The translations under genes and the position numbers were made by a program. From positions 1-53,729 of the forward strand of contig CANRAS010000013.1 of assembly GCA_947628655.1 (NCBI GenBank): a stretch of 53,729 nucleotides of DNA, read 5' to 3'. Within the stretch, counting starts at the first letter, position 1. Each line of letters begins with the position of its first letter. The notes under the pieces were generated by a model. That model saw only the letters and a list, made by a program, of their open reading frames with translations. It was not told where the DNA came from and did no database searches. Of the stretch, positions 1 through 53,729 are shown piece by piece. The stretch comes from an uncultured Clostridia bacterium. GTDB lineage: Bacteria; Bacillota; Clostridia; Oscillospirales; Ruminococcaceae.

Positions 1-28
1 CATAATTTGCCCTCCGTAAATAAAAATT

Positions 29-52
29 GGTGCTTATCTTGTGATAAGCACC
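29..52 (-). terminator. Intrinsic terminator after cca
   Basis: A perfect 10-bp inverted repeat (GGTGCTTATC / GATAAGCACC) with a 4-nt loop is followed, reading the minus strand, by AATTTTTATTT. It lies about 30 nt beyond the cca stop codon and is positioned to end that transcript. Confidence 0.85.
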
Positions 53-82
53 TTAATTATAGCAGATTTACGGCGGGTGTAT

Positions 83-1420
83 TTACTTTTGTATACGCTC
101 CTCTAAAATCCCTCTCGCCCGTTCCAGCAGCGCTGCTTTCTCGTTGGGTATCTTTTCATCGACAACTTCGGAAAGCAGCTGCGACAAAATCTCGCCCATA
201 AGCGGGGACGGCGGGACATACGGCTTTAAGTCCTCGCCCGTTATTGCAAGCGCACGCGCCGACAGGCACGGCTGTTCGGCGGCGATTTCCCGCGCGATTT
301 TTATTACCTCTTGTATCTTCGGTATTCGTTCGCGGCAAAAGTCGGCTTTCGCGCTGTCGTCGGCGATATGCGCATTCATTATGTCCTCGAACTCCTCCGC
401 GCCGTGCTTTGCAAGCTGCCGCCGTATATATTTCCGCTCAGTGTCAACGGGAATATCGTGATAGCGAACTATTCTCACGACGCGTTCGCGCAGGGAGTTG
501 TCGCATTTTAAACCGCGCATAATCTCGTCGCAAAGCTCCGCGCTGATTTCCGCGTGACCGTAATAGTGACACTCGCCGTTTTCATCGGTCGTTTTGCACT
601 TCACTTTGCCGAGGTCGTGAAACAGCATTGCAAAGCGCATTTCTTCGGTTGGCGGGGAATTTTCAACGGCGGCGGCGGTATGTTCATAAAGCGTTCGGTC
701 GTGGTATTTTGAGCCTTGCTCAAAGCCGATTTCCTCTCCCAACGGCGGGATAATCTTCGCAAACAGCGACGAATATTCGAGCAAAACGCGCTTTACGTCA
801 CGTCCGCAAAGCAGGCGTTTAAGTTCCGCTAAAATTCTCTCGACGGAAACTTTCCGCAAATCGCCCTCGTGAGCGCGAATTGCCCGCGCAGTCTGCTCCT
901 CAATCTCAAAGCTCAACACCGACGAAAACCTCACCGCGCGAAGTACGCGGAGCGCGTCCTCCGAAAACCGCTTGTCCGCGTCGCCTATTGCGCGGATAAC
1001 GCCGCGTTTTATGTCATTCTCCCCGCCGAACGGGTCTATAAAGCCGCGTTTCGGGGAGTAGGCTATGCCGTTCATCGTAAAATCGCGCCGCGACAAATCA
1101 TCGGTTATGTCGCGCGAAAACACTACGCTGTCGGGGTGTCTGCCGTCCGAATACCCGCCGTCCACACGAAACGTCGTTATCTCCGTAGAAATCCCCTTAT
1201 AAAGCACCGTGACCGTGCCGTGCTTTATGCCCGTTTCGACTACTCGGCAATCGGCGAATACGCGTTTTGTTTCCGCGGGAGTTGCGCTTGTCGTGATGTC
1301 AAAATCGTGTGGGGAAAGACCCATTAGAAAATCGCGCACGCACCCGCCGACAACGAACGCGGAGAACCCTGTTAGTTCCAGGCGTTCTAATATTTCGGTT
1401 ATCTGGAATGGTAAATCCAT
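83..1420 (-). CDS. cca: CCA-adding tRNA nucleotidyltransferase with HD domain
   Basis: Adds or repairs the 3' CCA end of tRNAs. The N-terminus has the class II nucleotidyltransferase head (VVGGCVRDFLMG, then the DFDITT metal-binding acids), followed by the RRDFTMN and RFSEDALRVLRAVRF motifs of the poly(A) polymerase/CCA-adding superfamily. A C-terminal HD phosphohydrolase domain (MLFHDLGK near residue 270) is common in Firmicute members. About 445 residues is a normal length. I start at ATG 1420, eight bases after AAAGGAG; an in-frame GTG at 1426 sits too close to that site. It is single, preceded by a repeat-filled gap and followed by a strong terminator. Confidence 0.93.
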   Translation of the reverse strand: MDLPFQITEILERLELTGFSAFVVGGCVRDFLMGLSPHDFDITTSATPAETKRVFADCRVVETGIKHGTVTVLYKGISTEITTFRVDGGYSDGRHPDSVVFSRDITDDLSRRDFTMNGIAYSPKRGFIDPFGGENDIKRGVIRAIGDADKRFSEDALRVLRAVRFSSVLSFEIEEQTARAIRAHEGDLRKVSVERILAELKRLLCGRDVKRVLLEYSSLFAKIIPPLGEEIGFEQGSKYHDRTLYEHTAAAVENSPPTEEMRFAMLFHDLGKVKCKTTDENGECHYYGHAEISAELCDEIMRGLKCDNSLRERVVRIVRYHDIPVDTERKYIRRQLAKHGAEEFEDIMNAHIADDSAKADFCRERIPKIQEVIKIAREIAAEQPCLSARALAITGEDLKPYVPPSPLMGEILSQLLSEVVDEKIPNEKAALLERARGILEERIQK

Positions 1421-1436
1421 AGGCACTACTCCTTTT

Positions 1437-1560
1437 AGTTGCTAGAGAATAGCCGGATTATCCGCTGCGCGGATAACCCTTTAGTAGTTAGTAATTGGGT
1501 CAAGGCGTTGCTTCTAGAGGTAAGAGGTAAGAGGTAAGATGTAAAACCTGCGGGTCTAAA
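1437..1560. repeat. Intergenic palindromic repeat cluster
   Basis: One end of the window's repeat family (GAGAATAG ... TTAGTAGTTAGTAATT) is interrupted by a palindrome of the GGTTATCCGC/GCGGATAACC type. It is followed by a GGGTCAA module and three tandem AGAGGTA units. The palindrome sitting inside the conserved end module suggests nested insertion. No ORF is supported here. Confidence 0.7.
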
Positions 1561-1592
1561 GGTTATCGCATTTGATACACGGAGTTTAACTC

Positions 1593-1870
1593 TTACACAC
1601 TTTGCTACACACTCTTTACACACTTTTTTACACAGTTTATTTGGCTTAACAAAGCCGTTTACACAGTTTTTTTATATTTTTATATATTCTAAGAACATTT
1701 TTATAAAACACACAAAAACGCAGAAAATGTTTAAAAACAGAAAAAACGTATAAGGAATTTGGATTTTTTAGGGCAAAAGTGTGTAAACGGCGGTCTAATG
1801 CGAAATTCGCCCCGTCAAAGTGTGTAAAAAAAGTGTGTAGTAAACTGTGTAAACTCACAAAGTGTGTAAA
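1593..1870. repeat. Iteron-like array of ten AAAGTGTGTAAA sites around an AT-rich core
   Basis: Five sites in reverse orientation start at 1593, 1605, 1615, 1627 and 1658 (TTTACACACTTT and close variants). Five in forward orientation start at 1776, 1817, 1830, 1842 and 1859 (AAAGTGTGTAAA and variants). Many are 10-13 bp apart, about one helical turn. The roughly 110 bp between the two arms is very AT-rich. The array lies between mreB and cca, downstream of a ParA-family operon. The layout resembles iterons or a centromere-like site, but no binding protein is known, and slippage-generated repeats are the plain alternative. Confidence 0.6.
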
Positions 1871-2045
1871 TTACACCCCGCCGACGGCGGGGCGTATTAA
1901 TTCAAAGACAATCTAATCGTCCGCGAGAGCGGACACCAAATACTGTGCACAGCGTTTTCCGCGAAGCGGATAATGCGTGCACTGTTAACTATAAACTGCA
2001 AGAGCGGGGCGCTCTTACCTCTTACTTCTTACCATTACCTCTATT
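1871..2045. repeat. Intergenic palindromic repeat cluster
   Basis: Contains the palindrome CCCCGCCGACGGCGGGG, the module CAAAGACAATCT, a GTCCGCGAGAGCGGAC hairpin, the CAGCGTTTTCCGCGAAGCGG module (also near 31150 and 40139) and the TCTTACCTCTTACTTCTTAC module. All recur in other intergenic spaces of this window. No gene is seen. Confidence 0.75.
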
Positions 2046-2051
2046 ATCTAA

Positions 2052-3068
2052 TCACTTAAAATTATACAACTGCACCTGTTCAAATCCGTCTAACAGTTCA
2101 TCGGACATCGTAAACGCAATGTCAACGCCCCTGGCTACGCACTCTATCGGGTTCTCCGCTACATAGCACGGCGCGCCTACCCTGTCTGTAATCAGTTCCG
2201 CAAGACCGCCCAACATCGCGCCGCCGCCCGTAAGCAGAATACCGTTGCTGAGTATATCGCCGACAAGTTCGGGCGGGGTGCTTTCAAGAACCAGCTTTAT
2301 CTGCTCGACTATCTCCATTGCGTTGTCGTGGAGAGCGTCGTACATATCATAATCGGTAATCTCCAGACTTTCGGGCAGACCTTTCAGCAAGTGCCGACCG
2401 CGCACGGTCATCTTCTTTGAACCATTCGGGTTAAAGACGTTCGCTATCTCTATCTTAGCTTTCTCTGCGGTTTTTTCGCCTATCAAAATCTTGTATTTCT
2501 GCGTAACCATTCGGATAACGGCGGCGTCAAACTTATTCCCCGCCATTTTCACGGAACGCGACTGTACAATGCCGTTAAACGACGCTATCGCCACATCGGA
2601 AGTGCCGCCGCCTATGTCCACGACCATTGTGCCGTTCGGTTTTGATATATCAACGCCCGCGCCCAAAAGCGCGGCAATCGGTTCTTCTATAAGGAACACC
2701 TTTCGCGCGCCCGCCGACAGCGCCGCCTCAACTACGGCTCTGCGCTCTACGTCCGTTACCGAACTCGGTACACAAAGAATAACGCGCGGTCTTGCCATCA
2801 TACCCTCGTTCACCATACTGATGAACTCCTTTATCATCGCCTGCGTCATATCGTTGTCGGAGATAACTCCGTCTTTAAGCGGGCGCACCGCGACGATGTA
2901 TTCGGGCGTTCTGCCTATCATTTTGTAAGCCTCGCTTCCGACCGCGACTACCGCTTTTTTCTTGCGGTCGTATGCGACAACCGACGGTTCGTTTAAAACT
3001 ATGCCTTTTCCCGCCACCGTTATAATGATGTTTGCCGTTCCTAAATCTATTCCAATATCAACTGCCAT
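2052..3068 (-). CDS. mreB: MreB/Mbl-family actin-like cell-shape protein
   Basis: Bacterial actin that organises lateral cell-wall synthesis under the membrane. The sequence opens with phosphate-1 motif IGIDLGTANI, has the phosphate-2 motif VVDIGGGTSDVA near residue 150 and the adenosine motif GILLTGGGAMLGG near residue 288. About 338 residues is the normal MreB length. It is the last gene of an operon with a ComFB-like gene 14 nt upstream and parA before that, not the usual mreBCD setting; no mreC or mreD follows. It may be the Mbl or MreBH paralogue. Confidence 0.92.
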   Translation of the reverse strand: MAVDIGIDLGTANIIITVAGKGIVLNEPSVVAYDRKKKAVVAVGSEAYKMIGRTPEYIVAVRPLKDGVISDNDMTQAMIKEFISMVNEGMMARPRVILCVPSSVTDVERRAVVEAALSAGARKVFLIEEPIAALLGAGVDISKPNGTMVVDIGGGTSDVAIASFNGIVQSRSVKMAGNKFDAAVIRMVTQKYKILIGEKTAEKAKIEIANVFNPNGSKKMTVRGRHLLKGLPESLEITDYDMYDALHDNAMEIVEQIKLVLESTPPELVGDILSNGILLTGGGAMLGGLAELITDRVGAPCYVAENPIECVARGVDIAFTMSDELLDGFEQVQLYNFK

Positions 3069-3082
3069 AATTCTTCTCCCGA

Positions 3083-3709
3083 TTATTCATTTTCGCTGTT
3101 CTGTTCTGTTTCCTGCTCCTCTTCATCGTGAAAGCACCGTTTTTTATTTCCGATAAGCTCTTTTATCATTTCCGACAGCACTATCCTGCGGACGGGTTCG
3201 ATACGCTCCGTGAGTTCGCGCGAACCTCGGTGCTGTGACGCTTTCTTTATTCGTGCAAAGCGCATAGGTACGCGGGGAATGATGATACGGGAGAACTCCT
3301 CTACGCACTTATCACAACTGCACGCGTTGAAACGGTCGAGTATTTCAGGCGCGGCGTATTCAATCGCAAGCTGTGTTAAATTCACAACGACCGTGCCTTC
3401 CACGTCGTGGAACTCCTCGCCGAGTTCGCGTTTAAGCATACGCGAGAGCGGTTCCCGCCCGCTCAGCTGGCGCGGTATTCGGCTTTTGCCCGCCAAAATC
3501 ACGGGGTTTGCGGAGTTGTTCTGCTCAATTAAACGCATAACCTGCGGGGTCTTGTTTGTGCGCTCAAGTTTAATTTCAGCCGTCTTTTCCTGCTTAGCTT
3601 TGGCTTTAACCGCGGGTTTCGATTTTACCGCAGGTTTTGCCTTGTGAACTGCGGGTTTCTTTTTTCGCTCAGAGGATTTGGCGGCGGATTTGCGTGTTCT
3701 GCTTGTCAT
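3083..3709 (-). CDS. ComFB-like protein with lysine-rich N-terminal tail
   Basis: About 208 residues. Residues 1-45 are a low-complexity basic tail rich in Lys, Ala and Pro (repeated KPAVK), likely disordered and nucleic-acid or membrane binding. Residues about 105-150 resemble the ComFB core: NLTQLAIEYA, then the CSCDKC cysteine cluster, then RIIIPRVPMRF. An acidic C-terminus follows. Some ComFB-family proteins, notably in cyanobacteria, are reported to bind cyclic di-GMP. The gene starts 3 nt after the parA stop and precedes mreB, so all three are probably co-translated. Function is unknown; a ParA partner or adaptor is one inference. Confidence 0.65.
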   Translation of the reverse strand: MTSRTRKSAAKSSERKKKPAVHKAKPAVKSKPAVKAKAKQEKTAEIKLERTNKTPQVMRLIEQNNSANPVILAGKSRIPRQLSGREPLSRMLKRELGEEFHDVEGTVVVNLTQLAIEYAAPEILDRFNACSCDKCVEEFSRIIIPRVPMRFARIKKASQHRGSRELTERIEPVRRIVLSEMIKELIGNKKRCFHDEEEQETEQNSENE

Positions 3710-3712
3710 TAT

Positions 3713-4486
3713 TTATTTCGCCTTCTTTTTGTGCGGTTGGATAAGCTCGTCCACGAACGCCCTGAATTCGGCGGCGGATTTGCTTTTGGGACTGTATGTG
3801 ATAATGCTCTCTCCGTGCGCGGGCGCTTCGGCTATAGCTACCGACGCGCTTATTTTCGTCTTGAAAATCGTCGTGCCGAGTTGCTCGGCTATGACCTGCG
3901 CTATGTCCTCAACGTCCTTTGTAAGCGTGTAATGCGGGTTGTATTTGTTAAGCAAAATCCCGCGCACACAAAGGGATTTATTGTAGTAACGCTTTACCGC
4001 GAAAATAGTCTGCTTTAACTGCGCTATGCCCTGAAGTGACAATATCTCGCAGAGCATAGGTATAACGAGTTCATCGGACGCGGTATACGCGTTAATCGTC
4101 AGCACGGAAAGCGCGGGGGGCGTGTCGAGAATTATATAGTCGTACTTCTTGGAAATCGCAGAAATCTGCTCTCGCAGGACGTATTCGCGCCCAACGCCCG
4201 TCATTTCAAGTTCCAGACCCGACAGCAGGATATTCGACGGCACAACGTCGCACACTTCGCCGTTTATCACCGCGTCGGATATTTCGCAGTTGCCTTTCAT
4301 AACGTCGTATATCGTGAACTTGTCGTCGCTTTCTATGCCCAGGCTGAAACTCATATTCCCCTGCGGGTCAAGGTCTATAGCAAGCACTTTATAACCGCGC
4401 TTTACGAGTTCGCCGCAGACCGAACAGCAAGTAGTGGTCTTTCCAACGCCGCCTTTTTGATTAGTTACAGCAATTACTTTCGCCAA
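3713..4486 (-). CDS. parA: ParA/MinD-family ATPase
   Basis: Deviant Walker A ATPase of the ParA type (NQKGGVGKTTT near the N-terminus, LDPQGN, then YIILDTPP as Walker B). Such proteins partition DNA or position large complexes. I start at TTG 4486, seven bases after GGAGGG; the longer frame to 4564 runs back over a likely promoter. No parB lies beside it. The partners here are a ComFB-like protein and MreB, so it could be an orphan ParA positioning a polar or membrane machine. It might alternatively be a second chromosomal Soj. Confidence 0.88.
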   Translation of the reverse strand: MAKVIAVTNQKGGVGKTTTCCSVCGELVKRGYKVLAIDLDPQGNMSFSLGIESDDKFTIYDVMKGNCEISDAVINGEVCDVVPSNILLSGLELEMTGVGREYVLREQISAISKKYDYIILDTPPALSVLTINAYTASDELVIPMLCEILSLQGIAQLKQTIFAVKRYYNKSLCVRGILLNKYNPHYTLTKDVEDIAQVIAEQLGTTIFKTKISASVAIAEAPAHGESIITYSPKSKSAAEFRAFVDELIQPHKKKAK

Positions 4487-4523
4487 AACAATCCCTCCGC
4501 TATTTTTTTCAATAAAATGCGCT

Positions 4524-4552
4524 GTTATACACGGTGTAAGCCTGTTCGGCAA
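4524..4552 (-). promoter_or_regulatory. Probable promoter of the parA-ComFB-mreB operon
   Basis: On the minus strand TTGCCG is followed by a 17-bp spacer and TATAAC, about 38 bp upstream of the TTG start of parA. Both hexamers are close to the vegetative consensus. Confidence 0.5.
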
Positions 4553-4631
4553 TTGTCCGCACAAAGCGTAATGCCAAAACAGGCTTTAATCTTATGTTAC
4601 GCCGCCGCCCGCAGTCCTTACGCTTAAAGTA

Positions 4632-6659
4632 TCAATAACCTTCGGGGTTTATATACTCGCCCGATTCGCTGTCTTCGGGAACGTAAACGTGATAGTTCGT
4701 CTTGCCGTTCTTCTTTACAAAGTACATCGCCGTATCAGAGAACGACAGCAGTTCGTTGACATCTTCCGTGTGGTCGGGACAGTAGGAGATACCGATAGAC
4801 GCGCGGACGTTTATCAGCATACCCGATTCGGTAGTATGACCCAAATACAGGTCGTCGATTATATCCATAGCTATCTGCTCCGCGTTCGCTATGTCCTCTT
4901 GATTTGTAAAGCAAAGCACAAACTCGTCGCCGCCGAAACGTCCCGCGAAACCGCCGCGGTCGTCTACTTTCTTGCGTATCGTATCGGCAACGTAGCGGAT
5001 AACCTCGTCGCCTATCGCGTGACCGTAACGGTCGTTAATGAACTTGAAGTCATCGACGTCTATAAACATTGTCGCTATCTTATTCGGACCTCTGTGTTCA
5101 AGCTCTTTCGTAAGCATACTGATGAACGTACTTCTGTTGTAAAGCTGTGACAGGAAGTCGAAACTTGCGCGTTCGGAAAGCTGCATTTCCATTTTCTTCT
5201 CGTTATCAATATCGGATACAACGCCGATAACGCGCAGCGGTTCATTCAGACGGTCGGTAATGCAGGTAGCGGAAACCGATACCCAAATCGTCGCGCCCGC
5301 CTTAGTGCGCATTTGGTATTCATAGTTCATCTTGGACTTATTCTTTAAAAGCGTGTTTATATCGCGCTTGTATTTGTCCGCGTCCTCTTCGTTCATAAGA
5401 GAATCCAAAAATCTTCCGTTCGCAAGCGCCGCTCTCGTGGGGTCGATGTCGAATTTCGCAAGCAGGTTATCCGAAACGTACATACTCTCCTTGTGGAAAT
5501 CCCACTCGAAAAGCATATTATCGGACAGGCTCGCGATAGTGCGGTAACGCTGGCTGTTGAGGTCTACCTCGTCGAGGAACTCGTTGAACGTACTCTGGAT
5601 TGTGCCGAGTTCGCTCTTGTCGCCCTTTACGTCAAAGCGCATAGATGATAAGCTGTCCTCGAAGTTTATGTTGTTCATCTTCTTGAGCATACTATGCATA
5701 TTGCCGACAAATCTGTTGACGATAATAAAGCTGGCTGCCGACGCGAGGAGCGCGGAGATGATAACGACTATCCAAACGACGATGTTCGTTCTGGACGCGA
5801 ACGACGAGAAACTTCCCGCGTCCGCAACGCCTACCCATCTCCACGACGGAACGTTCGGAACAGAACCCGCCGCGTATGCGTACTTACCGCTCTTCTTTGT
5901 GTATACGTTAGCAGACGCCGCCTTTTCGTCGGTTATCGTTTCAACCTTAGAGAACAAGTCCTTTGCGTCGGACACGAACGCAGAATCCACCTCTGCGGAT
6001 TTCATAACCTTGCCGTTTCCGTCAAAGTTCAGCGCACTGCCCTCGGAATCCACAAGCACGAGGTTCGCGTTGCCGTCGAGGTATTCGCCCGACAGAGCCT
6101 TGAACAGACTGCTGTTCTCCGCCTCGGGAGAAATTACAAGGCAAACATAGCCCAGCAGACCGCCCGTTTTCTCGTCGGGGTTGGCGTATATTTCGCGCGA
6201 TACGAAGAATGTATCAAAGCCGTATTTCTCCCACGACAGGATACCCGACACTGCGGGCATATTATCCGCGCTGAAATTCTCAAATGTACCCGTGATTTTG
6301 CCCGAAGAGGACGCGACAACCGTTCCGTTGCTGTCGAGTATCAGCGCGTCATAGATGTCGCCGCTGTTGTCAGACACAGCTTTCAGCGCGCTTTCAGCGT
6401 CTTTGCTGCCCGCTTTCGCGCTCGAAATCACGTCCTCCATTTTGGAAAGACCCGCAGCCTTTGCCTGATAGCTCTCGAAAACGGTGTTCACAACGCCCGC
6501 TTTCGACAAGGACACGTCCGTAAGTTCGCCCATTCTTACGTTATCCGAATACTTGATTACGGAGAACGTTCCCACAAATCCGAGAACAAGAACGGGGACT
6601 ATCGCAAAGATTAGCAGCACGGCGATAAGTCCAAACTTCATACTTGATTTTTTCATCAT
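4632..6659 (-). CDS. Membrane diguanylate cyclase with extracytoplasmic sensor, PAS and GGDEF
   Basis: Makes cyclic di-GMP. Order: an N-terminal membrane segment (about 10-30), an extracytoplasmic Cache-like sensor to about 285, a second membrane segment (VVWIVVIISALLAS, about 291-312), a short HAMP-like linker, a PAS/PAC region (about 375-505) and a C-terminal GGDEF domain with intact GRFGGDEF (GGDEF at 576-580). The usual inhibitory RxxD site nine residues upstream is absent, the position reading DRGG, so product feedback is probably lost. Start is ATG 6659 after AGGGGG. The PilZ gene lies 77 bp upstream on the same strand, making a plausible signal producer and receiver pair. Confidence 0.9.
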   Translation of the reverse strand: MMKKSSMKFGLIAVLLIFAIVPVLVLGFVGTFSVIKYSDNVRMGELTDVSLSKAGVVNTVFESYQAKAAGLSKMEDVISSAKAGSKDAESALKAVSDNSGDIYDALILDSNGTVVASSSGKITGTFENFSADNMPAVSGILSWEKYGFDTFFVSREIYANPDEKTGGLLGYVCLVISPEAENSSLFKALSGEYLDGNANLVLVDSEGSALNFDGNGKVMKSAEVDSAFVSDAKDLFSKVETITDEKAASANVYTKKSGKYAYAAGSVPNVPSWRWVGVADAGSFSSFASRTNIVVWIVVIISALLASAASFIIVNRFVGNMHSMLKKMNNINFEDSLSSMRFDVKGDKSELGTIQSTFNEFLDEVDLNSQRYRTIASLSDNMLFEWDFHKESMYVSDNLLAKFDIDPTRAALANGRFLDSLMNEEDADKYKRDINTLLKNKSKMNYEYQMRTKAGATIWVSVSATCITDRLNEPLRVIGVVSDIDNEKKMEMQLSERASFDFLSQLYNRSTFISMLTKELEHRGPNKIATMFIDVDDFKFINDRYGHAIGDEVIRYVADTIRKKVDDRGGFAGRFGGDEFVLCFTNQEDIANAEQIAMDIIDDLYLGHTTESGMLINVRASIGISYCPDHTEDVNELLSFSDTAMYFVKKNGKTNYHVYVPEDSESGEYINPEGY

Positions 6660-6736
6660 TCAACCCCCTAGCTGATATTTAAACCGCAAGAGCATATTTC
6701 CCGCTCTGCGAAAAATATTTACAAAATATGTAAACC

Positions 6737-7444
6737 CTAGATTTTTTCTTCTTTCGCGCCCTCTTTTGCGCGCTGATCCGACTGCTGTTTTAAGATGTAC
6801 CGCCCGATAGCGTCCTCCTGCGCCGCCGTAAGACCGTGGAACTCGCACCCGTAGCCCGCTATCTGTCCGTCCGCGCCGCGCTGAACCCTCAGCACATACG
6901 CCGCCATATTCATCTCGTATTCCTGCGAGAGGTAAATATCAAAGCATATCAAATCGCCGATTATAAATTCATAATCGGGGCAGGAGAAGAAAATCCCGCC
7001 GACGTTTATATCCTTTATCGCAACCTGTATAGGCTCGTCAAATCTTATTGTTTTCTCGTCGCGCACATAAAACAGCGCGCGCCCGTTTTCGTTTATCTTA
7101 ATCTTAAAATACCTGCGCCGCTCCTGCAAAAGCTGTGTATCGTTGTTCCTCAATACCTTTATATTCAACTGTGTGTCGGTAGATACCGAAACAGCGCCCG
7201 TGTATTTAAATCTGTCGGAGTTTTTGGACGTGGTTATCACCGAAACTATCATATTCCGCTCAAGTTCGGGCAAGCCCCTGCCTTTAATCATTATGATAGC
7301 GTCCTCGTCGGACATATCGGACGGGACCGTAAAGCCCTTTTCCGATGTTATCAGCAATTTGCCGCGTTCGTCCAACACCTCGACTTTAATCACCTTGCTC
7401 CCGAAAATCAAACGCATCAAACCCTTATCATTTAATTCCTGCAA
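6737..7444 (-). CDS. YcgR-like PilZ-domain protein with variant ligand motifs
   Basis: About 235 residues: an N-terminal YcgR-type domain and a C-terminal PilZ domain (about 105-225). PilZ proteins bind cyclic di-GMP through RxxxR and DxSxxG. Here the first motif reads RRRYFK, with Lys for the last Arg, and the second reads DINVGG, with Asn for Ser. Affinity may therefore be altered. By analogy it would brake the flagellum, and flagellin genes lie in the window. The start is uncertain: TTG 7444 lacks a clear Shine-Dalgarno site, and ATG 7417 follows a weak AAGGG. Confidence 0.8.
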   Translation of the reverse strand: MQELNDKGLMRLIFGSKVIKVEVLDERGKLLITSEKGFTVPSDMSDEDAIIMIKGRGLPELERNMIVSVITTSKNSDRFKYTGAVSVSTDTQLNIKVLRNNDTQLLQERRRYFKIKINENGRALFYVRDEKTIRFDEPIQVAIKDINVGGIFFSCPDYEFIIGDLICFDIYLSQEYEMNMAAYVLRVQRGADGQIAGYGCEFHGLTAAQEDAIGRYILKQQSDQRAKEGAKEEKI

Positions 7445-7472
7445 CCAACCATTGCATAGTTATCCGAATATT

Positions 7473-7501
7473 ATTATACTATATTCTTTCAAATAAATCA
7501 A
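7473..7501 (-). promoter_or_regulatory. Promoter of the PilZ-GGDEF genes
   Basis: Minus strand: TTGATT, 17-bp spacer, TATAAT. The implied start is near 7466, giving a leader of only about 20-50 nt. The -10 is consensus. Confidence 0.65.
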
Positions 7502-7559
7502 GTACTATTGTAAATTTTCTAAAAAAATGACAGAAATTTTTTGATTTTTTATACATTTT

Positions 7560-7755
7560 GCAACTAGAGGAGGGAGATTTACTGCGCTCGCAGAAGTAAG
7601 AAGTGTTTATTCCCGCTGCGCGGGAATAAACAGAGGTAAGAGGTAAGACAAGGTGTCCGCCTACGGCGGACGGAAAGATTGTCTTTAAATTAAAGCGCAC
7701 CTGCACCGACCAAGGGCGTCAGCGCCTTGACCCGCAGGTCTTACTTCTTACTTTT
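7560..7755. repeat. Intergenic palindromic repeat cluster
   Basis: Fills most of the gap between the PilZ gene and rluA. Contains AAGTAAGAAG and AGAGGTAAGAGGTAAGA modules, a TTCCCGCTGCGCGGGAA palindrome, a TCCGCCTACGGCGGA palindrome, the AGATTGTCTTTAAATTAAA module and a terminal CTTACTTCTTAC. The remainder (7445-7559) holds the PilZ promoter. Confidence 0.75.
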
Positions 7756-7765
7756 TGCGCGGGTG

Positions 7766-8605
7766 TTAATAAAGTAAATTCCGCATATCATCGGGCAATT
7801 CCGCGTTCAAGGCTATCCTCTCCCCGTTTATTTCTAACAGCATTTTCCCGCAATGCAGGGCTTGGCGTTTTATCTCGTCGCGGTTTCCTCCGTAGAGTTC
7901 GTCGCCCGTCAGCGGGTATCCGATACTTGCCATATGAACGCGGATTTGGTGCGTTCTGCCTGTTAAAAGCGTTATTTCAAGCAATGTTTTGCCGTTTTTC
8001 GTGAGGATTGGGGTGTATCTCGTGACGGCGCGCTGTCCGTCCTGCCGTATCTCGCGCTTGATTATACTGCCGTCGGCTCTGCCTATCGGGGCGTTTATCT
8101 CGCCGCCGCGCGTTATTTCGCCGTCAACTATCGCATAATACGTTTTCCCGACATTCTCGGCGAGTACCGCCGCCGCTAGTCTGTTCTTCGCGCACGCGAC
8201 AAGCCCCGACGTGTCCTTGTCGAGCCTATGTATCGGTCGGAATGCGCTGTTCGGGCAAAGCGCGGCGTACAGGTTTCCCAAAGTGTCGTTATAGTGGAGA
8301 ATGGACGGGTGAACGGGAACTCCCGCAGGCTTATTGAATACGATTACATCGGCGTTTTGGAACGCGATTTCCGCCTTTACATCGGGGTTTGGGATAACAG
8401 TCCCGCTGTCCGTCAGCGTAACGGTGACGGTATCTCCCGCATTCAGCGCGTCAACCGTGCGCAGGATTTCGCCGTTTCTCTTTATTCCCCCGCTTGCTTT
8501 AAGCGAGGACAGGAGTTTCCGCGAAAACCCGCGCGCTTTCAGGAACGCGCCCGCTGTTTCGCCGTTTTCGGCGGGCGTTACGTCAAAGCGAAGTTCGCGC
8601 GTCAT
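7766..8605 (-). CDS. RluA-family RNA pseudouridine synthase
   Basis: Isomerises specific uridines in rRNA or tRNA. It has an N-terminal S4-like RNA-binding region (about 1-70) and the RluA catalytic signature RPIHRLDKDTSGLVACAKN with the catalytic Asp, followed by LLTGRTHQIRVHMASIGYPLTGD. About 279 residues is standard. The ATG overlaps the stop of the upstream DHHW gene by four bases (ATGA), indicating translational coupling. It is the last gene of the long alaS operon. Whether it corresponds to RluD or RluC cannot be decided. Confidence 0.9.
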   Translation of the reverse strand: MTRELRFDVTPAENGETAGAFLKARGFSRKLLSSLKASGGIKRNGEILRTVDALNAGDTVTVTLTDSGTVIPNPDVKAEIAFQNADVIVFNKPAGVPVHPSILHYNDTLGNLYAALCPNSAFRPIHRLDKDTSGLVACAKNRLAAAVLAENVGKTYYAIVDGEITRGGEINAPIGRADGSIIKREIRQDGQRAVTRYTPILTKNGKTLLEITLLTGRTHQIRVHMASIGYPLTGDELYGGNRDEIKRQALHCGKMLLEINGERIALNAELPDDMRNLLY

Positions 8606-9816
8606 TTTGTAAGCCCCAGCGCGGGAATGCTCGTGTCCTCCGCAAACGAGATTACATTGAACATAAACAGCACCTGCGAATAATTCTCGAAATCTATAAC
8701 GGCGTTTAAATCCGTGTGGATATAGCGCATATCGACCATTGTTATCTTGCTGTAGTGTTTCGACAAAAACGGCACAAGCGCGTGCGCGTAGCTGTCCTTT
8801 ACGATAAGGAGCGTTTTGCCGTTGTCAACGTTCGTGTCTATAGTCACTATCGGCGCATTGCTCCCCGTAAAGCTCGAATACTTGTCCTTTTCGTCAAGGT
8901 ATTCGCGCATATACAGGCTGTCGTATTCCGTAACGTCCGTGCCGTCTATTCGCGTGAGTTTCACGGCGGGTTCGTTTTTCGCAAGTGTGAAATATTCTAT
9001 GCTGTCGGGGGCGATTTTGTCGTCGAGCGTTCGGCTGTAGAGCGTTCCTCTGAAATCACTGCTCACGGTTTCTATGTTGAAATCCTTATAGCCGTACGCC
9101 GCATACCCTAGGCTGTTCGCCGCCGACTGATACGCGCGGTATGCGCCGTAACTCGTCCAATGGTGGTCGGTGCGGTAGTAGATGTACTCGTCGGCACTTC
9201 CCGCGAGAAAACTGTAGCAGTCGATTGTGTTCACGTTTTGGAGTTTTTTATAACATTCGTCAATAAACGACTTCTCCGACGCCAAGCCCTCGTAGGACGG
9301 TATTTTGTTCATACAGAACTCCTGCGCCGTCGGGGTGAGCATCATATACATCTGCTTTTCGGGGAAACGCTCCGCGAACGCGTTTATCGCGTTCAGCGAA
9401 TTATCGACGGTCTGTCTGTCGTAGGTCTTGAACGTCTGTATCATTCTGCCGTCGAACGTATAAACGCCGTTTATCTCCTGCTTGCCCGACAGTCTTTGGA
9501 TATTATTCGAGAACTTTACCCAGCTTTCGCGCCCCGCGAGGTGGTCGGACAGGTACGTTTCAAAATCGTCCTTGAACGCGTTGCCCGTGCGGTCGTTTAA
9601 GTACTTCCACTTGACCGAACCGAAAACATCGGCGAGATTTTTCGCGCTGTCGAGTTTCGCCGTGTTGACAAGCGTAGGGAACGAGGCTAATGTTCTGTTT
9701 TCGTTCTCGCTCTTGTCTTTTTTCGGAAGAACGACCGTCGCGAGAGAAGTTCCGCACAAAACGAGCGCAAATAATATTATCATCAGCTTGTGCGGGGTGA
9801 ATTTAAATTCTTTCAA
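8602..9816 (-). CDS. DHHW/AlgJ-like exported protein
   Basis: About 404 residues with one N-terminal membrane anchor (LMIILFALVLCGTSLATVVL) and the YRTDHHWTSYGAY motif that defines the DHHW/AlgX-AlgJ-like SGNH-type fold. Such proteins pair with MBOAT acyltransferases to acetylate an exopolysaccharide or wall polymer, and an MBOAT gene ends 13 nt upstream. A likely second catalytic segment is LLIVKDSYAHALVPF. It overlaps rluA by 4 nt. The polymer acetylated is unknown. Confidence 0.85.
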   Translation of the reverse strand: MKEFKFTPHKLMIILFALVLCGTSLATVVLPKKDKSENENRTLASFPTLVNTAKLDSAKNLADVFGSVKWKYLNDRTGNAFKDDFETYLSDHLAGRESWVKFSNNIQRLSGKQEINGVYTFDGRMIQTFKTYDRQTVDNSLNAINAFAERFPEKQMYMMLTPTAQEFCMNKIPSYEGLASEKSFIDECYKKLQNVNTIDCYSFLAGSADEYIYYRTDHHWTSYGAYRAYQSAANSLGYAAYGYKDFNIETVSSDFRGTLYSRTLDDKIAPDSIEYFTLAKNEPAVKLTRIDGTDVTEYDSLYMREYLDEKDKYSSFTGSNAPIVTIDTNVDNGKTLLIVKDSYAHALVPFLSKHYSKITMVDMRYIHTDLNAVIDFENYSQVLFMFNVISFAEDTSIPALGLTK

Positions 9817-9829
9817 CGCCTGTCCTCCT

Positions 9830-11311
9830 TTAGAAATTAAAATACAAGAACGGGTGATAGCTTGACGTGGTTATAAACGCTATGCTTACTACAAGCACCG
9901 CCGTTTGTATCACGGGGTAGCCGTAAAGCGTCCATTTCGGCGCTTTTTCCTTGATAAATCCGCACAAACGCCGTATTACGTCTGAACTTCCCAAAATAGC
10001 GAGCGCGAAGATCGTGCCGTAGTTTACAACGGCATTCGCGGTGAAATTGTCGGCAAACACGCCGTTCGCGCCGAACATCGCGCCGATATAGCCGAATATC
10101 CGTGAGAAAACCTCGCCGAAATCGACCGTTCCCGCGGGTACTATGTCGAACATCACCCAGCCTAAGACTACCAAGACGAATGTGTAAAGCCAGCTGAAAA
10201 ACGCGGGGATTTTTTCGAGGAACTTTCCGAGGAACAGCTTTTCGAGGACTATCAAAACGCCGAAATACGCGCCCCATATCATAAAGTTCCACGACGCGCC
10301 GTGCCAAATTCCCGTAATCGTCCACACGATAAGCAGATTTATCACCGTGCGCGGAAGTCCTTTTCTCGAACCGCCAAGCGGGAAATAGACATAGGACTTG
10401 AACCAACCGCCTAAAGTCATATGCCAGCGGCGCCAAAATTCGCTTATGCTTTTGGACATATACGGGTAGTTGAAGTTTTCGGGGAAATTAAATCCCATCA
10501 TCTTCCCCAAACCGATAGCCATATCGGAATAACCCGAAAAATCGAAGTAGATTTGAAATGTAAACGCGAGTATGCCGAGCCATGCGGTCGAAACCGACAG
10601 CGCGGACGGGTCTAATGCCTTTACGCTGTCCCATAGCGCACCAATGTTGTCCGCTATCAGCACTTTCTTTCCCAAGCCCGTTATAAAGCGCGAAATGCCT
10701 TCGCCTACCATCGGTTCTGTTATCGCGCGTTCGTCAAGTTCGTTTTGAACGTCCTCGTAGCGGACGATAGGACCTGCGACGATTTGCGGGAACAGCGTTA
10801 CGAACGCCATAAAGTTCACCGCGCTTTTCTGGACGCGGATTTTTCGGCGGTAGAGGTCGATAGTGTAACTCATCGACTGGAATGTGAAGAAACTTATTCC
10901 TATCGGCATAGGCAGGCGGTCGATTTTGCCCGTGAACTTCTCGAAAATCGCGTTATACAAACTTACAAACGGGTTTGCTATCCCCGTGCCGAACCAGCCG
11001 TTTATCGAATTTATCAGAAAATCCGAATACTTGAATATTCCGAGCAAACTCAGGTTCATTATAATAGAAACGAGCAGGCACGCGCGGCGCGCTTTCGGCT
11101 TGTCGTCGTATTTATCCATTATTCTGCCCGCCGTGTAGTCAATGAACGTGCTGAGTATCATCACAAGCACATAAAGCGGCTCTCCCCATGAATAAAAGAG
11201 AAGTCCGCTTATCAGAATAACGATATTCTTACCCTTTTTCGGCACAATATAGTATAGTATCAGTATTATAGGCAAAAACGCTAACATAAACGTAAGTCCC
11301 GAAAATACCAT
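9830..11311 (-). CDS. MBOAT O-acyltransferase (AlgI/DltB-like)
   Basis: Polytopic membrane protein of 493 residues with the MBOAT signature and presumed catalytic His in GIWHGASWNFMIWG, preceded by the AlgI-like YPYMSKSISEFWRRWHMTLG block. It moves acyl groups across the membrane to an acceptor handled by the adjacent DHHW protein. Its ATG overlaps the stop of the preceding TOPRIM gene by one base (TAATG). A D-alanylation role is less likely because no dltA or dltC is seen. Confidence 0.9.
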   Translation of the reverse strand: MVFSGLTFMLAFLPIILILYYIVPKKGKNIVILISGLLFYSWGEPLYVLVMILSTFIDYTAGRIMDKYDDKPKARRACLLVSIIMNLSLLGIFKYSDFLINSINGWFGTGIANPFVSLYNAIFEKFTGKIDRLPMPIGISFFTFQSMSYTIDLYRRKIRVQKSAVNFMAFVTLFPQIVAGPIVRYEDVQNELDERAITEPMVGEGISRFITGLGKKVLIADNIGALWDSVKALDPSALSVSTAWLGILAFTFQIYFDFSGYSDMAIGLGKMMGFNFPENFNYPYMSKSISEFWRRWHMTLGGWFKSYVYFPLGGSRKGLPRTVINLLIVWTITGIWHGASWNFMIWGAYFGVLIVLEKLFLGKFLEKIPAFFSWLYTFVLVVLGWVMFDIVPAGTVDFGEVFSRIFGYIGAMFGANGVFADNFTANAVVNYGTIFALAILGSSDVIRRLCGFIKEKAPKWTLYGYPVIQTAVLVVSIAFITTSSYHPFLYFNF

Positions 11312-11886
11312 TATTTCACTTCCTCTAAAAAACGTTCTTTCGTGTAACGGACGTTCAGAATTTCTAAGAGCATATTCGCCGAAAGACGGCGGGGCAAACC
11401 CAGCTTTGCTTGAAGAACCGCGCGTTTCTGCGCGGAATTATCCGCGCCGACAAGCCCTAAATCAAACAAATCTGCTTTCGTTATCGGGTCGGATTTCTCC
11501 TGCGATTTCTCCGCTGTAACGCCCGCTTTGCTGAATGCATCTAAAAGTATCTCGTCGGAAATGCCCTCGACGCCCAAAAGCCCCTCTTTTGACGGTGCTT
11601 GCTTTCGGCGCTCCTTGCCCGCGATGTCGGGGATATAAACGTGCGTGACATCTCCCCCGCGCGCTAAATCTTTTATCTTGTTTCGTATCTGAAAACCCGC
11701 GCTGTCGCTGTCGGTTAAAATCACAATGCCCACGGTATCCGCGAGCGTTTTTATAAGCGCGGCGGTTTCCTTGTCGCGATATACCGAAAACCCGTGAACC
11801 GGGATTATAAGCGCGTCTATGATGTTGGAAAGCCGAATTTTATCGTACTTCCCCTCGACTATGACCGCCTGCTTTATCTTTATCAT
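11311..11886 (-). CDS. TOPRIM nuclease, RNase M5-like (DUF4093)
   Basis: TOPRIM domain with the conserved Glu in VIVEGKYDKI and the acidic motif LTDSDSAG, then the extended C-terminal region (LGLPRRLSANMLLEILN) typical of the RnmV/DUF4093 group. RNase M5 trims 5S rRNA precursors; this member may do the same or be a primase-related protein. About 191 residues is normal. It lies 3 nt after holA and overlaps the MBOAT gene. Confidence 0.8.
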   Translation of the reverse strand: MIKIKQAVIVEGKYDKIRLSNIIDALIIPVHGFSVYRDKETAALIKTLADTVGIVILTDSDSAGFQIRNKIKDLARGGDVTHVYIPDIAGKERRKQAPSKEGLLGVEGISDEILLDAFSKAGVTAEKSQEKSDPITKADLFDLGLVGADNSAQKRAVLQAKLGLPRRLSANMLLEILNVRYTKERFLEEVK

Positions 11887-11889
11887 AAG

Positions 11890-12975
11890 CTATCGCCCCA
11901 TTGCGCTGATTTCAACTACAGCCCGCTCTATAATAAGCTGTTTATCTTCCTTTGAAGAGTTCATCAGCTTATTTGCACGGTAAAGCACCTCAAGACAACC
12001 GCCGAGGTATTCTTTCGAGCGGTATTTGACCGTCTGGTATGCGTTTTTCATAACGAACGCTCTGCGCCCGTAGTTAAACGCGTTTGCGGTATCGACAGCG
12101 GATTTCTTCGCTTCAGCGCCGAGTTTAGCGCGGTATAAATCCACAAAATGCCCCGAAAGCGTCGCCATTATAATCACAGGCTCAACGCGCTTTGCGAACA
12201 GCGCGCCGAGAATTTCCAGCGCGTTCCCTACTCTGCCTGCTATCAGTTCATCGGCGAGCTTATAAATGTTTATCTCAATGCGTTTCGGCACAAGCGCGTC
12301 GATGTCGGCGGCGGTGATTTCACCGCTTTGTCGGTATTCGCACAGCTTTTCGATTTCCGTCTGGAGAAGTGACAGCGAACCGCCTACGCAGTCGGCAAGG
12401 TACGCGGCGTTTTCTTCGGACAGCGTACAGCCCGCGCGGGAGCATTTCGTTATCGCCATACCCATAAGTTTCGGCGCGGGGAGTTTTTGGAGTTCGCACA
12501 CCACACCGAATTTATCGGCGGTTTCCAGAAGTTTTTTCATCTTCGCCTTGTCGATTTTTTCCTTAAAGCGTTTCGGGTCGTCCTCCGTGTTCTCGCGCGT
12601 GATTATCACTGCGCTTGTTTCGGGAATATCCGAAAACATCGCGAGGTAATCGGAAAATTCGTCCTTTGAGAGCATATCGGGGTCGAAATTTTTAAGCAGA
12701 ATACACTTGCGTTCCGAAAAGAACGGCATACTTAAAACGACGTCCGAAAGTTCTTCAACGCTCGGCGGGCGGTCGCCTCGCGAGGTTTCGTCCGCTCCCG
12801 GCACGAGCGAATATTTAACAAAATTCATCTCGCGAGCGTCCTGAGGAACAGCGAGGTTAATTATCCTGTCGGTATATGTGCGGATAAGAAAATCCTCCTC
12901 GCCGTAAAGAACATATATCCGCGCGAGTTTCCCCGCCTTTAAATCCGCGTTTAGCTGATATTCCGATAGTTTCAT
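11890..12975 (-). CDS. holA: DNA polymerase III subunit delta
   Basis: Clamp-loader delta subunit that opens the sliding clamp. Markers are the IYVLYGEEDFLI start, the SMPFFSERKCILLKNFD segment and the DLYRAKLGA and LLQTEIEKLCEY regions. 361 residues is within the family range. Its ATG overlaps the HIT gene stop by four bases (ATGA), and the TOPRIM gene begins 3 nt after its stop. Confidence 0.92.
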   Translation of the reverse strand: MKLSEYQLNADLKAGKLARIYVLYGEEDFLIRTYTDRIINLAVPQDAREMNFVKYSLVPGADETSRGDRPPSVEELSDVVLSMPFFSERKCILLKNFDPDMLSKDEFSDYLAMFSDIPETSAVIITRENTEDDPKRFKEKIDKAKMKKLLETADKFGVVCELQKLPAPKLMGMAITKCSRAGCTLSEENAAYLADCVGGSLSLLQTEIEKLCEYRQSGEITAADIDALVPKRIEINIYKLADELIAGRVGNALEILGALFAKRVEPVIIMATLSGHFVDLYRAKLGAEAKKSAVDTANAFNYGRRAFVMKNAYQTVKYRSKEYLGGCLEVLYRANKLMNSSKEDKQLIIERAVVEISAMGR

Positions 12976-13310
12976 ACCATATCTTCGGAGAGCTGTTTTC
13001 CGCCCAATATGTGGAAATGCAGGTGGCGGACGCTCTGACAGCCGTGCTGTCCTACGTTGGACACAACGCGGTAGCCGTCTTTTAAGCCCTCGCTTTTCGC
13101 TATCTCGGCTATTTTCGTGAAGATGTGGGAAATTACCGCGCAGTTTTCAGCGTTTACCTCGTCCGCACCGCCGATGTGCTGTTTCGGGATTACGAGTATA
13201 TGCACGGGCGCTTTCGGCGCAATATCGCGAAACGCGAGTATCTTATCATCTTCATAAACCTTTGTTGACGGGATTTCCCCCGCGATTATCCTACAGAACA
13301 AACAATCCAT
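12972..13310 (-). CDS. HIT-family nucleotide hydrolase/transferase
   Basis: Small HINT-like protein (112 residues). It opens with the metal-binding CLFCRIIAGEIPS and ends with the histidine triad HLHFHILGG. Members cleave nucleoside phosphoramidates or dinucleoside polyphosphates such as acyl-AMP by-products, which suits a place next to alaS. Start chosen at ATG 13310 after GGAGG; an in-frame TTG at 13322 overlaps the ribosome binding site. Confidence 0.93.
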   Translation of the reverse strand: MDCLFCRIIAGEIPSTKVYEDDKILAFRDIAPKAPVHILVIPKQHIGGADEVNAENCAVISHIFTKIAEIAKSEGLKDGYRVVSNVGQHGCQSVRHLHFHILGGKQLSEDMV

Positions 13311-13329
13311 ATTAACCTCCAAAACGTTA

Positions 13330-14619
13330 TTAAAGCACCGCCGAAAACGGGCTGTTCGGGTCGTTTATCGGCATCTTGGCGCCGTCAAAATCAAGCGTAA
13401 AATTACGGCAGATCTCGCTTGCCTTAAAATTTCTAATCGTCAGCGTATCATCAGCGCCGACTATTTTAACCTGCACATCGTTTTCAAAGTTCTTGACTTC
13501 TACCGCCGAAACGCTTATCATATCGGGAGTAAGCCCGTCAAAGCGAATGGTGTTTTCGCCGTCAAGGTCGGTGATTATATCGTTTCCGCTGTCCTTGGCG
13601 AAAACATAGGTATCGTTTCCCGCGTTGCCTTGCAGGCAGTCGTTTCCCGCCCCGCCGTCAAGCGTATCATCGCCGTCGCCCCCTAAGAGCCAGTCGTTGC
13701 CCGCACCGCCGTTCAGGGTATCCGCACTGCCTTGCCCGAACAGCATATCAAGCCCGTCCGTTCCCGTGAGTTCTTCTGCGCCGTCCGTACCGCGTTCTGC
13801 GCCGTAGGCGGTTTCATCAATGATTTCAAGAACGCTCCGTGCTTTGTCACGGTCGGAGGTGCTGTAATATTTCTCCTCGACAGCCGCGCGCAGGTCGCTT
13901 GTTATGCGAAAACTCTTGTCCGAATTTTTTTCGTAATTGCACAGCGCAAGACAGCAGTCGCGGAAAGTCTTTTCCGTTACTTCCCCGCCGAAACCGCCGT
14001 ACATTTTTTCAAAAAACAGCCCCGTATACGGCACAGTATTACCGCTCGCGTCCTTGTTGCCCTTGATATACGAGATTTCCTCGGACACGGAACTATGGAT
14101 AATCGCGAACGCGTAGCGCTCGGCGATGTTGCGGAACGCCTTTGAAAGAAATTCCGCCTGCTCCTCGGTTTCGGGCGGTTCTACATCGCTGTCCGTTCCC
14201 CAAAACGTGCGGACGACTTTTAATTCTTTCGCGCTGTAAAGGTCGCTCGTATCCTGGATTTCATCGGTCTTGCAGATTATAAGCAGGAGTTCTTCCGTGA
14301 GTTCAAAGCGCGTTTCCAAATCGTCCTCGGCTAAGATTTCATCGACGAGCGGTTTTGCCCTGCCCGTTTCATCTTCCGCGACAGCCTGAGGCAGGCGCTG
14401 GAGGAGAAATTCCCCGCTTGACGGGTCTTTCACTCCCCCTACGTCGGGAATACCGTCGGACATACTCCCGCAGCTTACATAGTAACTAAGCGAACTGTTG
14501 TATACGCGCTCGTAGAAATCCTCAGCGGAAATCTTGCTGTTGCTTTCCCCGCCGTCTTTTTTGCACGCGGTGAGCATAAGCACCGCCGTCAACATTACGA
14601 ATGATAAGAGTTTTTTCAT
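13330..14619 (-). CDS. Lipoprotein with RTX calcium-binding repeats
   Basis: 429 residues. A lipoprotein signal (MLTAC, Cys19) leads into an unrecognised helical region (about 25-280). Residues 286-339 form a compact run of RTX nonapeptides (LNGGAGNDWL, LDGGAGNDCL, LQGNAGNDTY), followed by the GNDIITDLDG and DTLTIRNF segments usual after such repeats. RTX repeats bind Ca2+ in beta-rolls and are commoner in proteobacterial exoproteins. It sits 9 nt after alaS and 19 nt before the HIT gene, inside an informational operon. Function unknown; a surface or adhesion role is an inference. Confidence 0.82.
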   Translation of the reverse strand: MKKLLSFVMLTAVLMLTACKKDGGESNSKISAEDFYERVYNSSLSYYVSCGSMSDGIPDVGGVKDPSSGEFLLQRLPQAVAEDETGRAKPLVDEILAEDDLETRFELTEELLLIICKTDEIQDTSDLYSAKELKVVRTFWGTDSDVEPPETEEQAEFLSKAFRNIAERYAFAIIHSSVSEEISYIKGNKDASGNTVPYTGLFFEKMYGGFGGEVTEKTFRDCCLALCNYEKNSDKSFRITSDLRAAVEEKYYSTSDRDKARSVLEIIDETAYGAERGTDGAEELTGTDGLDMLFGQGSADTLNGGAGNDWLLGGDGDDTLDGGAGNDCLQGNAGNDTYVFAKDSGNDIITDLDGENTIRFDGLTPDMISVSAVEVKNFENDVQVKIVGADDTLTIRNFKASEICRNFTLDFDGAKMPINDPNSPFSAVL

Positions 14620-14628
14620 AATCCTAAC

Positions 14629-17256
14629 TTATTTTACATACTTGGCGGTAATATCGTAAACCGCCTTTAACGCCTGTGGTATTTTTGACGCGTCGGGAAT
14701 ACCCGCCATAGCCTGGTCGGGCTTTCCGCCGCCCTTTCCGCCGACTGCCGCCGCCGTTTCGCGGACTATCGTTCCCGCGTTCGCGCCCTTTGCAATCGCG
14801 TTTTTGGAGCATTTGCAAAGGATATTCGACTTGCCGTCCGCTGTGCCTGCGAGAACCGCTATAAAGCAGTCGTATTTATCCGCGACAGCGTCGCCGACCT
14901 TGCGCAGTCCGTCCGCGCCCGTGCCGTCAAACGCCGCAGTTATCAGCTTTACGCCGTTTATTTCCTGTTCTTCGAGATTATCAAGCTGTGAATTTGCCGC
15001 CGCCTGCTGCATTGCCTCAAGTTTGCTTTCCTTTTCGCGGAGTTCCGTCATAACGCTTTCTGCTCTGCGTACAAGGTCGTTTGCGCTTTGGGCTTTAAGC
15101 GCGGCGCAGGTTTTATCAAGCGTTTCCTTATAATCATAGAGCATACCCATAACCGCCATACCCGTGACCGCTTGAATACGTCTTACTCCGCTTGCGACGG
15201 ACGTTTCAAAGCAAATCTTGAACAGTCCCGCCTGCGCGGAATTTTTAAGGTGAGTACCGCCGCAGAATTCCGTTGAATAATCGCCTACCGATACTACTCT
15301 TACTTCATCGCCGTATTTCTCTCCGAAAAGCGCCATTGCGCCTTTTTTGCGCGCCTGCTCTATAGGGAGAACTTCCGTCACGACGGGAACGCCCGCCATA
15401 ATAACGCTGTTTACATAATTCTCGACTTTTTGAAGTTCCTCGTCAGTCACCGCGCTGAAGTGGCTGAAGTCGAAACGGCATTGATACGGGTCTACATACG
15501 AACCGCACTGGTGAACGTGTTCGCCCAGAACCTTGCGCAGACCCGCCTGAAGAATATGACAGCAGGTGTGGTTGCGCTGTGTTGCCATACGAAGTTCGGC
15601 GTTTACTGCTGCCGTAACGTTCTCGCCCTGCTCGAAACCGCCTTTTGTGACTTTGCCCTTGCAGATGAACTGACCGCCGCCGAGTTTTTGCGTGTCCTCT
15701 ACTTCGATAACAGCGCCGTCTTTGGCGATAGTTCCCTTATCGCCGACTTGACCGCCCATTTCCGCATAGAACGGCGTTTTGTCGAGTACTATTCCGACTT
15801 CATCGCCTACGCCGCAGAACTCTGTTATATCGCCGTCTTTCGTTATCGCGAGGATTTTCGCGTCGGTCGACAGCGTATCATAGCCGACAAACTCCGTTGT
15901 GAACTTGTCGAGTTCTGTGTTCTTCGCGTTATCCCAGCCGCCGCCCAATTTCTTGTTCGCGCGGGCTGTGTCCTTTTGTATCTTCATACATTCGGCAAAT
16001 CCTTCCTCGTCTGCCGTAAGACCCTTTTCGGCGAGGATTTCCTTTGTGAGGTCAAGCGGAAAGCCGTATGTGTCGTGGAGTTTGAAAACATTCTCGCCCG
16101 AAAGCGTTGTCTTGCCGTTTTTCTGAAGTTCCTCTATCATCTCGTCAAGGATAGCGGAGCCGTTGTCTATCGTCTTTGCGAAACTCTCCTCTTCCGTCTG
16201 GATTACCTTTTTAATATACGCGCGGTTGTCGGCGAGTTCGGGATATGCAGACAGGTTTTCATCAATCACGGTATCGCAGACTTCATACAAAAACGGCTTG
16301 TGATAACCGAGCAGTCTGCCGTGACGTGCCGCTCTGCGGAGAAGTCTGCGCAGAACGTAACCTCTGCCCTCGTTTGACGGGAGTATTCCGTCGCCTGCCA
16401 TAAACGTCGTGGAGCGGATATGGTCGGTAATAACGCGGATAGATACGTCTTTTTTATCGTCGTCGTGATAATTTACGCCGACAATCGAGCAAATCCTGCC
16501 CATAATGTTCTTTACAGTATCGACTTCAAACAGGTTATCTACGCCCTGCATAACGCACGCTAAGCGCTCCAGACCCATTCCCGTGTCTATGTTCTTTGTC
16601 GCAAGCTGAGTGTAATTTCCGTTGCCGTCGTTGTCGAACTGTGTGAAAACGTTGTTCCATATCTCGATTATACGGTCGTTCTCCTCAGCCTCCTCAAACG
16701 AATTGAGCGGTCCGTACTTTTCGCCGCGGTCGAAGTGTATCTCGCTGCACGGTCCGCAGGGTCCGCTGCCGTGTTCCCAGAAGTTGTCCGCTTTGCCGAG
16801 TTTTATTATCCTGTCGCGCGGTACGCCGATTTCGTTTGCCCAAATGTCGCCCGCCTCGTCGTCCTGCTCGTAAATCGTCACCCAGAGCCTGTCCGCGGGG
16901 ATTTCAAGCACCTTTGTGAGGTACTCCCACGCCCACGCGATTGCCTCGTGCTTGAAATAATCGCCGAACGAAAAGTTGCCGAGCATTTCAAAATATGTGC
17001 CGTGGCGCGCCGTGTGACCTACGTTTTCAATATCGGGTGTTCTTATGCACTTCTGGCACGTCGTAACGCGGCGGCGCGGAGGTTCTTCTATTCCCTGAAA
17101 GTACTTTTTAAGCGGCGTCATACCCGCGTTTATCAGCAGAATGGAGTTATCGTCGGGCGGGGGTACGAGCGGAAAGCTGGACATTCTCAGGTGTCCTTTG
17201 CTCTCGAAAAACGACAGATAACTCTCGCGAAGTTCATTTAATCCCATCCACTTCAT
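14629..17256 (-). CDS. alaS: Alanine-tRNA ligase
   Basis: Charges tRNA-Ala. Class II core opens KWMGLNELRESYLSFFESKGH, with motif 2/3 features (CQKCIRTPDIENVGHTARH), a central editing domain with HTCCHILQAGLR and CGGTHL zinc/editing motifs, and a C-terminal DHHA1 region rich in Gly (GGKGGGKPDQAMAG). About 875 residues is normal. Start is ATG 17256, nine bases after AAAGGA; the in-frame GTG at 17274 overlaps that site. No T-box leader is seen: only about 40 nt separate it from the DUF4358 gene upstream. Confidence 0.97.
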   Translation of the reverse strand: MKWMGLNELRESYLSFFESKGHLRMSSFPLVPPPDDNSILLINAGMTPLKKYFQGIEEPPRRRVTTCQKCIRTPDIENVGHTARHGTYFEMLGNFSFGDYFKHEAIAWAWEYLTKVLEIPADRLWVTIYEQDDEAGDIWANEIGVPRDRIIKLGKADNFWEHGSGPCGPCSEIHFDRGEKYGPLNSFEEAEENDRIIEIWNNVFTQFDNDGNGNYTQLATKNIDTGMGLERLACVMQGVDNLFEVDTVKNIMGRICSIVGVNYHDDDKKDVSIRVITDHIRSTTFMAGDGILPSNEGRGYVLRRLLRRAARHGRLLGYHKPFLYEVCDTVIDENLSAYPELADNRAYIKKVIQTEEESFAKTIDNGSAILDEMIEELQKNGKTTLSGENVFKLHDTYGFPLDLTKEILAEKGLTADEEGFAECMKIQKDTARANKKLGGGWDNAKNTELDKFTTEFVGYDTLSTDAKILAITKDGDITEFCGVGDEVGIVLDKTPFYAEMGGQVGDKGTIAKDGAVIEVEDTQKLGGGQFICKGKVTKGGFEQGENVTAAVNAELRMATQRNHTCCHILQAGLRKVLGEHVHQCGSYVDPYQCRFDFSHFSAVTDEELQKVENYVNSVIMAGVPVVTEVLPIEQARKKGAMALFGEKYGDEVRVVSVGDYSTEFCGGTHLKNSAQAGLFKICFETSVASGVRRIQAVTGMAVMGMLYDYKETLDKTCAALKAQSANDLVRRAESVMTELREKESKLEAMQQAAANSQLDNLEEQEINGVKLITAAFDGTGADGLRKVGDAVADKYDCFIAVLAGTADGKSNILCKCSKNAIAKGANAGTIVRETAAAVGGKGGGKPDQAMAGIPDASKIPQALKAVYDITAKYVK

Positions 17257-17295
17257 GATTTTTTGTCCTTTCACATCAGAAATAAAAATCTTTTA

Positions 17296-17907
17296 TTATT
17301 TAACAGCGTCCTGTATTTTCGCGCCGTCTGTATTTACGATAACGTATAAATAACCGTCGTCGGTCTGACCCTTTACGGTACCCGCAACGCTTTCTTCAAA
17401 CGACGGATAAGCAAGGGCGTTCGGGTCGTTTTTGATATAGTCGTAATACGCGTCAACGGACTTTTGCGCGTCCTCCGTTTTCCCGTCGGCGGGCTTTGCG
17501 ACAACGACCTTGTAAAGGTTCGCGCTCATTGCCGTGGACGCTAAGCAGTATTCCTCGAAAACGGAAACGTCCAGATTAGGGTAGAGCCAGCTCAAAGTTT
17601 CCGCGTCTGTTTCCGTGCCGTTGTGCTGAAGTTCCATCATCGACCATTCGCCCGTGTTCAGTATCTCCATCATAATATCGCCCGCGCGGTTGTCGGGGTA
17701 TTCGTAGCCCGTCGTATCGCTTATGTCGAGCGCGGGTCTGCTGTCTATTGCGCTTGTCGTCGCGGAACTGCTTTCCGTCGCGGTGTTGCCGTTTGATGTG
17801 CTTGTCTGCGCGGAAGTGCCGTCCGACGCGGAGTTACCGCCGTTACTGCACGCGCAGAGCGTTACCGCTAATAATCCCGCTGTTAAAACAGATATTGCTT
17901 TTTTCAT
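17296..17907 (-). CDS. DUF4358-type lipoprotein
   Basis: 203 residues from ATG 17907. A lipoprotein signal ends at VTLCAC, followed by a Ser/Thr/Asn-rich linker (about 25-60) and a folded domain containing MMEILNTGEWSMMELQ and DAYYDYIKNDPNALAYPSFEESVAGTV, which resembles the DUF4358 family common in Clostridia. Function is unknown. It is the first gene of the alaS operon, about 50 nt after the predicted start of transcription. An in-frame TTG at 17919 is a weaker start. Confidence 0.78.
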   Translation of the reverse strand: MKKAISVLTAGLLAVTLCACSNGGNSASDGTSAQTSTSNGNTATESSSATTSAIDSRPALDISDTTGYEYPDNRAGDIMMEILNTGEWSMMELQHNGTETDAETLSWLYPNLDVSVFEEYCLASTAMSANLYKVVVAKPADGKTEDAQKSVDAYYDYIKNDPNALAYPSFEESVAGTVKGQTDDGYLYVIVNTDGAKIQDAVK

Positions 17908-17954
17908 AATAATTACCAAACCTTTCCAATCAATGCAAACTACTACATCTATAT

Positions 17955-17983
17955 ATTATAGCGCAATTTCAGCAACTTGTCAA
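17955..17983 (-). promoter_or_regulatory. Consensus promoter of the DUF4358-alaS-holA-rluA operon
   Basis: Minus strand TTGACA, exactly 17 bp, TATAAT. Nine genes follow in the same direction down to 7766 with gaps of at most about 40 nt and several 1-4 nt overlaps, so this probably drives a transcript of about 10 kb. Confidence 0.88.
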
Positions 17984-17989
17984 CCCCCA

Positions 17990-18024
17990 TTGCAAAAAAG
18001 AACCCGCGAAACCTGTCCGCGGGT
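17990..18024 (-). terminator. Intrinsic terminator after the papain-like gene
   Basis: On the minus strand CCCGCG and CGCGGG pair around a 9-nt loop and are followed by TTCTTTTTTGC. It lies just after the stop of the upstream gene (18034) and just before the alaS operon promoter. Confidence 0.85.
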
Positions 18025-18033
18025 GTTATCCTC

Positions 18034-18618
18034 TTAATTCCAATTAGTTACCGCCGTCTTTTGCTTTTCGCTCAGCGCCTTGCGCGGGTACTCGTGGAGT
18101 TTTCCGCGAAACACTTCGCTTGTAGCGTCAAGGTTCATAAAATCAAGCGGGCGCACGATGTCTTTAAACGTTTCGCTTTTCTCAACCCCGCATTCTACGA
18201 GCAATCTCCTCAAAAACTCCGAGCAGTAGCAATATTTCTCGCGCTTTATCGACTTCCCGAAAATCGCCATAAAAAGCCCTAACGTATCATATCTGTATGA
18301 ATATTTATGTTCTAGCATATCGCTTAATTTATTCGCTATATCGTCATATGCCTCTTCATCTATGTGCTTTTTGAGAATTATCGCCTCTGTTTCGGTAAAT
18401 CTGCCCATTGTTCCCGAAGTGAGCGATTCCTGCACAAACCCGCCTATCCACGGGAAGTACTTATACCGTCTGCCGAACGAGAACATTCGGTTGAGTTCCG
18501 CGTCAAGGCTTACCGAAACATGGTTATAAGAGGTATGCGTAAACTGGCTGATTATCCGCGATACGACGGAGGGAGTATGCGAGATTATTATGTATATATC
18601 CTTGTTGAGATTGTCCAA
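18034..18618 (-). CDS. Permuted papain-like (YiiX/NlpC-P60-type) protein
   Basis: 194 residues without a signal peptide. A His in TSYNHVSVSL near residue 32 precedes a Cys in KYCYCSEFLRRLL near residue 135. This His-before-Cys order is the mark of circularly permuted NlpC/P60 (YiiX-like) hydrolases. The substrate could be a peptide, amide or lipid linkage. TTG start at 18618, nine bases after AAAGGAGG. The promoter lies beyond a repeat element, so the repeat is in its 5' leader. Confidence 0.72.
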   Translation of the reverse strand: MDNLNKDIYIIISHTPSVVSRIISQFTHTSYNHVSVSLDAELNRMFSFGRRYKYFPWIGGFVQESLTSGTMGRFTETEAIILKKHIDEEAYDDIANKLSDMLEHKYSYRYDTLGLFMAIFGKSIKREKYCYCSEFLRRLLVECGVEKSETFKDIVRPLDFMNLDATSEVFRGKLHEYPRKALSEKQKTAVTNWN

Positions 18619-18640
18619 TGTTTAAAACCTCCTTTGCGGA

Positions 18641-18803
18641 TAGTAGCCGGAGAAGAGCGGCTAGTAGCCAGAGAATAGTAATTAGTAATTAGTTTTTGTG
18701 TGCGCTCCGCGCACAAGTCGGATTGTCTTTGAATTGTTGCGTTGACGCTCTTGGTTAAAGCCGCGTTCAAAACTAATCTCTAATCTCTATTCTCTAAACA
18801 ACT
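18641..18803. repeat. Short repeat element with terminal inverted repeats
   Basis: Left end GAGAATAGTAATTAGTAATT and right end AACTAATCTCTAATCTCTAT are inverted copies. Between them lie a GTGCGCTCCGCGCAC hairpin and the GGATTGTCTTTGAATTGTTG module. This is a compact, about 160-bp example of the family that occupies other gaps. It is transcribed as part of the leader of the gene at 18034-18618. Confidence 0.75.
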
Positions 18804-18805
18804 AT

Positions 18806-18834
18806 ATTATAGCACGAAAGAATAAAACTGTCAA
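18806..18834 (-). promoter_or_regulatory. Consensus promoter of the papain-like gene
   Basis: Minus strand TTGACA, 17-bp spacer, TATAAT. It is about 190 bp upstream of the TTG start; the intervening leader carries the repeat at 18641-18803. Confidence 0.85.
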
Positions 18835-18906
18835 TAACATTTTCTGTATTTGTGCAAATCACCGAACTGTTTGCGCCCGCATATACTGCACAAAGGAGAT
18901 GATGTT

Positions 18907-19422
18907 ATGCTTATCGAGAGCGACTATGACCGCCGCGCGGCGGTAAGATACGCGTTAAATTGGGCGTTCGCGCGAAATCCGCGGTTCTATGACTTTGAGG
19001 ACATTGGCGGCGACTGCACGAATTATATATCGCAATGCCTGTACGCGGGGTGCGGTGTGATGAATTACTCGCAGGAAAACGGTTGGTATTACATAAACTC
19101 CAACGACCGTGCGCCCGCGTGGACGGGTGTGAACTTTTTGAGGGAATTTCTGCTTACAAACCGCGGTACGGGCGTTTACGGGGAGCAGGTTCCGCTGTCC
19201 GAACTTCGCCGCGCCGATATTATTCAGCTTATCAACCGCGAGGGGCGGTATTATCACACGGTATTTGTTTCGGCAATATTCGAGCCTGCAACTCCCGAAA
19301 ACATATTTGTCTGCGCACATTCGGTAAATGCGCGAAACCGCAAACTTTCGACATATAACTATGCCGACGCGGCGGGCTTTCACATCATCGGTGCGCGGCG
19401 GGAAATAGCTTTGAATGTTTAA
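18907..19422 (+). CDS. Putative amidase-domain protein (Amidase_6-like)
   Basis: 171 residues from ATG 18907 (AAGGAG eight bases upstream). Resembles the Amidase_6 CHAP/NlpC-like fold: an N-terminal YDRRAAVRYALNWAF helix, the catalytic-type Cys in GGDCTNYISQCLYAGC, and a His in YYHTVFVSAI. Members are often linked to spore or cell-wall peptides. No signal peptide is seen. It is followed 23 nt later by a LysM-GH18 gene, probably co-transcribed, which also points to peptidoglycan or cortex. Confidence 0.78.
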   Translation: MLIESDYDRRAAVRYALNWAFARNPRFYDFEDIGGDCTNYISQCLYAGCGVMNYSQENGWYYINSNDRAPAWTGVNFLREFLLTNRGTGVYGEQVPLSELRRADIIQLINREGRYYHTVFVSAIFEPATPENIFVCAHSVNARNRKLSTYNYADAAGFHIIGARREIALNV

Positions 19423-19445
19423 CACGCTGAAAGGAGCAAACGATT

Positions 19446-20717
19446 ATGTTTATTTATACTGTTGAGGCGGGCGATGACCTTACGTCGCTTTCAAGACGCT
19501 TTGGAATACCGACAAGCCGCATTATCGCGGACAACGCGCTAAGATACCCGAATATGCTTGTCGTGGGACAGCACCTTATTATAATGTCGGACGTAATTCG
19601 GCACGTTATAGAGAAAGGGCAGACGCTGTATTCGCTGTCGCAGGAATTTGGAGTGCCGCTGGATACTCTGCTCGCGGCGAACCCGAATGTTAATCCGATA
19701 GCACTTTATGAGGGCGAAATCATAAATATTCCGATAACGGACGACATTCCTAAACGTCCCGCAGTCATAAACGGATATGCTTACCCGCATATTACGGACA
19801 GCGCGCTTGTCTGCTCTATGCCGTTTCTCACGTTTTTATCGCCGTTTTCGTATTCGGTAACTCCAACGGGCGATATTATCCCGCCGTCGGACGACAGACT
19901 TATCGAACAGGCGGAGAAAAACTCCGTTTTGCCGTTTATGGTGGTGACTAACATCTATGACGGCAGTTTTTCGACCGAAGTGCTCTCGCAGATACTCGCC
20001 TCCCCCGACGCACGCGAGCGCCTTATCGCGTCTATTCTCACGGAACTTGAACGAAAAGGCTATGCGGGAGTTAATCTCGATATGGAATACATCTCCCCCG
20101 ACGACCGCGAAATCTACAACGCGTTCCTTTTGGAACTTTCAAGCAGACTGCACGCGGGCGGATATACGCTTATAACCGCCGTCGCGCCGAAATACCGCGC
20201 CGACCAGCCGGGTATTCTCTACGAATCGCACGATTACAGGGTTCAGGGCGAGGCGGCGGATTATGTGATAATTATGACCTACGAGTGGGGCTACACCTAT
20301 TCCGCGCCGATGAGCGTTCAGCCGATAGAGGAAGTGCGAAAGGTGTTAAGATACGCGACGACGGAAATTCCGTCCCCAAAAATACTTATGGGTATGCCGA
20401 ACTACGGCTATGACTGGACATTGCCGTATACGCGCGGCACGGCGGCGGCAAGTATCGGGTTTACGGCGGCGCTTGACCTCGCGGTGAAAAATAACTCCGA
20501 AATTTTCTATGACGAAAAATCACAAACGCCGTATTTCTACTATACGGACAGAGGAGTGCGGCACGTTGTATGGTTTGACGACGCGAAAAGCATTGACGCG
20601 AAACTTCGGCTTGTCGATGAATTTGACCTCGCGGGAGTTTCCTATTGGACTATAAACCGCTGCTATATACCGAATTGGGAGATAGTTGACAGTTTGTTTG
20701 GGGTTGTTAAACTGTAG
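19446..20717 (+). CDS. LysM x2 plus GH18 (YaaH/SleL-like) glycosidase
   Basis: 423 residues without a signal peptide. Two LysM domains (about 1-47, opening YTVEAGDDLTSLSRRFGIP; and 51-97, RHVIEKGQTLYSLSQEFGVP) bind glycan. A GH18 barrel follows with the catalytic region GYAGVNLDMEY and WGYTYSAPMS, MPNYGYDW and YWTINR segments typical of YaaH/SleL cortex-lytic N-acetylglucosaminidases. In Bacillus these are spore proteins packaged without signal peptides, so a spore role is likely though not proven. Ribosome binding site AAAGGAG. Confidence 0.88.
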   Translation: MFIYTVEAGDDLTSLSRRFGIPTSRIIADNALRYPNMLVVGQHLIIMSDVIRHVIEKGQTLYSLSQEFGVPLDTLLAANPNVNPIALYEGEIINIPITDDIPKRPAVINGYAYPHITDSALVCSMPFLTFLSPFSYSVTPTGDIIPPSDDRLIEQAEKNSVLPFMVVTNIYDGSFSTEVLSQILASPDARERLIASILTELERKGYAGVNLDMEYISPDDREIYNAFLLELSSRLHAGGYTLITAVAPKYRADQPGILYESHDYRVQGEAADYVIIMTYEWGYTYSAPMSVQPIEEVRKVLRYATTEIPSPKILMGMPNYGYDWTLPYTRGTAAASIGFTAALDLAVKNNSEIFYDEKSQTPYFYYTDRGVRHVVWFDDAKSIDAKLRLVDEFDLAGVSYWTINRCYIPNWEIVDSLFGVVKL

Positions 20718-20721
20718 AGTA

Positions 20722-21150
20722 GTTTGTTAGAGAATAGAGAATAGTTGTTAGTTTTGGTGCGCCCTGCGGGCGCGGAAAGATTGTCTTTAAGTCAATGCGT
20801 TGTTCGCTTTAGCGCGCGGTTTAGGTGGTTCAGGTCAAGCGACCCTATAACAGTTTACAGTTAAGAGTGCATAGTGCACAGTATGAATAGAGTTGCGCCC
20901 TGCGGGCGCGGGATTAGATTGTCTGCGGGTCAAGGCGCACCTGCGCCGTCCGTGGCGTTTGGCGTGGCTCAATTCGCGCGACCCTTTCCCTTATCCTGCA
21001 TTAGCTTACCGTCCCGCGTATTAACGCGCCTGCGCCGTCCGTGTACGCGCCTGTTGCCGACCGCCCGCAATTCGCCTGTCGGCGAATTAACGGCGCTTGC
21101 GCGCCGTTGTTTTGCGCGTTGCGCAAAACTTGCGGGCTAGGGTGACTTCA
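20722..21150. repeat. Large palindromic repeat element, core copy 1
   Basis: Left end GTTAGAGAATAGAGAATAG, a TGCGCCCTGCGGGCGCGG hairpin, AAGATTGTCTTTAAGTCAA, then a second hairpin and module set, and at 20961-21139 the about 180-bp core (GGCGTGGCTCAATTC ... GCGGGCTA). The core carries three consecutive perfect hairpins near 21067-21130. An end-like copy in reverse orientation lies inside feoB at 21490-21520, which may be the displaced right end. No coding gene is supported in this 470-bp gap. Confidence 0.75.
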
Positions 21151-21186
21151 AACGCGGCGGGCTGCAATTAACAAGTAGGTGATATT

Positions 21187-21420
21187 ATGAGCATTTGCTC
21201 TTTAGATAAAATAAACGTCGGACAGCAAGCGGAAGTTTTGGAACTGAAAACTGCGGGCGCAATGCGCCGCCGCTTTCTCGATATTGGACTATGCGGCGGC
21301 GCATTGGTGGAATGTGTCGGGCGCAGTCCGATGGGCGACCCGTCGGCGTACCTTATCCGCGGCGCGGTGATCGCAATTCGCGCTGTAGACAGCAAAAGCG
21401 TAATTGTGAGGAGTGATTGA
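21187..21420 (+). CDS. feoA: FeoA-domain protein, locus A
   Basis: 77-residue SH3-like FeoA, an accessory of ferrous iron import: AEVLELKTAGAMRRRFLDIGL, GRSPMGDPSAYLIRGAVIAI. Its stop codon directly abuts the ATG of the feoB that follows (TGA ATG). Start ATG 21187 after TAGGTG. No iron-operator like that of locus B is visible, because the upstream gap is filled with repeats. Confidence 0.9.
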   Translation: MSICSLDKINVGQQAEVLELKTAGAMRRRFLDIGLCGGALVECVGRSPMGDPSAYLIRGAVIAIRAVDSKSVIVRSD

Positions 21421-23565
21421 ATGAAATTCGCGGGGGATATTCACCAAAACTGCGCACACTGCTCAAAACCGTGCGCAAAAGGTTCGCAAAGACTAACTAC
21501 TAGCAACTATTCTCTAACCACTACCGCAACTATCGCGCTCTGCGGAAATCCGAACGTCGGGAAAAGCACGGTATTCAACGCGCTTACGGGACTGCGCCAG
21601 CACACGGGAAACTGGGCGGGGAAAACCGTTTCCGTGGCGGTGGGACGGTTTGAAACAACGCGATATTCCTACACTATAGCAGATTTACCGGGAACATACT
21701 CTCTGTTAGCACATTCTGCGGAAGAGGAGGCGGCACGGAATTATATCTGCTTTAACGCGCCCGACGCGGCTGTTGTCGTGTGCGACGCCACTTGCCTTGA
21801 ACGCAGTTTGAACCTCGCGCTCCAGATAATGGAAATCTGTCCTAAAACGATAGTGTGTGTAAATCTGCTTGACGAGGCGGCGCGGCGCGGGATTTCCGTT
21901 GATTTGGAACGGCTCGAAAAAAATCTCGGAGTGCCTGTTGTCGGCACGAACGCGCACAACAAGCGAACGCTTGCCGTGCTTACGGAACGCCTTGACGAAC
22001 TTTGCGCGGGTGAAATTTCTGTAAACCCGCCCGTTCTCCGCTACATAAAGCCGATTGAGGACGCTGTTGAACTTTTAGAGCCGATTTGCCGAGATTATCT
22101 GAAATGCGGCGTTCCCCCGCGCCGCGCCGCGCTTGCGCTTATCGACAATGATGTTTCTCTCAAAGAAAAAATCGAAGAGAATGCGGGCGCGAAAATTGCC
22201 GATAACCGCGAACTTTCACAAGCGATTGACAGCGCCGCGGCAATGCTTTCCGAGAACGGGATAACGCCCGATACGCTTAAAGACCACATTGTTTCCTGCA
22301 TACTCGAAAACGCCGAAAACGCTTGTAAAAACGCCGTGAAGTGCGGGAAACGGCGAGTTTCCAAAGCGGACGGGATACTTACAAGCAAGGCTTTCGGCTA
22401 TCCGATAATGATACTTATGCTGATGTGCGTTTTCTGGATAACGATTGTCGGCGCGAATTATCCGTCCGAACTGTTAGGGAGCGGGCTGTTCTGGATAGGC
22501 GACAGGCTGTCTGACTTTATGGCATTTATACGCGCTCCCGAATGGCTTTCGGGTGTGCTTGTAGACGGCGCTTACCGCGTTCTCGCGTGGGTCGTGTCGG
22601 TTATGCTGCCGCCTATGGCTATTTTCTTTCCGCTGTTCACATTGCTTGAAGATTTGGGCTATCTGCCGCGCGTGGCATACAATCTTGACAGACCGTTCGC
22701 AAAATGCAAGGCTTGCGGAAAGCAGGCGCTTACGATGTGTATGGGCTTTGGGTGCAACGCGGCGGGAATTGTCGGGTGTCGGATAATCGACAGCAGGCGC
22801 GAACGCATAATCGCAATGCTGACGAACGTTTTCGTGCCGTGCAACGGGCGGTTTCCGATGATTATTACAATAATCTCGCTGTTTTTCGTAAGCGCGGGCG
22901 GGCTTTTGGGGAGCGTATTATCTGCGCTTGTCCTGACGCTTGTCATACTCTTAGGGATATTTGCGACATTCGGGGTGTCGAAACTGCTGTCGTGTACTCT
23001 GCTTAAAGGCGAGCCGTCCTCGTTTACGCTGGAACTTCCGCCGTTTCGCAAACCGCAGTTCGGGAAAATTCTCGTACATTCTCTGATAGACAGAACGATA
23101 TTCGTCCTGGGCAGAGCCGCCGCTGTTGCCGCGCCCGCAGGCGCGGTCATCTGGATACTCGCGAACGTTTCGGCGGGCGGCGCGACATTGCTTTCCCACA
23201 TAACGGGATTTCTCGACCCGTTCGCGCGGTTTATCGGACTTGACGGAGTAATCCTCACGGCGTTTATCCTCGGACTTCCTGCGAACGAGATAGTAATACC
23301 GCTTGCTGTTATGGCGTATATGCAATTAGGTTCGCTTTCGGAACTTGCGCCCGCGCAGATGTTCACGCTTTTCACCGCGAACGGCTGGACAGCGACAACC
23401 GCCGTTTGCGTAATCATCTTCACGCTGATGCACTTCCCGTGTTCAACGTCGTTGCTGACGATTAAAAAGGAAACAGGGAGCTGGCGGTGGGCGGTAGTCG
23501 GCGCGGTTTTGCCGACGGTGTGCGGGGTTGTGGTATGTGCTGTGGTTAATGCGTTGATGGGGTAG
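21421..23565 (+). CDS. feoB: Ferrous iron transporter FeoB, locus A
   Basis: 714 residues. Residues 1-38 form an unusual leader: Cys cluster CAHCSKPC (11-18), then residues 24-33 encoded by a copy of the intergenic repeat end. The G domain starts GNPNVGKST (42-50), with DLPGTYSL and NLLD (G4), followed by the Gate domains (CMGFGCNAAGIVGCR, VPCNGRFPM) and about eight membrane helices. It imports Fe2+. No FeoB-associated Cys-rich gene follows. The repeat-derived insert lies before the first GTPase motif and keeps the frame. Confidence 0.95.
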   Translation: MKFAGDIHQNCAHCSKPCAKGSQRLTTSNYSLTTTATIALCGNPNVGKSTVFNALTGLRQHTGNWAGKTVSVAVGRFETTRYSYTIADLPGTYSLLAHSAEEEAARNYICFNAPDAAVVVCDATCLERSLNLALQIMEICPKTIVCVNLLDEAARRGISVDLERLEKNLGVPVVGTNAHNKRTLAVLTERLDELCAGEISVNPPVLRYIKPIEDAVELLEPICRDYLKCGVPPRRAALALIDNDVSLKEKIEENAGAKIADNRELSQAIDSAAAMLSENGITPDTLKDHIVSCILENAENACKNAVKCGKRRVSKADGILTSKAFGYPIMILMLMCVFWITIVGANYPSELLGSGLFWIGDRLSDFMAFIRAPEWLSGVLVDGAYRVLAWVVSVMLPPMAIFFPLFTLLEDLGYLPRVAYNLDRPFAKCKACGKQALTMCMGFGCNAAGIVGCRIIDSRRERIIAMLTNVFVPCNGRFPMIITIISLFFVSAGGLLGSVLSALVLTLVILLGIFATFGVSKLLSCTLLKGEPSSFTLELPPFRKPQFGKILVHSLIDRTIFVLGRAAAVAAPAGAVIWILANVSAGGATLLSHITGFLDPFARFIGLDGVILTAFILGLPANEIVIPLAVMAYMQLGSLSELAPAQMFTLFTANGWTATTAVCVIIFTLMHFPCSTSLLTIKKETGSWRWAVVGAVLPTVCGVVVCAVVNALMG

Positions 23566-23567
23566 TA

Positions 23568-24018
23568 GTTAGAGAATAGTTATTAGTAGTTAGTTTTGCG
23601 TGCCCCCCTGTTTCGCTTTTTTGCGTCGGCATCGTGCCGACGCTCTGGGCGAAACGGTGCGGCATCCTGCCGCAGCCTACGGCGGACAGATTAGATTGTC
23701 TTTAAGTCAAACCGACCCAACAACGCGGTGGGGTTCGGTGTGGCTCAATTCAAGCGACCCTTTCCCTTATCCTGCGTTAGCTTACCGTCCCGCGTATAAA
23801 CGTGCCTGCGCCGACCGTGTACGCGCCGTTGCCCGACCGCCCGCAATTCGCCTATCGGCGAATTAACGGCGCTTACGCGCCGTTGTTTTGCGCTCCGCGC
23901 AAAACGCGGGCTATATGACACAACGCCCCGCCGTCGGCGGGGCGTATTGACCCAAAGACAATCTAATCGTCCGCGAGAGCGGACACTCTAAAATCTAGCC
24001 TCTAGCCTCTGTTATCTA
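23568..24018. repeat. Large palindromic repeat element, core copy 2
   Basis: Left end GTTAGAGAATAGTTATTAGT, palindromes, AGATTGTCTTTAAGTCAA, the 180-bp core at 23737-23912, the CGCCCCGCCGTCGGCGGGGCG palindrome split by GTCGG, then TTGACCCAAAGACAATCT in reverse, a GTCCGCGAGAGCGGAC hairpin and a variant right end (CTAGCCTCTAGCC). The mirrored order makes it a terminal-inverted-repeat element of about 450 bp. No gene is seen. Confidence 0.78.
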
Positions 24019-24020
24019 GC

Positions 24021-24878
24021 TTACTGTCTAATATATATCCCTTGCTCCTCAATATAGTCCTCTAACTCCTGTTTCATTTCGTCTACCCACGTTTCGTGTT
24101 CGGAGAACTTTTCGGGTTCGGCGGGGGGCTGTTTTTTCACGGCGGATATTTCTGTCCACACGGGACGATAACCGCACTTCAGCGCGGTGTTCTGCGACGC
24201 GATGTTCGCGGGCGACGTGCCGTAAAACGGAATATCTCCGCTTTGCTGTATCAGCTTTGTAATTTCGTTCACAAGAAACGAACCCATTCCCTTGCCCCTG
24301 TATTCGGGAAGAACGTCAACGCCTATCTGTAACCAGTTCGGCGTTCCCGAAAAGTCGCGCGACGCGCCCGCCATTCCCATAATAACATCGCCGTCCATTG
24401 CCGCGAGGACAAGCACATCGGGGCGCTCGTCCGTATATTCATCACAAAGAATGTCAGGAAACCGCTTGTCGCCGTAGTATTGCTTAAATTCGGGGAACTC
24501 CAGACGTTTCAGCGGGAATTTCTGCGAAAGCGCGGGTACTTCACACGGCAGGAACATATGGTGCGGACCTGCGCCGTTCAATTCGCAGCCATAGCGCGAA
24601 AGTTCCTGCGCTATGGCGTTCAGCTTTTCAAACTCGAACAGAGAAATCCCGTCGCAGTCCTTTGAAAGTTCCCGCACGAACGGCAAGAACCTTTCATCGG
24701 CGGTGACAAGACAGCCCTTGCCCGTGCTTGCCATTGAGAAAAAACCGTCGCTTTCGCGGTATTTGCGCCCGCTCCTGCCTGCGGACGATGTTATTATGTT
24801 CGCTCCGCTGTCAATATCCGTTTCGGAGCAATTGTACTCTAGGGATAATAGTTTTTTTAGATTGTCCCGATAATTCAT
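24021..24878 (-). CDS. GNAT-family N-acetyltransferase
   Basis: 285 residues. The C-terminal half carries the acetyl-CoA motif IGVDVLPEYRGKGMGSFLV (about 187-205) and YGTSPANIASQNTALKCGYRPVW, typical of GNAT folds. The N-terminal half (about 1-140) is a second, degenerate GNAT-like lobe. An acidic helical tail ends the protein. The substrate is unknown. ATG 24878 follows AAAAGGAG. It is flanked by repeat clusters on both sides, so it is probably monocistronic. Confidence 0.85.
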   Translation of the reverse strand: MNYRDNLKKLLSLEYNCSETDIDSGANIITSSAGRSGRKYRESDGFFSMASTGKGCLVTADERFLPFVRELSKDCDGISLFEFEKLNAIAQELSRYGCELNGAGPHHMFLPCEVPALSQKFPLKRLEFPEFKQYYGDKRFPDILCDEYTDERPDVLVLAAMDGDVIMGMAGASRDFSGTPNWLQIGVDVLPEYRGKGMGSFLVNEITKLIQQSGDIPFYGTSPANIASQNTALKCGYRPVWTEISAVKKQPPAEPEKFSEHETWVDEMKQELEDYIEEQGIYIRQ

Positions 24879-24895
24879 AGTTAATACTCCTTTTA

Positions 24896-24956
24896 AGCAG
24901 CTAGAGATTAGTTTTTTTCCCGCCGTAGGCGGGGAAAAAACGTTTTACATCTGCCT
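24896..24956. repeat. Short repeat fragment
   Basis: A GCAGCTAGAGATTAG end fragment next to a CCCGCCGTAGGCGGG palindrome fills most of the gap. It could also act as a transcription stop downstream of the glycosylase gene. Confidence 0.6.
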
Positions 24957-25442
24957 CTAAATACTGTTTATAATCCTATACGCTTTAATCAATTCGCTGT
25001 CGCTAACCGCCCTGTTCGCGGGGCTGGGCGAGGGCAAGCACACGTCGTTTATTAAATCGGGGAAAAACCGCGCGTAGAGTTCGTGCGCCTTTTTGCCCGT
25101 CGTGAACACCGCGTTTATCGGACATTCGGCGAGCAGACCGCGAATATCGTTCGGCACGGCGTTTTTTATCGAACTGTCGGACGCTCCGCTGATTTCACAC
25201 TCCGCGAGAACGTCCCAAAGCGCAATTCCGCGGCGCAGGCACATCAGCCTGCGTTCTTCGATTGACTGAAAAAACGGCTCTTCAAGTACCGCTGAAAGCG
25301 TTCTCCAAAAACGATTTTGCGGGTGCATATAATAAAATCCCGCCGCGCGCGATTTCGGCGACGGCATTGTTCCCAAAATCAGCACCGTGGAGTTTTTATC
25401 ATAAACGGGCGGGAAATTGTGCGTAACGCGGTTAAAATTCAT
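24957..25442 (-). CDS. DNA-deoxyinosine (hypoxanthine) glycosylase, UDG superfamily
   Basis: 161 residues from ATG 25442. Carries the family-6 UDG/HDG signature VLILGTMPSPKSRAAGFYYM HPQNRFW (GTMPS loop, then HPQNRFW) and the C-terminal LPSPSPANRAVS loop. It removes hypoxanthine from deaminated adenine. The ATG lies inside the last codons of the upstream Dabb gene (11-nt overlap), implying coupled translation. A longer in-frame extension to 25496 overlaps that gene further and shows no ribosome binding site. Confidence 0.9.
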   Translation of the reverse strand: MNFNRVTHNFPPVYDKNSTVLILGTMPSPKSRAAGFYYMHPQNRFWRTLSAVLEEPFFQSIEERRLMCLRRGIALWDVLAECEISGASDSSIKNAVPNDIRGLLAECPINAVFTTGKKAHELYARFFPDLINDVCLPSPSPANRAVSDSELIKAYRIINSI

Positions 25443-25719
25443 AATCCACGCTTGCGGACACCGTGCGTATCGTCTTGCAGAACTCCGACACCTCAACGTG
25501 GAGCGGGTTTGTGCTGTAAGCGTTCAGGTCGTCAAGGCTGTCGAACTCCGCTGTCAGAACCGCGTCATAACTCCGCTCGGACGGGTTTATGTTTATCCCG
25601 ACTTCCATTGAACGAATTTGCGGTATTTTCCCTTTAAGCGACAACAGACGGTCGCGGAAAATCAACATATTCTCGTGTTCGTTTTCCTTAAATTTCCACA
25701 TTACAATATGCTTTAACAT
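25432..25719 (-). CDS. Dabb (stress-response A/B barrel) domain protein
   Basis: 95 residues with the Dabb fold marks MLKHIVMWKFKE, the IPQIRSMEVGINI strand and YSTNPLHVEVSEFC. These small dimeric barrels are found in stress proteins and some cyclases; the role here is unknown. Ribosome binding site AAAGGAG. It is coupled to the deoxyinosine glycosylase. Confidence 0.85.
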   Translation of the reverse strand: MLKHIVMWKFKENEHENMLIFRDRLLSLKGKIPQIRSMEVGININPSERSYDAVLTAEFDSLDDLNAYSTNPLHVEVSEFCKTIRTVSASVDYEF

Positions 25720-25769
25720 AATTTGCTCCTTTCGGTTGCTTTGAATAGGGTTGGGTGATGAGGGGTCAA

Positions 25770-26206
25770 GCAGCTAGAGAATAGTTATTAGTAGTTAGTT
25801 TTGGTGCGCGCTACGCGCGCGATTTAGATTGTATTTGGGTCAATGCGCCCCTGCGCCGTCCGTAGCGTTCGGCGTGGCTCAATTCGCGCGACCCGCGCCC
25901 TTATCGCGCGTTAATTTACCGCCCCGCGTATTAACGCGCCTGCTCCGCCGTACACGCGCCTGTTGCCGACCGCCCGCAATTCGCCTACGGCGAATTAACG
26001 GCGCTGTCGCGCCGTTGTTTTGCGCTCCGCGCAAAACGCGGGCTTTTGTAACAGCGCCCCCGCCGCAGCGGGGGCGTTTCTTTACCAAGCGCGTCAGCGC
26101 AATAATTACGCGGTCTTACAGGGCAATCCACAAAGCGGATTGCTCGCTTACCTCTATTCGGTCAACGCTATGACCCAAAGAACTAACTACTAACAACTAT
26201 TCTCTA
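25770..26206. repeat. Complete palindromic repeat element, core copy 3
   Basis: The clearest full-length copy: left TAGAGAATAGTTATTAGTAG and right CTACTAACAACTATTCTCTA are inverted repeats at about 25772 and 26185. Inside are AGATTGTATTTGGGTCAA at the left and its inverse TGACCCAAAGAA at the right, several perfect hairpins, and the 180-bp core at 25871-26043. About 437 bp with no ORF of recognisable protein: MITE-like, but no target-site duplication was identified. Confidence 0.8.
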
Positions 26207-26209
26207 TCA

Positions 26210-26566
26210 TTAATCTAATAGGCTAATCGCCTTTTCCGTCATCTCGTAATCCTGCTTTACCTTATTATAAAGTTCTGCCTGCACTTCCGAAGTACTCTGC
26301 GCATTTCTGAGCGCCTCGGTCAAATCGGACGCGGACTGCCTTAGTTTGTCAAGTCCCAGATTAAGGCAAACTCCCTTTAAAGTATGCGCCATTCGGAACG
26401 CGGTCGCCACATCTCCGCTTTCAAATGAACTCACAAGCGAGGAGTAGGACGGGTCACTCGTGAATTTCTTCACAAACTTCAAAAGCATTTCCTCTCTCCC
26501 GCACATACGCGTTACCGCCGCGGAAAAATCCGAACCTATGCTTTCATAACATTCACGCAAAGTCAC
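26210..26566 (-). CDS. HPt (histidine phosphotransfer) protein
   Basis: 118 residues, all helical, with the HPt signature MAHTLKGVCLNLG and phosphorylatable His61. It would shuttle phosphate between a hybrid histidine kinase, absent from this window, and a receiver. It overlaps the upstream receiver/HD-GYP gene by 14 nt, so that receiver (Asp53) is the obvious partner. Confidence 0.88.
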   Translation of the reverse strand: MTLRECYESIGSDFSAAVTRMCGREEMLLKFVKKFTSDPSYSSLVSSFESGDVATAFRMAHTLKGVCLNLGLDKLRQSASDLTEALRNAQSTSEVQAELYNKVKQDYEMTEKAISLLD

Positions 26567-28178
26567 TTATGTCCACTCCTTTCATAATATCGTACTCCCG
26601 CTGTGCGGGAACGAGTTTTCCTATTACGCCCGTGTAACGCTGAGGTTCGGCTACTGTGAACGCCGCCCTGCATATCAGCTTATATTCGGTAACTTGTGCG
26701 TTTTCGGGGAATTTCACCTCGCCGTCCGCAGGGTCGCATATTCTGAACGTGCGGACAACTTCATCGGAATTTGGTTTCTTTTCCTCGACAACATAAAAGC
26801 AAAACTGCACTATCGGATTATCGGGCGGCAATGCTCTGAATTTTGCGTTTAAATCGTGGAGTTTCTCCTTGCCGAATATCTTTATAAACGTTTCGTTATG
26901 AACGGGATCCATAAGCGTTTCGGGAAGTCCCAGAGCCTTTGCCGCGGTGGGCGACAGCGTGAGCATTTTCGCGTTCATCGTGTACTCAAAAGAACAGCTC
27001 CCCGAAATTCCCTCAAAGAAACGGTTCTTCATCTTTTCATATTCAAGCAAATGCAGCAGCCTGTCGGAGGAGTAGAGCGACTCGTTCTTCAGCAAATCGC
27101 GCGCAAACTCTCTTACATCGTAATCCATATTACCGCCTTGGTTGCCCTCTTTTACAAGGCGAATTTGCTCTGCGGCATTGTTAAGGCAAGTTATCAAAAG
27201 CGGGTTGAACTGACCGCATTCGCCTTTGGTTATCATTTCAAGAGCGGTAGCGTGCGAGAACGCCTTTTTATAGCAGCGCTCCGCAGTAAGAGCGTCATAT
27301 ACGTCCGCAAGCGCCACGACCTGCGCCGAGATAGGCACTTCGTCGCCGACAAGCCCATCGGGATAACCTCTGCCGTCCCAGCGCTCGTGGTGCCAGCGCG
27401 CGATGTCATACGCCATTTTTACAAGCGGTTCGTCCTTATGGAACGGCAAATCCGCGAGCATTTGTGAACCTACCGCCGAATGGGATTTCATTATCTTGAA
27501 CTCCTCGTCGGTGAGCCTGCCGGGCTTATTTAATATTTCTTCGGGAATACAAATCTTGCCGACATCGTGAAGTGCGGCGGTTTTTATAATAAGAGAAATC
27601 TTCGTTTCGTCAAGGTCGTATTTATCGGTTATCTTAATAAGTTCGTGCAGGAGAATATCCGTGTAATTCTGAACGTAAATAACGTGCATTCCGCACTCGC
27701 TGTTGCGGTACTCAACGATATGCGCGAGAATATTTATCATAAGACGGGAATCCTTTTCGCGCTCAAAATACTGGTCGGCGACCATTCCCGCGAGGTTTTT
27801 CTGTTTGGAATACAGATTAATCATATTCCGACAGCGGCGCTGAACTACATAAATATCAAACGGACGTGTTATGAAATCCGTCGCGCCAAGTTCATAAGCC
27901 TGATGAATAACTTCTGGGTTCATCTCGGAACTTATCATAATAACGGGAATATCAGTAAGCCAGCCGTTTTTCTTCATAGCTTTCAGAACGTCCAGCCCGT
28001 CCATTTCGGGCATGACAATATCAAGCAGTACGAGGTCTATTTCGGTATCGTACCTGCTAAGCATACTCACCGCGTCTTTTCCGTTTTCAGCCTCAAACAC
28101 GAGATACTCTCTTTCAAGCATTTCGGAAAGCATCGAACGGTTCATCTCGGAATCATCAACAATAAGTATCTTCTTCAT
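26553..28178 (-). CDS. Response regulator with HD-GYP phosphodiesterase domain
   Basis: 541 residues. A receiver (1-120) with DD at 8-9 and phospho-acceptor Asp53, but Arg105 where receivers normally have Lys (TRPF). An HD-GYP domain (about 145-340) with ALHDVGK (HD 204-205), HHERWDGRGYP (GYP 271-273). A C-terminal PAS-like region (about 375-530). HD-GYP enzymes degrade cyclic di-GMP. It is coupled to the HPt gene. The AAAGGAG site is 40 nt before ATG 28178 with a hairpin between, suggesting folded-leader control of translation. Confidence 0.92.
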   Translation of the reverse strand: MKKILIVDDSEMNRSMLSEMLEREYLVFEAENGKDAVSMLSRYDTEIDLVLLDIVMPEMDGLDVLKAMKKNGWLTDIPVIMISSEMNPEVIHQAYELGATDFITRPFDIYVVQRRCRNMINLYSKQKNLAGMVADQYFEREKDSRLMINILAHIVEYRNSECGMHVIYVQNYTDILLHELIKITDKYDLDETKISLIIKTAALHDVGKICIPEEILNKPGRLTDEEFKIMKSHSAVGSQMLADLPFHKDEPLVKMAYDIARWHHERWDGRGYPDGLVGDEVPISAQVVALADVYDALTAERCYKKAFSHATALEMITKGECGQFNPLLITCLNNAAEQIRLVKEGNQGGNMDYDVREFARDLLKNESLYSSDRLLHLLEYEKMKNRFFEGISGSCSFEYTMNAKMLTLSPTAAKALGLPETLMDPVHNETFIKIFGKEKLHDLNAKFRALPPDNPIVQFCFYVVEEKKPNSDEVVRTFRICDPADGEVKFPENAQVTEYKLICRAAFTVAEPQRYTGVIGKLVPAQREYDIMKGVDISDFA

Positions 28179-28255
28179 AACACAAGCGCAAGAACGCGAA
28201 AGACGCGAACTTGCTTTACTCCTTTCGGGAATAAGATAAACACCTATATATAATA

Positions 28256-28284
28256 ATTATATCATACGTTGTTTTATTTGTCAA
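28256..28284 (-). promoter_or_regulatory. Consensus promoter of the HD-GYP/HPt operon
   Basis: Minus strand TTGACA, 17-bp spacer, TATAAT, about 75 bp upstream of the HD-GYP start codon. Confidence 0.87.
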
Positions 28285-28285
28285 G

Positions 28286-28480
28286 TAGAGATTAGAGATT
28301 AGTTGTTAGTAGTTAGTTGATGCAAGAGGCTAGAGGGGCGTGTTCCCGCTTTGCGGGAACTACGCAGAGGCTGGAAGCTAGACGGGTAATCCGCAATTGG
28401 CGGATTACCCTCAAACAGCAGGCTTTGCCTGCTGTCTGTTTGGGTGCGCGGGCTTGCGCCCGCGCGGAAAGATTGTCTTT
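28286..28480. repeat. Intergenic palindromic repeat cluster
   Basis: Contains GTAGAGATTAGAGATTAG and TTGTTAGTAGTTAGTT end modules, two GCTAGA-rich modules, TTCCCGCTTTGCGGGAA, the nested palindrome GGGTAATCCGC-AATTG-GCGGATTACCC split by its loop, CAGCAGGCTTTGCCTGCTG, a GCGCGGGCTTGCGCCCGCGC hairpin and AAGATTGTCTTTAAAATTAA. At least four perfect hairpins occur in under 200 bp. No gene. Confidence 0.75.
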
Positions 28481-28489
28481 AAAATTAAA

Positions 28490-28523
28490 ACGTCCCTGCG
28501 CTGCTGCGCAGGGACGTTTTTTA
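28490..28523. terminator. Strong bidirectional intrinsic terminator
   Basis: A 12-bp perfect stem (ACGTCCCTGCGC / GCGCAGGGACGT) with a TGCT loop, followed on the plus strand by TTTTTTATT and on the minus strand by TTTTAATTTT. It lies at the 3' end of the hepT remnant. Confidence 0.88.
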
Positions 28524-28902
28524 TTAACCGTTCCCCGCTGACGGCGGGGAATCCGCAAGTTGTTTTTCACAAAACGCTTTCAAAACCGGAATGTCGTTTA
28601 CCACAACTTCCCATACAAAAGATTTGTCCATTCCTATGTATTCGTGCGCAAAGCGATTTCTCATTGCGCGCATATCTTTCCACGGAATTTCAGTGTTATG
28701 CTTTTCCTTAAATTCATCGCTTAAATGTCCCGTCAGTTCTCCGATTTGAAGTTCAGCCATACTTACAGCATTATAATAATATGAAATTACTTTCAAAAAC
28801 ATCTTTGTCCTTGCCGAAGAAAGACAAACACGCGTCAATTTGTTTACAATATTCCAACATATGGGAAATAATGTTCAAATCTCTTTCTGATGATGTTATC
28901 AT
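28524..28902 (-). pseudogene. hepT: HepT-like HEPN toxin (DUF86), frameshifted
   Basis: Reading from ATG 28902, which overlaps the mntA stop as ATGA, the protein begins MITSSERDLNIISHMLEYC and runs 43 codons to a TAA at 28771-28773. The rest of the HepT fold (YYYNAVSMAELQIGEL, then the HEPN RNase motif RNRFAHEY) continues in another frame. One surplus base, probably in the TATTATTAT stretch near 28775-28785, accounts for the break. HepT is the toxin inactivated by MntA. The gene is either dead, slippage-corrected, or contains a sequencing error. Confidence 0.78.
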
Positions 28903-29210
28903 TCGTATATCACCCTTTTATCCAACTCGACTTCTTCGGCAAAACGCTTGTTCAGCGGAATACTGCGGTTCTTTTCCAACTGTGCCAGCGTCAGCAAGTC
29001 TACGTCTTTTTCCAGAGCCTCTTCCAAATCCTCCCAAAGTCCGAAGTACTTCAGCCCGTGTACGTTCCGCGCGTCAATCAACAAATCGACGTCGCTATCC
29101 TCCGTAGCCTCGCCCCGCGCATATGCGCCGAACAAATATATCTTCGGAATGTCGTATCGCTTTGCCACGCCCCGAATACGTTCGCAAATTTCCTCTATCG
29201 TGTAAACCAT
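28899..29210 (-). CDS. mntA: MntA-like minimal nucleotidyltransferase antitoxin
   Basis: 103 residues. Pol-beta-type nucleotidyltransferase with FGAYARGEATEDSDVDLLID, the first motif having Ala where GS is usual, followed by KDVDLLTL. MntA AMPylates and neutralises HepT. Start ATG 29210, seven bases after AAGGT; an in-frame GTG lies at 29219. It overlaps hepT by four bases. Confidence 0.88.
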   Translation of the reverse strand: MVYTIEEICERIRGVAKRYDIPKIYLFGAYARGEATEDSDVDLLIDARNVHGLKYFGLWEDLEEALEKDVDLLTLAQLEKNRSIPLNKRFAEEVELDKRVIYE

Positions 29211-29271
29211 TAAACACACCTTACCTAAAATTATACGCCCTGCTTACCAAGGGCGCTTTTTTATTGTTTGT

Positions 29272-29428
29272 TCTCCCGCCGTAGGCGGGGAAACCGCAAT
29301 TTGTTTTTGCTATAATTCGGCGTTCTTACCTCTAATCGGTCAACGCTTTGACCCCAAGAACTAACAGGGTAATCCGCCAACGGCGGATTATTCGCTAACA
29401 ACTATTCTCTAACTACTAAACAACTAAA
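29272..29428. repeat. Intergenic palindromic repeat cluster
   Basis: CCCGCCGTAGGCGGGG palindrome, TTCTTACCTCTAATCGGTCAA, TTTGACCCCAAGAACTAAC, then a GGGTAATCCGC/GCGGATTA palindrome inserted inside the end module, whose remainder CTAACAACTATTCTCTA follows. This is the best example here of one repeat nested in another. No gene. Confidence 0.75.
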
Positions 29429-29580
29429 AGTTTACCGCCTTGCAGTAGGGCGCATTATAAAACCCGCTGTATGCAGGGTGGGTAAAATCGCCCAACGGTT
29501 TCGCGCTCCCGCCGACGGTGAACTTTCGTTCACCGGAGGTCTGCAATCCGCCGTCGGAGCCGAAATCCCTTTAAAAAAGT
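29425..29580 (-). ncRNA. Candidate structured ncRNA downstream of the DUF1292 gene
   Basis: A promoter at 29587-29614 points into a gene-free segment with strong pairing. The CGGTGAAC-GAAA-GTTCACCG stem-loop has a GAAA tetraloop; GCTCC/GGAGC and GACGG/CCGTC stack around it; a second arm is GGGCG ... CGCCC with an inner ACCC/GGGT stem; TTGCAG/CTGCAA can close the two arms. Size of about 155 nt is compatible with 6S RNA, but I cannot confirm that or any other family. No clear U-tract marks the 3' end. Confidence 0.5.
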
Positions 29581-29586
29581 GTTCGG

Positions 29587-29614
29587 ATCATAAACTGCGC
29601 ACATACGCCGTCAA
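29587..29614 (-). promoter_or_regulatory. Promoter of the candidate ncRNA
   Basis: Minus strand TTGACG, 16-bp spacer, TATGAT, about 50 nt after the DUF1292 stop codon, so the RNA probably has its own start near 29580. Confidence 0.6.
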
Positions 29615-29663
29615 GGCAGTAAATTTTTAGATGTTGACTTTATTTTCTGTCGGCTGAATACGA

Positions 29664-30008
29664 TTATTCCTCGCCCGCGCCGTCAAGTTCTTCCAAATCT
29701 TCGTCGTATACCTCTTTCGCAAGTTCGGAAAAGCGTTTGAGGAACATCTCGCCGACGCGCTCGTACTCGCTGTCGTCGTCCACGGTGGCAAGCATTTCCT
29801 CGCCGTCTTGCTTTACTTCTTTCAGCACGACAAATTCGGCGTTTCCGTCGCCGTCCTCGTCGTAATCTTCGGGAATTAACGCGTAATATACAGTACCGTC
29901 CATTTCGGCGCGGTCAACAAACTCAAAGCGCGAAACGTTTCCGTCCTCGTCCTCAAGTTCGATAATGCCCTCTTCCTCGTCAAGATAAGCGTTCTCGCTT
30001 TCGCCCAT
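29664..30008 (-). CDS. DUF1292 (YrzB-like) acidic protein
   Basis: 114 residues, extremely acidic. Beta-rich DUF1292 pattern: IIELEDEDGNVSRFEFVDRAEMDGTVYY, ALIPEDYDEDGDG, EFVVLKEV. In Firmicutes such genes usually lie with alaS-linked yrzL/yrrK; here it stands alone. Function unknown. ATG 30008 after AAAGGAG. Confidence 0.88.
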   Translation of the reverse strand: MGESENAYLDEEEGIIELEDEDGNVSRFEFVDRAEMDGTVYYALIPEDYDEDGDGNAEFVVLKEVKQDGEEMLATVDDDSEYERVGEMFLKRFSELAKEVYDEDLEELDGAGEE

Positions 30009-30067
30009 TCAAAACGCTCCTTTACAGCGTGAGATTTGTCCCGAAAAACAGAACAACGCTTGAATAT

Positions 30068-30096
30068 ATTGTACAATATTCCCGCGCCGTTGTCAA
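30068..30096 (-). promoter_or_regulatory. Promoter of the DUF1292 gene
   Basis: Minus strand TTGACA, 17-bp spacer, TACAAT, about 60 bp before the start codon. Confidence 0.82.
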
Positions 30097-30213
30097 GAGG
30101 TAATTTTTCAAAAACAAGCCAAATTCCGCTATTTCGCCGTATAATCATTACTTTACCCAAAAAAGCGTTTGAAAATATATACAAATTCACAACAAGAAAT
30201 TTAAAAATTTCTA

Positions 30214-30242
30214 TTGACTTTGACGAAAGTTTGTGGTATTAT
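30214..30242 (+). promoter_or_regulatory. Promoter of the large ncRNA
   Basis: TTGACT, exactly 17 bp, TATTAT, then ATATTTAAGG. The implied start is near 30249. The gene upstream is divergent, so this promoter serves only the ncRNA region. Confidence 0.82.
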
Positions 30243-30248
30243 ATATTT

Positions 30249-30945
30249 AAGGAAAGAGAAACCCGAAGTCAAGCCGAGAGGTCGGTACGGGAAACGCTCT
30301 TCCGAATATCTTCACAAGGAGAAAGGTCCGATGGAAAGTTAAGTTTCAACTCAAACTTAATAGGTGCGCGAAAATAAAAGCGCAGGTTTTCCGAATGAAA
30401 AGGAGCAGTCCGATGGGTTGTTGAGTTTCCTGGAAGATTAAATCTCAAACGAAAGGCAGGCGAATTCCGATGGAAATTGAACCTTCTTTGAAATCGTCTG
30501 CGGGGTCGCCGAACGCTTACCGCTGAGGTGAATTTTAGGACGATGATTTGCACGAAAGTTGATGAGCTTTCAAAAGTGCAAAATCCGTTGATGTAAAGTG
30601 CTTAAACTTGATTTTAAACCGCACGGTTACGTTCACTCCGCAGATTTTCGGTATCAATATCTTCCGTTTAGCTAAAGTGTCACTTGATACTTCGGTGCAT
30701 ACCATTAAATTGAAGATGATTGATGTTTTCCGCTTAACGCGTTTACATAGATAAGCCATAATGAAAGTGGTGGTCGAGATGTGCGAGTTAATTATTAAGG
30801 CAGGAAAATTCTAGCAGGAGGTTAAGTCCGATGTCCGATAAAATTTGCTCTAACCACAAATTTTAACAAGGAGAACGGTCCAATGTAATACCGAAGTTAT
30901 ATACAATTGAATAAATATCGCCCCCCGCGTGACCCGCGGGGGGTT
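30249..30945 (+). ncRNA. Large, highly structured non-coding RNA of about 700 nt
   Basis: No credible ORF exists on either strand, yet the segment has a consensus promoter, is free of the repeats filling other gaps, and carries many exact helices. Examples: CCGA/TCGG inside CCCG/CGGG (30262-30291); TTAAGTTT/AAACTTAA (30339-30360); TGCGC/GCGCA (30365-30384); TTTGCAC-GAAAG/CTTTC-AAAA-GTGCAAA (30547-30582); long-range TCTGCGG/CCGCAGA (30497-30503 with 30638-30644); GTATCAA/TTGATAC (30651-30690); AAAATTTG/CAAATTTT (30840-30864). A module of AAGGAG or similar, 3-6 nt, then TCCGATG recurs at 30316, 30400, 30453, 30815 and 30868. Size and intricacy recall ROOL, GOLLD or OLE RNAs, but I cannot assign a family. 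Confidence 0.8.
30921..30943 (+). terminator. GC-rich hairpin, possible 3' end of the large ncRNA
   Basis: CCCCCCGCG pairs with CGCGGGGGG around TGACC. The following TTGTCAGTTT is a weak U-tract, and the hairpin may equally be the first palindrome of the adjoining repeat cluster, so the exact 3' end is uncertain. Confidence 0.5.
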
Positions 30946-30946
30946 G

Positions 30947-31190
30947 TCAGTTTATAGTTGAAAGTGTTGAGTGCATAGTATAGATAGAGTTGCGCCCTTG
31001 CGGGCGCTTATTAGATTGTATTTAAGTCAAGGCGTTGTTCGCCTGCGGTGTGGTATCCAATGCGTACTCCCCGCCATAGGCGGGGTATTTTCGCATAGCT
31101 TTCTCCCCCGCCGCAGGCGCGGGAGAAAGCCTTTACTGTGCGCTTTGCACAGCGTTTTCCGCGAAACGGTTAATGCGTTAACTTTAAACT
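30947..31190. repeat. Intergenic palindromic repeat cluster
   Basis: GTTGCGCCCTTGCGGGCGC hairpin, TTAGATTGTATTTAAGTCAA, CCCCGCCATAGGCGGGG, a GCTTTCTCCCGC/GCGGGAGAAAGC palindrome and the CAGCGTTTTCCGCGAAACGG module, up to the antiporter stop codon. The last palindromes may terminate the antiporter transcript. Confidence 0.72.
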
Positions 31191-31192
31191 GT

Positions 31193-32437
31193 TTACACAT
31201 CCTCGGCGACAACTTCATCGGTTTCATCGAGGTCGGAATGTTCTCCGTCAAGCGAAACGTGGTCGGGTTTGTCCTCGCCTTTGTAGAGTATTTTCAGCAA
31301 TATCGGCGCGGTGACGGACGAGAGAAGTATCAGCAGGATAACCGACGTGAAGTACTTCGGCTCGACCATTCCCACCGCCAAACCTTTTTGCGCGACTATC
31401 AGCGCCACTTCACCGCGCGTCATCATACCGACGCCGCATTTCAGCGAATCCTTTGTGCTGAATTTCCACGCCTTTGCCATAAGTCCGCAGCCTATTACCT
31501 TTGCAATCATCGCAACAAGCGCGAACGCCAGCGAGAACCACAAAAGCTGCGCCGTGAAGCCGTCAAAGCTGGTTTTAAGTCCTATAGACGCGAAAAATAC
31601 GGGTCCGAACAGCATATAGCTTGAAATGTCCATTTTACCCGCGATGTATTCCGCGTCGCGCAGGTTACATAAGATTATGCCCGCGACGTATGCGCCCGTA
31701 ATATCGGCAATTCCGAAGAAATGTTCGGCGGCGTATGCCATACCGAAACAGAGCGCAAGTCCGAAAATCGGTATTCGGCGGTGGTGAAACGAGTGCTTGT
31801 CCAGGAGTTTAAACAGCAAGTAAACGCCAAAACCTACGGCAATGCTGAATACGATAAACAACACGGTTTTCAATACGACCTCGGCGGGCTTTACATCGGC
31901 GGATTTAAAGCCGATAACGAACGTCAGCAGGATTATCCCCAAAACATCGTCGATTATAGCCGAGGATACTATCACCGTGCCGACTTTGCCTTTTAAATGT
32001 CCAAGTTCGCGGAGCGTCTGGACGGTTATGCTTACGGAAGTGGCGGTCATAATCGTGCCGATGAATACGCCCCTGAAGAACTCCTCAGAGCCGAACGGCG
32101 CGAACCCGAAGAAACAGCCGTACAGCGCCCAGCCCATAACAAGCGGTACGATAACGCCCGCGCACGCGATAGACAGCGCGACGGGACCTGTTTTCACAAG
32201 TTCCTTGAGGTTAGTTTCAAGACCTGCGGAGAACATCAGCAATACAACGCCGATTTCCGCCATCATCGCGATAAGTTCCGACTGCCCGACCCATCCCAAA
32301 AGCCCCGGACCTATCAGCAGACCCGCCGCTATTTGTCCGACGACCTGCGGCGCTTTCAGCTTTTTCGCGACCAGCCCGAACAGTTTCGCCGCGATTATTA
32401 TTATCGCTAAGTCCTTGAAGATTTCGTATGTTTCCAA
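31193..32437 (-). CDS. CPA2-family cation/proton antiporter (Kef/NapA-like)
   Basis: 414 residues, about 12 hydrophobic helices. The start IAAKLFGLVAKKLKAPQVVG and GLLIGPGLLGW, then MFSAGLETNLKEL, SAIIDDVLGIILL and GMMTRGEVALIVA are hallmarks of CPA2 Na+ or K+/H+ exchangers. There is no C-terminal RCK/TrkA-N domain, only a short acidic tail (DLDETDEVVAEDV). TTG start at 32437, nine bases after AAAGGTGG. It would maintain pH and ion balance. Confidence 0.9.
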   Translation of the reverse strand: METYEIFKDLAIIIIAAKLFGLVAKKLKAPQVVGQIAAGLLIGPGLLGWVGQSELIAMMAEIGVVLLMFSAGLETNLKELVKTGPVALSIACAGVIVPLVMGWALYGCFFGFAPFGSEEFFRGVFIGTIMTATSVSITVQTLRELGHLKGKVGTVIVSSAIIDDVLGIILLTFVIGFKSADVKPAEVVLKTVLFIVFSIAVGFGVYLLFKLLDKHSFHHRRIPIFGLALCFGMAYAAEHFFGIADITGAYVAGIILCNLRDAEYIAGKMDISSYMLFGPVFFASIGLKTSFDGFTAQLLWFSLAFALVAMIAKVIGCGLMAKAWKFSTKDSLKCGVGMMTRGEVALIVAQKGLAVGMVEPKYFTSVILLILLSSVTAPILLKILYKGEDKPDHVSLDGEHSDLDETDEVVAEDV

Positions 32438-32493
32438 TTTCTAAAGCCACCTTTAGCTGTTAAAGAATGTTGGTAATTATAAGTTAATGCGGG

Positions 32494-32541
32494 AGAGGTA
32501 AGCGAGCAATTCGCTTTGCGAATTGCCCTGTAAGAAGTAAG
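32494..32541. repeat. Short AGGTAAG-type repeat with nested palindrome
   Basis: AGAGGTAAGCGAG, the palindrome GGCAATTCGC/GCGAATTGCC (reading CAATTCGCTTTGCGAATTG), then CCTGTAAGAAGTAAG. A nearly identical 45-bp stretch occurs at 36490-36540 and a diverged inverse near 26118-26155. It lies in the antiporter leader. Confidence 0.75.
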
Positions 32542-32573
32542 ATAATGCAAATTCCCGCGTTTCTGCCTATATT

Positions 32574-32602
32574 ATTATATATCTTTTGTTTAAGTAAATC
32601 AA
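32574..32602 (-). promoter_or_regulatory. Promoter of the antiporter gene
   Basis: Minus strand TTGATT, 17-bp spacer, TATAAT, about 140 bp upstream of the TTG start. Confidence 0.7.
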
Positions 32603-32663
32603 TAAGGAAATTTAACAATTATTGAGGAATTATCATTGATTTTTTCGGCAGTTACTTAATATA

Positions 32664-33293
32664 TGCCGTTTTCACGCCGTCGGCGGGGGAGAACGCTATG
32701 TGAAAATCCTCCACCTACGGCGGGAGTACGCCGTGTGATACCACACCGCAGGCGCGCTTGCGGTTTGCCGTCGTTTGGCGTTAGCCAAACGACCCCGCCG
32801 ACAGGCGGGGTGAAATTCGCGACAGCGAATTTCAGACGGCAAACCGCCGCGTTTTCGAGTACACTCCGTAGGAGTGTATCGAGAAAACGCCCACCCGATA
32901 AGGGAGCGTTATGACCCAAAGCCACACCGCCCCCGCCGTCCCAATGCTCCTAACCGCTTTAAAGGCGCGTTCGGCGTGGCTCAATTCAAGCACCCTTTTC
33001 CCTTATCCCGCATTAGCTTACCGTCCCGCGTCAAACGCGCCTGCGGCGCCGTGTACGCGCCTTTGCCCGACCGCCCGCAATTCGCCTACGGCGAATTTGC
33101 ACCGCTGTCGCGGTGCAGTTTTGCGCTTTGCGCAAAACGCGGGCTATATAACACACCGCCCCGCCGTCGGCGGGGCGTATTGACCCAAAGACAATCTTTC
33201 CGCGCCCGCAGGGCGCACCTTGTCTAGCCTCTTGTCGTTCAACGCCGTGACCCAAACACCCAACTAACTACTAACAACTATTCTCTAAACAAC
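32664..33293. repeat. Large palindromic repeat element, core copy 4, with cloverleaf segment
   Basis: About 630 bp built almost wholly of perfect hairpins: CGCCGTCGGCGGGG, a cloverleaf at 32760-32847, a long hairpin at 32849-32889 (GTTTTCGA ... TCGAGAAAAC), the 180-bp core at 32973-33145, CGCCCCGCCGTCGGCGGGG, TTGACCCAAAGACAATCT, a GCGCCCGCAGGGCGC-type hairpin, and the right end CTACTAACAACTATTCTCTA at 33267-33287. No protein gene recognised. Confidence 0.78.
32760..32847. other. Perfect cloverleaf-forming sequence inside the repeat element
   Basis: A 13-bp exact outer stem (32760-32772 with 32835-32847; GCGGTTTGCCGTC) encloses three adjacent exact hairpins. They are GTTTGGC-GTTA-GCCAAAC (32773-32790), ACCCCGCC-GACA-GGCGGGGT (32792-32811) and GAAATTCGC-GACA-GCGAATTTC (32812-32833). 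Only one or two bases separate the stems. It lacks tRNA signatures such as a T-loop or invariant residues. Confidence 0.8.
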
Positions 33294-33393
33294 TGAATGT
33301 TAATTCTGCACAAAAACACCAAAGCTACAACATAAATTTTTGTAAACTTTCCACCATTAATTCCCCCTAGTTGATTATCCGCGCAAAAATCGC

Positions 33394-33423
33394 TTGACGA
33401 AATCAATTGTTTTGGTGTAAAAT
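33394..33423 (+). promoter_or_regulatory. Probable promoter of pfkA
   Basis: TTGACG, 18-bp spacer, TAAAAT, about 60 bp upstream of the pfkA start codon and beyond the repeat element. Confidence 0.65.
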
Positions 33424-33485
33424 ATATACGAGGTATTAGAGGGTTTCACTCTAAATCTAACTTCCGAAATAAGGAGTAATGACAT

Positions 33486-34451
33486 ATGGAAAAGAAAAAA
33501 ATCGGCGTATTGACAAGCGGCGGCGACGCGCCCGGTATGAACGCGGCGGTAAGGGCGGTCACAAGAACAGCTATTTCAAAGGGCTTTGAGGTAATCGGTA
33601 TCCGCAGAGGGTACAACGGATTGCTCCACGGAGATATGGTGCCGCTGGACGTTGCCGCGGTAAGCGACATAATCCAGCGCGGCGGTACGATGATATACAC
33701 CGCACGGTGTCTTGAATTTAAGGAGTGGGAAAACGTCGTAAAAGCGGCGGACATCTGCAAAGAGAACAATATGTGCGGAATAGTCGTAATAGGCGGCGAC
33801 GGCTCGTTCAGGGGCGCGGCGGATCTGTCAAAGGCGGGCGTTCCGTGCGTAGGTATTCCCGGAACTATTGACAACGACATTCAATGCTCCGAATACACAA
33901 TAGGCTATGATACGGCAATGAATACCGTTGTGGAAATGATAGACAAACTTCGCGATACGTCACATTCTCACGAAAGATGTGCGGTAGTCGAGGTAATGGG
34001 CAGACACGCGGGGCATATCGCGGTAAATACGGGACTTTCGTGCGGAGCGACCGCTGTTCTCGTACCCGAAATCGAGTTCGATATGAACGCCGTTATCAAG
34101 CGCATTAAGGAAGTGCGCGCGGCGGGCAAGAAACAGATTATAATAGTCGTAGCCGAGGGCGTAGGACATACGGAAGAAATCGCAAGACGCGTTGAGGCTG
34201 AAACGGGCATTGAGTCGCGGGCTACTATTTTAGGTCACGTTCAAAGAGGCGGCGCGCCTACCGTCCGCGACAGAGTAATAGCGTCCGAAATGGGCTATTA
34301 CGCTGTTGAACTCCTAGAAAAGGGCATAGGAAACCGCGTTGTCGGTATGAAAGACGGCAAGGTTTACGATGTTGATATTCAAGAGGCTCTTTCAATGAAA
34401 AAGCCGTTCAACGAGCGCCTTTACAGAATTTGCAATGAAATAAACTTCTGA
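33486..34451 (+). CDS. pfkA: ATP-dependent 6-phosphofructokinase
   Basis: Glycolytic enzyme converting fructose-6-phosphate to fructose-1,6-bisphosphate. 321 residues with the ATP site GVLTSGGDAPGMNAAVR, the GGDGSFRGA motif, the catalytic TIDNDI, MGRHAGHIA and GHVQRGGAPTVRDR. The GGDGS form, with Gly rather than Lys after it, is the ATP-dependent class. ATG 33486, preceded by AAGGAG. Confidence 0.96.
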   Translation: MEKKKIGVLTSGGDAPGMNAAVRAVTRTAISKGFEVIGIRRGYNGLLHGDMVPLDVAAVSDIIQRGGTMIYTARCLEFKEWENVVKAADICKENNMCGIVVIGGDGSFRGAADLSKAGVPCVGIPGTIDNDIQCSEYTIGYDTAMNTVVEMIDKLRDTSHSHERCAVVEVMGRHAGHIAVNTGLSCGATAVLVPEIEFDMNAVIKRIKEVRAAGKKQIIIVVAEGVGHTEEIARRVEAETGIESRATILGHVQRGGAPTVRDRVIASEMGYYAVELLEKGIGNRVVGMKDGKVYDVDIQEALSMKKPFNERLYRICNEINF

Positions 34452-34497
34452 TTTTCTAAATTGCAAATATTCTGCAAATAATTGCAAAAAATAAATA

Positions 34498-34620
34498 AAA
34501 CAGAGTAGAAAATCGCGCGTTAAGTGCCGACCGAACGGAGAGTTGTCGGGCGGACGAAAAGCACTCGATGTCGCCTTTGAGCGACTTCGGGCTTGCGATG
34601 CGGTTTTCGCATCTCGCTGT
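34498..34620 (+). promoter_or_regulatory. Tetrahydrofolate (THF) riboswitch
   Basis: Conserved THF aptamer blocks in order: CAGAGTAG, CGCGTTAAGTGCC, ACGGAGAGTTGTCGG, GGACGAAAAGC, and a closing CGCTGT that pairs with ACAG at the start. It lies directly before a folate-type ECF S component, the usual target. Folate sufficiency should reduce expression of the transporter. Confidence 0.9.
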
Positions 34621-34661
34621 ACATAATAGAATAAAGTCATATTTATTCCGCTTGTATAGCG

Positions 34662-34694
34662 AAAAAGTCACGGGAGGAATGATTATGACTTTTT
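34662..34694 (+). promoter_or_regulatory. Hairpin presenting the folT ribosome binding site and start codon
   Basis: AAAAAGTCA (34662-34670) pairs exactly with TGACTTTTT (34686-34694). The loop holds GGGAGG and the ATG 34685 sits at the stem edge. It probably couples the THF riboswitch to translation. Confidence 0.6.
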
Positions 34695-35314
34695 TTGCTA
34701 ACTTCAAAAAATCGGCTTTAGAACTTAAAAGCCTGCGCTGTCTATGCGTTACGGCTATACTGATAGCGTTGGATTTAGTGCTGAAAAGCGTTACTATTAA
34801 TGTGACGAAGGATTTAAAAATCACGTTCGCGTTTCTCGCTTTAGCGTCAATCGGAATGTTGTTCGGACCTGTTGTCGCGTTTCTCGCGGGAACTGTTACC
34901 GACATAGTAGGGCTTATGATTTCCCAGCAGATGAGCGCGTTCAACCCGCTGTTCACGCTTGTTGAGGCAATCGGCGCGATGATATACGGAATTTTCCTGT
35001 ACGGACTGCATATCAGACCCTGCGCGGACGGGAAGTTCGCTGCAAAAGGCGACATAAAGCAGATACTGCGGATAATTTTCGCGAAAGTCACGGTGGTTAT
35101 CATCTGCAATCTGATACTCACCCCGCTCGCGCAAATCGCGTCAAACTCGATGGAGGCGGGAATGTTCCTCTACGAACCGACGATAGCGAAATACCCCGCA
35201 CGCCTTATCAAAAACGCGATACAATGCCCTGTTGACTGCGTACTGCTGATTGCGGTACTGCCGATTATACTTACTGCTTACAATAGGGTATTTAAGGTTC
35301 GGAAAGCGAGTTAG
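34685..35314 (+). CDS. folT: ECF transporter S component, folate family
   Basis: 209 residues, six hydrophobic helices. The pattern CVTAILIALDLVLKSVTI, then KITFAFLALASIGMLFGPVVAFLAGTVTDIVG and the ending ARLIKNAIQCPVDCVLL fits FolT-type S components that bind folate and use a shared ECF energising module, encoded elsewhere. The THF riboswitch upstream supports the substrate. Start ATG 34685, seven bases after GGGAGG; the earlier ATG at 34679 is too close. Confidence 0.9.
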   Translation: MTFFANFKKSALELKSLRCLCVTAILIALDLVLKSVTINVTKDLKITFAFLALASIGMLFGPVVAFLAGTVTDIVGLMISQQMSAFNPLFTLVEAIGAMIYGIFLYGLHIRPCADGKFAAKGDIKQILRIIFAKVTVVIICNLILTPLAQIASNSMEAGMFLYEPTIAKYPARLIKNAIQCPVDCVLLIAVLPIILTAYNRVFKVRKAS

Positions 35315-35325
35315 GCGAGTAGTTG

Positions 35326-35530
35326 TTAGAGAATAGAGATTAGAGATTAGTTTTTGTGCGCCCTTGCGGGCGCGGATTAGATTGTCTTTAAGTCATTGCG
35401 TTGCTGTTACGCCGATTTTACGGCACTGTAAACACAACCTATCCCCTGCGTGTTTCCCCGCCGTAGGCGCATCAACTTTCCTGCGCATTCCCCCGCCTAC
35501 GGCGGGGGAATGCGGAAAACCAACTTTGCA
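35326..35530. repeat. Intergenic palindromic repeat cluster
   Basis: GAGAATAGAGATTAGAGATTAG end module, TGCGCCCTTGCGGGCGCGG hairpin, TTAGATTGTCTTTAAGTCA, then CCCCGCCGTAGGCG and CCCCCGCCTACGGCGGGGG palindromes. The remainder to 35683 shows no further gene, only a weak AGTTG/CAACT hairpin before proC. Confidence 0.72.
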
Positions 35531-35683
35531 AGGCGAAAACGTTTCAATCCCCGCGCAAATACTATTCACTTTGCATTGTAAACTTTAAACCAATAACAGG
35601 CAAAGGCAGAACGCGCATTTCAAAACAAAAAGTTGTCAGTACTAACGGCAACTAAAAATATACACTATAAGGAGCTTATTGCA

Positions 35684-36481
35684 ATGAACAAACTCGGATT
35701 TATAGGCGTCGGAAATATGGGCGGCGCTATTATCAAGGGAATAAACGGGAAACTCGGCAACACGGCGGTTTTCGCTTACGACAGCAGTCCCGAAAAACTC
35801 GTGGACTTGAACCTGTACGGCGCTACTCCCGCGTCAAGTATTATGGAAATTGCCAACAAATGCGACTTTTTACTGCTTGCCGTGAAACCTCAGCAGTTGG
35901 ATTCCGTACTCGCCGAAATCAAAAGCACGAACAGAGAAAATCTCGTGATTATTTCAATCTGCGCGGGAATTTCCGCTGAATATATACAAAAGCGGACGTT
36001 TGCTAATGCGAAAGTCGTTTTGGTAATGCCGAACACTCCGATGATGTTGGGGTGCGGAGCGTCGGCGATGAGCCGCGCCGATAACGTTTCGGACGAGGAG
36101 TTCGAGTTCGCGCGGAAGATAATAAATTCCTGCGGAATGTCCGAGGTTATCCCGATAAACAAGATGAAAGAAATAATCGCGATAAACAGCAGTTCGCCCG
36201 CGTTTATTTATCTGTATGCGAAAGGCTTTGTTCAGTACGCCGAAAAAGCAGGCATTGACGAGAAAGCGGCGCTCAGACTGTTCGCGCAGACCCTTGCGGG
36301 CGCGGCGAAAATGCTGACAGAAAGCGGAATGACCGTTGACGAACTGATAAAGCAAGTAAGTTCCCCCGGCGGCACAACACTCGCGGGACTTCAGGAACTC
36401 TACAACGGCAGGCTCACCGAAACGGTGATAAACGCATGCGAGGCTTGCACTAAGCGCGCTTATGAATTAGGGGCGGACTGA
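35684..36481 (+). CDS. proC: Pyrroline-5-carboxylate reductase
   Basis: Last step of proline synthesis. 265 residues: Rossmann start KLGFIGVGNMGGAIIKG, AVKPQQLDSVLAEI, VVLVMPNTPMMLGCGASAM, and the C-terminal VSSPGGTTLAGLQEL signature. Start ATG 35684 after AAGGAG with 9-nt spacing; upstream in-frame starts have no ribosome binding site. Confidence 0.94.
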   Translation: MNKLGFIGVGNMGGAIIKGINGKLGNTAVFAYDSSPEKLVDLNLYGATPASSIMEIANKCDFLLLAVKPQQLDSVLAEIKSTNRENLVIISICAGISAEYIQKRTFANAKVVLVMPNTPMMLGCGASAMSRADNVSDEEFEFARKIINSCGMSEVIPINKMKEIIAINSSSPAFIYLYAKGFVQYAEKAGIDEKAALRLFAQTLAGAAKMLTESGMTVDELIKQVSSPGGTTLAGLQELYNGRLTETVINACEACTKRAYELGAD

Positions 36482-36482
36482 A

Positions 36483-36640
36483 GAAAGAAGTAAGAGGTAA
36501 GCGAGCAATTCGCTTTGCGAATTGCCCTGTAAGAAGTAAGAGAGTGGCAGGCGCGTTTCCCCCGCTGTAGGCGCATTAACTTCCCTGCGCTTTCCCCCGC
36601 CGTAGGCGGGGGAAAGCGGAAACCCGCCTTTACAAGGTGA
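36483..36640. repeat. Intergenic palindromic repeat cluster
   Basis: AGAAGTAAGAGGTAAGCGAG, the CAATTCGCTTTGCGAATTG palindrome, CCCTGTAAGAAGTAAGAG, then CCCCCGCTGTAGGCG and TTTCCCCCGCCGTAGGCGG units. Shares about 45 identical bases with 32494-32541. Confidence 0.74.
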
Positions 36641-36705
36641 AAACGTTCAATCCCCGCGCAATATTCTACGAACTGTAAACGGATAACAAGAAAGGAGTGC
36701 GCGTT

Positions 36706-37011
36706 TTGCAAAACGTAGCCGAATTAATAACAAAGCTGACGCCCGTGTTTCGGGATTACGGCATTGCCCGCGCGGTGCTGTTCGGTTCATATGCGAAACA
36801 GACCGCTGACGAAAAAAGCGATTTGGATTTGCTCGTGGACAGTAATCTGCACGGACTGCGATTTGTCGGGTTTGCCGAAGAAATAAGGCGGCGCGTAAAT
36901 TTGCCCGTTGACGTTCTGGACGTTTCGCATATTGAAAAGGGTTCTCGGATTGAACAAGAAATTCAATCAACGGGGGTTGTTATTTATTCGGTTAACGGCG
37001 CTGACTGTTGA
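36706..37011 (+). CDS. Orphan MntA-like nucleotidyltransferase
   Basis: About 101 residues with LFGSYAKQTADEKSDLDLLVD, the intact GSYxK-SDxDL active site of minimal nucleotidyltransferases, and LPVDVLDVSHI. A TTG start at 36706 lies nine bases after AAAGGAG. Unlike the pair at 28.5-29.2 kb there is no HEPN/HepT gene next to it. It may be a solitary antitoxin acting on another HepT or a remnant. Confidence 0.82.
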   Translation: MQNVAELITKLTPVFRDYGIARAVLFGSYAKQTADEKSDLDLLVDSNLHGLRFVGFAEEIRRRVNLPVDVLDVSHIEKGSRIEQEIQSTGVVIYSVNGADC

Positions 37012-37081
37012 ATGCGTTCCCCCCGCCGTAGACGGCGTAAATAATAAACTTGTCTTTAACAAAAACGAAAAGGAGAAAAAT

Positions 37082-37555
37082 ATGGTAGTAATTGAACTCG
37101 AAAACGGGAAGAAAATCAAGCTGGAGCTTTATCCCGAAAAAGCTCCGATAACCGTGGAGAATTTCACGAAACTCGTAAAGGACGGGTTTTATGACGGGCT
37201 TATTTTCCATAGAGTAATAAGCGGTTTTATGATACAAGGCGGCGACCCTAAGGGTACGGGAACGGGCGGTTCGGACAACAAGATAAAGGGCGAGTTCTCC
37301 GCAAACGGCGTACCGAATGATATTCAGCACGTTCGCGGGGTAATTTCAATGGCGCGTTCAAGAGATATGAACTCCGCGTCAAGTCAGTTCTTTATCGTTC
37401 AATGGGACGCTCCGCACCTCGACGGGCAGTACGCCGCGTTCGGCAGGGTGGTTGACGGTATGGACGCGGTTGACGAAATCGCCGAGGCAGAAACGGACTA
37501 CAACGACAGACCGCTCGAAGATGTTGTTATGAAACGCGTGTATATTGAGGAGTAA
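37082..37555 (+). CDS. Cyclophilin-type peptidyl-prolyl isomerase
   Basis: 157 residues, cytoplasmic (no signal peptide). Conserved GLIFHRVISGFMIQGGDP, SMARSRDMNSASSQFFI and LDGQYAAFGRVVDGMD cover the cyclophilin active site. It speeds proline isomerisation in protein folding. ATG 37082 after AAAAGGAG. Confidence 0.94.
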   Translation: MVVIELENGKKIKLELYPEKAPITVENFTKLVKDGFYDGLIFHRVISGFMIQGGDPKGTGTGGSDNKIKGEFSANGVPNDIQHVRGVISMARSRDMNSASSQFFIVQWDAPHLDGQYAAFGRVVDGMDAVDEIAEAETDYNDRPLEDVVMKRVYIEE

Positions 37556-37585
37556 TACGCAATTCCCGCCGACTGCGGTGTATAA

Positions 37586-37621
37586 ACAAAACAACCCGCC
37601 GTTGGCGGGCTGTTTGTTTTA
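37586..37621. terminator. Bidirectional terminator between convergent genes
   Basis: AAACA-CCCGCC and GGCGGG-TGTTT form a stem with A-rich and T-rich flanks on both strands, between the cyclophilin gene and the convergent surface-protein gene. Confidence 0.78.
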
Positions 37622-37631
37622 TTGGGTGGAA

Positions 37632-39806
37632 TTACTTTCTCTTTTTAGCCGATACAATTACGACTGCGCCTGCGAGAATTACGGGAACAAGTCCAACCGC
37701 AACGCCTGTCGGCGGGTTCGTTGTGGTGTCGGCGGGGGTAGTGTCTGTGGGCTTAGGAGTTTCGGGAGCGGGAGTTTCTGTTTTAGTAAGTACTTCGGTA
37801 GTTACAATATATTTGCTGAAGTGATTTGTTGTAAATACTACAAAACCGCTTTCAACTTTCGCTTTCATATCGGTGTAAGTGCCGTCAGTTTCTGCGCGGT
37901 AAACATAAACTTTTTCAGCGTCCTTGAACTTTTCGGGAACGGGGATTTTAATCGTTACCGTGCCGTCGGGCTGAACTTCCTTGCCGTCTATGTCCTTGAA
38001 ACAAATATCATAAACGAGTTGGGTGTCGGTGTTTTCATCGGTGATTGCCGTTACTGTCAAAATTGCGTCATCAGGGAGAACGCCTACTTCTGCTGTCGCC
38101 GCAAAGCCGAGTTTGTCATCGGAGTAATCAACAATTGTTGCGGTGTTGGAAGAACTGCCGGAACTTGACCCGCTCGAACTGCTAGGCTTGCTTGTCGCCT
38201 TATCGGTGAATGTAACAAAACTGCTCTTGCCGTCCTTTGTTATAAGGAAAAGTTCATCGCTTACTGCGCTGATTTTGTCAGCGTCAACTGTTTCGGAAAC
38301 GGTGTTCATGTCATCGTCAACAAGGTAGGCTTTGCCGTCTTTAATTACGCCTGCATACTTATAAGTGAAATGCGACGCTTTATCAAATGTTGCAATAATG
38401 GTGCCGTCTAAGTTCATGAACCCTTCTTTGCCGTCGTTTTCAAATCTAATCACCTTTGCGGTGTCATCACTTTCAAGGGTCAGTTTGTCATAATATGTTT
38501 TGCTCTGCCAATTTATGAAATCGGAAAGACCGTTAAACAAGGCATATCCATCAACATTTACATTGTCGAAATCATCAGTTGCCGTTAAAGCTACTATCAA
38601 ATAGTTGTCATAAGAATATCTAACGTCCGATTCCCAATTAACATTAGGATTGTCAAACCAACCATAGTGAACTCTTTCGGTTTGACCTACAGGTTTTGTG
38701 TCGCACCCGTAGTCCTCGATTTCACCAGTAAGTGCTTTGTATCTATGAAATGTTGTGGTACCGCCGCCCGGAGGGTGATAGTCCGTCCACACTATATCAC
38801 CGTTTGCATACATTCTTATCCAGTCAATAACGCCATTATCAGAAAAATGAATTTCTTTATATCCCGTGCCGTCTTTATTTACTTCTACAATAGAATTTTG
38901 GCGATAATAACCAAAACTTTGAAAACTATCAATTGCCATTTGATTATAACAGAAAGCAACAGGACCATCATCGCTCCGAACAATAATAGCATTACTTGTA
39001 GGATAAAAATTGCTAGACCAATACTCGTCAAAAGTAATTTCTTGCCCTTTTTTGATTGTCAAATTTCTGTCAAAATCATCTGCCTGCGCTAAAACAGTTT
39101 CTTTTCTTGTTCCGTCAGGCTGAGTAATCACCATTATATATTGGGAAACAAAATCGATGTTATTTGTCCCGCCGCCCTCAACGGTGACAGTAGCTTTATC
39201 CATGACTGTTTTTAATCCAACGGAAACACCGTTTTCGTCAGTCATTGTCCAGAAATTGTCAAGGTCGAAAAGATGTTTTATTTCATTGTCCTCAATTTTA
39301 TACAAACCTCTGTATGTAATAACATCTTGTTCTTCCTCCGCGCCGTATGCGTTTTCAACCATTTGTTTTTCAGACTTTACAAGCTGAATGTAGCCGTTTT
39401 CACCGTGGCACATTCCCCATTGAAGCCCAGCAGTATCAAAATCGGCTTTAAGGTTGCTGAACGTGAGTTCGCCTGTTTCTTGGAAATTCTTTATATCTTC
39501 CTTGCTGATATAACCCAAACCGTTGAAATCAACATCCAAATTGGCGTCTTCATCAGCATAGCTGTTTTCGCTCGAATCAAAGTCTTCACAATTCGTGCTG
39601 ACAACACCTGCGCCCTCAACCAAAATCATCGGATTTACATAATCATCGGGCAATTCAGCCGTTACAAGTTTTATAAGCCCATTATCTTCTTGGGTTTGTG
39701 TCGTTTGCTCGTCCTCTTGGGTCGGCGCGGTCGCAAACGAACTTCCGCAGGTTGCTAAACATGTGATAGCCCCCGCAAGAACCACTGCCAAAAATTTCTT
39801 TTTCAT
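37632..39806 (-). CDS. Sortase-anchored surface protein (NPPTG) of unknown function
   Basis: 724 residues. Signal peptide (KKKFLAVVLAGAITCLATCGSSFA), a long unrecognised region with WG/KWG-like tandem strands (FENDGKEGFMNLDGTIIATFD, GVIKDGKAYLVDDD), a Ser-rich linker (about 545-560), a beta-rich domain (about 565-675), a Thr/Pro spacer, then NPPTG, a membrane segment (VGLVPVILAGAVVIVSA) and KKRK. This is a sortase cell-wall anchor. Start ATG 39806 after GGAGG. The 225-nt leader holds a riboswitch-like element and terminator. Function unknown; fibre or host contact is an inference. Confidence 0.85.
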   Translation of the reverse strand: MKKKFLAVVLAGAITCLATCGSSFATAPTQEDEQTTQTQEDNGLIKLVTAELPDDYVNPMILVEGAGVVSTNCEDFDSSENSYADEDANLDVDFNGLGYISKEDIKNFQETGELTFSNLKADFDTAGLQWGMCHGENGYIQLVKSEKQMVENAYGAEEEQDVITYRGLYKIEDNEIKHLFDLDNFWTMTDENGVSVGLKTVMDKATVTVEGGGTNNIDFVSQYIMVITQPDGTRKETVLAQADDFDRNLTIKKGQEITFDEYWSSNFYPTSNAIIVRSDDGPVAFCYNQMAIDSFQSFGYYRQNSIVEVNKDGTGYKEIHFSDNGVIDWIRMYANGDIVWTDYHPPGGGTTTFHRYKALTGEIEDYGCDTKPVGQTERVHYGWFDNPNVNWESDVRYSYDNYLIVALTATDDFDNVNVDGYALFNGLSDFINWQSKTYYDKLTLESDDTAKVIRFENDGKEGFMNLDGTIIATFDKASHFTYKYAGVIKDGKAYLVDDDMNTVSETVDADKISAVSDELFLITKDGKSSFVTFTDKATSKPSSSSGSSSGSSSNTATIVDYSDDKLGFAATAEVGVLPDDAILTVTAITDENTDTQLVYDICFKDIDGKEVQPDGTVTIKIPVPEKFKDAEKVYVYRAETDGTYTDMKAKVESGFVVFTTNHFSKYIVTTEVLTKTETPAPETPKPTDTTPADTTTNPPTGVAVGLVPVILAGAVVIVSAKKRK

Positions 39807-39876
39807 GCTCTTGTACCTCCATGTTCTTTTGCGGAATGTGATGTAGTACCGCGCAAATTTTCCCGCAAAAACAAAA

Positions 39877-39900
39877 AGTGCGCAGCCGTAGCCACGCACT
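39877..39900 (-). terminator. Attenuator-like intrinsic terminator in the surface-protein leader
   Basis: Minus strand AGTGCG ... CGCACT stem followed by TTTTTGTTTTTG, well inside the 5' leader and about 70 nt before the start codon. Its 3' arm (CGCACTTTT, 39874-39882) is also complementary to AAAAGTGCG in the upstream structure. Confidence 0.75.
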
Positions 39901-39924
39901 GAAAAATGCATAGCTCACATTGCT

Positions 39925-40030
39925 GCGACACAATAGACGTTATCCTATAATCACGGACACACTAAGAGCACGCACTTTTACCGTAGTAAAAGTGTTCACC
40001 TGATTATAGGATTTTATTCTATTATGTCGC
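39925..40030 (-). promoter_or_regulatory. Orphan riboswitch-like leader element
   Basis: The transcript begins inside its own closing stem: GCGACA/TGTCGC plus AATAGA/TCTATT with one mismatch, then a perfect 12-bp stem (ATCCTATAATCA/TGATTATAGGAT), an asymmetric internal loop of about 19 against 6 nt, and a 9-bp hairpin CACTTTTAC-TACG-GTAAAAGTG. The last arm's AAAAGTGCG can instead pair with the 3' arm of the downstream terminator, giving exclusive on and off folds. It matches no riboswitch class I recognise. Confidence 0.65.
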
Positions 40031-40036
40031 AAAATT

Positions 40037-40065
40037 ATTATACCACACCGCACAAGAATTGTCAA
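40037..40065 (-). promoter_or_regulatory. Consensus promoter of the surface-protein gene
   Basis: Minus strand TTGACA, 17-bp spacer, TATAAT. The implied start (about 40030) coincides with the first base of the closing stem of the leader element. Confidence 0.9.
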
Positions 40066-40179
40066 GTAGTTTTTACCAAATCCGCATAAATACAGAAAAT
40101 CCCCCGCCAAATGCAGGGGAACTGATTATTATTCACAGCGTTTTCCATAAAGCGGATAAACTGTTAAACAGCGGGACGC

Positions 40180-40458
40180 TTATTTTATCTCTGCTTTATC
40201 GTGCGACGGGCGCTCGGATACCGTCTTTATCGCATAGGAAACAGCCACGTTTATATCAATGGAGTTTTGACGCATAAGCGAATTCAGCTTTGAAAAAAGC
40301 TCTCCGTTGTGGGTGCTGACATACTTTGCGGGAAGTTGATTGAGAGCCATAGCTTTCATATCCTCAAGACAGCGTTCGCATTGACAACAGTCCTCGTCTT
40401 TGAGCATAGCAGCCAGCTTTTCGTCAACAATCGTCTCCATTACGTTTATAAGTGCCAT
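40180..40458 (-). CDS. ComFB-family protein
   Basis: 92 residues. Core ComFB pattern: INVMETIVDEKLAAML, CCQCERCLEDMKAMALNQLPAKYVST, GELFSKLNSL. Members in other phyla bind zinc through the cysteines, and some are reported cyclic di-GMP receptors. Here it stands alone with its own promoter, next to flagellin 1 and the surface protein. ATG 40458 after GGAGG. A role in motility or attachment is an inference. Confidence 0.85.
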   Translation of the reverse strand: MALINVMETIVDEKLAAMLKDEDCCQCERCLEDMKAMALNQLPAKYVSTHNGELFSKLNSLMRQNSIDINVAVSYAIKTVSERPSHDKAEIK

Positions 40459-40499
40459 AATTTCCTCCTCATAAAAATTTTATTTCCATAACTATATAC

Positions 40500-40528
40500 A
40501 TTGTACAACATACTGTCGATTTTGTCAA
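40500..40528 (-). promoter_or_regulatory. Promoter of the ComFB gene
   Basis: Minus strand TTGACA, 17-bp spacer, TACAAT, about 40 bp before the start codon. Confidence 0.85.
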
Positions 40529-40696
40529 GGGTTTTTTGGAATATTTCTGAAAACGGCTTATATCAATTTATAGTGCAGAGTAAGTAATCGTTTGAAAGCA
40601 ACAGGATTTTGCGGTTAGAATTAAGGAACGTTTTGTAATTTCATTGACGAATTATACGGTATGTATTATTGCGCGTTTTCCTTGCCTTAAATCGCT

Positions 40697-40953
40697 CACA
40701 AACCGCATTGCATAGCCAAATATAGCGTTTTAACTTCCCCCGCCGACGGCGGGGGAAATTCGTTTTTTCAAAAAAAATTGATTTTTTTCAAAAAAATGCT
40801 CCTGCCCGCCAATCGCTTGAAACGCCCTTGAACCCGCATTGCAATGCGCTTTATCGCCATTTTCCGCACCGCGCCTGCCGATCTCTAAAAAGCCTTCCCT
40901 AACAATCACAAACCGCATTGCTATGCGATTTTTAGGAGGATATTATACAGGGA
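40697..40953 (+). promoter_or_regulatory. Shared flagellin 5' leader, copy 1
   Basis: Nearly identical to 47530-47782 (minus) and 53427-53684. Order: CACAAACCGCATTGCATAGCC, a CCCCCGCCGACGGCGGGGG palindrome, phased A/T tracts (TTTTTTC A8 TTGA T7 C A7), TGCTCCTGCCCGCCAATCGC, CCGCATTGCAATGCGC, then CACAAACCGCATTGC again and TTTTTAGGAGG. AGGAGG is 14 nt from ATG, longer than usual. The A-tracts should bend the DNA. No clear promoter was identified. Confidence 0.7.
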
Positions 40954-42441
40954 ATGGTAGTACAACACAACATCAACGCGATGACCGCGTACAACAAGCT
41001 GAATGTAAACGTAACGGGTCTGAAAAAGAGTTCTGAGAAACTCGCGTCGGGTTACAGAATTAACCGCGCAGGCGACGACGCGGCGGGTCTGGCAGTATCC
41101 GAGAAGATGAGAAGTCAGATTAAGGGTCTTAATCAGGCGGTTCGCAACGCGCAGGACGGTATCAATATGATACAGACATTCGAGGGCGCGGCTACGAACA
41201 CACACGAGATACTTCAAAGAATGAAAGTTCTCGCAGAGGAGTCCGCTACGGGTACTTACGACAACACGACTGACCGTGACGCTCTCCAGCTCGAATTTGA
41301 CCAGCTGAACGACGAACTCAATCAGATTGCTGATACAGACTTTAACGGTCGCGTAGCGCTTAACGGCGGCAAGATGTCCGACGGTTCAACAGCGGCAAAC
41401 GCAAACTCTGTTTCTGGCAAGCCTTATGTAGCTACAAATGATGTTACTGACCCCTCCTCTGCTATGGCTTACAAAGCGGGCGTAAACGGTTATGTAGACG
41501 CAAGCGGCAACGGTATAATCAACGTTGACGGTTATAGCATTCGCGTTAAAGGTGGCACGGCTGAAGGTGGCGATACTGACGGTAAATTAACTGTTGGTAG
41601 CACCGTATACACAGTCAAGGGGCTTGTTACAAAAGCAGCGAATGGTGCTAAAGGCGTTATATTCGATACGGACGCGACAATTAAGGCTGAAACAACATTA
41701 AAGGTAACTGACAACGACGACCAGATTACAATTTACGGTAGAACCTTTACAATTGACCGCACAGGCGATGCTGACCAGTTTAAACTCCGTGATAGTGACG
41801 GAAAAGAAGTCACTAAAAACTTGTGGACTAATGGTCCGACGTTTGAAGTTACAGACGGCAATATTAAGGTTACAACAGAATACAAAATTGGCGAAGATGG
41901 AACAGTAAAAATCGGTAATGGCACAGAAGTATTCGGTAAAGTTGAAATTTCCGACGGTGTTTCCGTACCTAACGCATTTGAACACGGCAGACGTAACCTC
42001 ACATTCTCCGACAGTATTACGCTCCAGACAGGCGCACGTTCAAAGGACGCTGTTGACTTTACGTTCTCTTATGCGTCATCTGGTATTGGTGACTTGAACG
42101 CAGACCTTGACATTTCTTCTCGCGGTCTTGGCACAAATCAGCTTACCCTCGTAACCGCTGAAAAGGCAAACGAGGCTATCGACCATATTGATAACGCTAT
42201 CAACAAGGTATCAATGGTTCGCGCTACATTCGGTTCAATCCAGAACCGCTTGGAGTACAAGATCGACAACTTGACTACTACTTCGACGAACCTGCAAGAG
42301 GCTGAGTCCAACATCCGCGATACCGATATGGCTAACGAGATGATGAACTACACGAAGTACAGCATACTTCAGCAGGCGGCGCAGTCTATGCTCGCACAGG
42401 CAAATCAGCAACCGCAGAGCATACTCCAGCTCCTCGGCTAA
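40954..42441 (+). CDS. Flagellin 1
   Basis: Filament subunit, 495 residues. N-terminal D0/D1 region (VVQHNINAMTAYNKLNVNVTG ... SSEKLASGYRINRAGDDAAGLAVSEKM) and C-terminal region (NIRDTDMANEMMNYTKYSILQQAAQSMLAQANQQPQSIL) are canonical. The central part, about 140-335, is variable and differs from flagellin 2, while the ends are nearly identical at the nucleotide level. Stop is followed by a strong terminator. Confidence 0.96.
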   Translation: MVVQHNINAMTAYNKLNVNVTGLKKSSEKLASGYRINRAGDDAAGLAVSEKMRSQIKGLNQAVRNAQDGINMIQTFEGAATNTHEILQRMKVLAEESATGTYDNTTDRDALQLEFDQLNDELNQIADTDFNGRVALNGGKMSDGSTAANANSVSGKPYVATNDVTDPSSAMAYKAGVNGYVDASGNGIINVDGYSIRVKGGTAEGGDTDGKLTVGSTVYTVKGLVTKAANGAKGVIFDTDATIKAETTLKVTDNDDQITIYGRTFTIDRTGDADQFKLRDSDGKEVTKNLWTNGPTFEVTDGNIKVTTEYKIGEDGTVKIGNGTEVFGKVEISDGVSVPNAFEHGRRNLTFSDSITLQTGARSKDAVDFTFSYASSGIGDLNADLDISSRGLGTNQLTLVTAEKANEAIDHIDNAINKVSMVRATFGSIQNRLEYKIDNLTTTSTNLQEAESNIRDTDMANEMMNYTKYSILQQAAQSMLAQANQQPQSILQLLG

Positions 42442-42477
42442 TACCGATTGTTGGCAGGCGCTTAAACAAACAAAACT

Positions 42478-42505
42478 TTCCCCCTCGATTGAGGGGGAAT
42501 TTTTG
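42478..42505 (+). terminator. Terminator of flagellin 1
   Basis: TTCCCCCTC-GATT-GAGGGGGAA followed by TTTTTG. The equivalent structure follows flagellin 2 (45991-46020). Confidence 0.92.
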
Positions 42506-42584
42506 TACGCGGATTAATGCACTTGTATGTTCTGCACAAATCAACAAGGGCAAAATAGGAAGAATTTGTAACAATAACTAAAAA

Positions 42585-42689
42585 TTAGTTAAAACTAACT
42601 TATTTGCAGAAAAAACACGTTGACTTTTTTGCGGAAACGTAATATAATGTATTCTGTTAGAGGTGACTAATCACATTAGTCAAAACTAA
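42585..42689 (+). promoter_or_regulatory. DtxR/IdeR-like iron operators flanking the feo promoter
   Basis: Three TTAG-N6-CTAA palindromes: TTAGTTAAAACTAA (42585-42598, upstream of the -35), TTAGAGGTGACTAA (42657-42670) and TTAGTCAAAACTAA (42676-42689), the last two just after the -10. The first also overlaps AACTAA-AAA-TTAGTT. Their shape resembles operators of DtxR-family iron repressors. The regulator itself is not in the window. Confidence 0.65.
42620..42648 (+). promoter_or_regulatory. Promoter of feo locus B
   Basis: TTGACT, 17-bp spacer, TATAAT, about 60 bp before the first feoA. It is flanked by TTAG-N6-CTAA operators. Confidence 0.88.
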
Positions 42690-42706
42690 CAGTGGGAGGA
42701 GATACT

Positions 42707-42919
42707 ATGATGCCTATGACGCTTGCAAATGTAGGTGATGAACTTATGATACGGAAAATCGGCGGTAATTCCGATACAAAACGCTTTCTCGAAAGTCTGG
42801 GGTTTGTTGTCGGCGGGACGGTGACTATCGTGTCGGAACTCAGCGGGAACGTGATAGTAAACGTAAAAGGTTCGCGCGTCGCGGTTTCAAAGGACATGGC
42901 AAAGCGCGTTATGGTTTAA
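42707..42919 (+). CDS. feoA: FeoA-domain protein 1, locus B
   Basis: 70 residues: GDELMIRKIGGNSDTKRFLESLGFVVGGTVTIVSELSGNVIVNVKGSRVAVSKDMAKRV. SH3-like FeoA accessory of ferrous iron uptake. Start ATG 42707, seven bases after GGAGG. Followed 51 nt later by a second feoA. Confidence 0.9.
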   Translation: MMPMTLANVGDELMIRKIGGNSDTKRFLESLGFVVGGTVTIVSELSGNVIVNVKGSRVAVSKDMAKRVMV

Positions 42920-42970
42920 GGAATACTGCCGCTTGCCTGTACATATTATTAGTATAAGGAGTTGATGATT

Positions 42971-43189
42971 ATGGCAACATTGCGTGACGCGAAAATCGGC
43001 GAAACCGTCACCGTAAAACGCCTTAACGGCGAGGGCGCTGTAAAGCGCAGACTTATGGATATGGGACTTACAAAGGGCGTAGATGTGACGGTGAGAAAAG
43101 TAGCGCCGCTCGGCGACCCTATTGAAGTCACCGTGCGCGGTTACGAACTTTCTCTGCGCAAAGCGGACGCGGAAAAAATAGACGTGTAA
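42971..43189 (+). CDS. feoA: FeoA-domain protein 2, locus B
   Basis: 72 residues: TLRDAKIGETVTVKRLNGEGAVKRRLMDMGLTKG, APLGDPIEVTVRGYELSLRKADAEKI. A classic FeoA. ATG 42971 has 9-nt spacing from AGGAG; the ATG at 42965 is too close. The 171-nt gap before feoB holds a short direct repeat (GGTTAGTTNNGTATAACG, twice) and no other gene. Confidence 0.92.
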   Translation: MATLRDAKIGETVTVKRLNGEGAVKRRLMDMGLTKGVDVTVRKVAPLGDPIEVTVRGYELSLRKADAEKIDV

Positions 43190-43360
43190 CGGAAATCACG
43201 TCTTTTTCGCGGGTGTGGTTAGTTTAGTATAACGCGGTTAGTTGCGTATAACGGCGTGTTGAAATGCTCCGCGAATATTAAAACGAGATTAAAAACGGGC
43301 TTGCAAATCCTGCCGCGGTAACGGCTGTAAGCCTTGTGAACGTTACCAAAGGAGAAAACA

Positions 43361-45775
43361 ATGGAAATCAAAATTGCGCTTGCGGGAAATCCGAACTGCG
43401 GGAAAACTACGCTGTTCAACCTGCTGACGGGTTCAAACCAGTTTGTCGGGAACTGGCCGGGAGTTACCGTTGAAAAGAAAGAGGGCAGACTGAAAAGCGA
43501 CAAAAACGTGATAATAACGGACTTGCCGGGGATTTACTCGCTGTCGCCCTATACGCCCGAAGAAGTCGTCGCGCGGAATTATCTTATAGACGAACGCCCC
43601 GACGCGATACTTAACATCATTGACGGCACAAACCTTGAACGCAACCTCTATCTTACAACGCAGTTAGCGGAACTCGGCATACCGATGATTTGCGCCGTGA
43701 ATATGATAGACGTTGTAAGAAAGAACGGCGATACGATTAACACGGAACAGCTTTCAAAACGTTTGGGGTGCGCTGTCTGCGAAATATCCGCGCTTAAAGG
43801 CACGGGAATTAAAGAAACCGCGGATTTGGCGGTGAAAACCGCGCAAAGCGGTGAGAAGATGATACCTCAGCACTCGTTTTGCGGTTGTGTGGAACACGCG
43901 CTTGCGCATATCGAGGAGGCGTTCCTGCACGACCTACCCGCCGAACAACAGCGCTGGTACGCCGTCAAGATATTCGAGCGTGACGGGAAAGTACTCGAAA
44001 AGCTGAATATACCCGAAGATACGCTTTCGCATATCGAAAACGACATAGCAGACTGCGAAAAGGAAATGGACGACGACGCGGAAAGCATTATCACGAATGA
44101 ACGCTATATCTACATAGCCGAACTTATCAAGGAATGTTTCAAGAAAAAGAAAAAAGGCGGGCTTACGATTTCCGACAAGATAGACAGGATAATCACGAAC
44201 AGGTTTTTGGCTCTGCCGATTTTCGCCGTCGTGATGATTATAGTTTACTACATCTCGTGGACGTCCGTCGGAACTCTGCTTACCGACTGGACGAACGACG
44301 GGCTTTTCGGCGACGGCTGGCATTTGTTCGGAAACGGTTCTGCACAATACGAGCAGGCGCAGGACAATTTCGCGGCGGAGAACATCTTTACCGATGAAGT
44401 AAAAGCGACTGTAGAGCAGGCTGTTGACGCTGACGTTATCGGCGCGGCTGAAATTCTTGACGCGATAGACGGCGGCGCGTTCGCGGATTTTGACGAGGCT
44501 TACGGCTCTTACGGCGAAGAACTTGCCGCGTGCGGTTACGACATAAGCGGCATTGTAGACCCCGCTGTCGAAACGATGAACGACACAATCGACCCCGCCG
44601 ATTACGGCGTTTGGGTACCGGGTATACCCGTGCTTGTCGAAACGGGTCTTGACAATATAAACTGCGTGGAATGGTTAAAACGTCTTATCGTGGACGGAAT
44701 TATAGGCGGCGTCGGCGCGGTGCTTGGATTTGTTCCGCAAATGCTTGTGCTGTTTATCTTCCTTGCGTTTCTTGAGGCTTGCGGATATATGGCGCGCGTG
44801 GCGTTCGTTATGGACAGAATTTTCCGCCGCTTTGGATTATCGGGAAAGAGTTTTATTCCAATGCTTATCGGTTCGGGGTGCGGCGTTCCGGGAGTTATGG
44901 CGTCGCGCACGATTGAAAACGAACGCGACCGCCGTATGACGATTATGACGACAACGTTTATTCCGTGCGGCGCGAAAATGCCGATAATCGCGCTTATCGC
45001 GGCGGCGCTGTTCCACGGCGCGTGGTGGCTTGCGCCCTCGGCGTACTTTATCGGAGTGGCGGCAATTATCGTTTCGGGAATTATGCTGAAAAAGACGAAA
45101 ATGTTCGCGGGCGATCCCGCGCCGTTCGTTATGGAACTTCCCGCGTATCATCTGCCGACATTCGGCAATGTAATGCGTTCTATGTGGGAACGCGGAAGCA
45201 GTTTTATCAAAAAAGCGGGTACAATCATTCTGCTTTCGTCAATCTTTATCTGGGCAGGCAGTTCGTTCGGCTGGACAGACGGCGTGTTCGGGTTCAGCAC
45301 GGAAATGGAACTTGCGAACTCCATACTCGGAAAGATAGGCTCGGCGATATGCTGGATATTCGCTCCGCTTGGTTTTGGCGAACCGACGGCGGCAGTCGCT
45401 ACGATTATGGGACTTGTCGCAAAGGAAGAGGTTGTAGGCGTATTCGGTGTGCTTGACTTTGTGGCGATGACCTCGCTTGCGGGGTACAGTTTCCTTGTGT
45501 TCAACCTGTTGTGCGCGCCGTGCTTTGCCGCAATCGGAGCAATTCGCCGCGAGATGAACTCGGCAAAGTGGACATGGTTCGCGATAGGCTATCAATGCTG
45601 TTTCGCGTATGCGGTATCGCTTATGATATATCAGTTCGGCTTGCTGTTTACGGGCAATGTGAACGTGTTAGGGCTGATATTCGCGCTTGCGGTATTCGCG
45701 TTTATAGTCTATATGCTTGCACGTCCTTACCGCGAAAACGTGAAGTTATCGAAAAAGAAAACGCTGAAAGTGTGA
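43361..45775 (+). CDS. feoB: Ferrous iron transporter FeoB, locus B
   Basis: 804 residues. G domain with GNPNCGKTT (9-17), DLPGIYSLSPY, and the G4 region NMID; then Gate motifs (LIGSGCGVPGVMASR, IPCGAKMPI) and about eight membrane helices. After the first helix (about 283-305) there is an extra, mostly acidic segment (about 310-440) predicted to lie outside the membrane, not present in the locus A protein. It imports Fe2+. Start after AAAGGAG. Followed 13 nt later by a FeoB-associated Cys-rich gene. Confidence 0.96.
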   Translation: MEIKIALAGNPNCGKTTLFNLLTGSNQFVGNWPGVTVEKKEGRLKSDKNVIITDLPGIYSLSPYTPEEVVARNYLIDERPDAILNIIDGTNLERNLYLTTQLAELGIPMICAVNMIDVVRKNGDTINTEQLSKRLGCAVCEISALKGTGIKETADLAVKTAQSGEKMIPQHSFCGCVEHALAHIEEAFLHDLPAEQQRWYAVKIFERDGKVLEKLNIPEDTLSHIENDIADCEKEMDDDAESIITNERYIYIAELIKECFKKKKKGGLTISDKIDRIITNRFLALPIFAVVMIIVYYISWTSVGTLLTDWTNDGLFGDGWHLFGNGSAQYEQAQDNFAAENIFTDEVKATVEQAVDADVIGAAEILDAIDGGAFADFDEAYGSYGEELAACGYDISGIVDPAVETMNDTIDPADYGVWVPGIPVLVETGLDNINCVEWLKRLIVDGIIGGVGAVLGFVPQMLVLFIFLAFLEACGYMARVAFVMDRIFRRFGLSGKSFIPMLIGSGCGVPGVMASRTIENERDRRMTIMTTTFIPCGAKMPIIALIAAALFHGAWWLAPSAYFIGVAAIIVSGIMLKKTKMFAGDPAPFVMELPAYHLPTFGNVMRSMWERGSSFIKKAGTIILLSSIFIWAGSSFGWTDGVFGFSTEMELANSILGKIGSAICWIFAPLGFGEPTAAVATIMGLVAKEEVVGVFGVLDFVAMTSLAGYSFLVFNLLCAPCFAAIGAIRREMNSAKWTWFAIGYQCCFAYAVSLMIYQFGLLFTGNVNVLGLIFALAVFAFIVYMLARPYRENVKLSKKKTLKV

Positions 45776-45788
45776 CGGAGGGAGCGTT

Positions 45789-45965
45789 ATGTTAGAATTT
45801 TTTCAGCAGTACGGCGGTTCGCTGATAGTCGGCTTAATCGTCTTGGCAATAGTAGTGCTTATTATAGTACAGCGCATTCGGGAACGCCGTTCGGGCAAAT
45901 CCTCGTGCGGGTGCAACTGCGCCGAATGTGACGCGTGCAGACAGGCGAAAAAGAAACGCGGATAG
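45789..45965 (+). CDS. FeoB-associated Cys-rich membrane protein
   Basis: 58 residues. One N-terminal membrane helix (GSLIVGLIVLAIVVLIIVQ), a basic stretch (RIRERRSG), then clustered cysteines CGCNCAECDAC and a basic tail KKKRG. Small proteins of this type follow feoB in many Clostridia and are thought to assist FeoB, in the place of FeoC. Ribosome binding site GGAGG. Confidence 0.9.
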   Translation: MLEFFQQYGGSLIVGLIVLAIVVLIIVQRIRERRSGKSSCGCNCAECDACRQAKKKRG

Positions 45966-45990
45966 TTTGTTATAAAGGCAAAGTTACAAA

Positions 45991-46020
45991 AATTCCCCCT
46001 CTTTCGAGGGGGAAAGTTTT
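45991..46020. terminator. Bidirectional terminator between feo locus B and flagellin 2
   Basis: TTCCCCCTC-TTTC-GAGGGGGAA with AAAGTTTTGTTT on the plus side and AATTTTTGTAAC on the minus side. Serves both convergent transcripts. Confidence 0.92.
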
Positions 46021-46053
46021 GTTTGTTCAAGCAATCTCTGCCAACAATCGGTA

Positions 46054-47529
46054 TTAGCCGAGGAGCTGGAGTATGCTCTGCGGTTGCTGATTTGCCTGTG
46101 CGAGCATAGACTGCGCCGCCTGCTGGAGAATGCTGTACTTCGTGTAGTTCATCATCTCGTTAGCCATATCGGTGTCGCGGATGTTGGACTCTGCTTCCTG
46201 CAGGTTGGTAGATGTCGTGGTGAGGTTATCGATCTTGTACTCCAAGCGGTTCTGGATTGAACCGAATGTAGCGCGAACCATTGAAACCTTATTAATCGCG
46301 TTATCAATGTGGTCGATAGCCTCGTTTGCCTTTTCAGCAGTTACAAGAGAAAGCTGTGCAGTACCCAAGCCACGCGCGGAGATGTCGAGGTCGGAATTGA
46401 GGTCGCCTATACCGCTTGTTGTGTACGCAAATGTGAAGTCAACAGCGTCCTTTGAGCGTGCGCCCGTCTGGAGCGTAATGCTATCGGAGTAAGTAAGGTT
46501 ACGTCTGCCGTGCTGGAAAGCGTCAGAAACAGATACGCCTTGAGCAATATCTATATTTCCAACATAGTTATTGCCAGCGTCTTTAAAGCCTTTAAGTGTA
46601 GCATCATATGTATAAGTTTGTTCAACTTGCACGGTATACTTAGTGCCATCGACAGTAAGTTTTGTCAAACCCACTTTATCAGCTGCTACTTCTGCGCCGT
46701 CAGCGTCGTACAATTTCTTGTTTGCCCAGTCAACAGAATACGTTTTTCCGTATATCGTAATGCTTGTTGTATCTTCATTACCTTGATAAGTAGTAGTGGC
46801 TTTAATTACACCTTCAGCAATTGCACCGTCTGTAACTTTAACGGGTGTGGTGGTTTCGTATTTTGTCACTGCATCGCCAGTAGTAACTTCAAAAGCACCG
46901 TCAGTACCGTCAGCTTTTTGCATTTTACCAGCTTTTAAAGTAAGATTTACGCCGTCTACGATTATGTTGCCGTTTGCAGCGAAATCTACTGTGCCTCTTA
47001 CAGAACCTTTGTAAGTAAAAGGCGCTGTGTCGTCAGCAACATCATTAGTTGCAACGTGAGGTTTGCCTGCGGTAATAGCGGAGTTGTTGATGAATGTACC
47101 GTCAGCCATTTGACCGCCGTTAAGTGCTACACGACCGTTGAAGTCTGTATCAGCTATCTGGTTAAGTTCGTCGTTCAGCTGGTCAAATTCGAGCTGGAGA
47201 GCGTCACGGTCAGTCGTGTTGTCATAAGTACCCGTAGCGGACTCCTCTGCGAGAACTTTCATTCTTTGAAGTATCTCGTGAGTGTTCGTAGCCGCGCCCT
47301 CGAATGTCTGTATCATATTGATACCGTCCTGCGCGTTGCGAACCGCCTGATTAAGACCCTTAATCTGACTTCTCATCTTCTCGGATACTGCCAGACCCGC
47401 CGCGTCGTCGCCTGCGCGGTTAATTCTGTAACCCGACGCGAGTTTCTCAGAACTCTTTTTCAGACCCGTTACGTTTACATTCAGCTTGTTGTACGCGGTC
47501 ATCGCGTTGATGTTGTGTTGTACTACCAT
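46054..47529 (-). CDS. Flagellin 2
   Basis: 491 residues. The first about 135 and last about 150 residues are almost identical to flagellin 1, while the middle (about 140-330) is different. It lies in opposite orientation to flagellin 1, with feo locus B between. The leader and terminator are also shared. A paralogue kept similar at its ends by recent duplication or gene conversion. Confidence 0.96.
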   Translation of the reverse strand: MVVQHNINAMTAYNKLNVNVTGLKKSSEKLASGYRINRAGDDAAGLAVSEKMRSQIKGLNQAVRNAQDGINMIQTFEGAATNTHEILQRMKVLAEESATGTYDNTTDRDALQLEFDQLNDELNQIADTDFNGRVALNGGQMADGTFINNSAITAGKPHVATNDVADDTAPFTYKGSVRGTVDFAANGNIIVDGVNLTLKAGKMQKADGTDGAFEVTTGDAVTKYETTTPVKVTDGAIAEGVIKATTTYQGNEDTTSITIYGKTYSVDWANKKLYDADGAEVAADKVGLTKLTVDGTKYTVQVEQTYTYDATLKGFKDAGNNYVGNIDIAQGVSVSDAFQHGRRNLTYSDSITLQTGARSKDAVDFTFAYTTSGIGDLNSDLDISARGLGTAQLSLVTAEKANEAIDHIDNAINKVSMVRATFGSIQNRLEYKIDNLTTTSTNLQEAESNIRDTDMANEMMNYTKYSILQQAAQSMLAQANQQPQSILQLLG

Positions 47530-47782
47530 TCCCTGTATAATATCCTCCTAAAAATCGCATAGCAATGCGGTTTGTGATTGTTTGGGAAGGCTTTTTAGAG
47601 GTCGGCAGGCACGGTGCGTAAAATGGCGATAAAGCGCATTGCAATGCGGGTTCAAGGGCGTTTCAAGCGATTGGCGGGCAAGAGCATTTTTTTGAAAAAA
47701 ATCAAATTTTTTTGAAAAAACGAATTTTCCCCGCCGTCGGCGAGGGAAGTTAAAACGCTATATTTGGCTATGCAATGCGGTT
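47530..47782 (-). promoter_or_regulatory. Shared flagellin 5' leader, copy 2
   Basis: Inverted copy of the leader at 40697-40953 with few differences, including the palindrome, the A/T tracts, both CCGCATTGC repeats and AGGAGG 14 nt before the ATG. Upstream (47783-47943) I see only AATTATACGG, which also precedes the other leaders. Confidence 0.7.
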
Positions 47783-47943
47783 TATAGGGCTTTTGAGGTA
47801 AGGAAAACTCCCGACTTTACGCGCCGTATAATTTCCTTTGAATAATACAGAACGTGTCGCGATTTTCAGCGAAAAATACCCCGCCTTATACTAAAAAATT
47901 TCAAACAATTACGCTAAATTTTCAAACTATTACTCAAAAACCC

Positions 47944-47972
47944 TTGCAATTCTCCCATAAATATGTTATAAT
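47944..47972 (+). promoter_or_regulatory. Promoter of the unknown gene pair at 48.1-50.5 kb
   Basis: TTGCAA, 17-bp spacer, TATAAT, followed by a leader of about 120 nt containing a CGCGGGTG/CACCGCGG hairpin just before the ribosome binding site. Confidence 0.75.
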
Positions 47973-48101
47973 AAATACATATTACCATAAACGGAGCGCA
48001 TATTTCAAATTGCAAGATGTAAATATCTTTCCAAAATATACTCTCCGACAAATAAAACGCGCGGGTGCAATTCACCGCGGGATTTGAAAAGAGGTGCGGT
48101 T

Positions 48102-48968
48102 TTGGCTTTTTGTGACCTTAAACCCGTAAGCGCCATGGACGGCGAAAGGGGAATTACTTACATAATCGGCAATGTGTTTGCGATATACGAGATGGGTCCC
48201 GAACCTCCCGTTGTTTACAGTTGGGATATGATACGCTCCGTTGCGGTTATATCAAAGGAAATCACGTTCGATACCGTCGGCGGGAAGTATTCCGTGAAAA
48301 ATAATATGTTCACAAGCGACGACGACTTGTTGCGTGCAATAGCTTTGATTGAATGTAAAATCAAAGATTATCATTTCGACTATCAGCACGCGCGGAGACT
48401 TTTCCCGCTGAAGTCCTCGTATCTGGAACTGAACCCCGGAAAAGAAACATACGTCGGCGAGGACGTGCTTGACGAGGGCGACACCGCCGCGTCTTTCATA
48501 ATGCTGTTGAATTTCAAACTCGTAAAAATATTGTGGCTTATCGGACTTATGGTAATGCTGCTGACATTGGGCGGTATTCATCTCGCCGTGGGAATAACCC
48601 GCACAAACTGGCTTTATTTCGTGCCGATTTCGGCGGCGGCGGGCGCTATTACCGCATTGCTCGTGCATATCGTCACGCAGGCAATAGCGAGAGCGCGGTT
48701 TCGGTCAATAGCCGAGGCGGACTGCGCCGCGCGTAAGGAAATCACGTTTGTTGTATGCAGGCAAGGCTTTGCCGCTTGTGAAAGCTGCGTTTACGAAAGC
48801 AGGGATCTTGTCCCGTGGTCGGAAGTGGATTACTTTATCGAATCCGATAAGATGTTTATTATCTATAAAAACAATATGCCCATAGCGTTTATTCCGAAAA
48901 GAGCCTTTGATAAAAAATATGTAGGCGGAATTGCCGATATAATGGCGCTTAATCTCGAACAGAGATAA
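48102..48968 (+). CDS. Membrane protein of unknown function with YcxB-like C-terminal region
   Basis: About 288 residues. A soluble N-terminal domain (about 1-130) that looks like a small PH-like beta domain (VFAIYEMGPEPPVVYSWDMI), two membrane helices (LVKILWLIGLMVMLLTLGGI and YFVPISAAAGAITALLVHI), then a second beta domain (WSEVDYFIESDKMFIIYKN, AFIPKRAF) resembling the YcxB-like end of membrane proteins. Start uncertain: TTG 48102 (after AGGTG) or TTG 48084. Probably co-transcribed with the next gene. Confidence 0.65.
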   Translation: MAFCDLKPVSAMDGERGITYIIGNVFAIYEMGPEPPVVYSWDMIRSVAVISKEITFDTVGGKYSVKNNMFTSDDDLLRAIALIECKIKDYHFDYQHARRLFPLKSSYLELNPGKETYVGEDVLDEGDTAASFIMLLNFKLVKILWLIGLMVMLLTLGGIHLAVGITRTNWLYFVPISAAAGAITALLVHIVTQAIARARFRSIAEADCAARKEITFVVCRQGFAACESCVYESRDLVPWSEVDYFIESDKMFIIYKNNMPIAFIPKRAFDKKYVGGIADIMALNLEQR

Positions 48969-49026
48969 CGTTTTAAGGCGAACGCCGTGCAAACGGCATA
49001 TCACGATTTAAGGGAAGTGAGTAAAT

Positions 49027-50457
49027 TTGAGCGTTGACATAAAAACAGAAACCGTGGATTTCGACGGCAAAAGCGCTCTTCTCGTAACCGTCAAGGACGG
49101 CAGTTGTATCATCGGAACGTGCAGTATGGGCTGCGTTGAACAATCGGGAAATCTGAGCGCGCGCCTCAGAATGTTCTATATCGGCAGCGACCCCGTATTA
49201 AACCTTATTTGTCCGAGCCGTGCGAACAAGCAAAGCGACAAGCTCGTGTCGTTCAGCCCCGGTTTTCAAGGGTATGACATTAAGATAAACGACGCGCTGA
49301 CAAATTCCTTTAACAGACTGAACAACGGCGAATCGCTGGGTTCGGGACTGCGCGACGTTTTCGGGCTTTTGGGGGACGGCGTTTACACGGTCTACTATTC
49401 GGATTACTACCCGACCGACGGCAACGGAAACTTTTATTGGGGCGCGTATAATATTTCCCACGAAGTTCACGGAACAGCGGAACATAACCGCGCGATAGGC
49501 GACAGAGAATACAGACCGTGCTTTCTGCTCCCTACCCAGCCTATGGATTATTTCGCGCCGCGCGTTAAGGTGGGAATTGACGAGCAGGTAAAAACGCGCC
49601 GCGTACAGGGAATAGCATATCACGTTTCGGGACTTTATTCCGCGCTTTTGAAAGGACACCACGGTTCGGTGTTCTGCGTGGAAAACAATATTCCGTTCAG
49701 GTGCGCGGTTATTGAGAAGATAACAGAGCCGTATGTTGAGCGCAAACCGCGCCCGACTGTTTCGGCACCGCCCGCAGGCGAGGTTGACCCCGAAGCGCCG
49801 AACGCCGCGGAACAGCTTGACGCGGAGCAAACTCCCGCCGAAAATCCCGACGACGGCATTGACAACGCGGGAATAAACGGCATTACGGGTTTCAGAAGTC
49901 CGTCCGTCAAGATACCGCTTTATGCGTTCCCGCGCGATGTACTTAAACAATTGATAGAAAGCAGAACCGAATTTAAACCTCCTCACTTCAATATCATGGC
50001 GGCGAAACTGCTCACCACCCGCAGAAAGTCGATAAACAACAACGCAATGCCGCGTTCTGTTCTTGAACGTGCGGAGCAAATGCCCGACTGCGAAATGGTC
50101 GAGAGCGCGTATGCTATTGACGAACTCACCGATGAACAGTTAAATTGCCTGCTAAGAGGAGAAGTTGAGTGCAACGGGAAATTAATCGTATCGCCGAATT
50201 TCTATTCAAGCATAATAACGGCGTGCAGTTTCCTGCAGTTTAAAGACCCGAAACGCTTTGTGGATTTTTCTATAGCGATAATGGAAAGCCCCGAACTTTC
50301 CGCGGCGCACGAATATGTAGCGCGGCGCGTAGCGTCGCAGACTTCGAACAGCAAGGTGTTCAATTTCTTTAAGACAGTCAGCGAAAGCAACGATGTAAAG
50401 TACGATAAGATACACTTCATCGCGCAGACGTATGTAAGGCGTTTAAGCCAGAAATAA
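49027..50457 (+). CDS. Uncharacterised soluble protein
   Basis: 476 residues, no signal peptide or membrane segment, no family I recognise. The N-terminal half is beta-rich with aromatic patches (GVYTVYYSDYYPTDGNGNFYWGAYN). A Pro/Ala/Glu-rich linker spans about 240-285, and a helical C-terminal part (about 300-476) includes MAAKLLTTRRKSINNNAMPRS. TTG start 49027. It lies 58 nt after the YcxB-like gene and ends at a terminator. Position between a flagellin and a cellulase gives no firm clue. Confidence 0.7.
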   Translation: MSVDIKTETVDFDGKSALLVTVKDGSCIIGTCSMGCVEQSGNLSARLRMFYIGSDPVLNLICPSRANKQSDKLVSFSPGFQGYDIKINDALTNSFNRLNNGESLGSGLRDVFGLLGDGVYTVYYSDYYPTDGNGNFYWGAYNISHEVHGTAEHNRAIGDREYRPCFLLPTQPMDYFAPRVKVGIDEQVKTRRVQGIAYHVSGLYSALLKGHHGSVFCVENNIPFRCAVIEKITEPYVERKPRPTVSAPPAGEVDPEAPNAAEQLDAEQTPAENPDDGIDNAGINGITGFRSPSVKIPLYAFPRDVLKQLIESRTEFKPPHFNIMAAKLLTTRRKSINNNAMPRSVLERAEQMPDCEMVESAYAIDELTDEQLNCLLRGEVECNGKLIVSPNFYSSIITACSFLQFKDPKRFVDFSIAIMESPELSAAHEYVARRVASQTSNSKVFNFFKTVSESNDVKYDKIHFIAQTYVRRLSQK

Positions 50458-50462
50458 GTTTC

Positions 50463-50503
50463 TTGCGTTCTTTCCCTCGCTTTGTGAAAGAACGCAAATT
50501 TAT
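50463..50503 (+). terminator. Terminator after the unknown gene pair
   Basis: A 12-bp exact stem, TTGCGTTCTTTC (50463-50474) with GAAAGAACGCAA (50486-50497), then ATTTATAT. The U-run is short. Confidence 0.72.
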
Positions 50504-50547
50504 ATCGGATTTATTTTGAGAGATTTATTTTGAGATTGGAGAAGATT

Positions 50548-53157
50548 ATGAAATTAAAATCAAGAATTGCGGCGGCGTTCCTTGCTTGTGCGTTAATTCT
50601 CACAACAGGCTGTTCAAAAAACGAAACGTCAAATTCCTCCGAGAGCGGAACCGACGGCTCGACAACGAGTTCGCAAGCCGTGACAAGTTCCGACGGCGCG
50701 GACGGTTCGACCTCGCAGGGCGAAACCTCGTCACTGCAGGGAAATACATCGGGCGGAGGCTTTTCGGGCGGCGAGGGGCTTTCGATGACGGGGAGCGGAT
50801 ACGAGGGCGAAGAGGGTACGGGCGCTTTCAATTACGGCGAGGCTCTTCAAAAATCTTTGCTGTTTTACGAACTTCAGCGCAGCGGCGACCTTGACGAAAG
50901 CACACTTCGCACAAACTGGCGCGGCGACAGCGGACTTTCCGACGGCGCGGACGCGGGTCTTGACCTTACGGGCGGACTGTATGACGCGGGCGACAACGTG
51001 AAGTTCAACCTGCCTATGGCGTACACCGCGACAATGCTCGCGTGGAGCGTTTACGATGATAAGGACGCATACGAAAAAAGCGGACAGCTTGAATATGCGC
51101 TCGGAAACATCAAGTGGATCTGCGATTATCTGATAAAATGCCACCCCGAACCCGACGTGTATTATTACCAAGTAGGCGACGGCAACGCCGACCACTCGTG
51201 GTGGGGACCGTGCGAGGTAATGCAGATGAACCGTCCGTCTTTTAAAGTCGATAAAAGCGCGCCCGGCTCTACCGTGGCGGGCGAGGCGGCGGCGGCTCTC
51301 GCGGCGTGCGCGGCGGTCTACAAGGACATAGACGCGGACTACGCCGAACTTTGCCTTACGCATGCGAAACAACTGTATGCGTTCGCCGAAAGCACGAAAA
51401 GCGACGCGGGATATACGGCGGCGAACGGATTTTACAATTCGTGGAGCGGTTGGAACGACGAACTCGCATGGGCGGCGGCGTGGCTGAATATCGCGACAGG
51501 CGACGGCGAATGGCTTAGCAAGGCGAAAGAATATATTGCTCAATGCAACATCGACCCGCATTGGACGCTCTGCTGGGACGACAAGGGTTTAGGTGCATTG
51601 TGTCTTATTGCTAAACTCACGGGCGAGAGCAGTCCGCAGCTTGAAGAAAGCCTTGACTGGTGGAGCGGCACGGGCGGTATCACCTACTCGCCGAAAGGCT
51701 TGGCGTGGCTTGACCAATGGGGAAGTTTGAGATATGCAACCACAGCCGCGATGCTTGCACAGTCTTATGCAGAAAGCGGCGCTTGTTCAAGCGACAAGGC
51801 GGAGAAGTATACGGAGTTCTTTGAAAATCAGATGAATTATGCTCTCGGAAGTTCGGGGCGCAGTTATGTAGTGGGTTTCGGCGAAAACCCGCCCGAACAC
51901 CCTCACCACCGCACGGCTCAAGGCTCGTGGGCGGATAATATGAACGAACCCGAACAACATCGTCATACGCTTTTCGGCGCATTAGTAGGCGGTCCCGACG
52001 CGTCGGACGGCTACACGGATACCGTAAGCGACTACAATAAAAACGAAGTCGCGTGCGACTACAACGCGGGATTTACGGGCGGTCTTGCAAAAATGTACAA
52101 GAAGTACGGCGGGCAGACGCTGAAAGATTTCGGCGCGGTAGAGCCTGTCGGCGAGGAAATGTATGCAGAGTATAAGATAAACGCGGCGGGCGACGGTTTC
52201 ACGGAGATAAAGGCGCTTGTTTACAACAAATCGGGCTGGCCCGCAAGAGTGGGCAAAAACCTTGAACTTCGCTATTTCGTTGACTTGTCCGAGGTTTCCG
52301 ACCCGTCCGCTGTCAGCGTGAACTTCAATTACAACGACGGCGCACAGTTCGGCGGTATTTACGAATGGGATAAAGATAACAACATTTACTATGTAAGCAT
52401 TGATTTCTCCGACGCGCTTATTTACCCCGGCGGGCAGAGCGCTTATAAAAAGGAAGTCCAGTTCCGTATGTCGGCTGACGGCTGGAATGCGGAAAACGAT
52501 CCGTCCTATGCCGAACTTATCGGCACAAACGGCTCTGATTTAGTACGCGCGGAAAGCACTGCTTTGTACGAGGGCGAAAAACTCGTATTCGGCAAAGAGC
52601 CGAACGGAAGTTCAGCAGGCGGTGCGCCTGTTACTCCGAGTTCAAGTTCAAGCAGTCAAACGAGTTCACAACCGCAAACTTCACAAACTCCGCAAACTCC
52701 TCAAACGCCGTCCGCCGAAAAGGACGGGCTGAAAATCTCGCTTTCACAGCAAGGGAGCGGACGCGTTTCCTCAATCGGAATGACGATTGACGTGGCGAAC
52801 AACACGGGCGCGCCGATAGAACTTTCCGCGTTGGAGATAGACTACTTCCTGACCGCCGACGGCAAAACTCTGCAATGCGCGTGCGACTACGCGGCGACAA
52901 CGGGGAGCAGTTACACGGCGGTGACAAGCAGCGTCAAGGGCGCGTTTTCGGCGATGTCGGGCGAAAAGTGCGATACAAAATGCGCGTTGACGTTCACGGG
53001 CGGTACTCTCGCCGTCGGCGATACGCTGACGCTCCAGCTTAGGATTTACGCGTCCGATTGGTCGGAGATTGACGCGGGGAACGATTGGTCGGCGGGGAAC
53101 GCGGAGAGATTGGCGGTTTTGATTAACGGAGCGAAAATTTGCGGTACTGAGCCGTAA
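50548..53157 (+). CDS. GH9 cellulase lipoprotein with CBM3 modules
   Basis: 869 residues from ATG 50548 (GGAG upstream). Lipobox LTTGC with Cys22, Ser/Gly/Thr linker (23-90), GH9 catalytic domain (about 93-525): YDAGDN with nucleophile-activating Asp146/149, PHHR (His453-454), general acid Glu500 in NEVACDYNAGF. CBM3c-type module (about 535-690), Ser/Gln/Pro linker (about 694-730), and a second CBM3-like module to the end. It hydrolyses beta-1,4-glucan at the cell surface. The usual RTAHG reads RTAQG (Gln458). It is monocistronic, beside flagellin 3. Confidence 0.94.
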   Translation: MKLKSRIAAAFLACALILTTGCSKNETSNSSESGTDGSTTSSQAVTSSDGADGSTSQGETSSLQGNTSGGGFSGGEGLSMTGSGYEGEEGTGAFNYGEALQKSLLFYELQRSGDLDESTLRTNWRGDSGLSDGADAGLDLTGGLYDAGDNVKFNLPMAYTATMLAWSVYDDKDAYEKSGQLEYALGNIKWICDYLIKCHPEPDVYYYQVGDGNADHSWWGPCEVMQMNRPSFKVDKSAPGSTVAGEAAAALAACAAVYKDIDADYAELCLTHAKQLYAFAESTKSDAGYTAANGFYNSWSGWNDELAWAAAWLNIATGDGEWLSKAKEYIAQCNIDPHWTLCWDDKGLGALCLIAKLTGESSPQLEESLDWWSGTGGITYSPKGLAWLDQWGSLRYATTAAMLAQSYAESGACSSDKAEKYTEFFENQMNYALGSSGRSYVVGFGENPPEHPHHRTAQGSWADNMNEPEQHRHTLFGALVGGPDASDGYTDTVSDYNKNEVACDYNAGFTGGLAKMYKKYGGQTLKDFGAVEPVGEEMYAEYKINAAGDGFTEIKALVYNKSGWPARVGKNLELRYFVDLSEVSDPSAVSVNFNYNDGAQFGGIYEWDKDNNIYYVSIDFSDALIYPGGQSAYKKEVQFRMSADGWNAENDPSYAELIGTNGSDLVRAESTALYEGEKLVFGKEPNGSSAGGAPVTPSSSSSSQTSSQPQTSQTPQTPQTPSAEKDGLKISLSQQGSGRVSSIGMTIDVANNTGAPIELSALEIDYFLTADGKTLQCACDYAATTGSSYTAVTSSVKGAFSAMSGEKCDTKCALTFTGGTLAVGDTLTLQLRIYASDWSEIDAGNDWSAGNAERLAVLINGAKICGTEP

Positions 53158-53162
53158 TTTAG

Positions 53163-53290
53163 TAACTAGAGAATAGTAATTAGTAGTTAGCGGGTAATCC
53201 GGTTTGCGGATTACCCTAAATTGCCCGCCGTTGGCGGGCAATTTAGATTGTCTTTAAGTCAATACGCCCCTGCGCTAATCGTCACGTTGG
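53163..53290. repeat. Intergenic palindromic repeat cluster
   Basis: GAGAATAGTAATTAGTAGTT end module interrupted by GGGTAATCCG/CGGATTACCC, then AAATTGCCCGCC/GGCGGGCAATTT, AGATTGTCTTTAAGTCAA. The hairpins may terminate the cellulase mRNA. From 53291 to 53426 nothing is recognised except a CGTAAACCGC stretch and the AATTATACGG motif. Confidence 0.72.
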
Positions 53291-53426
53291 AACGAACGAG
53301 CCGTAAACCGCTCTGCCGTATGCGGGGCGGGCGTTGTTTTTCGCTCAAAATCGCAAGCCGTTTTGTTATTTCTTTGGGAAATTATACGGCGTGTAATACA
53401 GCCTATTTTTCAAACCTTTCACACCT

Positions 53427-53684
53427 CACAAACCGCATTGCAGAGCCAACTATGACACATCAACTTCCCCCGCCGTCGGCGGGGGAAATTCGTTTTTTCA
53501 AAAAAAATTGATTTTTTTCAAAAAAAATGCTCCTGCCCGCCAATCGCTTGAAACACCCTTGAACCCGCATTGCAATGCGCTTTTTCGCGGTTTTCCGCGG
53601 CGAATTTGCCGACCCGAAAAAACGCTTTCAAAACTTCCACAAACCGCGCTGTTATGCGATTTTTAGGAGGATATTATACAGGGA
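53427..53684 (+). promoter_or_regulatory. Shared flagellin 5' leader, copy 3
   Basis: Third copy of the leader at 40697-40953, with the same palindrome (CCCCCGCCGTCGGCGGGGG), A/T tracts, CCGCATTGCAATGCGC and AGGAGG 14 nt before ATG. It is more diverged between 53585 and 53645. Confidence 0.7.
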
Positions 53685-53729
53685 ATGGTAGTACAACACA
53701 ACATCAACGCGATGACCGCGTACAACAAG
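53685..53729 (+). CDS. Flagellin 3, 5' end only
   Basis: The window ends after 15 codons (VVQHNINAMTAYNK), identical in amino acids and bases to flagellins 1 and 2. With the shared leader this marks a third flagellin gene running off the end. Confidence 0.9.
   Translation, partial: MVVQHNINAMTAYNK

Follow-up and report, generated by a model that had tools for sequence, protein, structure and literature searches.

A conserved array of tiny genes suggests a clostridial RNA that engages ribosomes rather than making protein

The DNA analysed here (the window, 53,729 nucleotides from an uncultured Clostridia bacterium) contains on its forward strand an RNA of about 698 nt, running from promoter to terminator (30250..30945), that carries an array of tiny genes; this array suggests an RNA engaging ribosomes rather than making protein. 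Six start codons in the RNA are preceded by Shine-Dalgarno (SD) sequences and, as judged by comparison of homologues, the starts, frames and early stops are retained while the predicted peptides drift. The RNA, conserved in uncultured bacteria of the gut, is matched in 41 of the 43 genomes of its genus.

Three of the six sites in the window copy, all on the forward strand, are minigenes of 1-3 codons: m1 (30331..30342; ATG GAA AGT TAA, MES-stop, with the SD AAGGAG at 30316-30321), m2 (30413..30424; ATG GGT TGT TGA, MGC-stop, with the SD AAGGAG at 30400-30405) and m7 (30883..30888), a bare start-stop (ATG TAA) behind the SD AAGGAG at 30868-30873. The other three are ORFs of 11-18 codons, namely m3 (30470..30526; MEIEPSLKSSAGSPNAYR followed by a stop, 18 codons, with GAAAGG upstream at 30451-30456), m5 (30779..30814; MCELIIKAGKF-stop, 11 codons, with GGTG at 30769-30772) and m6 (30831..30866; MSDKICSNHKF-stop, 11 codons, with the SD AGGAGG at 30816-30821). 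All but m5 have the spacer TCCR-ATG. None of the six sites appears when ORFs are listed from 60 residues up, and the statement in the first-pass annotation that the segment has no coding capacity does not hold, since SD-preceded starts with short in-frame stops are conserved at all six.

Conservation was counted in 41 complete RNAs, leaving out L027, which is partial and lies at a contig end, and L088, which comes from the G018 genome already represented by L013. m3, m6 and m7 are found in all 41 homologues, m1 in 28 (not found in 13 under a search filter of at most 6 codons), m2 in 37 (missed in 4 with that filter; where an early site stood alone it was labelled m2) and m5 in 37, where it starts with ATG in 35 and GTG in 2. 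The length of m3 is 16-23 codons in 41 of 41 copies, with ATG as the start in 37 and GTG in 4; for m6, 30 copies have 11-12 codons, ten have 2-3 and a single one has 7. m7 opens at most 3 codons in every copy and is a bare ATG-stop in 35, all three stop codons occurring across the homologues. The longest exception to an early stop is the m5 of L030, with 33 codons, and one unfiltered early site has 28. The features of a lambda bar-type minigene (conserved SD and start, and a stop within a few codons) are combined in m1, m2 and m7, and the second codons of the minigenes vary among homologues.

For m7, a stop falls within 3 codons in 41 of 41 copies, against 7 and 1 in the shifted frames. When the early sites (those 5' of m3) were picked by SD and CCNATG without a length filter, 59 of 66 proved to be at most 3 codons long in frame 0, compared with 4 in frame +1 and 7 in frame +2; the baseline for a stop within 3 codons at any offset of these RNAs is 15.4%. 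None of the 37 m3 sites from an unfiltered search is as short as 3 codons, indicating that the ORF lengths are specific to the site. On the RNA tree, the identity of the stop changed with the early stop retained 4 times in m3, 8 in m5, 7 in m6 and 3 in m7, and also 7 times in m1 and 10 in m2, where the retention is partly by construction because both were picked with the filter of at most 6 codons. Changes of the start codon on the same tree are exchanges of ATG and GTG only, one in m3 and two in m5.

The spacer is also distinctive. Among 133 distinct upstream stretches, T occupies position -4 in 90%, a purine position -6 in 100% and G position -5 in 59%; CC at -3,-2 was required by the search behind these statistics; of the 197 SD genes predicted in 400 kb of the same genome, 3 have it. 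Two pairings that might account for the spacer were tried and rejected. Where the spacer is ACC rather than UCC, the SD is altered correspondingly in two copies only (by eye), which argues against pairing of the UCC with the GGA of its own SD; the bases before UCC do not fit an extended pairing with the 16S tail (GGATCACCTCCTTTC, from two genomes of the order). The 16S search found none in the window genome and in six of its seven sister genomes, and a partial one in the seventh. Nor does prediction set the sites apart as more open: the mean unpaired probability is 0.400 both for them and for the remainder of the RNA, and it is higher at the sites in 22 of 41.

The peptides of the sites, by contrast with their starts and stops, appear from codon-position counts in the genus homologues to have little or no amino-acid conservation. 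Differences at codon positions 1/2/3 amount to 126/131/133 in m5 and 249/285/230 in m6 (three m6 starts being misplaced in this count), and neither shows a third-position excess. The corresponding numbers for m3 are 436/487/580, and this excess makes some peptide constraint possible there; a SAES..SA-like pattern is retained in m3 in much of the genus, and the m3-like ORF of a second genus of the family (g28) has an SQSVE- or SQQSVE-like pattern in many of 11 loci. Codon-level conservation, named at the outset as a sign against a structured non-coding RNA, is therefore found in part, with little or none for amino acids but retention of start codons, reading frames and early stops.

The transcription unit is well delimited. 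The promoter recognised in the first-pass annotation, TTGACT (30214-30219) and TATTAT (30237-30242) separated by 17 nt (30214..30242, forward strand), is present and its columns are strongly conserved; transcription would start at 30250. A terminator hairpin (30921..30943, forward strand) is indicated by the sequence and by the comparison of homologues, since all 41 complete homologues have a GC-rich hairpin 3' of the RNA, and in 39 of them at least four T follow within 10 nt of the terminator-like hairpin. Just 5' of it is a conserved element, ACAATTGAATA (30903..30913, forward strand), also present in G137 and G417, two genomes of other genera. No family of Rfam 15 is matched at the gathering threshold in the RNA region, the sole match of that level in the window being a THF riboswitch at 34499, and a scan of 30150-31150 at E<=10 returned Spd-sr37, sR46 and anti-hemB, each far under its own threshold. 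Thirteen related loci gave no Rfam matches beyond tRNA, THF riboswitch and 6S. A discrete unit from promoter to terminator, with no Rfam family at threshold and nearly universal in its genus, supports the early suggestion of a new class of large RNA. Folded as a single sequence the RNA has z = -2.83, with 0 of 20 shuffles equally low; when the terminator is removed, z = -1.89 and 2 of 20 shuffles are equally low.

For the analysis of structure, 29 of the 41 RNAs were aligned (A1), and 26 of those formed a second alignment (A2) from which L008, L009 and L016, with long insertions, were omitted. In these three the 5' part of the RNA has a GC-rich insertion of about 150-300 nt, 5' of m1. RNAalifold on A2 gives 41 pairs, 13 of them with a kept change on both sides. 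The covariation test took 26 pairs in five helices, leaving out 15 pairs (three helices and the terminator). Compared with shuffles that ignore relatedness, and for helices chosen from the prediction on the same alignment, 96.3% of cells are paired in the five helices (92.6% shuffled), 35 cells are changed on both strands (14.5 in shuffles) and the covariation score is 0.253 (0.185, sd 0.008, shuffled; 0.020-0.082 in slid controls), while further pair types are not above the shuffles (22 vs 21.2; 178/500). Most of this comes from one hairpin between m3 and m5 (GACG..TTTGCAC / GTGCAAAATCCGTT; 30539..30589, forward strand), in which 7 of 10 pairs changed on both sides and into which 7 of 8 pairs with both-side change fall. 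The "at least seven helices" counted earlier from a single sequence are not borne out across homologues, covariation coming mainly from this hairpin.

The long-range pairing of TCTGCGG (30497..30503, within m3) with CCGCAGA (30638..30644), both on the forward strand and also noted in the first reading, exists: its six-pair core is retained in 97.4% of cells over 26 homologues, and the flanking pair is G-C in 13, A-U in 11, G-U in 11 and unpaired in 6 of 41 homologues. Because the core hardly varies, covariation is unable to prove this helix. As one of its strands lies inside m3, translation of m3 and formation of the helix would be mutually exclusive. Further 3', the alignment and the prediction point to a conserved element, GCGTTTACATAGATA (30739..30753, forward strand), with CCGC upstream at 30730-30733 (CGC/GCG pair); GCGTTTA was read by eye in 10 of 11 RNA stretches of g28. 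An insertion of 70-odd nt (30649..30722, limits approximate, forward strand) lies on the 3' side of the long-range helix, ahead of the GCGTTTACATA element, and is absent from the close relatives L002-L005. Another hairpin, AAAATTTG/CAAATTTT (30840..30864, forward strand), lies between the start of m6 and the SD of m7. Most copies have it by prediction, with altered sequence (three copies being cut short by a misplaced m6); it is not found in that form in L016, L084 and L086, and is yielded by RNAalifold on A2, whereas A1 gives zero pairs in the 3' third.

The RNA seems to be possessed by nearly all members of the genus. By DNA search, 37 of 61 genomes have a match, the window's own included, the rows outside the genus (G045, G052) being only 28-30 nt long. 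The genus-wide model, a sequence-only model made from the 3' third of the RNA without base pairs, matches 41 of 43 genus genomes and 27 of 27 of good quality, at one place per genome except in G029, which has a second weak match (E 0.004). The two genomes without a model match are G031, with the partial copy L027 at a contig end, and G062, in which none was found. A 3'-end pattern recovered 25 stretches from genome records, 22 of them with an m6-like site immediately 5' and 21 also with the GCGTTTACATA-type motif; those 22 records are titled as MAGs, either of Oscillospiraceae or of uncultured Clostridia, and a number of them come from the colon of deer and from rabbit (our reading of 'Lapin'). 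Phage and plasmid records gave no match to the RNA, and the window has no tRNA genes.

The divergent neighbour in the window is a DUF1292 gene (PF06949, by profile match; 29664..30008, reverse strand). This gene adjoins the RNA in 38 of 42 genus loci, with divergent orientation in 28 of 28 loci where the promoter expression matched, and was not found in the other four, the distant L083, L084, L085 and L087, which by eye have an apparent reversed tRNA gene upstream. Among 20 neighbourhoods compared, at most 3 have any one downstream gene family in common. Elsewhere in the window, a gene with a HepT-like ribonuclease domain lies at 28524-28838 (reverse strand), and the THF riboswitch (34499-34621, 81.5 bits) is at the start of a gene for an ECF transporter S component (34568-35314).

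Counterparts are also found beyond the genus. In g28, 11 of 40 genomes match by DNA search, among them the single-contig genome G150, and all 11 loci have a GAGTCC-ATG ORF of 16-20 codons together with a divergent DUF1292; the last site is no longer than 3 codons in 10 of the 11 loci (MY-, MT-, MC- or MYK-stop) and has five in L179. A site search in these 11 loci found m3- and m7-like sites and no counterparts of m1, m2 and m6, indicating that the number of sites is not fixed. Genome G137 of a further genus (g26) has a DUF1292 neighbour and tandem MY-, MR- and MT-stop sites. RNAs beside a divergent DUF1292 in other genera are likely orthologues with fewer sites.

We suggest, giving the proposal roughly an even chance, that the minigene-array RNA acts via ribosome loading and titrates initiating ribosomes or initiator tRNA. 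Each of the six sites would take an initiating ribosome with initiator tRNA, translation would end within 0-20 codons, and the ribosome would then be held, cycled or re-initiated at the site. With ribosomes held or cycled at each site, one RNA would tie up several of them; most likely the function would be exerted via the recruited ribosomes and not via the peptides. Titration would require a high abundance of the RNA, and the structured part between m3 and m5 probably folds according to the translation state of m3. Predicted translation of the six sites is supported by comparison, and ribosome loading, high RNA abundance and the titration effect are what we infer. More tentatively, we would place this RNA in an undescribed class of bacterial RNA, in which start-stop minigenes form an array with the dedicated spacer (A)GUCCR-AUG and ribosome occupancy would itself be the product, serving as a brake or gauge on initiation. 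Records of the proposed class come from several families of one order (titled Clostridia).

Alternatively, the RNA might be a sensor of ribosome occupancy, in which the minigenes would monitor how initiation or termination is proceeding (under antibiotics or release-factor shortage, for example) and pausing of ribosomes on m3 or m7 would switch the central fold, the RNA then acting in trans or through its terminator. We regard this as somewhat unlikely. In its favour, m3 holds one strand of a near-invariant long-range helix, there is a parallel in toiL, described in PMC12121999 as a uORF that senses ribosome-targeting antibiotics, and single MGR-stop sites do occur 5' of ordinary genes in L074 and L075. 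However, a terminator hairpin of its own closes the RNA, and no downstream family is common to more than 3 of 20 neighbourhoods; hence no common cis target is visible. An mRNA for several micropeptides (m3, m5 and m6), with the tiny ORFs serving coupling or stability, is improbable: the m3 patterns in both genera and the third-position excess of m3 fit it, but m5 and m6 lack such an excess, m6 has just 2-3 codons in ten copies, and the one-residue product of m7 is hardly a functional peptide, yet m7 occurs in 41 of 41 homologues.

Two other readings are less likely still. CsrB and CsrC are sponges whose repeated GGA sites sequester CsrA, and the RNA could likewise sequester CsrA or another SD-binding protein, GGA being repeated here too in AAGGA-type motifs and the CsrA family (PF02599) being present in the window's genome. 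This is very improbable, since each GGA here is part of an SD with ATG and stop, a sponge would not need the ATG, the frame or the stop, and CsrA, found in 15 of 19 genus genomes, was not found in G002, G005, G007 and G010 (96-99% complete), all of which carry the RNA. Most improbable of all is an ornate structured RNA of the ROOL, GOLLD or OLE type, which the length, the long-range helix and the covarying hairpin would suit. These three are described in PMC12286853 as large bacterial RNAs of unknown function with profiles in Rfam, ROOL and GOLLD being phage- or prophage-encoded and elaborate in structure, and GOLLD binding ribosomes in pull-downs. None of them is listed for the RNA at the gathering threshold or among the E<=10 matches in 30150-31150. 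ROOL and GOLLD often lie by tRNA islands, and the window has no tRNA gene. The minigene-array RNA is instead chromosomal beside DUF1292 and built around start codons, with no match in phage and plasmid records, and its structure is modest, with zero RNAalifold pairs in the 3' third of A1 and a long-range core that hardly varies; the divergent ROOL/GOLLD-like RNA considered in the first-pass annotation is accordingly disfavoured.

The reading by ribosome loading has partial parallels. In the bar minigenes of phage lambda, as here, a ribosome site and a start are followed at once, or nearly so, by a stop. Titles of work on them cite inhibition of protein synthesis and tRNA starvation (PMC8012679). 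However, those are phage minigenes, whereas the present ones form a conserved chromosomal array with varying second codons, so that no one tRNA seems to be targeted. toiL, as described in PMC12121999, resembles the present RNA in coupling a short ORF (here with predicted translation) to RNA structure, but lies 5' of the gene it controls, while the RNA described here has its own terminator and no widely shared downstream gene. The Arabidopsis NIP5;1 leader has an AUG-stop ORF comparable to the bare start-stop of m7, but it is described as a eukaryotic 5' leader acting on its main ORF (PMC5972666). No description of an RNA like the present one was among the literature matches listed, most subscription journals lying outside their scope. 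If ribosomes load as predicted, this natural RNA would have ribosome occupancy as its output and would help in studying how the pool of initiating ribosomes is set in cells. For annotation it is a warning, as the RNA is missing from Rfam and its sites are invisible to 60-residue ORF lists.

Broader pattern searches extended the survey to the order and the class. The pattern GTCCRATGTACTAA was found at 15 places in 14 of 394 order genomes, against 4 for the reversed control; by eye, 13 of the 15 appear to be intergenic and to have an SD, and the other two seem chance-like. A longer pattern gave four matches in 391 class genomes, three in this order and one chance-like, and zero control matches. 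Candidates rejected by eye as chance-like matches are L036, L038, L040, the viral L056 and L168, all inside ordinary genes, and likewise L104 and L107. Tandem copies of the same site type are found in several RNAs outside the genus. In L074 and L075, both from G355, the single MGR-stop site just 5' of an ordinary-looking gene resembles a leader ORF. The RNAs of L108, L109 and L110, just downstream of an apparent rlmH (by eye), open with ATG TAC TAA and have further on, at apparently the same site, GTG TAG, GTG TGA and GTG TAA. A THF riboswitch is also found near the tandem-site RNA of L068, and a 6S RNA is no more than about 1 kb away from the tandem start-stop RNAs of L114 (2517-2726), L116 (2542-2752) and L073 (661-856), which belong to two families.
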